From assembly GCA_022508265.1 (NCBI GenBank), contig JAFLVP010000017.1, forward strand, positions 1 to 36,377: a stretch of 36,377 nt of DNA. The letters are read 5' to 3'. Position 1 is the stretch's first letter. Every line of letters begins with the position of its first letter. The notes beneath the pieces are model-generated. The model saw nothing but the letters and a program-made list of their open reading frames with translations. It searched no databases and was not told the DNA's origin. The DNA is from Clostridiales bacterium. GTDB taxonomy: Bacteria; Bacillota; Clostridia; Christensenellales; Borkfalkiaceae. This document shows, piece after piece, positions 1-36,377 of the stretch. Made by a program: the position numbers and the translations under genes.

Positions 1-61
1 GATTTGAACCGGGGAGTCAGGGTTTTGCAGACCCTTGCCTTACCACTTGGCTATGACGCCC
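1..61 (-). tRNA. tRNA-Cys (GCA), 3' end cut by window edge
   Basis: Read on the minus strand, this is a cloverleaf missing the 3' acceptor strand and CCA. The anticodon stem AGGGT/ACCCT encloses the loop CTGCAAA, which gives anticodon GCA (Cys). The 5' acceptor strand is GGGCGTC. It is the third and last visible gene of a leftward operon after tRNA-Val and tRNA-Gly. Confidence 0.93.
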
Positions 62-90
62 TATAAAAAAACAGCGCGGTACTGAATGAT

Positions 91-165
91 TGGAGCGGGA
101 GACGAGATTCGAACCCGCGACATTCACCTTGGCAAGGTGACGCTCTACCACTGAGCCACTCCCGC
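91..165 (-). tRNA. tRNA-Gly (GCC)
   Basis: A complete 75-nt cloverleaf with encoded CCA. The acceptor stem GCGGGAG/CTCCCGC is followed by discriminator U, as usual for glycine tRNAs. The anticodon loop TTGCCAA gives anticodon GCC. It lies between tRNA-Val and tRNA-Cys and is probably co-transcribed from the promoter right of tRNA-Val. Confidence 0.96.
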
Positions 166-186
166 ATATATCGCCGCACTATTTTT

Positions 187-262
187 TGGTGGGAGCTACA
201 GGGCTCGAACCTGTGACCCACTGCTTGTAGGGCAGTTGCTCTCCCAACTGAGCTAAGCTCCC
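187..262 (-). tRNA. tRNA-Val (UAC) with C33 in the anticodon loop
   Basis: A complete 76-nt cloverleaf with encoded CCA, acceptor stem GGGAGCT/AGCTCCC and discriminator A. The anticodon stem ACTGC/GCAGT encloses the loop CCTACAA, so the anticodon is UAC (Val). Position 33, normally U in elongator tRNAs, reads C. All stems pair, so the gene does not look degenerate. First gene of the leftward tRNA operon. Confidence 0.92.
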
Positions 263-274
263 AAACGCTTATTT

Positions 275-303
275 AATATAACAAATAACCGATTAAAAAT
301 CAA
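275..303 (-). promoter_or_regulatory. Promoter of the Val-Gly-Cys tRNA operon
   Basis: On the minus strand TTGATT (298-303) is followed by a 17-bp spacer and TATATT (275-280). The hexamers and spacing fit the housekeeping sigma-A promoter. The tRNA-Val 5' end lies 12 bp downstream of the -10 box. Confidence 0.65.
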
Positions 304-507
304 GCGTTTTTGTATAATTTTTTAATTTTTTTGCTCAATGTTTTATAAAAAACTTTTAACCACAATATATTGTATGCCTTTCTGCTGTGATATACACAAT
401 CCGCAAAAATAATTTTGTTTTGTTAAGATTTTGGCATTTGAAAGTATAAATTTTTTAATATGCGTCAACAATTTTTGTGTAATCCGAAGATTTTATTGAG
501 GTTTATT

Positions 508-1041
508 ATGAAAAAGATTTGTTTAGGTTTTTTTACGGTTTTGATTTTGATTTTTGCTGTTGTCTTTGTAATGCTGACTCCGCAAGAGGTTTCTCAAGAT
601 AAAAACGACTATCTCCGCATCCACGTGCGGGCGAATTCCAACAGCGCAGTAGATCAGGATATAAAATATAAGGTTAAGGACGAGGTTGTAAAATTTATAA
701 CTCCCTATGCCGCGCAGTGCGTGGACAAGGATACGGCAAAAAGCATTATCGGAGGCATACTTAAAGATATTGAAAAGGTGTGCGACAGAGTTTTAAGTGA
801 AAACGGTTTTACATACACCTCTCGGGCGAGCGTCCGCGACGAGGAATTTCCCACGAGAGTCTACGGCGATTTGACCCTTGAACACGGTGTTTACGATGCG
901 CTTATTATCGAACTCGGCGAGGGCGTAGGCGACAACTGGTGGTGTGTTATCTATCCTCCCCTCTGTTTCACTTCCCCCACTACGGACATCAAATACCGCT
1001 CATTGATTTACGATATAATTCATAACTTTTTCGGAAAATAA
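508..1041 (+). CDS. spoIIR: Stage II sporulation protein R
   Basis: A 177-residue secreted signalling protein. In the family, SpoIIR is made in the forespore under sigma-F and triggers processing of pro-sigma-E in the mother cell by the SpoIIGA protease. The N-terminal hydrophobic segment (about residues 4-24) is a signal peptide or anchor. The conserved block LRIHVRANSNS is followed by FPTRVYGDLTLEHGVYDAL and a GDNWWCVIYPPLCF stretch, all SpoIIR hallmarks. I chose the ATG at 508, preceded by a TGAGGT ribosome site, over an ATG 48 bp upstream that adds a non-homologous leader. It stands alone, followed by a terminator. Confidence 0.93.
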   Translation: MKKICLGFFTVLILIFAVVFVMLTPQEVSQDKNDYLRIHVRANSNSAVDQDIKYKVKDEVVKFITPYAAQCVDKDTAKSIIGGILKDIEKVCDRVLSENGFTYTSRASVRDEEFPTRVYGDLTLEHGVYDALIIELGEGVGDNWWCVIYPPLCFTSPTTDIKYRSLIYDIIHNFFGK

Positions 1042-1043
1042 CA

Positions 1044-1080
1044 CACCGCCGCCCGTCATTGTCGGGTGGCGGTAATTTTT
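1044..1080 (+). terminator. Rho-independent terminator after spoIIR
   Basis: An 11-bp stem (ACCGCCGCCCG with CGGGTGGCGGT, one G-U pair) is closed by a TCATTGT-like loop and followed by AATTTTT. It begins three bases after the spoIIR stop codon. Confidence 0.85.
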
Positions 1081-1421
1081 AAGCAAGCAAGACAAGGCGC
1101 GTGCGTAAACGACGACGGGAGCGTACAAAGACGTACGCGACTGAGGAGTGCGCAAACGCAACGCAGTATTGCAAAGCTTAAAATTTGCCGCGCGAATATT
1201 TTTTTACAACTTATTCATAATAATTGCAAAGGCGGAACGGATATAATCCCGAAAGAGTTTTTTACGGAGCAATCCGGCGAGGACAGCCCTATGAAACGTC
1301 GCGAAAGTGTTTAAGACATTATCGGCAACTGTTTTGGGGTTTTGCCGTCGGGTTGCCCGTAAAACGCCTTGTTTACACATATTTATTTGTCGCTCGCCTG
1401 TTGGCAGAGCAAGGAGGAAAA
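1081..1421. repeat. Gene-free gap with a structured, repeat-like GC-rich block
   Basis: No convincing gene lies between the spoIIR terminator and sleB. Bases 1081-1175 are richer in GC than the surrounding gaps and contain a perfect 6-bp inverted repeat GCGTAC (1121-1126)/GTACGC (1133-1138). Two similar segments flank it: GTGCGTAAACG from 1101 and GTGCGCAAACG from 1149. The block ends in a GCAATAC-type motif (complement strand). This looks like a dispersed intergenic repeat unit, but only one copy is in the window. The rest holds the sleB leader and ribosome site. A short open frame at 1066-1314 has no coding character. Confidence 0.4.
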
Positions 1422-2162
1422 ATGAAAAAAGCACTTAAAATTAGTGCGGCAGCGGTGGCGCTTGCGACCCTATGTACTGCCGGCGCTATATTCAGCATCG
1501 AACGAACCAAAGAAGAAAACTTTGCTTTGACGCCCTGCGTACAGACCGCAGTTTTGAAGCAGGGTGCTACGGGCGGCGAAGTTAAGGAATTGCAACGCCG
1601 TTTAAAGCAATGGGGCTATTACAACGGCGCAGTCGACGGCATTTACGGCAAGCAGACGGTTGAAGCCGTAAAGTACTTCCAGCGCAAAAACGGTCTTACC
1701 GTTGACGGAATTGCGGGCAAGGCGACTTTTGAGGCGCTTGGCATGAACGACTCGGTCAAGGTATTGGACGGCACGGGCTCGTCAAGCTCTTCTTCGAGCT
1801 CTAACTACACGAGTTCGGACTTGTACCTTCTCGCAAAGTGCATCTACGCCGAAGCGAGAGGCGAGAGCTACACCGGTCAGGTTGCGGTAGGCGCAGTTAT
1901 TTTGAACAGAGTTCGCTCCACGAAATTCCCCAACACTATTTCGGGCGTAGTATATCAGACGGGCGCGTTCACAGCTGTTTCCGACGGACAGATTAATCTT
2001 GCACCCGACAAGACTGCGATGAACGCCGCGCAGGACGCACTCAACGGTTGGGATCCCACCTACGGGTGCCTCTACTACTACAACCCCGCGGTTGCGACGA
2101 GCTCGTGGATATTCAGCAGAAAAACGGTAACGACAATCGGCAAACACGTGTTTGCAATATAG
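1422..2162 (+). CDS. sleB: Spore cortex-lytic enzyme SleB
   Basis: A 246-residue germination enzyme. SleB is a lytic transglycosylase stored in the spore that cleaves cortex peptidoglycan containing muramic lactam. A signal peptide covers residues 1-25. A peptidoglycan-binding type 1 domain follows (about 46-107: LKQGATGGEVKELQRRL, DGIYGKQT), then a linker with eight consecutive serines near 119-127, then the hydrolase-2 catalytic domain (about 132-246: KCIYAEARGES, VILNRV). The start at 1422 has a strong AAGGAGG site; an upstream open frame adds 66 unrelated residues. ypeB follows after 11 bp, the usual sleB-ypeB operon, in which YpeB is needed for SleB localisation and stability. Confidence 0.95.
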   Translation: MKKALKISAAAVALATLCTAGAIFSIERTKEENFALTPCVQTAVLKQGATGGEVKELQRRLKQWGYYNGAVDGIYGKQTVEAVKYFQRKNGLTVDGIAGKATFEALGMNDSVKVLDGTGSSSSSSSSNYTSSDLYLLAKCIYAEARGESYTGQVAVGAVILNRVRSTKFPNTISGVVYQTGAFTAVSDGQINLAPDKTAMNAAQDALNGWDPTYGCLYYYNPAVATSSWIFSRKTVTTIGKHVFAI

Positions 2163-2173
2163 GAGGAATTTAA

Positions 2174-4009
2174 ATGAAGAAAGAAATTTCAAGCGGCGCG
2201 GAAAAAGCCGAAAAACTTACGAAAAAGGGGGGCGCAAAGTCCACTTCTACTAAAAAGCCCGTCAAAGATACTGCCGAAAACACGGTAAAAAAGACAAAGA
2301 CCGTTAAAGAACAAAAGCCCGCAAAGAAGGACAAGAGCGTTAAATCAAAGAAAACGGCTAAAAAGAAAAACCACGTAAAAATGAGCGAAAAGTGGGCTAA
2401 AAAGCGAGAGCTCCGCAAGGAAAAGAAGCTTGAAGCGATGAGAATACGCGCGGAAAAGAAACAAAAACGTCTTGAAAAGAAGCTTGAGCACAAGCAGAAG
2501 CGTCTTGAAAGAATTGCGGCAATCAAAGAAGCTCGCGAGGCCCGTATGAGCGATGCGAAGAGAGCAAAAATTCAGGCTCGTCAGGCAAAGCGCGAGGCTT
2601 TACTTGCCGAAAAGAGAGCAAAGCGAGAACACCGCCTTAAAATGCGCGCTCAAAAGCGTGCCGAAAAGAACGACAGACGCCATGCTCCCGGCTTCGGAGG
2701 CTGGCTTGCGGCGGTCATTGCGCTGGGTGTAACTACCCTTGCGCTCGGTACCTTGCTCACCTTCGGTTGGATAAATATGAACGGTATGCAGTCGGATATG
2801 GCCAACGTATACACGGGTTCACTGTACGAGCTCAACTCGGTCGTAGATAACCTTGACACCAACCTTGCAAAGGCGAGAGTTTCCACCTCCGGCAGCGAAC
2901 AGGTCAAGATTCTCTCCGATATTGCTATCCAGAGCGAGATTGCCGAGACAATTCTCGAACGCATGCCCGTAGATACCCGTCTTACGCAGAATATGACTTC
3001 GTTTGTAAACAAGATGGGCGACAGCGCACAGTCTATGCTCCTCTCCGTTTCACGTGGAAACGAGCTTACCGACAGCCAGATTGCTACGATAGAGCATATG
3101 TATAACACCAATTTGCAGCTTAAAGAGATTATAAACGAGCTCACGGCAAATGCCGACTCGCAGGATATGCTCAAGGCTATGCGCGGCAAGACGGACAACC
3201 TCCTCTACTCCACTTTCGACGATATCGAAAACACTACGATTGAAACACCCAAGGAAATTCACGACGGTCCCTTTGCCGAAAACATCGACAAGGTAAACGC
3301 AAAAGCCTTGGAGGGACTTGAAGAAATTTCGGCTCCCCGTGCAGAGGAGCTTGCAAAGGAGTATTTCGCGGACTACGGCGTTAAAGACGCCAAGTGCACG
3401 GGCGAAACGCTTGCCGAACAGCTTTCTTTGTACAACGTTTCACTCAAAACCAAGGACGGCGAGATGTTCGCACAGCTTTCAAAGCAGGGCGGAAAGGTAG
3501 TTGAATTCAACAGCTATAAGGATTGCTCGGACAAGAATTTCTCGGTTGAAAGATGCATTGACATTGCAGAGGACTTCTTGACAAGCCTCGGAATCGAGGG
3601 TATGAAGGCAGTCTGGACGAGCGAAAACGGCACGACTTGCAATCTGAACTTTGCCTATGTTCAGGACGGCGTAGTTATCTACTCTGATATGATTAAGGTA
3701 AAGGTCTGCGAGGAACGCGGTATCGTTACGGGTATGGAAGGACTTGCGTACGTTCTCAACCACTCGCAAAGAGAGCTTCCCTCCGCAAGGATAACAAAGG
3801 ACGAGGCAAAGGAAAAGCTCCACGAAGGCTTTGAGGTTGAGTTCTCCCGCCTCTGCGTAATTCCCACCGACGGTGGCGAAGTGCTCGCCTACGAGTTCTG
3901 CGGAACCTACGAGGGCAACGACTATTATATCTATATCGACGCCAAGACGGGCAGCGAAGCAGAAGTGTTCAGAGTAATCGGCACCAAGCAAGGCAGAGCT
4001 TTGATGTAA
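2174..4009 (+). CDS. ypeB: Germination protein YpeB with a lysine-rich N-terminal extension
   Basis: A 611-residue membrane-anchored partner of SleB; typical YpeB proteins are about 450 residues. The excess is residues 1-172, a charged, low-complexity head very rich in Lys, Arg, Glu and Ala with no predicted membrane segment. A single transmembrane helix follows (about 174-196). The exported part matches YpeB, with a helical region (about 205-370) and PepSY-like repeats to the C-terminus. An AGGAGG site precedes the ATG. The head would lie on the cytoplasmic (spore core) side, where it could contact DNA or RNA; that is inference. Codon use in the head is lysine-biased but the reading frame is continuous. 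Confidence 0.92.
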   Translation: MKKEISSGAEKAEKLTKKGGAKSTSTKKPVKDTAENTVKKTKTVKEQKPAKKDKSVKSKKTAKKKNHVKMSEKWAKKRELRKEKKLEAMRIRAEKKQKRLEKKLEHKQKRLERIAAIKEAREARMSDAKRAKIQARQAKREALLAEKRAKREHRLKMRAQKRAEKNDRRHAPGFGGWLAAVIALGVTTLALGTLLTFGWINMNGMQSDMANVYTGSLYELNSVVDNLDTNLAKARVSTSGSEQVKILSDIAIQSEIAETILERMPVDTRLTQNMTSFVNKMGDSAQSMLLSVSRGNELTDSQIATIEHMYNTNLQLKEIINELTANADSQDMLKAMRGKTDNLLYSTFDDIENTTIETPKEIHDGPFAENIDKVNAKALEGLEEISAPRAEELAKEYFADYGVKDAKCTGETLAEQLSLYNVSLKTKDGEMFAQLSKQGGKVVEFNSYKDCSDKNFSVERCIDIAEDFLTSLGIEGMKAVWTSENGTTCNLNFAYVQDGVVIYSDMIKVKVCEERGIVTGMEGLAYVLNHSQRELPSARITKDEAKEKLHEGFEVEFSRLCVIPTDGGEVLAYEFCGTYEGNDYYIYIDAKTGSEAEVFRVIGTKQGRALM

Positions 4010-4039
4010 GACAAAACTTACAACAGTATTACAAAACGC

Positions 4040-4078
4040 ACGGCACGGACTAAAATCCGTGCCGTTTTCCTTTCTTTT
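4040..4078 (+). terminator. Terminator between convergent ypeB and parB
   Basis: A perfect 10-bp stem, ACGGCACGGA (4040-4049) with TCCGTGCCGT (4056-4065), and loop CTAAAA are followed by TTTCCTTTCTTTT. It serves ypeB; an AAAAC run on the other side may also stop parB transcription. Confidence 0.85.
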
Positions 4079-4085
4079 ATTTTTA

Positions 4086-4997
4086 TTATTGTTTTTCGAT
4101 TATATCGAGTATCTCCGCAATTCTGTCCAAATCGTCGCGGGAGTAGTAGTCTATGTAAATTCTGCCTTTCTTTTCGGTACCGATAAGCCCTACTTTGGTG
4201 CGGAACACGTATTTCATTCTCTCAACTAACTGTTTAAGCTCTATAGAGGCAAGCGCTTTCTTTTTCTTTTTGCGCTCTTCGAGGATTTCGGGGGGAATAT
4301 TGTAGGCGCGTACCCTCTTTTCAAGCTCGCGCACGGAATACTGATTTTTGACCGCGTCGCGTGCGAAAGTTATCTGGTCCTCCGACGGCATTGTTACAAC
4401 CGTTCTTGCGTGACCTGCCGAAAGCTTACCTTCCGCCACCATATTCATAACCTCGGGGCAGAGATGTAACAGCCTTAAGGTGTTCGCAACTGCGGGGCGT
4501 GACTTGCCTATTCTCTCGGCAAGCTCGTCTTGTGTCAGCTTGTACTCGTTCATAAGCTGTTTCATAGCCGTTGCCGCCTCTATGGGGTTCAAATCCTCAC
4601 GCTGTAAGTTTTCGATAAGGGAAATTTCCCTTATCTCCCTCTCGTTGTAATTGCGGATAACTACGGGGATAGATTTCTTTCCCGCAATCTTGCAGGCACG
4701 GTAACGCCTCTCGCCCGCAATAATCATATACGTGCCGTTTTGGTTGTCGTTTACGACAATGGGCATTATCACGCCGTGCTCTCTTATGGAGTTGGCAAGC
4801 TCGGTGAGTGCCTGTTCGTCGAAATTCTTTCTCGGCTGATTGGGGTTGGGGTAAATTTTATCGAGTGGCATATCCGAGGCGTTTTTTCTCTCCTCCTCGG
4901 TATAGCCGAACGCACTGCGGTGCTCGAAAGCCTGCTCGAATGCTGCTTCGTTTTCCTCAAAGAGGGCGTCAAGTCCCTTTCCTAATCCTTTATTCAT
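4086..4997 (-). CDS. parB: Chromosome-partitioning protein ParB (Spo0J)
   Basis: A 303-residue CTPase clamp that loads at parS sites near the origin and spreads along DNA. The N-terminal KGLGKGLDALF stretch (residues 3-13) is the ParA-contacting tail. The CTP-binding motif GERRYRA is at 95-101 and ENLQREDLNPIEAA at 129-142. A helix-turn-helix that reads parS is at about 154-177 (LTQDELAERIGKSRPAVANT). A C-terminal dimerisation domain follows. It lies 23 bp downstream of parA in a leftward ftsH-parA-parB unit and converges on ypeB. parS-like sites occur at 5813, 8284 and 8336. Confidence 0.96.
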   Translation of the reverse strand: MNKGLGKGLDALFEENEAAFEQAFEHRSAFGYTEEERKNASDMPLDKIYPNPNQPRKNFDEQALTELANSIREHGVIMPIVVNDNQNGTYMIIAGERRYRACKIAGKKSIPVVIRNYNEREIREISLIENLQREDLNPIEAATAMKQLMNEYKLTQDELAERIGKSRPAVANTLRLLHLCPEVMNMVAEGKLSAGHARTVVTMPSEDQITFARDAVKNQYSVRELEKRVRAYNIPPEILEERKKKKKALASIELKQLVERMKYVFRTKVGLIGTEKKGRIYIDYYSRDDLDRIAEILDIIEKQ

Positions 4998-5020
4998 ACT
5001 TCTCCTCTTTCATCTTTAAG

Positions 5021-5785
5021 TTATTTCTGCTTGGATAAAAACTCTTCCGCCAAAGCCTTGTAAGCCCTCGCCCCCGCACATTTGGGGTCGTACAGCAAAA
5101 TGGGCATGCCGTGGCTGGGTGCTTCGGCAAGCCTCACGTTGCGGGGAATTATAATTTCGTACAGCTTGTTTTTGAAAAACCTCTTTATTTCTGCGGTTAT
5201 CTGCTTGGCAATAAGAGCCCTGCCGTCGTACATGGTTATTACAACCCCCTCCGTCACGAGCTTGGGATTGGAGTGTTGCCTTACCATGGCTATGGTGTTC
5301 ATAAGCTGGCTTATTCCATCCATAGCGTAGTACTCGCTTTGCAGAGGTATCAAAATGGAATCGGACGCCACCCAGGCGTTTATGGTAATCAGTCCGAGCG
5401 ACGGGGGACAATCGATAAATATGTAGTCGTAGTTGTTCCTTATCTTGTCAAGGGCGTTTTTTAAAATCTTTTCCCTGTCCCGCTTGTGCACGAGCTCCAC
5501 TTCCGCCCCCGTCAAGTCTACGTTGGCGGGCAAAATATCCAAAAGTTTTATCTGCGTGGGCAGAATATTGTTTTCGGCGCTGTCGTCCTCTATTAGAACG
5601 TTATAGACCGATTTTTTCAATGCGCTCTTGGAAAATCCGAACCCCGTCGTTGCGTTGCCCTGCGAATCGACGTCCACAAGCAGTACCCTCTTGCCGAGGT
5701 CGGCGCAATATGCCGCAAGGTTTACGGCCGTGGTTGTTTTACCCACGCCGCCCTTTTTGTTTGCCAATGAAATTATTTTTCCCAT
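5021..5785 (-). CDS. parA: Chromosome-partitioning ATPase ParA (Soj)
   Basis: A 254-residue deviant-Walker ATPase of the ParA/MinD family. The Walker A motif KGGVGKTTT starts at residue 11, with the signature lysine. DVDSQGNATTGFG (about 39-51) is the A' motif, and FIDCPPSLG is Walker B. It works with ParB to segregate origins and, in Bacillus, controls DnaA. It is a compact chromosomal Soj without the N-terminal helix-turn-helix of plasmid ParA proteins. A parS-like site lies in the 44-bp gap between ftsH and this gene. Confidence 0.96.
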   Translation of the reverse strand: MGKIISLANKKGGVGKTTTAVNLAAYCADLGKRVLLVDVDSQGNATTGFGFSKSALKKSVYNVLIEDDSAENNILPTQIKLLDILPANVDLTGAEVELVHKRDREKILKNALDKIRNNYDYIFIDCPPSLGLITINAWVASDSILIPLQSEYYAMDGISQLMNTIAMVRQHSNPKLVTEGVVITMYDGRALIAKQITAEIKRFFKNKLYEIIIPRNVRLAEAPSHGMPILLYDPKCAGARAYKALAEEFLSKQK

Positions 5786-5812
5786 ATTTTCTCCTGACGG
5801 AAATTTTGCATT

Positions 5813-5828
5813 TGTTTCCCGTGAAACC
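5813..5828. promoter_or_regulatory. parS-like site in the ftsH-parA gap
   Basis: TGTTTCCCGTGAAACC differs from the Firmicute parS consensus TGTTTCACGTGAAACA at two positions (7 and 16). It lies between ftsH and parA, 28 bp upstream of the parA start, so ParB bound here could also affect parAB expression. Confidence 0.6.
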
Positions 5829-5829
5829 T

Positions 5830-8040
5830 TTACTGTTCGTCGGTGTTATCTTCTTTATTTACGGTATCGTCGTCTTTAACGTCCTTTTTACCGTCTTTTC
5901 TGCTTTCGTACTTATGGAAAGGGTTTTCGGAGGACTTTTCATCCCTCTCGTCCATATGTTTCAGCACTTCCTGATAGGACTTGCCGTCCATAAGCATATC
6001 CACCTCTTCGGTGTAAATGGTTTCGCGTTCTATCAGAACTCTCGCCATATTGTCAAGTGCGGAACGGTGCTCGGTCAGCATTTCAATCGCGCGGGCATGG
6101 GCAGTTTCTATTATGGTATGCATTTCCTCGTCGATTGCCTTTGCCGTTTCGTCGGAATATGCGTTGTGTGTTTCCATATCCTTTCCGAGGAACACCGTCT
6201 GAGAGTTCGAACCGTAAGTCACAAGTCCGAGCTTTTCGCTCATACCCCACTCGGTTACCATACGCTTCGCCATTTCGGTTACGCGTTCCAAATCGTTGGA
6301 CGCTCCCGTGGTTATGTCTTTAATAACGAGCTCCTCCGCAACGCGTCCGCCGAGTGCCATACAGATGAAGTCTGTAATTTTATTTTTAGTCATGTGCGCG
6401 TCGTCGTTGTCGGGACGGGTCATTGTGTAGCCCGCCGCATTGCCGCGGGGAATAATCGAAACTTCCTGCACGGGGTCGCAGTTGGGGCAAAGCTTTGCAA
6501 TAATCGCGTGTCCAGCCTCGTGGTACGCAGTAATACGCTTGTCACTCTCGGTTACAACGCGACTCTTTTTCTGCGGTCCCATTATAACTTTGTTTACGCC
6601 CTCGTAAAGCTCAATATTTCCTATAAACTTTTTGTCCGCACGCGCGGCAAGTATTGCAGCCTCGTTCAAGAGGTTTTCAAGGTCTGCACCAGAAAAACCG
6701 CTCGTAATTCTTGCAAGCGTCTTAAAGTTCACGTCGGGTGCAAGCGGCTTGTTGCGCGAGTGAACTTTGAGTATCTGTTCTCTGCCCTTTACGTCGGGAA
6801 GGTGGACGTAAACTTGTCTGTCGAACCTGCCGGGACGCATAAGCGCGGGGTCGAGAATATCTGCGCGGTTGGTCGCCGCCATTACTATGACGCCCTCGTT
6901 GGACTCGAAGCCGTCCATCTGAACGAGGATTTGGTTGAGGGTCTGCTCCCTCTCGTCGTTTCCGCCGCCGAGACCCGCGCCGCGGTGACGACCGACTGCA
7001 TCTATTTCGTCTATGAATATAATGCAGGGCTGGTTACGTTTTGCCATTTCAAATAAATCGCGTACGCGCGACGCACCCACGCCCACATACATTTCAACGA
7101 AGTCGGAGCCCGAAACCGAGAAGAAAGGCACGCCCGCCTCGCCGGCAACCGCCTTGGCAAACAGCGTCTTACCCGTTCCGGGAGGGCCTACAAGCAGCAC
7201 ACCCTTGGGAATACGCGCACCCAAATCAGCAAATTTTCTGGGCTGGCGCAAGAACTCAACTATCTCGGCAAGCTCAACCTTTTCTTCCTCTGCGCCCGCA
7301 ACATCGGTAAAGCGCACCCTTATATTAGTGGATACGCGCGCCTTGGTTTTGGCAAAGCTCATAGCCTTTCCGCCGCCACCCATAGTCGAGCGGAGTATAA
7401 GGAAGAACACCACGCACATTATTACGAGCATAATGACGGAGAACGCGGTAGACATCCAGCTACCCGCGTTGGGGTTCGCCATATACACTTCTACGCCGTA
7501 AGACGCCCACTCGCCCAAAATATCATTTCCGTCTGCGCTGTACAGCGAAGAGCCGTAGCAATAGTAGCTCTTTACCGGTTTATTACCGCTCTTTGTGTAG
7601 CCTGTGTACTCGTAGGCGCTTATTTCAACCTTGAATATGGGAGCGATTTCATTCCTGTTTTCCGTACCGTCGGAAGTCAGATAAATGAAATAGCGCGTCT
7701 TTCCGTTCTCCACTTTCGCTCCGACACTGTAAACACCGTCTTTGAAGCTTTCAATTACCCAATTTGTAATTGTTTCGGTTCCCTCTTGCTCCCCGTCGGC
7801 GGCATCGTCGCCATCTGTCTCGTCCGGCTCATCTACATCGGGCTCGTCGGGTACGGTTCGGTATTCTTCCTTGACAATGCCGTCGGAACCAAAGAATTGT
7901 GCCACCTCAACGTGTCTTGTAAACTCCGTAATAGAAATTTTCTTCGCCGCGCTTATCGTTTGGGTAAGAATAATCGCAACTACCCCGACGATAAGTACGA
8001 GAACAATTATAAATCCAATAATTTTGCTCTTTTTGCTCAA
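5830..8040 (-). CDS. ftsH: ATP-dependent membrane zinc protease FtsH
   Basis: A 736-residue hexameric AAA+ protease for membrane and regulatory proteins. Transmembrane helix 1 is at about 8-28. The extracytoplasmic domain (29-198) carries an acidic insert at 62-88 that is almost all Asp, Glu and Pro. Helix 2 is at 199-217. The AAA module has Walker A GPPGTGKT (285-292), Walker B IIFIDEID (340-347) and the second region of homology at about 391-408. The zinc site HEAGH is at 507-511. The C-terminal tail is charged. The start is TTG at 8040, chosen for its AAGGAG site seven bases upstream. It heads the ftsH-parA-parB unit; ftsH beside parAB at the origin is not the Bacillus arrangement. Confidence 0.97.
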
Positions 8041-8113
8041 AATAAAACTCCTTTATGTAATATACGGTCGCGCGCGCATAATGCGCACTATACTATTTTA
8101 TGTACCATAGATG

Positions 8114-8142
8114 ATTTTAGCATACCGAAAAAATTTTTACAA
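8114..8142 (-). promoter_or_regulatory. Promoter of ftsH
   Basis: On the minus strand TTGTAA (8137-8142), a 17-bp spacer and TAAAAT (8114-8119) form a fair sigma-A promoter about 75 bp upstream of the ftsH start. Confidence 0.55.
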
Positions 8143-8283
8143 GCGTTTGCGTTCGGAATTTAAAAGAAATCACCCAAATTTTACTGTTTTTTCACTTGCT
8201 ATCCTTTTCATTAAAATTGACAAATTTATGAAAAATTGGCATAAAAAGGCTTTGCGCCCTACCAGATTTTCCCATTTTTTTAA

Positions 8284-8299
8284 TGTTTAACGTGAAACA
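8284..8299. promoter_or_regulatory. parS site 1 in the origin region
   Basis: TGTTTAACGTGAAACA matches the parS consensus TGTTTCACGTGAAACA at 15 of 16 positions. It lies 37 bp from a second site and about 85 bp from the first perfect DnaA box. Confidence 0.8.
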
Positions 8300-8335
8300 A
8301 TTTTTTGTTTCAACCAAATTTTTTTGCTTATTTGC

Positions 8336-8351
8336 TGTTCCACGTGAAACG
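8336..8351. promoter_or_regulatory. parS site 2 in the origin region
   Basis: TGTTCCACGTGAAACG carries the full CACGTG core and matches the consensus TGTTNCACGTGAAACA except for the last base. Confidence 0.82.
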
Positions 8352-8382
8352 TAAAGCGCGATTTTGGTGGCTTTGCGACCAT

Positions 8383-8628
8383 TGTGGATAAATTTTTCTG
8401 TTTTTTACCCGCATTTTTGCTGTTTTTCACAGGCGGACTGTTGATAATTTTCGGGGATTATCCTTTCTTTCTTAAAAAATGACCCTATTATAACTAATTT
8501 GTGTTATTTTTGTGGATAAAATGCAGTAAACAAGTTATTTTTACCCCGTTTTTCCGCTGTGAATTGCCTTTTTGCAGCTGTTGAGAAATTGTTAATTGTT
8601 TGTTTATAACTTAAAAAAGTGTGGATAA
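8383..8628 (-). promoter_or_regulatory. DnaA-box cluster
   Basis: TGTGGATAA on the plus strand, the complement of the DnaA box TTATCCACA, occurs exactly at 8383, 8511 and 8620. One-mismatch relatives are at 8439 (TGTTGATAA) and 8601 (TGTTTATAA). All share one orientation, as expected for cooperative DnaA assembly. Confidence 0.8.
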
Positions 8629-8926
8629 AGCTTTTCAAGATAGCGTCTTTTGGTATCTTTGAGCGCAATTTCCTTTGGCGCGAACTTCTCCTTTGAGCGC
8701 ACGCAGGCTCGTTATTTCAGCTCGCAATTGATTTTTGGTCTCAAAATGGCACTTCGAAAACATATAAACACTTGTGAAGCATAATTTAAAGAACGACTTC
8801 AAAATTTTGTCTGTTCGCGGGCACTTTGGTTTTTTCCATCTGCTTGCGGGGCGGGGTGTAAACAAAAATATTGAAATTGCATTATAATTTAATGTAAACG
8901 GGGCAATAACCTCTTTGAGGTAAAAA

Positions 8927-9493
8927 ATGGACTATTCTTTCAATTTATACAATTCTCTTGCCTCCGACGGTATTTGTTTAACTTTAAAACGACTCCTTCC
9001 CCCGAACAGCGTGCCTGTGATTTTATGTATAGGAAGCGATTTGTCAGTGGGCGACAGCTTGGGTCCCGTTACGGGCACTAAACTTAAGGAAAAGCTTAAA
9101 AATTTAAATTGCTTTATCTACGGAACGCTTGCAAAGCCCATTACAGCGCACGAAATTAAGTACATGAACGAGTTCTTAAGGGCAACTCATCCTGACAGCA
9201 CTATAATTGCAATCGACGCGGCGGTGGGCACAGCGGGAGATATAGGTCTTTTGAAGGTTTCGGACAGGTGGCTTGCGCCCGGCAGCGGAGCCAATAAAAA
9301 ACTTTCGAAAGTCGGCGACGTCTCGATTATAGGTATAGTTGCCGAAAAATCGGTATTTAATTATTCTCTGTTTTCCGCAACGAGGCTGAATATCGTTTAC
9401 AAAATGGCTGATATTATCTGCGACGGAATCTGCTCGTACGTCTTTGAAAGCCTTCAAAACAATCAAACCTTCGATATTCCAAATCTGCGCTGA
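8927..9493 (+). CDS. yyaC: YyaC-family (DUF1256) spore protease-like protein
   Basis: 188 residues that match the YyaC family, which is related to the germination protease GPR and found in spore-formers, often near the origin. Visible landmarks are CIGSDLSVGDSLGPVTG (about 33-49), the YGTLAKPITAHE segment (65-76), IIAIDAAVG (94-102) and a GDIGLLKV / KLSKVGDVSIIGIV pair. Two glycine- and aspartate-rich loops of the GPR/hydrogenase-maturation fold are kept. No signal peptide is present, so it should act in the cytoplasm. In Bacillus yyaC lies next to spo0J; here it sits across the origin gap from ftsH-parAB. The substrate in the family is not known to me. Confidence 0.88.
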   Translation: MDYSFNLYNSLASDGICLTLKRLLPPNSVPVILCIGSDLSVGDSLGPVTGTKLKEKLKNLNCFIYGTLAKPITAHEIKYMNEFLRATHPDSTIIAIDAAVGTAGDIGLLKVSDRWLAPGSGANKKLSKVGDVSIIGIVAEKSVFNYSLFSATRLNIVYKMADIICDGICSYVFESLQNNQTFDIPNLR

Positions 9494-9519
9494 CATTTTT
9501 TAATAAAATATCAAAGTCT

Positions 9520-9552
9520 ATTCACCCGCATATCGGATGAATTTTATTTTTT
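9520..9552 (+). terminator. Terminator after yyaC
   Basis: A 9-bp stem, ATTCACCCG (9520-9528) with CGGATGAAT (9534-9542) including one G-U pair, is followed by TTTATTTTTTT. Confidence 0.75.
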
Positions 9553-9592
9553 TAACCGAAAAAACTCCATAGTCAGCGCGTATAGTTTTTTA

Positions 9593-9630
9593 TACAAAAA
9601 TATCCCCTGCCGCAAACGCCGCAGGGGATA
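9593..9630 (-). terminator. Terminator of the rsmG-SLOG-CrtO-like operon
   Basis: A perfect 10-bp stem, TATCCCCTGC (9601-9610) with GCAGGGGATA (9621-9630), is followed on the minus strand by TTTTTGT. It lies about 90 bp beyond the stop codon of the CrtO-like gene. Confidence 0.8.
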
Positions 9631-9647
9631 CTCAAAGGAGGTATATT

Positions 9648-9702
9648 CCTGATTAAAAGTAAGAAATACGCTCTATGTAAGATAGCGCCTACTTAAATCA
9701 GG
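9648..9702. repeat. Long imperfect palindrome in the operon 3' region
   Basis: Nested arms pair as CCTGATT (9648-9654) with AATCAGG (9696-9702), AAGTA (9657-9661) with TACTT (9690-9694), and CGCT (9669-9672) with AGCG (9684-9687), leaving an 11-nt loop. It lies between the CrtO-like stop codon and the minus-strand terminator, so it would form a 3'-UTR stem. It could be a structured RNA element or the trace of a small palindromic insertion. Confidence 0.45.
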
Positions 9703-9718
9703 TGCAAGAGTAAGTAAT

Positions 9719-10246
9719 TCAGCGCCTCAATAACCGTCTCAATCTCGGACGGTTATATCTTTGCAATATAACGAACAGACCGTCAAAACAAAATGCGACG
9801 CAGGAGGTAATCAGAAAAGCTGCCAATGAGCCAAACCAAATAGTAAATATTACGGGAACAAAGCTTAAAATCATATTGATTTCATGCACAACTTCAGCCT
9901 GACAGGTTACTTGAATGATTTCTTCAACGGAGTGGTCTGTGACGCTGTAATCTCTTGTATTATAGGTCGGCAAATATTTTTTCCACTTTTTAACTCCGAT
10001 AGCCTTAAATAATTTGGACTCGTACTTTCTTTCTTTAAACCACCATCTGTCATAGTTCATTTTATTATGAAAAATTCCGTCTATACCGTGACCTACGATA
10101 AGACGCATGGCAAAATGATAAAAGCAAGTGCCGAAGGTTATAGTCAGCGTAAATAAAATCGAGTTTTCGGTTAAATAGTATATTATACCGCACGTCAACA
10201 GCCCTAACAGAAAAAACGATGTAAGTATAATCATTTTCTTTTTCAT
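9719..10246 (-). CDS. CrtO-like (glycosyl-diaponeurosporenoate acyltransferase family) membrane protein
   Basis: 175 residues with membrane segments near residues 6-28 and 29-50 and two more near the C-terminus. The pattern KLFKAIGVKKWKKYLPT in the middle, a conserved EVVHE and the C-terminal ILQRYNRPRL recall the CrtO acyltransferase family, which acylates sugar-linked carotenoids in Staphylococcus. No carotenoid genes are nearby, and many Clostridia carry such proteins with unknown substrates, so only the family call is offered. The start is uncertain: the ATG at 10246 has no good ribosome site, and a TTG at 10318 would add 24 residues and put the gene 20 bp behind its upstream neighbour. 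Confidence 0.6.
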   Translation of the reverse strand: MKKKMIILTSFFLLGLLTCGIIYYLTENSILFTLTITFGTCFYHFAMRLIVGHGIDGIFHNKMNYDRWWFKERKYESKLFKAIGVKKWKKYLPTYNTRDYSVTDHSVEEIIQVTCQAEVVHEINMILSFVPVIFTIWFGSLAAFLITSCVAFCFDGLFVILQRYNRPRLRRLLRR

Positions 10247-10338
10247 AAGCTTAAAATTTCTATTTAATATAATTTTAATTATTCTACGAAGCGGGGAAAG
10301 GAGAGTGAGCCTATTCAAAAAATAGGGCGCAAGAGTTT

Positions 10339-10788
10339 TTAAAGCTCTATAATCTTTTTATCCTGCTTTTTCGCATAGTTTACGGTATAAAACGTTCCGC
10401 CTTTCTTTTTTCTTAAATAGCAAAGAAGCACGTCGCAATTATCCACCAAAAATCTGTCGCGCTCCTGCATACAGCCCTCTACGTATTCTGGAAAAAATAC
10501 TATCTTTTCGTCTGCGGCGCAGAGAATATTTTCGTATCGCCTCTTGTCATCGGAACTGTAATATTTGCTCTGCTCCTCGCATGGAATACAGGCGCAAAGG
10601 CGGACGGGGTAGTTTTTTTTATATTTTAAAACTATTTCGGCAGCCTCTATATCGAAGCCCATAGCCATTCCGCAATAAAAATTGCGTGCACCCGACTTTA
10701 TTAAATTTAAAATTACCCTGTCAAGAAGATTTATATCAAACCTGCTGTCAAGCACTCTATGACCGGTAAAAGCACAATTTTTATACAT
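10339..10788 (-). CDS. SLOG-domain protein, YpsA/YoqJ (DUF1273)-like
   Basis: 149 residues resembling the SLOG/DprA-like Rossmann family to which Bacillus YpsA belongs. The N-terminal CAFTGHR (residues 5-11), GMAMGFDIEAAEIVL (about 40-54) and LCACIPCEEQSKYY (64-77) are the diagnostic nucleotide-binding blocks. SLOG proteins bind nucleotide-derived ligands; YpsA has been linked to cell division and stress in Firmicutes. Its ATG overlaps the rsmG stop codon (TAATG), so the two are translationally coupled. Its function beside rsmG is unknown. Confidence 0.8.
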   Translation of the reverse strand: MYKNCAFTGHRVLDSRFDINLLDRVILNLIKSGARNFYCGMAMGFDIEAAEIVLKYKKNYPVRLCACIPCEEQSKYYSSDDKRRYENILCAADEKIVFFPEYVEGCMQERDRFLVDNCDVLLCYLRKKKGGTFYTVNYAKKQDKKIIEL

Positions 10789-11468
10789 TATAGCGGTTTT
10801 TTCCTCTCCAGACCTCTGCCCCGAGGGTATTTTTCGGGAGTTTTTTTAATTTTTTTAATAACTACCACGTTTCTCTTTCCACTATCTTCGGGAAGGGAGT
10901 AGGAGTAAACTTTTTCTATTGCGCCCCCTAAAATTTCTATCGCGTTTTTGCTCTCCTCGAGCTCTTTTTCGACGTCTCCCTTATAGGCTATGAACAGCCC
11001 TCCGACCTTCACAAAGGGCAAACAGTATTCGCTCAACGTATTCAGCGCCGCCACAGCCCTTGCCTCGGCAATATCGAATTTTTCCCTTAATTCTTGCTTG
11101 CGCCCCCCCTCTTCGGCGCGGATATTCAATACTTTTACACCAACGAGGGCAAGTTTCTTCACTGTCTCTTCAAGGTATTTGCACTTCTTTCCCGTACTCT
11201 CCACAAGGGTAAAGGATAAGTCGTCTCTCACTATTTTCAAGGGGATGGAGGGAAATCCCCCGCCCGAGCCTATTTCAATTACTTTGGAATTTAAGGGGAA
11301 CAGCTCTTCCGGTATAACACTGTCCAAAAAGTGCTTGATATACATATCTTTCTTTTCCAAAATAGAGGTCAAGTTGCACTTTTTGTTGTATTCTGTCAGA
11401 ATTTCTCTGAAGAGTTCGAATTTTTTAAGATATTCTTCGTTTTTAAAGTATGCGCTCATATCTTTCAT
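10788..11468 (-). CDS. rsmG: 16S rRNA (guanine-N7)-methyltransferase RsmG (GidB)
   Basis: 226 residues; RsmG methylates N7 of G527 in 16S rRNA using S-adenosylmethionine. The N-terminal helix contains YNKKCNLTSI, and the SAM loop VIEIGSGGGFPSIPLKI is near residues 65-81. FTLVESTGKKCKYLEE follows, and AEARAVAALNTLSEYCLPF forms the later core. The basic C-terminal tail is typical. In Bacillus rsmG lies near the origin with mnmE and mnmG, which are absent here. It is divergent from dnaN across a 331-bp gap and is first in a three-gene leftward operon. Confidence 0.95.
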   Translation of the reverse strand: MKDMSAYFKNEEYLKKFELFREILTEYNKKCNLTSILEKKDMYIKHFLDSVIPEELFPLNSKVIEIGSGGGFPSIPLKIVRDDLSFTLVESTGKKCKYLEETVKKLALVGVKVLNIRAEEGGRKQELREKFDIAEARAVAALNTLSEYCLPFVKVGGLFIAYKGDVEKELEESKNAIEILGGAIEKVYSYSLPEDSGKRNVVVIKKIKKTPEKYPRGRGLERKKPL

Positions 11469-11799
11469 ACGGTTATTATATCAACAATTTTGCTATTTTT
11501 CAACTTTTAGTTATTCACATTGTTTAAAATTCGGGGGATAACTTTCAATTATTTCATATTCTGCTTTTTTTTCAGATTTTTCCTTAAAAAGTTATCCAAT
11601 TATAAACAAATAATTAACGGAGATGTACACAAAAATTTCCACACTTTAAAGGGCATAATTGTTGCTTTTTTTTACCTTTTTTGTTATTATATTATAGTAA
11701 AAAGAAAAAACGGCGGAGATATAAACAAATCCACCGCCTCTACTAATAATTATATCTATAAATACTATAAAAATAAATAACAATCATACGGAGAAAAAA
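11469..11799. other. AT-rich divergent gap between rsmG and dnaN with DnaA-box-like sites
   Basis: 331 bp, strongly AT-rich. It contains TTATTCACA (11511-11519, one mismatch to the DnaA box), a TTATCCAAT half-match (11592-11600) and TTATAAACA (11600-11608, a variant also seen at 8601). TTATTATATTATAG at 11684-11697 may hold the dnaN -10 box. This could be the second half of a bipartite origin, but no perfect box is present. An 86-codon frame at 11520-11780 is dominated by Phe, Tyr, Lys and Asn as expected of AT-rich noise. Confidence 0.45.
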
Positions 11800-12906
11800 A
11801 TGAAATTAGTTTGTGAAGGTATCGATTTATCCGATGCGGTTTTAAAGGTAGTAAAGGCTTGTTCTTCAAAGACTACCGTTCCCGTTTTAGAGTGTATAAA
11901 AATCTCCGCAAAAAACGACGGAATTACCCTTTCCGCGACGGACGGAGAGATTTCCATAATTAAAACCATCAAGGCCGAGGTCTACGAGGAGGGCGAAGTT
12001 TGCGTTCCCGGCAAATACTTCACCGATTTTATCAAAAAGCTCGAAGGGGTGCAGATAACTCTCGTTTCAGAGGGTAAGAAAATGGACATCGTCTATGCGG
12101 ACAGCCAGACGAGTATGCAGGTGCTCTCTGCCGAGGATTTCCCCAAAATCGACCTTGATATTAAGGAAAACAGCTTTACGCTAAAGACCAAGGATTTGAA
12201 AAAGTTCATAAATTCAACCTCTTTCTGCTGCGCTACAGACGATTCGCGCCCCATTTTAAAGGGTTGTCAGTTCGTTATAGACGGTGAAAACGTCTGCGTT
12301 ACCTCGCTCGACGGGTTCCGCCTTGCAACGGTCAGCGGTAAAGTAGTGTCCGCTACGGGCAATATGGAAATTATCTGCCCCGCAAGAACGCTCAACGAGA
12401 TTGAAAAAATGCTCCCCGACGACGATAACGATACCGAAATATTTATTCAGAAGGGTATGATTTTGGTTTCTTCGGAGGACACTGTTCTCACTTCAAGGCT
12501 GTACGGCGGAGATTTCATCAAAAAAGAGAATATTATCCCCAAAAAGTTCATAACCGAAGTGGTTATCGAAAAGGAAAAGCTTAAGGCAAGTATAGAAAGA
12601 GCTGCAATTCTCGTAAGAGGGGATAAAAACAGCCTCATAATTTTCGATATTACGGGCGATAAGATTGAAATTTCTTCGGCGTCGGAGATAGGTAACGTTC
12701 AGGAGCCCGTAAAGGCGGAGATTGAGGGAAAAGACGTAAGAATTGCTATGAATTCCAAGTTCATAATCGACGCGGTAAATGCCTTGGACGAGGAAAAAAT
12801 AGCGCTTTCCTTCAACAATCAGGTTCAGCCTTTTATCTGCCAGAACGAGATAAATAAGGACAAGCTGTATTTAATTTTACCCGTTCGCACCTCTAATAAC
12901 GCTTGA
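11800..12906 (+). CDS. dnaN: DNA polymerase III beta sliding clamp
   Basis: 368 residues, normal for the clamp that holds the replicative polymerase on DNA. Three tandem clamp folds can be followed: residues 1-120 (TVPVLECIKISAKNDGITLSATDGEISI), about 130-245 (STSFCCATDDSRPILKGCQFVIDGENVCVTSLDGFRLA) and 250-368, ending in a typical clamp C-terminus (LILPVRTSN). An ATACGGAGAA ribosome site precedes the ATG. The gene is not preceded by dnaA or followed by recF; rpmH comes next, which is unusual. Confidence 0.97.
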   Translation: MKLVCEGIDLSDAVLKVVKACSSKTTVPVLECIKISAKNDGITLSATDGEISIIKTIKAEVYEEGEVCVPGKYFTDFIKKLEGVQITLVSEGKKMDIVYADSQTSMQVLSAEDFPKIDLDIKENSFTLKTKDLKKFINSTSFCCATDDSRPILKGCQFVIDGENVCVTSLDGFRLATVSGKVVSATGNMEIICPARTLNEIEKMLPDDDNDTEIFIQKGMILVSSEDTVLTSRLYGGDFIKKENIIPKKFITEVVIEKEKLKASIERAAILVRGDKNSLIIFDITGDKIEISSASEIGNVQEPVKAEIEGKDVRIAMNSKFIIDAVNALDEEKIALSFNNQVQPFICQNEINKDKLYLILPVRTSNNA

Positions 12907-12932
12907 CTTTGATTATTTAAAGATTATATAAT
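12903..12932 (+). promoter_or_regulatory. Promoter of rpmH-rnpA
   Basis: TTGACT (12903-12908), an 18-bp spacer and TATAAT (12927-12932) overlap the dnaN stop codon and lie about 40 bp before the rpmH start. This suggests rpmH-rnpA-yidD-yidC-jag has its own strong promoter. Confidence 0.7.
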
Positions 12933-12969
12933 ATAGGTCGAAATTTTAAAATAAAGAAAGGTAAATAAT

Positions 12970-13104
12970 ATGAAAAGAACGTACCAACCCAAAAAAAGAC
13001 AGAGAAGTAAGGTTCACGGATTCAGAAAGAGAATGGCGACTACCGCCGGCAGAAAGGTTTTAAAGAGAAGAAGAGAAAAGGGTAGAAAAAAGCTTTCGGC
13101 ATAA
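12970..13104 (+). CDS. rpmH: 50S ribosomal protein L34
   Basis: A 44-residue, highly basic ribosomal protein of exactly the usual size. It starts [18 protein letters not shown], continues with a conserved [13 protein letters not shown] block and ends in [11 protein letters not shown]. An AAAGAAAGG site precedes the ATG. rnpA begins three bases after its stop codon, the near-universal bacterial pairing. Confidence 0.98.
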
Positions 13105-13107
13105 GTA

Positions 13108-13437
13108 GTGAAATATCTTAAAATTAAGAAAAATTCCGATTTTCAAAAGCTTTTTAAAAAGGGGAAAAAGGTATTTTCCCCTTATCTAACGTTGATATAT
13201 TTTCCGTCGGACAAGCTTTCGATGGGAATAGCCGTCTCCAAAAAACACGGCAAAGCCGTAACGCGCAACGCAATTAAAAGACTTGTAAGAGAGGCGTTTA
13301 GAAATTGCTGCGACAAGCTACAACGCAATTATTCCATAATTGTGCTGCCGAGAATTGCAGAGGAATATTCCTACGACAAAATGAAAAACGGGTTTGATAT
13401 CTGTTTTAAAAAGGTGAATTTGTGCGAAAAGAGCTGA
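13108..13437 (+). CDS. rnpA: Ribonuclease P protein component
   Basis: 109 residues; it assists the catalytic RNA of RNase P in trimming tRNA 5' leaders. The KKNSDFQKLFKKGKK start, the SKKHGKAVTRNAIKRLVREAFR helix with the RNR motif, and a short tail are all family features. The start codon is GTG, placed just after the rpmH stop. The 3' end overlaps yidD by 16 bp. Confidence 0.96.
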   Translation: MKYLKIKKNSDFQKLFKKGKKVFSPYLTLIYFPSDKLSMGIAVSKKHGKAVTRNAIKRLVREAFRNCCDKLQRNYSIIVLPRIAEEYSYDKMKNGFDICFKKVNLCEKS

Positions 13438-13715
13438 ATTGCGGCACAAAGATAAAAATGTTGCCGAAAAGACGGGTAAAACTGTTTAAAATGCTCTTTA
13501 TGCGCCCCATAGTTTTCTACCAGAAACGCATTTCCAAGCACACCTGCCTATACGAGCCTACCTGTTCGGAATATATGAAGAGATCTATCAACAACAAAGG
13601 CGTAATTTTAGGTCTATTATTAGGAACGTGGCGCCTTATACGGTGCAATCCACTCTCAAAAGGCGGTTATGACCCCGCACCCGAACAAGGTTCTAAATTA
13701 AAATGGGTGCTTTGA
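13422..13715 (+). CDS. yidD: Membrane protein insertion efficiency factor YidD
   Basis: 97 residues of the small Cys-rich family encoded between rnpA and yidC in most bacteria. The core is PIVFYQKRISKHT, then CLYEPTCSEYM, then RLIRCNPLSKGGYDP. It is thought to help YidC-dependent insertion at the inner membrane face. The GTG at 13422, with AAGGTG upstream and a 16-bp overlap with rnpA, was preferred; an ATG at 13458 is an alternative. Confidence 0.94.
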   Translation: MRKELNCGTKIKMLPKRRVKLFKMLFMRPIVFYQKRISKHTCLYEPTCSEYMKRSINNKGVILGLLLGTWRLIRCNPLSKGGYDPAPEQGSKLKWVL

Positions 13716-13763
13716 TAAGTTCACGAAAATTGAAAACAATTCGAGCAAACGATTTATAGTAAA

Positions 13764-15086
13764 ATGAATTTTTTAGCAGTGTCTGAAAACTTAATAAACT
13801 TTAACGTTGAAAAGATAAGTTCTATCAGCTTGGAGGGCATTGGCTGGGCAATCAAATGGCTGTTTGATTTATTTAAGGGCTTCCCCGGGGCGATAGCGCT
13901 TGGCGTTATAGTATTTACGCTTGCGCTTAAAACGCTCGTACTGCCGCTTGATATCTATTCAAGGGTAAAAACCAAAAAACAGTCGCTTTTAATGAAAGAG
14001 ATGCGTCCGCAGATGGAAAAACTGCAAAAGCAGTATGCGGGCGATAAGAATATGTATAATCAAAAGGTTTTGGAATTGCAGAGGGCGAACGGATACAACC
14101 CCTTGGGCGCCTGCCTTCCCTCGATAATTTCCTTAATCATATTCATCGTAGTGTTCAGCTCGTTCTCAACCTATTCCAACTATGCAACCTTAAATACCTA
14201 CAATAAACTCGTCGATGCGTACAACGAAAGCGTGGTAACTTACGTAAAGCAAAGCTACGACGACAATACGAACGACGAGCATTTCCTCTTGGTTATAGGC
14301 GAAGATTTCAAAGAGATCGAAGGTTACACTTTAGGTGAGGACGGAACCGTTTACGACGGGGAAGAAAAGGCTGTAAAAATTATCGGTTACAGAGTCGATT
14401 TTGACAAATTCACCCGCTACTATGCCTTAAATAACGCACAAAACGGTGATTTTAACCAAGCCGAATTCGACGCTAAAAAAGAGTCCGAAAAGATGAAATT
14501 TGTGGCTGAATTCGTGCAGTCTAACGCCCGCAAAACCACGGCAGGAGATTATAGAAAAAAGCTGAGAGAAGAAACCTCGTTTTTGTGGATAGGAAATATG
14601 TGGTATCCAGACTCTGCACTCAATAAAGAGGTTCCAGCGTTCTCCGATTTCTTAAACTCGGTGTCGCGCGCAAGCTCGGGTATAAACGCCTCGTATGAGG
14701 AGTCGTACAAAGAGGTCACCCACGACCTCACGAAAGAAAAGGAAAGAGCTAACGGCTATTTCATACTTATTATACTGTCGATAGGCTTTATGTTCCTGCA
14801 GCAGTTTATTATGATGCGTTCGCAAAAAGACGCCAACGAATTGAGCACAGTGGACGGTTCCGCCGCTTCAACCAACAAGATGATGATGGTCATAATGCCC
14901 ATTATCTTCGGTATATTCTCGTTCTTCTACAGTGCGGCATTCTCCACCTACATGATAGTAAATACGGTCTACGGACTTATTACAATGCTTATAATAAATA
15001 AAATAGTGACTGTGCGTTTTGATAAAAATCAGAATAAGAGGTTAATTAAAAACGCAGCGTCTTATAATAGGAAAAGGACAAAATAA
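13764..15086 (+). CDS. yidC: Membrane protein insertase YidC with a large extracytoplasmic loop
   Basis: 440 residues, against about 250-280 for usual Gram-positive YidC/SpoIIIJ. Membrane helices lie near 25-62, 112-132, 330-349 and 370-410. The excess sits between the second and third helices (about 136-325), a hydrophilic, Asp/Glu/Tyr-rich domain with no motif I recognise. The groove arginine seen as IRLIILPL in SpoIIIJ reads ALKTLVLPL here, so Lys56 takes its place. No lipoprotein signal is visible, unlike SpoIIIJ. The frame is continuous and the last helices are well conserved. Its stop codon overlaps the jag start (TAATG). Confidence 0.93.
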   Translation: MNFLAVSENLINFNVEKISSISLEGIGWAIKWLFDLFKGFPGAIALGVIVFTLALKTLVLPLDIYSRVKTKKQSLLMKEMRPQMEKLQKQYAGDKNMYNQKVLELQRANGYNPLGACLPSIISLIIFIVVFSSFSTYSNYATLNTYNKLVDAYNESVVTYVKQSYDDNTNDEHFLLVIGEDFKEIEGYTLGEDGTVYDGEEKAVKIIGYRVDFDKFTRYYALNNAQNGDFNQAEFDAKKESEKMKFVAEFVQSNARKTTAGDYRKKLREETSFLWIGNMWYPDSALNKEVPAFSDFLNSVSRASSGINASYEESYKEVTHDLTKEKERANGYFILIILSIGFMFLQQFIMMRSQKDANELSTVDGSAASTNKMMMVIMPIIFGIFSFFYSAAFSTYMIVNTVYGLITMLIINKIVTVRFDKNQNKRLIKNAASYNRKRTK

Positions 15087-15898
15087 TGGAAGAAAAAAAC
15101 GTATTCGAAGGTAAAACCGTAGACGAAGCAATTGAAAACGGACTTATCGAGCTTGGAGTAACGAGCGACGAAATAGAAGTAGAAGTGCTTGAGGAGGGAA
15201 AAAAGAAGTTATTCGGCTCCGTAAAGGCAAAGGTCCGCATAAAGCTTAAGAGCTCTGACAGCGACAGAGCAGTTGAATTTATCAACGGTCTTTTGAAAAT
15301 TATGGAGGTTGAGGGCTCCGCCGAAGTCGTTTCGGAGGAGGAGAGCGTTGTAATAGACGTTAAAACCCCCAACTCGTCGCGCGTTATCGGAAAGAGGGGC
15401 GACGTGCTCGACGCTATTCAGTGCATGGCGGGCGCAGTTGCCAATATCGGCAGAGACGAGTACAAGAAAGTAGTCGTTGATTGCGAAAATTACCGTGCCC
15501 AACGCGAGGAAACGCTTAAAAAGCTTGCTTTAAAGATTGCCGCAAAGGCAGAGGAGACGGGCAGAAAGGTAATTTTAGAGCCCATGGCGTCCTACGAGAG
15601 AAGAGTAATTCACGCGGCACTCGTCGACAACGAAAAAGTTAAAACGGTATCAGAGGGCAGGGACCCTGTAAGATATATAGTTGTTATCCCCAACAACGCC
15701 AACCCCAACGACAGGGGCATTCGCTATGGAGAAAAGAACCGTCAGGGAGGCAGAGGCAAGGACCGTGACAGACGCGGCAGAGGCGACAGAAAAGGCAGAA
15801 GAGATAACAAGGGCTCGTCAGGCGCCGGTGCAAAGAGAGGAAAGAAGGAAATACATTTCGGAACCTTCCTCGGCAACAGCGGCAAGAGCGAAGAATAA
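15086..15898 (+). CDS. khpB: RNA-binding protein KhpB (Jag)
   Basis: 270 residues. A Jag-N domain (1-52, with EEGKKKLFGSVKAKV) is followed by a KH domain (about 75-140, VIGKRGDVLDAIQCM) and an R3H domain (about 145-210, ASYERRVIHAAL and RDPVRYIVV). The C-terminal 55 residues are a disordered Arg/Gly/Asp-rich tail, longer than in Bacillus Jag. KhpB with KhpA binds many small RNAs and affects cell shape and sporulation. Coupled to yidC by a TAATG overlap. Confidence 0.95.
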   Translation: MEEKNVFEGKTVDEAIENGLIELGVTSDEIEVEVLEEGKKKLFGSVKAKVRIKLKSSDSDRAVEFINGLLKIMEVEGSAEVVSEEESVVIDVKTPNSSRVIGKRGDVLDAIQCMAGAVANIGRDEYKKVVVDCENYRAQREETLKKLALKIAAKAEETGRKVILEPMASYERRVIHAALVDNEKVKTVSEGRDPVRYIVVIPNNANPNDRGIRYGEKNRQGGRGKDRDRRGRGDRKGRRDNKGSSGAGAKRGKKEIHFGTFLGNSGKSEE

Positions 15899-15925
15899 TT
15901 TAAAATACGAGAAATAATTAAATTT

Positions 15926-15966
15926 AGATGGTTTTCGGCTAAACACATCTTTTAAAAAAACCGAGG
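15926..15966 (+). ncRNA. PreQ1-I riboswitch upstream of queT
   Basis: The fold fits the small H-type pseudoknot of preQ1 class I. P1 pairs AGATG (15926-15930) with CATCT (15946-15950). The loop TCGG (15935-15938) pairs with CCGA (15961-15964). An A-rich tail (15954-15960) lies between, as needed for the minor-groove triples. A terminator hairpin follows directly and the next gene is a QueT-type transporter. Ligand binding should favour the pseudoknot and transcription termination. Confidence 0.87.
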
Positions 15967-15978
15967 AGAAGCAAATAG

Positions 15979-16009
15979 CGGACGGTTTTTTAGCCGTCCG
16001 ATTTATTTT
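15979..16009 (+). terminator. Riboswitch-controlled terminator
   Basis: A 7-bp stem, CGGACGG (15979-15985) with CCGTCCG (15994-16000), and a T-rich loop are followed by ATTTATTTT. It is the expression platform between the preQ1 aptamer and queT; it also serves the jag transcript. Confidence 0.78.
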
Positions 16010-16021
16010 GCGAAAAGAAAA

Positions 16022-16603
16022 ATGAAAAAATTATTTACTGTAAAAAGAATTTGTCGTGCGGGAATAATCGCGGCACTGTACGTAGCACTCACGTATGCGT
16101 TCGGAGCAATTTCCTTTAACGGAATATTGCAGATCAGACCTGCAGAAGCGCTTTGCATTCTGCCTCTCTTCTTTCCCGAAGCGGTGCCGGCACTCTTTGT
16201 GGGGTGCATTTTAAGCAACTTCGCCTCGCCGTTCATTATCTACGACGTACCAATAGGAAGCGCGGCTACGCTTATCGCGGCGCTTGGAACGTATTTTGCA
16301 GGCAGACTTATTAAAAAGGATATTGTAAGGTTTATCGTCGGCGGTCTCTTCCCCGTGCTCGTAAATGCTTTCGTCATTCCCGTTATAATAGTCTTTTTAT
16401 GCGGCGACTTGTGCGGGTACAATGTTGCAGGTATAGCGTACTGGGTAAACTTCGGTTCACTCTGTGCAACCGAGGGACTGTGGGTCTACGCCCTCGGCGG
16501 AATACTTTATTTCACTATTGCCGCAATGCGAAAAAAGGGTGTATCGGTATTTATTGACGAAGACGAAAAACAAAAGCCCGAACAGGAAGAGGCACAAGTT
16601 TAA
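16022..16603 (+). CDS. queT: Queuosine-precursor ECF transporter S component QueT
   Basis: 193 residues, about six membrane helices. The conserved ILQIRPAEALCILPLFFPEAVPALFVGCILSN-type block is at residues 37-68 and FGSLCATEGLWVYALGG near the end. QueT is the substrate-binding subunit that works with the shared energising ECF module to import preQ1 or a related precursor. The preQ1-I riboswitch in its leader supports the substrate. The last 15 residues are Glu/Gln-rich. The ATG at 16022 has only a weak GAAAAG site. Confidence 0.9.
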   Translation: MKKLFTVKRICRAGIIAALYVALTYAFGAISFNGILQIRPAEALCILPLFFPEAVPALFVGCILSNFASPFIIYDVPIGSAATLIAALGTYFAGRLIKKDIVRFIVGGLFPVLVNAFVIPVIIVFLCGDLCGYNVAGIAYWVNFGSLCATEGLWVYALGGILYFTIAAMRKKGVSVFIDEDEKQKPEQEEAQV

Positions 16604-16638
16604 TAAGCGTAAAAATTGTCAAAATTGCGTTAATTAAA

Positions 16639-16657
16639 GCATATATGGGGGGCAATT
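16639..16657 (+). repeat. Dispersed C-rich motif, copy A
   Basis: The complement of this segment reads AATTGCCCCCCATATATGC and continues into TTTAATTAA. The consensus over four intergenic copies in this window is AATTGCCCCCNATATATG. It lies 35 bp beyond queT. Confidence 0.5.
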
Positions 16658-16768
16658 ATGAAAAAAGCCGCCTCAAATAGAGAAGTTCCTCCTATTATGA
16701 AACTTAATAAACTTTTCAATAGCAACGAAAAAAACTTCGTTGCTATTGCAATAATTATAGCTTTATGA
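16658..16768 (+). CDS. Possible 36-residue peptide with a hydrophobic C-terminus
   Basis: A short open frame starting MKKAASNREVPP and ending in a hydrophobic AIAIIIAL tail, preceded by a G-run that could act as a ribosome site. It contains a perfect 12-bp inverted repeat, AATAGCAACGAA (16718-16729) with TTCGTTGCTATT (16736-16747), which codes for part of the peptide. No homologue is recognised. It may instead be untranslated sequence around a stable hairpin. Confidence 0.22.
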   Translation: MKKAASNREVPPIMKLNKLFNSNEKNFVAIAIIIAL

Positions 16769-16862
16769 TATAATTGTTAATAACAAGCAGTAATTTTCGG
16801 AAAAACTGTAAACTTTTTATAAAGCATTACAATATTATATAGTGCTTAAAGGAGGTGCTGAA

Positions 16863-17636
16863 ATGAAAAAGGTACTTGCCATATTATGTATAGTTTTGGG
16901 GCTTTTAGGGTTTTGTGCCTGTGAGCAAAATACAGAGGGAGAGCAGAACAAACCCGACGAAATTGCCGTAGCTTATGCAGAACTGCATAACGGCAAAGCA
17001 AGTGACGTTGTCTATGATAGTTATGGCGAATTTGACGGAACTAATGTCTTGATTATATCTTTCAAAAATGCTGCTGTTAGCGATGCACTTAATACGGAGA
17101 TTGTAGACGGAGTAGATTTTCATTTCAGCGTTTTGATAACGTTTGACGTCTATCGCAAAGGGGCATTTTATACTTTGCAGGAAGCGTTTAATAACAAATG
17201 GTTAACACATGAAGATCTATTGACGGTGCGTAGCAATCATAAGAAGGCACACGAACTTATTTATGAATATTTTGAAGAACAAAAAGAAGATGAAAAATCC
17301 CCGATTGTTTTAGAGAAGGCAGTAAAACAAGAAATAAAAGCCGCTTTTGTTGAAGCAAATAAAAATGAATATTCTCTGTGCGAGGAAGAAATATCTTTGC
17401 GTTGCTACGGCGCGTTCGATGGATTGTACGTCCTCTATGTGGACGTAGAAAGTTGGATGTATCCTTCAGTGGTTTGGAGCGAAGTCGTAGCCGATGTGGA
17501 ATTTGTCTATGGAAGCGGACAAAGTCTGAAAGTGTATTCTGACGGAGCATTTTATTCACTATCATATGCATATGAGAACGGTTTTCTCACTCGCGACAAT
17601 CTTCTTACAGTACAGCAGAACCGTAGAGGACATTAA
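16863..17636 (+). CDS. Lipoprotein with two tandem repeats of an unknown domain
   Basis: 257 residues. A lipoprotein signal peptide (1-20) ends in the lipobox LGFCAC, so the protein should be tethered outside the membrane. Two related units of about 105 residues follow (about 33-125 and 150-255). Each has an opening helix, a YGxFDGxxVL strand, a VADVEF/GVDFHF strand, then GAFYxLxxAxxxGxLTxxxLLTV. I do not recognise a named family. The ATG at 16863 was chosen over one 21 bp earlier because of its AAAGGAGGT site. It stands alone and converges on pckG. Confidence 0.8.
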   Translation: MKKVLAILCIVLGLLGFCACEQNTEGEQNKPDEIAVAYAELHNGKASDVVYDSYGEFDGTNVLIISFKNAAVSDALNTEIVDGVDFHFSVLITFDVYRKGAFYTLQEAFNNKWLTHEDLLTVRSNHKKAHELIYEYFEEQKEDEKSPIVLEKAVKQEIKAAFVEANKNEYSLCEEEISLRCYGAFDGLYVLYVDVESWMYPSVVWSEVVADVEFVYGSGQSLKVYSDGAFYSLSYAYENGFLTRDNLLTVQQNRRGH

Positions 17637-17648
17637 CCAAAACAAAAT

Positions 17649-17680
17649 AAGCCCGACCGCTGTTGCGGTCGGGCTTTTTA
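17649..17680. terminator. Bidirectional terminator between the lipoprotein gene and pckG
   Basis: A perfect 12-bp stem, AAGCCCGACCGC (17649-17660) with GCGGTCGGGCTT (17665-17676), has loop TGTT. A T-run follows on the plus strand and ATTTTGTT on the minus strand, so it serves both convergent genes. Confidence 0.9.
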
Positions 17681-17694
17681 ATGTCGTTAGTTTA

Positions 17695-19503
17695 TTATTT
17701 GCAGTTCTTTTTAAGGGTTTCAAGGCAGTCCCAAAGCTCCTTGGGGATACGGCTGCCTATCGTGCCGTTGTAGTAGCTTTCAATCTCTTCGGCTTCCTTT
17801 GCCCATCTTTTTTTGTCAATGGTAAGAATTTCTTTGAGTGCGTTTTTGTCGAACTTCTTGCCGGCGCTGATTTCGTAGTCAAGACCCGTAAGGTCGATAT
17901 CCTCCGCCTTGGGAACGTAGCCGATAGCCGTTTCCTCTGCGTCGACCGTGCCGTCACAGCGCTTTAATATCCACTCGAGGACGCGCATATTGTCGCCGAA
18001 GCCCGGCCACATAAAGTTGCCCTCTTCGTCTGCTCTGAACCAGTTTACGTTGAAAATCTTGGGAGGGTTCTTAACCTTTTTACCCATTTCAATCCAATGA
18101 GCAAAATAGTCGCCCATATGGTATCCCGTGAAGGGTTTCATTGCCATGGGGTCGTGGCGAAGAACTCCCGTTGCACCCGTTGCCGCCGCAGTCGTTTCAG
18201 AGGACATTGCCGAACCAACGAACACGCCGTGGTTCCAGTCTCTCGACTGATATACGAGGGGGGTGGTCGAAGCCCGTCTTCCGCCGAAGATGATTGCGGA
18301 GAGGGGAACGCCCTTTTTGGAATCGAACTCGGGGGAAACGCAGGGGCAGTTCTTTGCGGGTGCCGTAAAGCGACTGTTGGGGTGTGCCGCGCAGGTCGAT
18401 TTGTCCTTTTTGTCGTACTTATTTCTGTCCCACGGCTTACCCGTCCAGTCAATGCAGTGTTCGGGAAGCTCCTTGGAAAGCCCCTCCCACCAGACGGTCA
18501 TATCGTCGGTGTTGAGGGCAACGTTAGTGAAAATCGTACCTTTCTTTGTGGATTCGAGGGCGTTATAGTTGGAGTGGGAGTTGGTTCCGGGCGCAACGCC
18601 GAAGAAACCGTTTTCGGGGTTGACCGCCCAAAGTCTTCCGTCGTCGCCAACTCTTATCCACGCAATATCGTCGCCCACGCACTCGATTTTATAACCATTT
18701 TCAAGGTAGTGCTTGGGGGGAATGAGCATTGCAAGGTTAGTCTTTCCGCAAGCCGAGGGGAACGCCGCCGCAACGTACTTTTTGTCGCCGTTGGGGAAAG
18801 TGATGCCCAAAATAAGCATATGCTCTGCCATCCAGCCTTCGTTTTTGCCGAGATAGGAGGCAATTCGAAGAGCAAAGCACTTCTTGCCGAGCAGAACGTT
18901 ACCGCCGTACGCCGAGTTGACGGAAATAATGGTGTTGTCCTGCGGGAAGTGCATAATGTATCTCTTTTCGGCGTCCACGTCGCACTTTGCGTGCAGACCC
19001 TTAATAAAGTCACCGTCCTTGCCGAGCGCGTCAAGACATTTTTTGCCTACGCGGGTCATGATGTTCATGTTTAAAACTACATAAATAGAGTCGGTAACTT
19101 CAACGCCTATTTTGGCAAAATTGCTGCCGACAACGCCCATCGAATAGGGAATAACATACATTGTTCTGCCTTTCATGGAGCCGCGGGCGATTTCCTTGCA
19201 CAGCTCGTAAGCCTCTTTGGGATCCATCCAATAGTTGATGGGGCCCGCATCCTCTCTTTTTTGAGTGCAGATAAAGGTTCTGTCCTCCACGCGCGCAACG
19301 TCGTTTACCTTCGTGCGGTGAAGATAGCAGTCGGGAAGAAGTTCCTCGTTGAGTTTAATAAGCTCGCCGCTTTTAACAGCCTCCTCTTTGAGCGCCTTAA
19401 TCTGCTCTTCACTGCCGTCTATCCACACGATTTGGTCGGGCAGGGTAAGCGCGGCACTTTCGCGCACGAAATCAAGCACTTTTGCATTTTGGGTCAATGC
19501 CAT
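17695..19503 (-). CDS. pckG: Phosphoenolpyruvate carboxykinase (GTP)
   Basis: 602 residues, the size of GTP-dependent PEPCK and unrelated in detail to the 530-residue ATP enzyme. It interconverts oxaloacetate plus GTP with PEP, CO2 and GDP. The P-loop with the active-site cysteine reads FPSACGKTNLAM (about 268-279). SAYGGNVLLGKKCFALRIAS, GDDIAWIRVG and the late FGGRRASTTPLV and RDWNHGVFVGS blocks are family signatures. An AAGGAG site precedes the ATG. In fermentative anaerobes the enzyme often runs toward oxaloacetate; direction here is inference. The leader carries a 10-bp inverted repeat at the transcription start. Confidence 0.97.
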   Translation of the reverse strand: MALTQNAKVLDFVRESAALTLPDQIVWIDGSEEQIKALKEEAVKSGELIKLNEELLPDCYLHRTKVNDVARVEDRTFICTQKREDAGPINYWMDPKEAYELCKEIARGSMKGRTMYVIPYSMGVVGSNFAKIGVEVTDSIYVVLNMNIMTRVGKKCLDALGKDGDFIKGLHAKCDVDAEKRYIMHFPQDNTIISVNSAYGGNVLLGKKCFALRIASYLGKNEGWMAEHMLILGITFPNGDKKYVAAAFPSACGKTNLAMLIPPKHYLENGYKIECVGDDIAWIRVGDDGRLWAVNPENGFFGVAPGTNSHSNYNALESTKKGTIFTNVALNTDDMTVWWEGLSKELPEHCIDWTGKPWDRNKYDKKDKSTCAAHPNSRFTAPAKNCPCVSPEFDSKKGVPLSAIIFGGRRASTTPLVYQSRDWNHGVFVGSAMSSETTAAATGATGVLRHDPMAMKPFTGYHMGDYFAHWIEMGKKVKNPPKIFNVNWFRADEEGNFMWPGFGDNMRVLEWILKRCDGTVDAEETAIGYVPKAEDIDLTGLDYEISAGKKFDKNALKEILTIDKKRWAKEAEEIESYYNGTIGSRIPKELWDCLETLKKNCK

Positions 19504-19636
19504 TTTTACAATCTCCTTAAAAAGTATTTTATTAGCATGATATTATAACATAAAAAAAATTTTAAAAAATTTTCAAAAAGCAGCTGTCGCTGCCTCGTTT
19601 TTCTTGCGAAAAACTTTTCTTATGTTTGAATACGGC

Positions 19637-19668
19637 GTGTAAATACCATTGCAAGCAAGTATTTACAC
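19637..19668. promoter_or_regulatory. Operator-like inverted repeat at the pckG start site
   Basis: A perfect 10-bp inverted repeat, GTGTAAATAC (19637-19646) and GTATTTACAC (19659-19668), is separated by 12 bp. The half-site centres are 22 bp apart, about two helical turns. It begins 5 bp downstream of the pckG -10 box and covers the expected transcription start, a repressor position. The regulator is not identified. Confidence 0.7.
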
Positions 19669-19672
19669 TTGT

Positions 19673-19701
19673 ATTATAGTCAAAATCGCAAAAAAAAGCA
19701 A
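19673..19701 (-). promoter_or_regulatory. Promoter of pckG
   Basis: On the minus strand TTGCTT (19696-19701), a 17-bp spacer and TATAAT (19673-19678). This gives an untranslated leader of about 160 nt. Confidence 0.7.
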
Positions 19702-19813
19702 TTATCTTTCAATGAAATTTTATTTACACAAATAGTAAGAATTCTACAAAAAGTCTGCTTTTCCGCTCTGAATATGAAAGTATAATTTATTAAGGAATAA
19801 AAGAAGGGGTATT

Positions 19814-20740
19814 ATGGGCGGTTATTCTAAAAGTATAGCGGTAATACGGGGGCTCAAAGAAGGATTTTCTGCCGACGGCGGACAGCTGACGGGCGTTGTG
19901 AAGATAGAAAGCTACGGAAGGGCGATAAGAGTTGAGGTTACGAAGATAAATTTCGCGCCCTTGAGCGAGGGAAAGTACGTAACGGGCATAACCGACGGAA
20001 AAAATACCGTGGTTTTTGAGGGCGATACCTATGAGAGCGACGACGAAATAGATACCGGTAGCGGGTTTGCCGCACTCATATGTTTTGTTAACGGTCAGGT
20101 TTCACCCATAGCTTCTGCGGTAAGCGGCAATTATCGGGGCGAGGCGATAGACATAAAGAACTACATAGAACAGCTTGAGCGGGTAGGCTCAAGTTCGCAG
20201 GTTGAGCAAGCCGAACAAAAATACGAGGATGAAGCCATAGCGGAGGACAACTATTATGAATACGCGCAAACTGATGAAAGCGGTAACGCTGTACGCACGC
20301 ATACGCAAAAAGAGGAGGGAGCACGCACAGCTGTATCGAATGAAGAGACTGCTGGCGTTGTCCAGAAGAAGAGCAGTTTAAATAAAAAAGAAACTCTGTC
20401 TCGTGGCGGATCGTTCTATGACAAGATGAAAGGCGAGATAGAGGGACTGCTTTCCGCATATCCCGAAGAGAGTGCGCTGTGTGCGTTGATAGAAGAGTCA
20501 AAGTGGGTCAAAATTAACTACGGCGACGACAAATATTACGTGTTCGGCGTGATATATTCGGGGGGCAATCCGCAATATCTGTGTTACGGTGTGCCGACAA
20601 ACGGGCAGAAAAATCCGCCCGAGAGTATGGAGGGTTTAGCCTCGTTTGTGCCCGCAAATGTCGACGGAAGCGGAGGCGGATATTGGGTGATGTATCAGGA
20701 TGCGTACACAGGCGCAAGTATAAAAGTAGACGTAGGATAA
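19814..20740 (+). CDS. Conserved-looking protein of unknown function, two globular ends and an acidic linker
   Basis: 308 residues without a recognised family. Residues 1-115 look like a compact beta-rich domain (IAVIRGLKEGF, LTGVVKIESYGR, TVVFEGDTYES). Residues 116-200 are a Glu/Gln/Ser-rich, probably disordered linker. Residues 201-308 form a second domain with SFYDKMKGEIEGLLSAYPEE, KWVKINYGDDKYYVFGVIY and aromatic- and glycine-rich ends. There is no signal peptide or membrane segment, so it should be cytoplasmic. It is a single gene divergent from pckG. Confidence 0.75.
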   Translation: MGGYSKSIAVIRGLKEGFSADGGQLTGVVKIESYGRAIRVEVTKINFAPLSEGKYVTGITDGKNTVVFEGDTYESDDEIDTGSGFAALICFVNGQVSPIASAVSGNYRGEAIDIKNYIEQLERVGSSSQVEQAEQKYEDEAIAEDNYYEYAQTDESGNAVRTHTQKEEGARTAVSNEETAGVVQKKSSLNKKETLSRGGSFYDKMKGEIEGLLSAYPEESALCALIEESKWVKINYGDDKYYVFGVIYSGGNPQYLCYGVPTNGQKNPPESMEGLASFVPANVDGSGGGYWVMYQDAYTGASIKVDVG

Positions 20741-20752
20741 GCCCGTAATTAA

Positions 20753-20771
20753 GGCATATTATGGGGGCAAT
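20753..20771 (+). repeat. Dispersed C-rich motif, copy B
   Basis: The complement reads ATTGCCCCCATAATATGCC and continues into TTAATTAC. Same core as copies A, C and D, with one extra A. It lies 12 bp beyond the preceding stop codon, in the same orientation as copy A. Confidence 0.5.
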
Positions 20772-20773
20772 CA

Positions 20774-20810
20774 ACAAAAAAACGAAAACAGCCGCCACTT
20801 CGGCGGCTGT
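20774..20810 (-). terminator. Terminator of the DUF378-like gene
   Basis: A 9-bp stem, ACAGCCGCC (20788-20796) with GGCGGCTGT (20802-20810), overlaps the stop codon and is followed on the minus strand by TTTTCGTTTTTTTG. It may also stop the convergent rightward gene. Confidence 0.8.
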
Positions 20811-21019
20811 TATTTCAGCCCCTTAAAGGGCTTGAATATAATTAACGCATATATTAAAAAGAGTGCGGACACACCGCATACGGCGTAAAAAGAGCGATAA
20901 ATAAGGGGCACGCCAAAGCTCAAAAAAAGAGGTATATCAAAACCGGTAAAAGCAAAAACAGCGGCACATATGCCCAAAATAACGAGGTTTGAGGCACATA
21001 AATAGCAGGTAAATTTCAT
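20810..21019 (-). CDS. Small two-helix membrane protein, DUF378-like
   Basis: 69 residues with two hydrophobic helices (about 7-27 and 42-64) separated by FTGFDIPLFLSFG. The spacing of GFD and the second helix after a short Tyr-Arg segment resembles the DUF378/YuzA family of tiny membrane proteins, whose function is unknown. It is probably second in a leftward pair with the gene at 21054, after a 34-bp gap. Confidence 0.6.
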   Translation of the reverse strand: MKFTCYLCASNLVILGICAAVFAFTGFDIPLFLSFGVPLIYRSFYAVCGVSALFLIYALIIFKPFKGLK

Positions 21020-21053
21020 ACCTCTATTATGCGTTTTTTTTATTTTTAATATG

Positions 21054-21314
21054 CTAAACTCTGATGTTTTCGATTACGAGCTTGTCAAATTCGGGTGGCT
21101 CGGCAAAATCGCGCGGTAAAAATTTTACCGTGCCGAATTTTGCGTAGTTGAAGATGTGCGTCTTCATAAGTATGGGCGTGGCGATATCCAGTCCCTCGCA
21201 GATATCCGAAAGGTACTTAAAGAACTGCGAATACACGAACTTATCGTCACGTTCGTAAGTAATTTGCTTTACTATTTTTTCGCCTATTAAAACTTTACCC
21301 CAAATTCTGAACAT
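21054..21314 (-). CDS. Small protein of unknown function
   Basis: 86 residues starting MFRIWGKVLIGEKIVKQ, with KYLSDICEGLDIATPILMKTHI in the middle and an acidic C-terminus (EFDKLVIENIRV). I have an impression of similar proteins in Clostridia but cannot name a family. The ATG at 21314 was preferred to one at 21398 because the extra 28 residues look like translated AT-rich leader. No signal peptide or membrane helix in the chosen form. Confidence 0.65.
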   Translation of the reverse strand: MFRIWGKVLIGEKIVKQITYERDDKFVYSQFFKYLSDICEGLDIATPILMKTHIFNYAKFGTVKFLPRDFAEPPEFDKLVIENIRV

Positions 21315-21457
21315 ATAATAATTATATTCCAAATCATAGCGGGGCGCAATATATTTAAGTAAATATTTGACAATTATATTAAAAAGTAGTAAAATCATAA
21401 TATAAAACAGGGCGTAAAAGTCTTTGAAAAAAAGGGGAAAAAGAGGGGTAAAAAAAC

Positions 21458-21479
21458 AAATGCCCCCAATATATGGCTT
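21458..21479 (+). repeat. Dispersed C-rich motif, copy C
   Basis: AAATGCCCCCAATATATGG then CTTAAATA, ending six bases before the aminotransferase ATG. Orientation is opposite to copies A and B; with B it brackets the two small leftward genes as an inverted pair. Confidence 0.5.
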
Positions 21480-21484
21480 AAATA

Positions 21485-22648
21485 ATGAGAAATTTTGTAA
21501 ACAAAAAAGTGGCGGAGATGAAGCCGAGCGGCATAAGAAAATTCTTTGATATATTGCAGACTATGGAGGGGGCAATTTCGCTCGGTGTGGGCGAACCCGA
21601 TTTTATTACTCCCCAAAACATCTGCGACGCCGCAATACGCTCTATAAGAGAGGGCTATACTCAATATACGGGAAACAGAGGGTTGCCCGAGCTTCGGGAG
21701 AATATTTCCCGCTATTTGAGCGAGAGATTGGGTGTGGAATACCCGCCCGAGCAAACCTTAATCACCGTCGGTGCAAGCGAGGCGATAGACCTTGCGATTA
21801 GGGCGGTCTGCGAAGAGGGGGACGAAATTTTAGTGCCCCAACCCTCTTTCGTCTCCTATTCTCCCACCGTAACTTTGGCAGGAGGAGTACCCGTTCCCTT
21901 AATTTGCACGGAAGAAAACGGGTTTATCGTGACGCCCGAAGAGATTGAGAGGGCTGTAACAAAGAAAACCAAGGGCATAATTCTGTCCTACCCCAACAAC
22001 CCGACAGGCGCAATAATGACTAAGGAGCAGCTTGAAAAAATTGCTCCCGTGATAGAGAAGTACGACCTAATCGTAATATCCGATGAAATATACGCCGAGC
22101 TCACATACACGGGCAAACATTTTTCCATTGCAGGACTGCCCAAAATGAGCGAAAGAACGGTGTATATAGGTGGTTTTTCAAAGGCGTTCGCTATGACGGG
22201 CTGGCGTGTAGGATTTGTCTGTGCACCCAAAGAAGTGGACGAGGCAATGTTCAAAATACACCAATACAGCATAATGTGCGCGCCTCAACCCAGCCAGCAC
22301 GCCGCAATTTGCGCACTTGAAGAGGGGTTTGAAGACGGTTTCGCAAGCGTAGAGGGTATGCGTGCCGAGTACTATCGCCGCGGAAGGTATCTTGCGGAGT
22401 CCATGAACAAAATGGGGCTTAAATGTTTTATGCCTCAGGGCGCTTTTTATATATTTGCAAACGTCGAAAGCACGGGTATGGACGGCGAGGAATTCGCAAA
22501 TGCCCTTTTGAACGAGCATAAGGTTGCGGTTGTGCCCGGTTCGGCGTTCGGGGAAGCGGGAAAGTACTTCGTGCGCTGCTCGTACGCCACCTCCATGGAA
22601 AACATCGAAAAGGCCGTTGCAAAGATAGAAAAATTTATCAACAAATAG
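21485..22648 (+). CDS. PLP-dependent class I/II aminotransferase
   Basis: 387 residues of the aspartate-aminotransferase fold, subgroup I-gamma (PatA/aromatic aminotransferase type). Landmarks are SLGVGEPDF (32-40), the YTGNRGLPELR block, NNPTGAI (171-177), SDEIYAELTY (199-208) and the PLP lysine K233 in GGFSKAFAMTGWR. The C-terminal arginine block reads FVRCSYA. Substrate cannot be fixed from sequence; aspartate, aromatic or diaminopimelate-pathway amino acids are possible. It stands apart from greA, which has its own promoter. Copy C of the dispersed motif takes the place of a recognisable ribosome site. Confidence 0.9.
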   Translation: MRNFVNKKVAEMKPSGIRKFFDILQTMEGAISLGVGEPDFITPQNICDAAIRSIREGYTQYTGNRGLPELRENISRYLSERLGVEYPPEQTLITVGASEAIDLAIRAVCEEGDEILVPQPSFVSYSPTVTLAGGVPVPLICTEENGFIVTPEEIERAVTKKTKGIILSYPNNPTGAIMTKEQLEKIAPVIEKYDLIVISDEIYAELTYTGKHFSIAGLPKMSERTVYIGGFSKAFAMTGWRVGFVCAPKEVDEAMFKIHQYSIMCAPQPSQHAAICALEEGFEDGFASVEGMRAEYYRRGRYLAESMNKMGLKCFMPQGAFYIFANVESTGMDGEEFANALLNEHKVAVVPGSAFGEAGKYFVRCSYATSMENIEKAVAKIEKFINK

Positions 22649-22669
22649 CCGAGCTAAAAGTCTATTTCA

Positions 22670-22698
22670 TTGACAAAACGCAGGAAGAATTATATAAT
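22670..22698 (+). promoter_or_regulatory. Consensus promoter of greA-lysS
   Basis: TTGACA (22670-22675), a 17-bp spacer and TATAAT (22693-22698): both hexamers and the spacer are a perfect sigma-A match. Confidence 0.9.
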
Positions 22699-22713
22699 AT
22701 AGAAAAAAGATAG

Positions 22714-22768
22714 GTGATTTCGCACAAAAGTCTTTTGCGAAGTCACTTTTACTTATATTTTTTTGAGG
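22714..22768 (+). terminator. Attenuator-like hairpin in the greA leader
   Basis: A 10-bp stem, GTGATTTCGC (22714-22723) with GCGAAGTCAC (22737-22746) including one G-U pair, is followed by TTTTACTTATATTTTTTT. It lies between the strong promoter and greA. It could terminate part of the transcription before the transcript-cleavage factor gene. Confidence 0.55.
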
Positions 22769-22774
22769 TGAAAA

Positions 22775-23245
22775 ATGGCAGAACGTATCGTAATGACACA
22801 AAAGAATTATGAAGATTTGAAAAAAGAATTGGATTATCTCATCAAGGTAAGGCGGCCCGAAATAACGGACGCTATCGCCGAGGCGCGCAGTCACGGCGAT
22901 CTCTCCGAGAACGCAGAGTACGACGCGGCGCGCGAAGAACAGCGTTCCAACGAGGGCAAGATTGCCGAGCTTGAATACAAGATAAAAAACGCCGACGTAA
23001 GAGACGAAGTTGTCGACAACAGCTACGTGCACCTCGGCAGCGTTGTAAAGGTCTACGACGAGGACATGGAGGAGGAGCAGGTTTACACCATAACCTCCAT
23101 AACCGAAGTGGACGTAATGAACGGAAAAATTTCCGTCGAGTCGCCCGTAGGCGGCGCACTTCTCCGCAAAAAAGCGGGAGAAAAGGTTACGGTAAAGTGC
23201 CCCGACGGTTCGGAATATTCACTTAAAATAATTTCTATCGGGTAA
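22775..23245 (+). CDS. greA: Transcription elongation factor GreA
   Basis: 156 residues, the usual length. The N-terminal coiled coil enters the RNA polymerase secondary channel; its tip carries the acidic residues in ARSHGDLSENAEYDAAREEQ (about 37-56). The C-terminal FKBP-like domain ends SLKIISIG. It stimulates cleavage of backtracked RNA. A TGAGGTG site precedes the ATG. lysS follows after 4 bp, so the two are co-transcribed. Confidence 0.97.
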   Translation: MAERIVMTQKNYEDLKKELDYLIKVRRPEITDAIAEARSHGDLSENAEYDAAREEQRSNEGKIAELEYKIKNADVRDEVVDNSYVHLGSVVKVYDEDMEEEQVYTITSITEVDVMNGKISVESPVGGALLRKKAGEKVTVKCPDGSEYSLKIISIG

Positions 23246-23249
23246 TATT

Positions 23250-24758
23250 ATGCAAGAAAATAAAGAGCTTACTGCAGCACAAGAGGAAGAACTGCTTGCC
23301 GAACAGGCGCAAATCCGCCGCGAAAAATTAAAAAAACTTACCGAGGAGGGCAACAACCCCTTCGTAAAGACTTCCTATGCCGTGACGGCGCGCTCGGAGG
23401 AAATTAAAAACTCCTTTGAGGCGCTCGAGGGCAAAGAGGTCAGTATTGCAGGAAGACTTATGTCCCGCAGAGTTATGGGCAAGGCTTCCTTTTCGCATAT
23501 TCAGGACAACGACGGGCTTTTGCAAATTTACGTCCGCCGCGACGACGTGGGCGAAGATAACTACGCCGCTTACAAAAAGGATTACGATTTGGGCGACATA
23601 GTTGGCGTTAAGGGCTACGTATTCAAGACGCAGACGGGCGAGATTTCGGTGCACTGCACACACATAGAAATGCTTTCAAAGTGTCTTCGTCCCCTGCCCG
23701 AAAAGCAGCACGGGCTAACAAACCCCGATATCCGCTACCGTCAGCGCGAGCTTGACTTGATTGTAAATCCCGAAGTCAAAAAGACCTTTGTTATGCGCTC
23801 CAAAATCATAAGCGCAATCCGCGAATATCTTGATAATGCGGGCTTCATTGAAGTGGATACCCCCGTTTTGAACACTCTTGAAATAGGTGCGGCGGCAAGA
23901 CCCTTTAAAACCCACCACAACGCTCTCGATATAGATATGTATTTGAGAATAGAGACCGAGCTCTATTTAAAGAGGCTTGTTGTCGGCGGTTTTGAAAAGG
24001 TGTACGAAGTGGGAAGAATTTTCCGCAACGAGGGCATGGATGCATATCACAACCCCGAATTTACCTCGGTTGAGGTGTACATGGCGTACAAAAACTACTT
24101 CGAGGTAATGGATTTGGTCGAGGATATGTACTCAAAAATTGCACAAAAGGTGTGCGGAGCGACCAAATTTACCTATCAGGGCAAGGAAATAGAGTTCGGC
24201 GGAAAGTGGGCAAGGCTCACCATGAAGGAAGCCGTTAAAAAGTACAGCGGCGCCGACTACGACGAGTGGAAAACCGACGTGGATGCGCGCGAATGTGCTA
24301 AAAAGTTGGGCGTTCAGCTTGAAAACCCCGCCGCAACAAAGGGACAGGTGCTTGCTGCGCTGTTTGACGAGTTCGTTGAGGACAAGCTTATACAGCCCAC
24401 CTTTATATACGACTATCCCGTGGAGAACTCCCCCCTTGCAAAGCGCAAGCCGAGCGACCCCTTGTTTACGGAAAGGTTCGAGTACTTTATCTGCGGTCAC
24501 GAATACGGAAACGCATTTTCGGAGCTCAACGACCCCATCGACCAGAAGCAGAGATTTGTAAATCAGGTTGAGGAAAAGCGCAGACAGGAGCCTAATTGCA
24601 AGGCAGAAGTGGACGAAGAATACGTAACCGCGCTCGAATACGGCTTGCCCCCCACGGGCGGACTCGGGTTCGGCGTTGACAGACTCGTAATGCTTTTAAC
24701 CGACAGCGCAACCATCCGCGACGTGCTTTTATTCCCCACAATGAAACCCAAAAAATAA
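23250..24758 (+). CDS. lysS: Lysyl-tRNA synthetase (class II)
   Basis: 502 residues. An N-terminal OB-fold binds the anticodon (about 65-150: VSIAGRLMSRRVMGKASFSHIQD). The class II catalytic core has motif 2, FRNEGMDAYHNPEFTSVE, and motif 3, GLGFGVDRLVMLLT. The DVLLFPTMKP ending is standard for bacterial LysS. It charges tRNA-Lys in the cytoplasm and shares the greA promoter. yaaO begins 15 bp later. Confidence 0.98.
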   Translation: MQENKELTAAQEEELLAEQAQIRREKLKKLTEEGNNPFVKTSYAVTARSEEIKNSFEALEGKEVSIAGRLMSRRVMGKASFSHIQDNDGLLQIYVRRDDVGEDNYAAYKKDYDLGDIVGVKGYVFKTQTGEISVHCTHIEMLSKCLRPLPEKQHGLTNPDIRYRQRELDLIVNPEVKKTFVMRSKIISAIREYLDNAGFIEVDTPVLNTLEIGAAARPFKTHHNALDIDMYLRIETELYLKRLVVGGFEKVYEVGRIFRNEGMDAYHNPEFTSVEVYMAYKNYFEVMDLVEDMYSKIAQKVCGATKFTYQGKEIEFGGKWARLTMKEAVKKYSGADYDEWKTDVDARECAKKLGVQLENPAATKGQVLAALFDEFVEDKLIQPTFIYDYPVENSPLAKRKPSDPLFTERFEYFICGHEYGNAFSELNDPIDQKQRFVNQVEEKRRQEPNCKAEVDEEYVTALEYGLPPTGGLGFGVDRLVMLLTDSATIRDVLLFPTMKPKK

Positions 24759-24773
24759 AAGGGGAGAGCGGTT

Positions 24774-26114
24774 ATGTACGCATATCACATCTATTCCCGA
24801 CTTAAAAAGCAATCGAGGTTTAATAAAAGCTTTCACGTACCGGGGCACAAGGCGCACGGCGATTTCAAAAACAAATTTACTATTGCGCCTCTCGATATTA
24901 CCGAGCTTTCCTATTCGGACAACCTCGCCTGCCCCGACGGAATAATTGCCGACGCGCAGAAAGACATTGCCGAAATTCTCGGCGCTCAAAAGAGCTATAT
25001 TGTGACGGACGGTTCCTCCTCGGGCGTGCTTTCTATGATTTACGCAGTTAAGGGGAGGGGCACGAAGATAATAGTGCCGAGAAACTGCCATCAGAGTGTG
25101 TGGAATGCGTGCAAAATTTTTAATCTCGAACCGGTTATAGTTCAGGGCGAAAACGAGGACGGGCTTATGACGCCCCCCGCGCCCGAGCTAATTCGCGAGC
25201 TTATAGAAAACGATATAACGATAGGCGCTATGATAGTGACCTCGCCCGACTACTACGGCAGGGTCGCTCCGCTCAAAGAGTATTCTGAAATTTTAAAGAA
25301 AAATAAAAGGCTTTTAATTGTGGACGGAGCGCACGGCTCGCACCTCGCTTTTGAGCAAAACAGGCGGGGATATGCCGGAGTTTACGCAGATTTATGGGTG
25401 GACGGAGCGCACAAAAGCCTGCCCGTTTTAACACAGGGCGCGGTCGTTTCGGTAAACAATAAAGAGCTTATTCCCGCGCTCGAAGAAGGGCTGAATATCT
25501 TCCGCACCACTTCGCCGAGCTATCCCATCATGGCGTCCGTGGAGTACGGAATTAAATTTGTAAAAAACAACGAAAAAGTGTTAACCGACACAATCGAGGC
25601 GGTAAAAGCTTTTCGTGAAAAGTGCGTTTTACCCGTTTTGCCAACGGACGACTGGACGAAAATAGTTGTAGATTTTTCCGCAAAGGGAATTTGCGCGGAC
25701 AAGGCTGCAAAGAGACTTGAAAAGAAGGGATTTTACGCCGAGCTTTCGGACGGAAGATATATAATTTTTTACGTGTCGGTTATGACGACTTTGGCGGAAT
25801 TAAACAGCTTAAATAACGCAATATCCTCCGTAGTTTCCAACAAAAAGCTGAAAGGAACGTATATTGAGCGCCCGTCAATTCCCAAAAACGACCGCACTTT
25901 CAGCTTTCAGTACGCGCTCAAGAGAAAGCGCGAGCTTATCCCCTTTAAAAATGCGGTGGGCAGAATGTGCGCAGAGGGCGCAGGAATTACTCCGCCGTGT
26001 ATTCCCGTAATTGTTGCGGGCGAAATGATAACAAAAGAAGTAATAGAGGTGCTGTCTGCGGCAAAAGCAACTTTTGGTGTTGTAGACGGCAAAATATGGG
26101 TTGTAAAGAGATGA
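24774..26114 (+). CDS. yaaO: Orn/Lys/Arg decarboxylase-family PLP enzyme (YaaO-like)
   Basis: 446 residues, close to Bacillus YaaO and shorter than inducible lysine decarboxylases because the N-terminal wing domain is missing. SFHVPGHKAHGD (19-30), VTDGSSSGVLS (77-87), VDGAHGSH (183-190) and the PLP lysine K214 in VDGAHKSLPVLTQ mark the fold-type I catalytic core. The C-terminal domain keeps EGAGITPPCIPVIVAGE. Likely reaction is decarboxylation of a basic amino acid; the exact substrate is open. Its stop codon overlaps the tmk start (ATGA), the Firmicute yaaO-tmk order. Confidence 0.9.
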   Translation: MYAYHIYSRLKKQSRFNKSFHVPGHKAHGDFKNKFTIAPLDITELSYSDNLACPDGIIADAQKDIAEILGAQKSYIVTDGSSSGVLSMIYAVKGRGTKIIVPRNCHQSVWNACKIFNLEPVIVQGENEDGLMTPPAPELIRELIENDITIGAMIVTSPDYYGRVAPLKEYSEILKKNKRLLIVDGAHGSHLAFEQNRRGYAGVYADLWVDGAHKSLPVLTQGAVVSVNNKELIPALEEGLNIFRTTSPSYPIMASVEYGIKFVKNNEKVLTDTIEAVKAFREKCVLPVLPTDDWTKIVVDFSAKGICADKAAKRLEKKGFYAELSDGRYIIFYVSVMTTLAELNSLNNAISSVVSNKKLKGTYIERPSIPKNDRTFSFQYALKRKRELIPFKNAVGRMCAEGAGITPPCIPVIVAGEMITKEVIEVLSAAKATFGVVDGKIWVVKR

Positions 26115-26731
26115 GAGGCAAATTCGTTACCGTAGAGGGGTGTGAAGGCTCCGGCAAGAGTACCCAGCTTAAATTGCTTGCGGAATATCTTACTTCGATC
26201 GGCGCGGACTTCATTATGACGCGCGAACCGGGCGGAAGCGATATTTCGGAGGATATACGCAAGATAATTTTAAACGGAAAATATAGAGAGATGTGCGACG
26301 AGTGCGAAGCGCTTTTGTACGCGGCGGCAAGGGTTCAGCACCTTAAAGAGGTTGTAGAGCCCGCGCTCAATTGCGGAAAGCTCGTAATCTGCGACAGGTT
26401 TGTAGATTCCTCCTTTGCCTATCAGGGCTATGCAAGGGGGCTCGGCGAGGAATATATTGCCGCAATAAACAATGTTGCACTTGAAAAATATTCTCCCGAC
26501 TTAACCCTTTTTCTCGACATCTCTCCGACGGAAGCGTTCAACAGAAAACACGGCGCAGACGAGGGCGACAGAATAGAGAGCATGGGCATTGAATTTCACG
26601 AAAAGGTCTATGCGGGATACAGGTCGCTTTTGACAAAATACCCCCGAATATGTGCCGTTCAATGCGATGGAAGCAAGTTCGAGACGGCAGAAAACATAAG
26701 GCGCATTTTAAAAGAGAGAAACATAATTTAA
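26111..26731 (+). CDS. tmk: Thymidylate kinase
   Basis: 206 residues; phosphorylates dTMP to dTDP. The P-loop reads EGCEGSGKST (9-18), the DRF motif DRFVDSSFAYQG follows near residue 97, and GDRIES is in the lid region. TREPGG is the dTMP-binding arginine loop. I chose the ATG at 26111, which overlaps the yaaO stop codon, over longer upstream frames. It is followed by a 76-bp gap containing dispersed motif copy D, then holB. Confidence 0.96.
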   Translation: MRGKFVTVEGCEGSGKSTQLKLLAEYLTSIGADFIMTREPGGSDISEDIRKIILNGKYREMCDECEALLYAAARVQHLKEVVEPALNCGKLVICDRFVDSSFAYQGYARGLGEEYIAAINNVALEKYSPDLTLFLDISPTEAFNRKHGADEGDRIESMGIEFHEKVYAGYRSLLTKYPRICAVQCDGSKFETAENIRRILKERNII

Positions 26732-26758
26732 AACACCGAATACAACCGCAAAAAACAC

Positions 26759-26780
26759 AATTGCCCCCTATATATGTGGC
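26759..26780 (+). repeat. Dispersed C-rich motif, copy D
   Basis: AATTGCCCCCTATATATGTG then GCAAATA, in the only sizeable gap of the yaaO-tmk-holB-ricT operon, 27 bp before the holB start. Same orientation as copy C, and the flanks also match (ACA-A-A before, AAATA after). Confidence 0.5.
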
Positions 26781-26807
26781 AAATACCGCATATTTTGCAG
26801 ATTAAAA

Positions 26808-27716
26808 ATGGAAAAACTGATAAAGAGTACAACCGCATACAGAATACTGTCGGGAGACAGGCAGGGAGGCAAGCTCTCCCATGCGTATATGCTGCATTTC
26901 GAAGACGCAAAAAATATGCGCGACGCGTTAAAGCTCTTTGCTCTCGAATTTTTCGGTGCGGAAAAGGGCAGTACGCTTTGTCACAGAATTTTAAACGAAA
27001 GCTATCCCGATTTAAGGGTCTACCCCGAAGCCGGTAAGAAATTTATGGCGGACGGCGCGGCGGAAATTATTGAGGACAGCGCACTCCGCCCCGTAGAGGG
27101 AGATAAAAAGCTGTATATAATCTGCGGGTTCGACACCGCCTCTGCGCTCATACAGAACAAGCTTTTAAAATCCTTGGAGGAGCCGCTTGAAGGCATACAT
27201 TACCTTTTGGGCGTTACCTCGCTTGCGCCCGTGCTCGACACGGTCAAATCGCGCGTAAAGCTGTTGGAGATACCCCCCTTTTCCGAACGGGAAATCTTTG
27301 AAGCGCTTGAAAGGAAGGGTCACAGCGAGCTCAACAGAGAGGCGGCCGCGAGCGCAAACGGATACTTCGGCGCGGCGGAAAATATCGTTGAGGGCGGTTG
27401 GTATTCGGAAATCCGCGCCGCCGCCAAGAAAATATGTTTTACAACCCAAGTTGGCGAAGTTGGGCAAATTGCCGCCGAATTTGGGGATACTAAATATAAG
27501 ACGGAACTTCTCTCCGAAATGCAGAGGCTGTATTTCACGGCATTGACGGAGGGAGGGGAACTTGCGGGGGTCTTAAAAAAACCTGCGCTTATATTTGCGC
27601 TTGAAAAGCTGAACGGCGCAAACGCAGACGTCAGGTTCAACGCCTTTTTTCAGGGGCTGTTGTACGATTTTATGCTTGGCGTCATAGAGGAGAACGATAA
27701 ATGGCAGAAATTATAG
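26808..27716 (+). CDS. holB: DNA polymerase III delta' subunit
   Basis: 302 residues in the clamp-loader family, identified by position (tmk-holB-ricT) and by SHAYML, KLYIICGFDTASALIQNKLLKSLEEP (about 101-126) and the VKSRVKLLEIPPF segment. The P-loop is missing: where GxxGxGK should follow SHAYML the sequence reads HFEDAKNM. The four zinc-binding cysteines of many delta' subunits are also absent, and the SRC motif reads SRV. A non-ATP-binding delta' is compatible with clamp loading, since in E. coli delta' acts as a stator. It overlaps ricT by 16 bp. Confidence 0.85.
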   Translation: MEKLIKSTTAYRILSGDRQGGKLSHAYMLHFEDAKNMRDALKLFALEFFGAEKGSTLCHRILNESYPDLRVYPEAGKKFMADGAAEIIEDSALRPVEGDKKLYIICGFDTASALIQNKLLKSLEEPLEGIHYLLGVTSLAPVLDTVKSRVKLLEIPPFSEREIFEALERKGHSELNREAAASANGYFGAAENIVEGGWYSEIRAAAKKICFTTQVGEVGQIAAEFGDTKYKTELLSEMQRLYFTALTEGGELAGVLKKPALIFALEKLNGANADVRFNAFFQGLLYDFMLGVIEENDKWQKL

Positions 27717-28567
27717 GAGTAACCTTTAAAGAGGGCGGCAAGGTCTATTACTTCGCCCCCGGCAAGGGCAATTATAAACAGGGCAAGGGCGTAATTGTGG
27801 AGACCTCCCGCGGGGTGGAGTACGCAACCGTGGTGATTCCCCGTTCGGAGGTGAGTGACGACAAGCTTGTACTTCCCTTAAAGCCCGTTATTCGTATTGC
27901 AAACGAAAGAGATGAGGCAACTCATCGCAAAAACATCGAGAAAAAGGACGAGGCAATGGCAACCGTGCGCGAAAAAATCGAAAAGCACGGGTTGAATATG
28001 AAGCTCATCGACTGCGAATTTGCGTTCGACGGGGCAAAAGCCATATTTTACTATTCTGCACCCCAGAGAGTGGACTTTCGCGAGCTTGTAAAGGAGCTCT
28101 CCTCCACCTTCCGCATGCGAATAGAGTTGAGACAGGTGGGAATACGCGACGAAATTAAAATTCTCGGCGGGCTTGCACCCTGCGGAAGGGAGTGCTGCTG
28201 TTCAAGCTGTATGCCCGACATTAAGAAAGTTTCCATAAAAATGGCAAAAAATCAGGGTCTTTCCCTGAACCCCGGAAAAATTTCGGGGCTTTGCGGCAGG
28301 CTTATGTGCTGTCTTTCCTATGAAAACGACTACTACGCCGAAGCCTACAAGCGCGTTCCCAAGTTGGGCAGCGAAGTGATCTCGCCCGACGGCAAGGGCA
28401 CGGTCGTAAACGTAAATATGCTCAAAATGCTCGTGCGGGTCAGAATAGAGGACGCGGCAAAGGACAGTATCGTCTATAAAGATTACCCTTTGTCCGAGCT
28501 GAAATTCAAAAAACCCGCTCAGCCCGCCAAGGAAGAAGAGGACGAAACGGAAACCGACGAGTCGTAA
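27701..28567 (+). CDS. ricT: RicT (YaaT), PSP1-domain Fe-S protein
   Basis: 288 residues. RicT forms the Y-complex with RicA and RicF that directs mRNA maturation by RNase Y and promotes sporulation in Bacillus. The PSP1 domain runs from about 60 to 150 (DCEFAFDGAKAIFYYSA, DFRELVKELSSTF). A cysteine-rich segment follows with C161, C165-C167, C170, C198, C203 and C204 (LAPCGRECCCSSC, SGLCGRLMCCLSYE), matching the cluster ligands of the family. The C-terminus is acidic. Its gene overlaps holB, as in Bacillus yaaT. Confidence 0.95.
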   Translation: MAEIIGVTFKEGGKVYYFAPGKGNYKQGKGVIVETSRGVEYATVVIPRSEVSDDKLVLPLKPVIRIANERDEATHRKNIEKKDEAMATVREKIEKHGLNMKLIDCEFAFDGAKAIFYYSAPQRVDFRELVKELSSTFRMRIELRQVGIRDEIKILGGLAPCGRECCCSSCMPDIKKVSIKMAKNQGLSLNPGKISGLCGRLMCCLSYENDYYAEAYKRVPKLGSEVISPDGKGTVVNVNMLKMLVRVRIEDAAKDSIVYKDYPLSELKFKKPAQPAKEEEDETETDES

Positions 28568-28591
28568 AATTAAAAATTTTAATTCAACCAC

Positions 28592-28620
28592 TTTACAGAA
28601 CGGCAAAGTTGTGATATAAT
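28592..28620 (+). promoter_or_regulatory. Promoter of the ferredoxin gene
   Basis: TTTACA (28592-28597), 17-bp spacer and TATAAT (28615-28620). Confidence 0.75.
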
Positions 28621-28630
28621 ATATCAACAA

Positions 28631-28660
28631 GCGCCATAGGGTTGACACCCTTTGCGGCGC
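28631..28660 (+). other. Hairpin in the ferredoxin mRNA leader
   Basis: A two-tier stem: GCGCC (28631-28635) with GGCGC (28656-28660), and inside it AGGGT (28638-28642) with ACCCT (28647-28651). It starts about five bases after the expected transcription start and has no T-run, so it may stabilise the short abundant mRNA rather than terminate. Confidence 0.5.
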
Positions 28661-28687
28661 AGTACGTATTAAAAATGGAGGAAGATT

Positions 28688-28858
28688 ATGGCACACAAAA
28701 TTTCTGACGAGTGCGTAAGCTGCGGCGCATGCGCAGGCACTTGCCCCGTTGAAGCAATTTCCGAAGGTCCCGACAAGTACGTTGTTGATCCCGACGTTTG
28801 CATCGACTGCGGCGCTTGCGAGGATGCTTGCCCTACGGGTGCAATTCACGCTGACTAA
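28688..28858 (+). CDS. 2[4Fe-4S] ferredoxin
   Basis: 56 residues, the clostridial type. Two CxxCxxCxxxCP clusters are complete: CVSCGACAGTCP (9-20) and CIDCGACEDACP (38-49). It carries low-potential electrons between pyruvate:ferredoxin oxidoreductase, hydrogenase, Rnf and similar enzymes. It is a single gene with its own promoter, leader hairpin, GGAGGA ribosome site and terminator. Confidence 0.97.
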   Translation: MAHKISDECVSCGACAGTCPVEAISEGPDKYVVDPDVCIDCGACEDACPTGAIHAD

Positions 28859-28872
28859 TCAAAAAAGGCGAG

Positions 28873-28904
28873 AAAGCGGAGGGGAACTCCGCTTTTTTGT
28901 TTTT
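28873..28904 (+). terminator. Terminator after ferredoxin
   Basis: A 9-bp stem, AAAGCGGAG (28873-28881) with CTCCGCTTT (28887-28895), loop GGGAA, then TTTGTTTTT. Confidence 0.9.
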
Positions 28905-28962
28905 AAAAGGAAATAAAAAGTGCATTTTTGCGTGCGCCTTGTTCTGCGCAGACAGTTATAAA

Positions 28963-29637
28963 ATGATTGAGCTTAAAGAGGGCGAAGTATTAGAGGAGTT
29001 TTACCTCGACAAAAAGATAATACAAAATATAAATTTGTACCGCTTTACTTCCGACAGTATTCTGCTGTCCTTATTTGCGCGCGCAAAATTCGGCGACAAC
29101 GTTGCCGATTTCTGCTCGGGGAGCGGGGTGGTCGGCTTTCATTTTTTGTGTCTGCACCCCGAAATAAACAGCTTGACGCTCTTTGAAATGCAAAAAGAGC
29201 TTGCCGATATGTCAAGGCGCACGGCAGAATTTAACTCTTTCAATTGCGAAATTTTCTGCACGCGGCTGCAGGATATAGGAAGTCAGTTCAACGACAGATT
29301 TTCGCTTATTTTGTGCAACCCCCCGTACGAGCGGGGCGGGTTTGAAAATGCCGTATATGAAAAGGCGGTGTGCAGAAAGGAAATAACACTTACCCTCCCC
29401 GAAATCATAGACGTAGCCTTTTATAAACTCAAATTCGGCGGAAGGGTGGCGCTTTTGAACCGTGCGGACAGGGCGGCAGAGCTTATTTTTCTTTTAAAAA
29501 AGAGAGGGCTTGAGCCCAAGCGTATTCAGTTTGTCAGCGGCGCCGAGGGGGATAAACCCTATATAATAATGGTGGAGGCGGTCAAGGGCGGCAAAGAGGG
29601 AGTGGAAGTACTGCCCACGCTCGTCAACGGGAGGTAA
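28963..29637 (+). CDS. trmN6: tRNA1(Val) adenine-37 N6-methyltransferase-like protein
   Basis: 224 residues of the YabB/TrmN6 class of SAM-dependent N6-adenine methyltransferases. The SAM loop reads ADFCSGSGVVGFHFL (about 48-62), LTLFEMQKELADM is the second motif, and the catalytic NPPY is in LILCNPPYERGG. The substrate in E. coli is A37 of tRNA-Val; here that is by homology. The ATG at 28963 has a poor ribosome site, and an earlier start in the ferredoxin terminator seems unlikely. rsmI follows after 1 bp, as yabB-yabC in Bacillus. Confidence 0.87.
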   Translation: MIELKEGEVLEEFYLDKKIIQNINLYRFTSDSILLSLFARAKFGDNVADFCSGSGVVGFHFLCLHPEINSLTLFEMQKELADMSRRTAEFNSFNCEIFCTRLQDIGSQFNDRFSLILCNPPYERGGFENAVYEKAVCRKEITLTLPEIIDVAFYKLKFGGRVALLNRADRAAELIFLLKKRGLEPKRIQFVSGAEGDKPYIIMVEAVKGGKEGVEVLPTLVNGR

Positions 29638-29638
29638 A

Positions 29639-30442
29639 ATGGTCTACTTCGTGGCAACACCCATAGGTAATTTAAAGGATATAACTCTGCGCGCGCTCGA
29701 AGTTCTGCGCTCTGCAGACGTAATCTACTGCGAGGACACCCGTCACTCAATGGTGCTACTTAACGCATACGATATAAAAAAGCCCTTAAAAGCCTGTCAC
29801 AAATTCAACGAGCGGGAGGCGGCTGAAAAGATAATTTCGGACGCCGTTCAGGGAAAGCAGGTCGCCGTAATTTCGGACGCGGGAATGCCCGTAATTTCCG
29901 ACCCCGGAAACATTGTATGCGAAGAGCTTAAAAAAGCGGGCGTTGAATACACCGTTATACCCGGCGCGAACGCCGCGCTCTCCGCACTTATTCTATCGGG
30001 ACTTACGTGCGACAGATTTACCTTTGTAGGCTTCCTTCCCGACAAGGCTGGAGCACGGAAAGAGCTTCTCCAAAAGTTCAAAACCGTTCAGTCAACCCTC
30101 GTCTTTCACGTCGCTCCGCAGGACATTGCCCCCCACATATGCTCGATTTACGAGGTATTCGGCAACCGCAAGGCGTGCCTTGTAAGGGAGATAACCAAGC
30201 TGCACGAGGAGGCAATTCCCTTTATGCTTGCAGACGGTTTTAACGGCGAAAAGAGGGGGGAGTTCGTGCTTGTTGTAGAAGGCGCGGAAGAGGAGGAAAA
30301 CCCCCTCTGTAAATTGAGCGAAAAAGAGCATATACTCCACTATATGTCGGGGGGAATGAGCAAAAAAGACGCCGTAAAACAGGCGGCAAAGGACAGAGGA
30401 GTAAGCAAGAGCGAGATATACTCGTTTTCGATAGATTTGTAG
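29639..30442 (+). CDS. rsmI: 16S rRNA (cytidine-1402 2'-O)-methyltransferase RsmI
   Basis: 267 residues of the tetrapyrrole-methylase fold. VATPIGNLKDITLRALEVL starts the protein, CEDTRHS follows near residue 31, and ISDAGMPVISDPG (about 78-90) is the SAM-binding loop. The C-terminus GMSKKDAVKQAAKDRGVSKSEIY is a conserved helical tail. It modifies the ribosomal P-site region with RsmH. A GGGAGG site overlaps the trmN6 end. Confidence 0.96.
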   Translation: MVYFVATPIGNLKDITLRALEVLRSADVIYCEDTRHSMVLLNAYDIKKPLKACHKFNEREAAEKIISDAVQGKQVAVISDAGMPVISDPGNIVCEELKKAGVEYTVIPGANAALSALILSGLTCDRFTFVGFLPDKAGARKELLQKFKTVQSTLVFHVAPQDIAPHICSIYEVFGNRKACLVREITKLHEEAIPFMLADGFNGEKRGEFVLVVEGAEEEENPLCKLSEKEHILHYMSGGMSKKDAVKQAAKDRGVSKSEIYSFSIDL

Positions 30443-30465
30443 GCAATAAACAAGAGGAAAAACTT

Positions 30466-31485
30466 ATGAAAAAGAAAGATAAAAAGACAGAAGAATTTCT
30501 CGTCGATAAGATGACGATATACGAGTACGAGGAAAAGCACGTCAAGCGTGAAAACACCAAGGGCGCAACATTTCTTCTTCGCGCGTTCGCCGTTCTCATA
30601 GGCTTGTTCTTCGTGTGGTGTCTGTTCTCTATTTCCAAAGAAATTTGGGAAATCAACGAGTACGCAGGCTACGGTGCAGCGGGCGTTTCGGTTATTATTT
30701 TTATAGTGTTTTACATAGTGCCCGTCGTCAAAGTTTTGAAATCCGACTATTTCGTAACCAACGTAAACTACAAGACGGCTGCAAAGGCAAAGCGCAAAAA
30801 TAAGGCGTTAAGGCGCCAGATTGCCGAAAAAATAGTGGACATCTGCGACAACGTCGCCGGTGTTGGCTGGTACGACGACAGAGTGGTTGCACAGCTGGAG
30901 CGTGGCGTTAAAGCCAACGACGATAAAATTATTAAAGAACAGCTTACAAACCTGTATAAGGGCTCGGTAAAGGCGAGCGCCAAAGAGATTATCTTCAAAT
31001 GTTCTTTAAAATCGGCGGCATACTCCGCGCTTTCGCAGAGCAACAAGACGGACGCAATGCTCGTTGCGGTAGTCAACCTGCAAATGATAAAGGACATTGT
31101 GTTCTTGTACGGCTTCCGCCCGTCGGACGCCAAACTTGTAAAGATTTTCGGCGCGGTGCTCCGCAACTCGTTCGTTGCCTACGGGCTCGGCGGTATGAAA
31201 ATCGGTAACGGAATTGCCCGCACCATGGGCGACGCCGTCAGAGGTATTCCCATTCTCGGCACGGCAATTTCCGTGCTCGTGGACAGCTCGGTGCAAGGCT
31301 TGACGAACGGAACGCTCACGGCGGTTATCGGCTTTCAGACAATTAAATATCTGAATACGGAATACAAACTGCAAAATATTCTGGACGGCGTTGAAGTCCT
31401 CGGAACGGAGCAGGAGTTCACGGAAACGTGTGAAGAGCTCGAAAAGGAGCTCAAAAAGAACAAAAAACTCGCCAAAACGGGTTAA
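30466..31485 (+). CDS. DUF697 (YcjF-like) membrane protein
   Basis: 339 residues. A charged N-terminus (1-33) is followed by two membrane helices (about 36-58 and 66-88). A basic helical stretch (100-125) leads to the DUF697 domain (about 190-320), marked by TDAMLVAVVNLQMIKDIVFLYGFRPS and IPILGTAISVLVDSSVQGLTNG. The family often accompanies GTPases, but none is adjacent here and its function is unknown. It lies 23 bp after rsmI with an AGAGGAA site, so it may be co-transcribed. Confidence 0.82.
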   Translation: MKKKDKKTEEFLVDKMTIYEYEEKHVKRENTKGATFLLRAFAVLIGLFFVWCLFSISKEIWEINEYAGYGAAGVSVIIFIVFYIVPVVKVLKSDYFVTNVNYKTAAKAKRKNKALRRQIAEKIVDICDNVAGVGWYDDRVVAQLERGVKANDDKIIKEQLTNLYKGSVKASAKEIIFKCSLKSAAYSALSQSNKTDAMLVAVVNLQMIKDIVFLYGFRPSDAKLVKIFGAVLRNSFVAYGLGGMKIGNGIARTMGDAVRGIPILGTAISVLVDSSVQGLTNGTLTAVIGFQTIKYLNTEYKLQNILDGVEVLGTEQEFTETCEELEKELKKNKKLAKTG

Positions 31486-31502
31486 TATAAGAAAGTTGAT
31501 GA

Positions 31503-31546
31503 AAAGCGCGTTGCGACCACGGTCGCAACGCGCTTTGCTTAATTTT
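31503..31546 (+). terminator. Terminator after the DUF697 gene
   Basis: A perfect 15-bp stem, AAAGCGCGTTGCGAC (31503-31517) with its complement (31522-31536), has a 4-nt loop and is followed by GCTTAATTTT. Confidence 0.8.
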
Positions 31547-31591
31547 CCACGTATTCAATTATATCGCTCACAATAAAATAAAGCCTTATTG

Positions 31592-31620
31592 TTGACAATA
31601 GTCATAAATTAGACTATAAT
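31592..31620 (+). promoter_or_regulatory. Consensus promoter of the 121-residue unknown gene
   Basis: TTGACA (31592-31597), 17-bp spacer and TATAAT (31615-31620), a perfect sigma-A promoter 29 bp upstream of the start codon. Confidence 0.85.
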
Positions 31621-31648
31621 TTAAATATATCACGAAGGGAGGAAGGAA

Positions 31649-32014
31649 ATGAATAAGTTCACGTTAATTTTGGGGGAGACAAGTCCCTATTTGCCGGGTG
31701 GCAAATGGACGGAGTATGAAGTGGAGCTGTCAGACGGAAAAATGATTTGCACTCCCAAAAAAGACGCCGAAAAAAGTTATGAAATCAGTCTTTCGGAATT
31801 TCAAACGGCGGAATTCGGCATAGGCAGCGGAAATCTTTGGTTACAGTGCAAGCTGACAAGGGGATGTTTGGTTTTCTGTTCTCCGAGAAAGAGCTGGAAA
31901 TCAGAAGAAGCCACGAAATTGATTGACGCTATAAACAGCGTATGTCCGATAAAGGATATGAAAGCGTATAAACAATACACCGGACCGTTTTTCTTTATTC
32001 ACATGTTTAAATAA
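31649..32014 (+). CDS. Small protein of unknown function, PH-like in appearance
   Basis: 121 residues, no signal peptide or membrane helix. The first 80 residues alternate polar and hydrophobic positions as in a beta barrel (KFTLILGET, EYEVELSDGKMICTPK, YEISLSEFQTAEFG, LWLQCKLTRGCLVF), followed by a helix EEATKLIDAINSV. The pattern resembles bacterial PH-like domains, but this is only a shape argument. A GGGAGGAAGG site and a perfect promoter point to solid expression as a single gene. Confidence 0.75.
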   Translation: MNKFTLILGETSPYLPGGKWTEYEVELSDGKMICTPKKDAEKSYEISLSEFQTAEFGIGSGNLWLQCKLTRGCLVFCSPRKSWKSEEATKLIDAINSVCPIKDMKAYKQYTGPFFFIHMFK

Positions 32015-32029
32015 GATTGTAATAAAATT

Positions 32030-32058
32030 AAGCCCGACGGCAAATACCGTCGGGCTTT
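32030..32058. terminator. Bidirectional terminator between convergent genes
   Basis: An 11-bp stem, AAGCCCGACGG (32030-32040) with CCGTCGGGCTT (32047-32057), and loop CAAATA. T-rich sequence follows on both strands. The stem top resembles the terminator at 17649. Confidence 0.88.
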
Positions 32059-32063
32059 AATTA

Positions 32064-33140
32064 TCAATATATAACCTTTTCTATAACGCCGCCGCCGAGG
32101 CAGGCTGTCTCGTCATAGAATACCGCGTATTGCCCTTCGGTTACGGCGCGTTGAGGTTCGGCAAATTCAACTTTTGCCCCGCCGTCCGTAAGGAGAAGTT
32201 TCACGGCCTGTTCGGGTTGACGGTATCTGAATTTTGCGGTGCAATTTATCGTTAGTTGAGGCATATATCCTATCCAATTGAGGTTTGACACCTCGCAAGC
32301 CCTGGAATAGAGGGGGCTTTCGTCGCCGTGTGAAACATATAAAATGTTGTTCTGTATATCTTTTTTCACGACGAACCATCGGCCTTCTTCGCCGCGTACA
32401 CCACCCAAATCGAGCCCTTTGCGCTGACCTATTGTGTAGTACATAAGACCTATGTGTTCGCCGACTACTTTGTTATCGAGCGTTCTTATCTCGCCCGACT
32501 GTGCAGGAAGATAATTTTGCAAAAATTTACGGAAGTTTCGCTCGCCGATAAAGCAGATACCCGTAGAGTCCTTTTTGCCCGCCGTGGCAAGATTGTTCTC
32601 GAGCGCAATTTTTCTGACTTCCGACTTGTCGAGGTCGGCAAGCGGAAAGATTACGTTTTTAAGCTGCTCCTCGCGCACCTGATTTAAAAAATAGGTCTGA
32701 TCCTTGCCGTTATCCTTGGCTTTCAAAAGTCGGGTCTTTCCGTTTTTATGTTCAATTCCGCAGTAGTGGCCCGTAGCAATATAGTCCGCGCCCATACTCA
32801 TAGCGTACTCGCGGAAAGGTCCGAACTTTATCTCGCGGTTGCACAAAACGTCGGGGTTGGGGGTTCTGCCCGCCTTGTACTCGGAAAGGAAGTATGAGAA
32901 CACCCTATCTTGGTACTGCTCGGCAAAGTTTACCGAGTAGTAGGGGATATCCAGCGCGGCGCAAACCCTTCTGACGTCGGCATAGTCTCCGTCCGCCGTA
33001 CACGCGCCGTCCTTATCGTCCTCTTCCCAGTTCATCATAAAAAGACCTATTACGTTGTAACCCTGCCGTTTAAGAAGATATGCGGCAACCGAAGAATCTA
33101 CTCCTCCGCTCATCCCCACGACAACTGTTTTCTGCGACAT
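32064..33140 (-). CDS. mnmA: tRNA-specific 2-thiouridylase MnmA
   Basis: 358 residues. It installs sulfur at U34 of Lys, Glu and Gln tRNAs. The PP-loop reads GMSGGVDSS (9-17). The two catalytic cysteines are C100 (NPDVLCNREIKFG) and C196 (STGICFIGER). GHYCGIEH binds tRNA and the C-terminal beta-barrel ends FYDETACLGGGVIEKV. It is a single leftward gene with its own promoter, which shares its -35 box with tRNA-Arg. Confidence 0.97.
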   Translation of the reverse strand: MSQKTVVVGMSGGVDSSVAAYLLKRQGYNVIGLFMMNWEEDDKDGACTADGDYADVRRVCAALDIPYYSVNFAEQYQDRVFSYFLSEYKAGRTPNPDVLCNREIKFGPFREYAMSMGADYIATGHYCGIEHKNGKTRLLKAKDNGKDQTYFLNQVREEQLKNVIFPLADLDKSEVRKIALENNLATAGKKDSTGICFIGERNFRKFLQNYLPAQSGEIRTLDNKVVGEHIGLMYYTIGQRKGLDLGGVRGEEGRWFVVKKDIQNNILYVSHGDESPLYSRACEVSNLNWIGYMPQLTINCTAKFRYRQPEQAVKLLLTDGGAKVEFAEPQRAVTEGQYAVFYDETACLGGGVIEKVIY

Positions 33141-33168
33141 TTTTTCCTCTTTTTAAGAAATTAAAATA

Positions 33169-33197
33169 ATTATATCACGCTTAAATACTATTTGCAA
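33169..33197 (-). promoter_or_regulatory. Promoter of mnmA
   Basis: On the minus strand TTGCAA (33192-33197), a 17-bp spacer and TATAAT (33169-33174). The -35 hexamer is its own reverse complement and is shared with the rightward tRNA promoter. Confidence 0.65.
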
Positions 33198-33219
33198 TTA
33201 TTTTGAATTATGGTATAAT
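33192..33219 (+). promoter_or_regulatory. Promoter of tRNA-Arg
   Basis: TTGCAA (33192-33197), a 16-bp spacer and TATAAT (33214-33219), 40 bp before the mature tRNA 5' end. Confidence 0.7.
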
Positions 33220-33259
33220 GATAGCGCTTATTAAAATTAAATCCGCATTTTTATTATTT

Positions 33260-33337
33260 ACACCCGTAGCTCAGTGGATAGAGCACCGCCCTCCGGAGGC
33301 GGGTTTTGCGCAGGTTCGACTCCTGTCGGGTGTACCA
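33260..33337 (+). tRNA. tRNA-Arg (CCG)
   Basis: A complete cloverleaf with encoded CCA. Acceptor stem ACACCCG/CGGGTGT, discriminator A, anticodon stem CCGCC/GGCGG and loop CTCCGGA give anticodon CCG (Arg). The last 19 bases are repeated exactly at 33477-33495. Confidence 0.95.
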
Positions 33338-33495
33338 AATGCGGCGAACATGCTTTTGCGTGTTTGCCGCATTTGTATATAGCCCGAACCTGTGAGAACC
33401 TGCCGTTCGTGCGAGCGCCAGACGGCGCGAAGCTTTGCGCACTTTATTGTAAAAAAGTTCAGATAATGATGCGCAAACTCCTGTCGGGTGTACCA
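33319..33495 (+). repeat. Direct repeat of the tRNA-Arg 3' end (att-like scar)
   Basis: ACTCCTGTCGGGTGTACCA occurs at 33319-33337, inside tRNA-Arg, and again at 33477-33495. The copies enclose 139 bp. A factor-independent terminator follows the second copy by three bases, as if it originally followed the tRNA. This is the pattern left by integration of a mobile element into a tRNA 3' end, here reduced to a short remnant without integrase. A 17-bp stem (33337-33353 with 33358-33374) lies just after the intact tRNA. Confidence 0.8.
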
Positions 33496-33498
33496 TCA

Positions 33499-33540
33499 AA
33501 AACCCAAGACGAACGAAAGTTCGGGTTGGGTTTTCTTTTT
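33499..33540 (+). terminator. Terminator downstream of the tRNA-Arg repeat
   Basis: AAAACCCAA (33499-33507) pairs with TTGGGTTTT (33526-33534) and, inside, CGAAC (33510-33514) with GTTCG (33519-33523) around a GAAA loop. CTTTTT follows. Confidence 0.85.
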
Positions 33541-33643
33541 GCGGACAAGTAATGATAATAACTGACAAAGCAATAAGATTGCTTAAAACCTTGAAAAACA
33601 CAGCAGATTGTGATAAAATAAAAAAAGTTAAAAGTTTTTTATA

Positions 33644-33907
33644 AAAACCTTTAAGTTTGCCCAAAATCCGCTCTATATAAAAGTACAAAAACAAAGTTTC
33701 TTCCGGCAAAAATCTTCGAGACGTCGGAGTATAATAAGCCGAGAGTTGAAGCTGGTGCGGGGCAAAGCGCTGTATAGCCACGAAACGTGCGACTATTTTA
33801 AAGAGCATGTCAAGCTTTTCACACAAAAACAAATTGGCGCCTTATGCGGAGTGTCCGAGCAAAGCGCAAGCTGCACGATAAAAAATTTTAAGGAAAAAAT
33901 CAACAGT
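33644..33907 (+). pseudogene. Probable remnant of a transposase-like helix-turn-helix C-terminus
   Basis: An open frame in phase with the next gene but without a credible start reads ALYSHETCDYFKEH, then FTQKQIGALCGVSEQSAS and TIKNFKEKI before the next ATG. The second part looks like the helix-turn-helix tail of REP-associated (Y1, RAYT-type) transposases, where LSxxEIGELFG is followed by a serine-rich recognition helix. Nothing of the catalytic HUH domain is present, so it is a fragment if the reading is right. The same stretch also serves as the leader of the ThiC-like gene, with a TATAAT at 33731. Chance similarity is possible. Confidence 0.35.
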
Positions 33908-35077
33908 ATGAAGATAGTTATAGGCAATGTAAAAAGAGAAAAGAAGCTGCTTGCGGGCGACGGGCAATATCCGAGAGTTTTGGCAAGCGTAGGCATAAGC
34001 AGAGAGGAGGATTGCATACAAACCGAGGTGCAAAAGGCAAAGCTTGCACAAAAATACGGCGCAGACATCGTAATAGACCACACCTTGACGCCTAAAAATT
34101 ATGATGTGCAAAAACAAATTATCGAAGAAACCGACATACCCGTATCCTCTATCGCCGTTTACGACGTGGCGGCAAAAGCTCGTTACGGGGAGAGGGATTG
34201 TTTTACGGAAACAGACGTTTTAAACGGTATTGAACAAAAAGCAAAGCTCGGCATCGATATGATGACAATTCATGCAAGCTGTCTGAAAAAAGACCTGCTA
34301 TACTTTGAAAAAAGCAACCGTGTTATTCCGTGCACCAGCCGGGGCGGAACAATGGTTTTGGAGAACATACAGAAAACGGGCTGTGAAAACTTTTATTTTA
34401 CGTATTTTGATAAGATACTTGAAATTGCCAAAGCATACGGCGTTACGTTGAGTTTGGGTGCAGTTTATCGTCCGGCCAACATATACGATGCGGTACACGA
34501 AAATACAATGTACTGGGAAGAAATACGCCGCAATGCGGATTTGGTTGCGATGGCAAAAGAAAAGGGCGTCGCATGCATAGTGGAAGGAATCGGGCATTGT
34601 CCTGTCAATTTGATACCCGAAGTGGTCAAAAAATCCAAAGCCGTCTGCAAAGCCCCCTACAGGGTGCTTACGGTATCGACAGACAGCGCGTTGGGGTTTG
34701 ACCACGTATCTTCCGCAATCGCCGCGGCAACGGCGGTTGCGGCAGGCGCCGATTTCGTTACGGCAGTCTCCAGATCGGAGCATTTGGGGTTGCCTTCTCA
34801 CGACGACTTAAAAGAAGCAGTTATAAGTGCAAAAATCGCGGCACACAGCGGATATATTGCACGAACGGGCGATATTGGTTTGGATTACTCAATGGCAAAA
34901 GAGAGAAGTATAGTTGGTTGCCGCGGAACAATGCAGGCGGCTATAGTGCCGGAAATGACGAAAGAGGCATTACAAAGATATAAAGCAGACGAAACAAAAA
35001 AATGTACAATGTGCGGTGATTTCTGCGCCCTGTTTGCAAGCGATAATATCAGAGGGAAAAATGCAAGAAAAGATTAA
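33908..35077 (+). CDS. Divergent ThiC-family radical SAM protein
   Basis: 389 residues, shorter than usual ThiC. ThiC makes the thiamine pyrimidine HMP-P from AIR; the paralogues BzaA, BzaB and BzaF make benzimidazoles for cobamides. Family landmarks are MTIHA (119-123), SRGG (144-147), EGIGHCP (226-232), SEHLGLP (290-296), KIAAH (309-313) and a C-terminal cluster motif C366-x2-C369-x3-C373. The two histidines H230 and H292 match metal-ligand positions. The ThiC block with GDGLRPG reads GAVYRPA here and EGPGHVP reads EGIGHCP. No TPP riboswitch or other thiamine gene is seen. The ATG at 33908 with AAGGA upstream is the likely start. Product unknown. Confidence 0.8.
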   Translation: MKIVIGNVKREKKLLAGDGQYPRVLASVGISREEDCIQTEVQKAKLAQKYGADIVIDHTLTPKNYDVQKQIIEETDIPVSSIAVYDVAAKARYGERDCFTETDVLNGIEQKAKLGIDMMTIHASCLKKDLLYFEKSNRVIPCTSRGGTMVLENIQKTGCENFYFTYFDKILEIAKAYGVTLSLGAVYRPANIYDAVHENTMYWEEIRRNADLVAMAKEKGVACIVEGIGHCPVNLIPEVVKKSKAVCKAPYRVLTVSTDSALGFDHVSSAIAAATAVAAGADFVTAVSRSEHLGLPSHDDLKEAVISAKIAAHSGYIARTGDIGLDYSMAKERSIVGCRGTMQAAIVPEMTKEALQRYKADETKKCTMCGDFCALFASDNIRGKNARKD

Positions 35078-35618
35078 AACCAAAGAGCAAAGCAAAAACA
35101 AGATTTTAGCGTTGGACTTAAACCGTGTCCCCGAAATTTTCGTCGACAAGACGGATAAAAAAAGTATGCTTGAGTTTTTTGCGAAGAATACGGAGGAATT
35201 GTATATCGTAAGGGACGCAGAACACAGCAACAGTGCGTACTTTTACGTTCGTTCAGCTGACGAGTGCTTTGAAAAAGCACAAAACTTTTCGGGTCGGGTT
35301 ATTGTCGCCGTTTCCATTCATACGTATAAAAATAAACTGCTGTTGGGGGCGGTTGAAATTGCGGGCACGTCTGTACGGATTTGCGCAACTACCGATAGCA
35401 ATTTAGACCACCGTACAATGTATCACGGGAAAGCAGAATTTGAGCTTTCTACGGACATTTTCGACAAACGGTTATCCGATATTCCGGAATTTGATTTTTT
35501 ATACGATTATATTATTTCGCACCGTATAGACGGCTATACGGTTGAATTTACGATATATGATAGGCCGGTAGGACCCAAAAAGCAAAAAATCATTATCAAC
35601 GAGATAAGAAACTACTAA
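35061..35618 (+). CDS. Unknown protein encoded with the ThiC-like gene
   Basis: 185 residues, overlapping the ThiC-like gene by 17 bp with an AGAGGG site, so the two are a coupled pair. No signal peptide or membrane helix. After a Lys-rich start, residues 25-60 hold FVDKTDKKSMLEFFAKNTEELYIVRD, then VIVAVSIHTYKNKLLLGAVEIAG, RICATTDSNLDHRTMYHGKAEFE and a C-terminal DFLYDYIISHRIDGYTVEFTIYDRPVGP. I recognise no family. The His-Arg-Thr-Met-Tyr stretch and the conserved-looking aromatic C-terminus suggest an enzyme or ligand-binding fold. Its partner implies a role in the same pathway. Confidence 0.75.
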   Translation: MQEKIKTKEQSKNKILALDLNRVPEIFVDKTDKKSMLEFFAKNTEELYIVRDAEHSNSAYFYVRSADECFEKAQNFSGRVIVAVSIHTYKNKLLLGAVEIAGTSVRICATTDSNLDHRTMYHGKAEFELSTDIFDKRLSDIPEFDFLYDYIISHRIDGYTVEFTIYDRPVGPKKQKIIINEIRNY

Positions 35619-35651
35619 ATGACAACAATTCGGTGAATTAAAATTGAAAAC

Positions 35652-35675
35652 GGCGGCTCGCTCCGCTATTTTTTA
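35652..35675 (+). terminator. Weak terminator after the ThiC-like operon
   Basis: GCGG (35653-35656) pairs with CCGC (35663-35666), extended by a G-T pair, followed by TATTTTTTAA. The stem is short. Confidence 0.4.
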
Positions 35676-35754
35676 ACTAAAAATTTATGAAAAAGAATGA
35701 TTTAATGTTAACTTGTGAATTTGGTTGCGCAGAGTGCAATTTGTGCGTAAGATG

Positions 35755-35783
35755 TTGACAACGGTATTTGTCTATGGTATATT
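35755..35783 (+). promoter_or_regulatory. Promoter of serC
   Basis: TTGACA (35755-35760), 17-bp spacer and TATATT (35778-35783), giving an 80-nt leader. The leader can form ATGATAAA/TTTATCAT and ACGTTCA/TGAACGT stems; neither has a terminator T-run. Confidence 0.75.
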
Positions 35784-35869
35784 TATGAGGAATGATAAAT
35801 ATCGATTTTATCATAAAAACGTTCATTAAAACAAAAAAAATACAACCGTGAACGTAAAGGAGACGAAAT

Positions 35870-36377
35870 ATGTCAGATGGAAGAATTTACAACTTTTCCG
35901 CGGGTCCCGCAGTGCTTCCCGAAGAGGTTCTGCGCGAGGCGGCAGCGGAGATGATGAACTACAGGGGTTGCGGCATGTCCGTAATGGAGATGAGCCACCG
36001 CTCCAAGATGTTCGACGACATCATCAATGAAACCGAGCAGGATTTGAGAGAGCTTTTAAAGGTTCCCGCAAACTACAAAATTCTGTTCCTGCAGGGCGGC
36101 GCAACGCAGCAGTTTGCGGCAGTTCCCATGAACCTTATGAAAAAGGGCGTAGCCGACTACATTGTTACCGGCCGCTGGGCAAAGAAGGCGTACGAAGAGG
36201 CGCAGTTGTACGGAAAAGCAAACAAAATAGCTTCGTCCGAGGATAAGAATTTCACTTATATTCCCGACTGCTCCGATTTACCCATCAGCAAGGACGCGGA
36301 CTACGTATATATCTGCGAAAATAACACCATCTACGGCACGAAGTTCTGGCAGCTTCCCAACACCAAGGGCAAGCTTC
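35870..36377 (+). CDS. serC: Phosphoserine aminotransferase, 5' part
   Basis: The first 169 codons run off the window. SerC converts 3-phosphohydroxypyruvate and glutamate to phosphoserine, the second step of serine synthesis. YNFSAGPAVLPEEVL, NYRGCGMSVMEMSHRS and the FLQGGATQQFAAVPMNL PLP-binding block are typical, and the cut end YICENNTIYGTKFW is the conserved substrate region. An AAGGAGA site precedes the ATG. The PLP lysine lies beyond the edge. Confidence 0.96.
   Translation, partial: MSDGRIYNFSAGPAVLPEEVLREAAAEMMNYRGCGMSVMEMSHRSKMFDDIINETEQDLRELLKVPANYKILFLQGGATQQFAAVPMNLMKKGVADYIVTGRWAKKAYEEAQLYGKANKIASSEDKNFTYIPDCSDLPISKDADYVYICENNTIYGTKFWQLPNTKGKL

Follow-up and report, generated by a model that had tools for sequence, protein, structure and literature searches.

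The window is a 36,377-nucleotide stretch of DNA from a Clostridiales bacterium, and it carries a pair of overlapping genes beside a tRNA-Arg gene (Table 1). The first gene encodes a relative of ThiC, referred to here as the ThiC-like protein, and the second, ORF2, encodes a smaller companion. Both reading frames are intact, and AAGGA lies 13 nt 5' of the ATG of the ThiC-like gene. A preliminary description of this DNA, made from the letters alone, had proposed a two-gene unit with a 17-bp overlap, and both ORFs are found where it placed them. Its reading of the ThiC landmarks (SRGG, SEHLGLP) and of the altered blocks (GAVYRPA, EGIGHCP) was likewise accurate; the motifs of the encoded protein are TSRGG, GAVYRPA, EGIGHCP, SEHLGLP and CTMCGDFC. 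Several genes in this account were named by eye, namely mnmA, the serC-like gene, the sigma-like HTH gene, a ThiT-like transporter, a CobT-like gene and PPDK.

Table 1. Features at and around the gene pair, in window coordinates.
Feature	Position	Strand	Basis or remark
mnmA-like host neighbour	32064..33140	-	named by eye; used as anchor for the same site in congeners
tRNA-Arg(CCG), intact	33260..33337	+	
Att-like scar: 19 bp identical to the 3' end of tRNA-Arg at 33319-33337	33477..33495	+	
Remnant: last 54 codons of a ~300-aa HTH protein	33749..33910	+	tblastn E 1.4e-12, 50% over 54 aa
ThiC-like gene: radical SAM protein (PF01964) in a clade of its own, 389 aa	33908..35077	+	Pfam, NCBIfam, tree
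ORF2: 185-aa protein, predicted ATP-grasp fold	35061..35618	+	start overlaps the ThiC-like stop by 17 bp
Downstream host gene, start only; phosphoserine-aminotransferase-like (serC-like)	35870..36377	+	named by eye

Relatives of both proteins were sought among 5.8 billion proteins. The ThiC-like protein gave 615 matches, and among the best 120 of the 615 identity is at least 60% down to row 46, counting the query, and then falls to 54%; two partial rows further down the same 120, P0050 and P0076, stand at 63 and 67%. EGIGH is found in 118 of these best 120 of 615, query counted, the remaining two having EGFGH and EGYGH. Both genes of the pair are under strong purifying selection. Between the window and the related locus L003, pS is 0.68 and pN 0.15 for the ThiC-like gene, with corresponding values of 0.82 and 0.19 for ORF2, and pN is far below pS for both genes in all five window comparisons made per gene. 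Because EGIGH is so widely kept and selection is purifying, the motifs of the ThiC-like protein are not a product of chance.

The ThiC-like protein matches PF01964 (Pfam, E = 3e-93) and has the ThiC fold with its C-terminal cluster domain, and it scores under all NCBIfam ThiC equivalog cut-offs (311.8 versus 410, 286 versus 460 and 207.9 versus 650 bits). On the BzaB model TIGR04386 it reaches 248.9 bits against a cut-off of 700, a model on which the Moorella BzaB (L072) scores 763.2 bits. In a tree of 75 rows, built without BzaA and BzaF, a 100/100 branch separates 33 rows, comprising E. coli ThiC, 10 ThiC of the window's class, archaeal and other ThiC and the Moorella BzaB, from 42 EGIGH-type rows. 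The latter include 11 members of the window clade, itself supported at 100/98. The proposal of a divergent ThiC paralogue is thus upheld, since the protein lies outside the canonical ThiC and BzaB branches and its active site is not intact. Some clade proteins among the matches listed bear the database name 'phosphomethylpyrimidine synthase ThiC'. The clade is real, conserved, mobile and partly misnamed in databases. Searches of the open-licence PMC literature listed no description of it or of the gene pair.

Active-site positions were assigned their roles from the relevant passages of work on AtThiC and CcThiC (PMC4389238, PMC11117688). Sixteen positions were mapped on 198 aligned proteins, after two short protein rows and locus L043 had been set aside; the rows comprise 56 of the window clade (55 distinct), 74 of the wider EGIGH clade and 68 others. 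All 56 window-clade rows keep the phosphate and SAM residues Y286, H322, S342, R343, G344 and R386, the 2'-OH contact E422, the metal ligands H426 and H490, and the SAM residues G230 and E489. The altered substrate contacts suspected at the outset are real, as the base-handling residues D383, Y449 and C474 are replaced across the clade. Position 449 is Arg and the catalytic Cys (C474, Caulobacter numbering) is Thr in 56/56 rows, where N228 is also invariably Ser and the SAM contact L259 invariably His, while D383 gives way to Ala (34 rows), Cys (8), Thr (6), Ser (6), Phe (1) or Val (1). Not one row keeps any of D383, N228 and the catalytic Cys (0/56). The wider EGIGH clade follows the same pattern, with Arg at Y449 in 74/74, Thr at the catalytic Cys in 70/74 and never Asp at D383. 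In the 68 other rows the catalytic Cys is always present and 67 retain N228; position 383 is Asp or Asn, and position 449 Tyr or Phe.

Two apparent peculiarities of the clade proved to be shared more widely. Loss of N228 is not unique to it, as the Moorella BzaA and BzaB have Ser and Leu there, together with Phe at Y449; both keep D383 and C474. The CX2CX3C cluster triad, set apart in the preliminary description as an anomaly, is ordinary and is no marker of a new function: it is found in 10/10 clostridial canonical ThiC, in the Moorella BzaA and BzaB and in 76/80 locus proteins, with CX2CX4C in three Elusimicrobiota rows and E. coli. Within the window clade it is present in 55 of 56 rows. The exception is L006, where the ThiC-like gene (L006:10001-11146) has an in-frame TGA directly after the second cluster Cys, at a position where relatives have Gly, and so ends before the triad is complete; this may be a sequencing error or a real inactivation.

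According to the relevant passages of PMC11117688, the ThiC variants D383A, N228D and C474S consumed AIR and gave undetectable HMP-P, and the products named there for the ThiC superfamily are the thiamin pyrimidine and 5-hydroxybenzimidazole. Because residues whose mutation left HMP-P undetectable in ThiC are replaced in the window clade, the known HMP-P mechanism should not, judging from the residues, be able to operate unchanged there. The machinery for cleaving SAM and holding a 5'-phosphoribosyl group appears to be kept. Tyr449 of ThiC stacks on the amino group of AIR, as set out in parts of PMC4389238 and PMC11117688, and an invariant Arg at this position suggests that the base of the substrate is anionic. 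AIR is nevertheless still a possible substrate, because the ThiC mutants consume it and because BzaA and BzaB also replace N228 and Y449.

ORF2 has no family match in Pfam, NCBIfam or PADLOC, and the best match in a profile search of PDB sequences has E 0.11. Its predicted structure is a confident ATP-grasp fold, and on this model ORF2 is ATP-grasp-like. The earlier statement that the second protein matches nothing known thus holds for its sequence and fails for its predicted fold. The search of 5.8 billion proteins gave 59 matches, ORF2 included, and E162 and E181, on the last two strands, are invariant in 27/27 sequences; they may be the conserved Mg-ATP carboxylates. Kinship with PPDK, considered on account of a shared EFT...RN motif, found no support, with an hhalign probability of 0.2% against a shallow profile of three sequences whose PPDK identity was assigned by eye.

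The two genes go together in the genomic loci examined. A scan of GTDB contigs kept 80 loci, ten of which (L002-L011) have the clade's ThiC. ORF2 overlaps or abuts the ThiC-like gene in all 11 clade loci (these ten and the window), starting between 17 bp before and 1 bp after its end. In L005, L010 and L011 an inner ATG of ORF2 was taken, giving an overlap of 4 bp, and in L006 the frame is broken by the stop. As L005 and L011 are 99.3% identical and L008 and L009 98.1%, the 11 loci amount to nine independent ones. An indirect sign of linkage is that for 21 of the 59 ORF2 matches the longest contig equals in size that of a ThiC-like match. The supposition that the second gene might prove unlinked in most genomes is not borne out. 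The pair is linked in every one of the 11 loci, with the qualification that nine genomes of one small-genome genus have an ORF2 homologue and no PF01964 protein. Because of these nine genomes, the two proteins need not share a pathway. The lone homologues (L085-L093, genus g45) come from genomes of 0.8-1.0 Mb; in L087 the gene is near a UPF0047 (YjbQ) gene, and in L091-L093 a gene named PPDK by eye was noted.

The distribution of the pair is sparse. Within the window's genus the clade's ThiC occurs in 3 of 93 genomes, namely the window's own, G754 (L008) and G1197 (L004), each time in different surroundings. In a class-wide search 161 of 391 genomes matched at E <= 1e-75, mostly through canonical ThiC, and only the window's own genome stood apart (1.4e-166; next 6.4e-109). 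A stricter scan of the phylum gave the clade's ThiC in 1 of 398 genomes. For ORF2, the family sample yielded a match in 1 of 101 genomes and the order sample in 12 of 297.

This patchiness is matched by a mobile setting. An mnmA match was found in 36 of 41 genomes and 30 loci were inspected; 20 of these congeneric loci, the window counted, have tRNA-Arg(CCG) no more than 1.5 kb from mnmA on its 5' side, with the tRNA in the opposite orientation in L131. What follows beyond the tRNA differs widely among congeners by eye, and L008, of the same genus, has a different island at the same site. In the window, the pair sits at this hotspot behind a truncated island gene. That gene is the HTH remnant, of which about 245 N-terminal residues are missing and which shares its reading frame with the ThiC-like gene, unlike the arrangement in L003. 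The corresponding protein, called sigma-like by eye and giving only weak HTH matches in Pfam, is encoded ahead of the pair in L002 and L003 and also occurs in L006 and L007. The adjacent tRNA gene had been described as scarred; the gene itself is intact, and the scar exists as the 19-bp copy of its 3' end. The two identical copies are spaced 158 bp apart (window 33319-33495), and both lie upstream of the pair, which is downstream and not between them. They are therefore not taken as the pair's own att sites; they mark activity at the site rather than the ends of the pair, and are apparently the remnant of a separate integration event.

Direct evidence of movement comes from the relatives. Over 6603 bp the L008 island shares 98.1% identity with an island in Pumilibacter muris (L009), a member of another family, and the upstream flanks of the two are unrelated (L008:6992-13594, L009:6992-13594). 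At its start the match has a tRNA-Arg-like 5' half ending after the anticodon loop, and the island carries its own complete tRNA-Arg(CCG), which apparently replaces the broken host gene. We infer that insertion of the element took place in the anticodon loop, with the exact attachment point deduced from this arrangement. A razor-sharp boundary in the anticodon can be dismissed, as the two islands agree at only 70-80% over the initial ~65 bp of the match and near-identity starts at about 7060. Mobility genes are also present, with a tyrosine integrase and a MobL relaxase in L009 and ArdA and PcfJ in L006, and in L004 the pair adjoins an HNH endonuclease. In the relatives the pair is cargo of tRNA-associated or conjugative islands. 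The suggestion that the window's pair was acquired is supported by the near-identical island between unrelated flanks, the tRNA-Arg hotspot and the rarity of the pair within its genus. Carriage by phages was also considered and set aside, as two scans of viral contigs found no relative.

The islands of the relatives bring further genes into the vicinity of the pair. By BLAST, a DEDDh-type exonuclease is near it in 6/11 loci (RNase_T by Pfam in L006 and L009). In L002, L006 and L007 (3/11) the surroundings include a CARF protein, checked with PADLOC in L006, an SF1 helicase, the HTH protein and a protein of 475-487 aa. L007 additionally has a HamB-like (Hachiman) helicase and a type I methyltransferase nearby, and L011 has AbiE, methyltransferases and a PDC gene. 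Since several of the contigs have a length of only 7-9 kb, the counts given here are incomplete. In the window itself, tblastn with 12 island proteins found no companion besides the HTH remnant. As an observation in its own right, L002, L006, L007 and L172 share a candidate module of CARF2 (PADLOC, Csx1-like), the ~300-aa HTH protein, an SF1 helicase and the 475-487-aa protein without Pfam match, and a 114-120-aa protein is found in L006, L172 and L003. A fixed system of ThiC and CARF can be set aside, since the module stands without the pair in the 15.6-kb stretch L172 (G207:C12) and the pair's own place varies, following the HTH gene in L002 and the 475-487-aa gene in L006 and L007.

Two more distant members of the EGIGH clade have other company. 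At L012:9956-12224 a wider-clade member lies directly 5' of NUDIX and deoxynucleoside kinase genes, with a RimK-like ATP-grasp gene a few kb off, and these neighbours suggest nucleotide-related chemistry. A distant member in a deltaproteobacterial MAG (L013:1736-11035) is accompanied by SHMT, a carbamoyltransferase, a PLP enzyme, a seryl-tRNA-synthetase-like protein and a radical SAM/SPASM protein, in what looks like a natural-product cluster.

The hosts tested give no sign of a role in thiamine synthesis, as had been anticipated. No other PF01964 protein was found in the 3/3 pair-bearing genomes searched, among them the window's own, which is 94% complete. ThiE exceeded its cut-off in none of five pair-bearing genomes, with two weak matches below it. 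Matches to the TPP riboswitch are present in all five, two of them above the gathering score, for which reason the hosts probably handle thiamine; they probably use it without making it by way of this pair. PurM, the source of AIR, is present in four of the five and was not found in the window's 94%-complete genome. As to the claim that no TPP riboswitch, thiamine gene or cobamide gene lies near the pair, an Rfam scan of the window at gathering thresholds returned tRNAs only, with no TPP riboswitch reaching that score, and the thiamine and cobamide neighbours were read by eye only.

Taken together, the pair is probably a mobile two-enzyme module that makes a ribotide-derived metabolite other than thiamin, a reading held with moderate confidence. 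The conserved residues indicate that the ThiC-like enzyme would, like ThiC, bind SAM, an auxiliary metal and a [4Fe-4S] cluster, and would hold a 5'-phosphoribosyl substrate through ThiC-type phosphate and 2'-OH contacts. The base pocket would be rebuilt: position D383 has lost its acid, Y449 has become an invariant Arg and the catalytic Cys a Thr. The substrate of the radical chemistry may then be a ribotide whose base is a different one, perhaps carboxylated; alternatively, AIR may be diverted to a different product. ORF2, translated from its overlapping start, would ligate or phosphorylate the product, as its fold suggests. Because the module is island cargo, the role of the product is more likely to be dispensable, selfish or defensive than housekeeping.

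Other readings have to be weighed against this one. The ThiC-like protein may be catalytically dead or regulatory, but it keeps its SAM, metal and cluster ligands. The metal and cluster ligands also speak against a pair left over without current function on a decaying island, as do the intact window ORFs and the low pN in every comparison; decay is visible in the upstream gene cut to 54 codons and in the in-frame stop within the cluster motif of L006, and for the pair itself it is very unlikely. A salvage or alternative thiamin-pyrimidine route, by which the pair would supply HMP-P or a related pyrimidine to hosts without canonical ThiC, would fit the ThiC fold, the common SAM, phosphate and metal sites, the lack of a second PF01964 protein and the riboswitch matches. 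It is highly improbable nonetheless, given the replacement of D383, N228 and C474, whose changes in ThiC left HMP-P undetectable (relevant passages of PMC11117688), the five genomes without ThiE over cut-off and the rare, patchy occurrence within the genus. An enzyme for benzimidazole, the cobamide lower ligand, akin to BzaF, would belong to the same superfamily, in which BzaA and BzaB are likewise altered at N228 and Y449. This is scarcely credible in view of the low score on the BzaB model, the position outside the Moorella BzaB branch, the D383 and C474 that BzaA and BzaB keep, and the fact that no cobamide gene was noticed by eye beside the pair in the 11 loci.

A more substantial alternative is a defence or conflict module, functionally comparable to prokaryotic viperins, whose product would be a nucleotide-like compound that is toxic or terminates chains, or else a signal, in conflict with phages or elements. 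The DEDDh-type exonuclease, the CARF, SF1 helicase and HTH genes, and the HamB-like, type I methyltransferase, AbiE and PDC genes of L007 and L011 all point in this direction. A DEDDh exonuclease reported to remove an antiviral nucleotide is the subject of PMC9415739. Against a conflict module, the CARF-HTH-helicase module is separable from the pair, the window's pair has no such companion beyond the HTH remnant, neither viral contigs nor PADLOC models gave a match for the ThiC-like protein or ORF2, and defence genes are common as island cargo; the contigs of 7-9 kb undersample both presence and absence. A conflict role is thus possible, resting on the neighbourhood, and is tentatively retained as the less likely reading. 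Its most specific form is clearly unlikely: a viperin-like module on the ThiC fold would convert a carboxylated or other non-AIR ribotide into an unnatural nucleotide-like compound, ORF2 would activate or conjugate it, and the DEDDh exonuclease would clear it from host nucleic acid. If true, the ThiC superfamily would gain a third class of reaction.

To our knowledge, only two outcomes are established for the radical chemistry of this superfamily, the thiamin pyrimidine and 5-hydroxybenzimidazole. A large clade with the SAM and phosphate machinery but replaced base-handling residues implies at least one further reaction, and the ATP-grasp partner of the mobile two-enzyme module offers a concrete second step to assay. 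Since some clade proteins are named ThiC in databases, a genome that has only this clade could be mistaken for that of an HMP producer. The mobility of the pair and its defence-rich surroundings in some loci raise the possibility, open to testing, that radical SAM metabolite synthesis is linked to the conflict of bacteria with mobile DNA.

The pair can be compared with several known systems. ATP-grasp enzymes such as Ddl, RimK/LysX and CPS, and the N-domain of PPDK/rifampin phosphotransferase, have no detectable sequence similarity to ORF2, which has only 185 aa and is without partner domains. Prokaryotic viperins resemble the pair in idea only, as radical SAM enzymes that act on a nucleotide near defence genes; their radical SAM fold and motif are different from those of the ThiC superfamily. 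BzaA and BzaB, which serve anaerobic 5-hydroxybenzimidazole synthesis (Moorella L072), are ThiC paralogues with N228 and Y449 replaced and a CX2CX3C triad. Unlike the ThiC-like protein, they keep D383 and C474 and adjoin a CobT-like gene (by eye), and BzaB lies on the opposite side of the 100/100 branch in the tree without BzaA. From ThiC itself (PF01964; AtThiC 4s25-4s29, CcThiC 3epm-3epo) the ThiC-like protein differs at D383, Y449, C474, N228 and L259, and it is further distinguished by its separate clade, its 311.8 bits against the 410-bit equivalog cut-off and its partner of predicted ATP-grasp fold.
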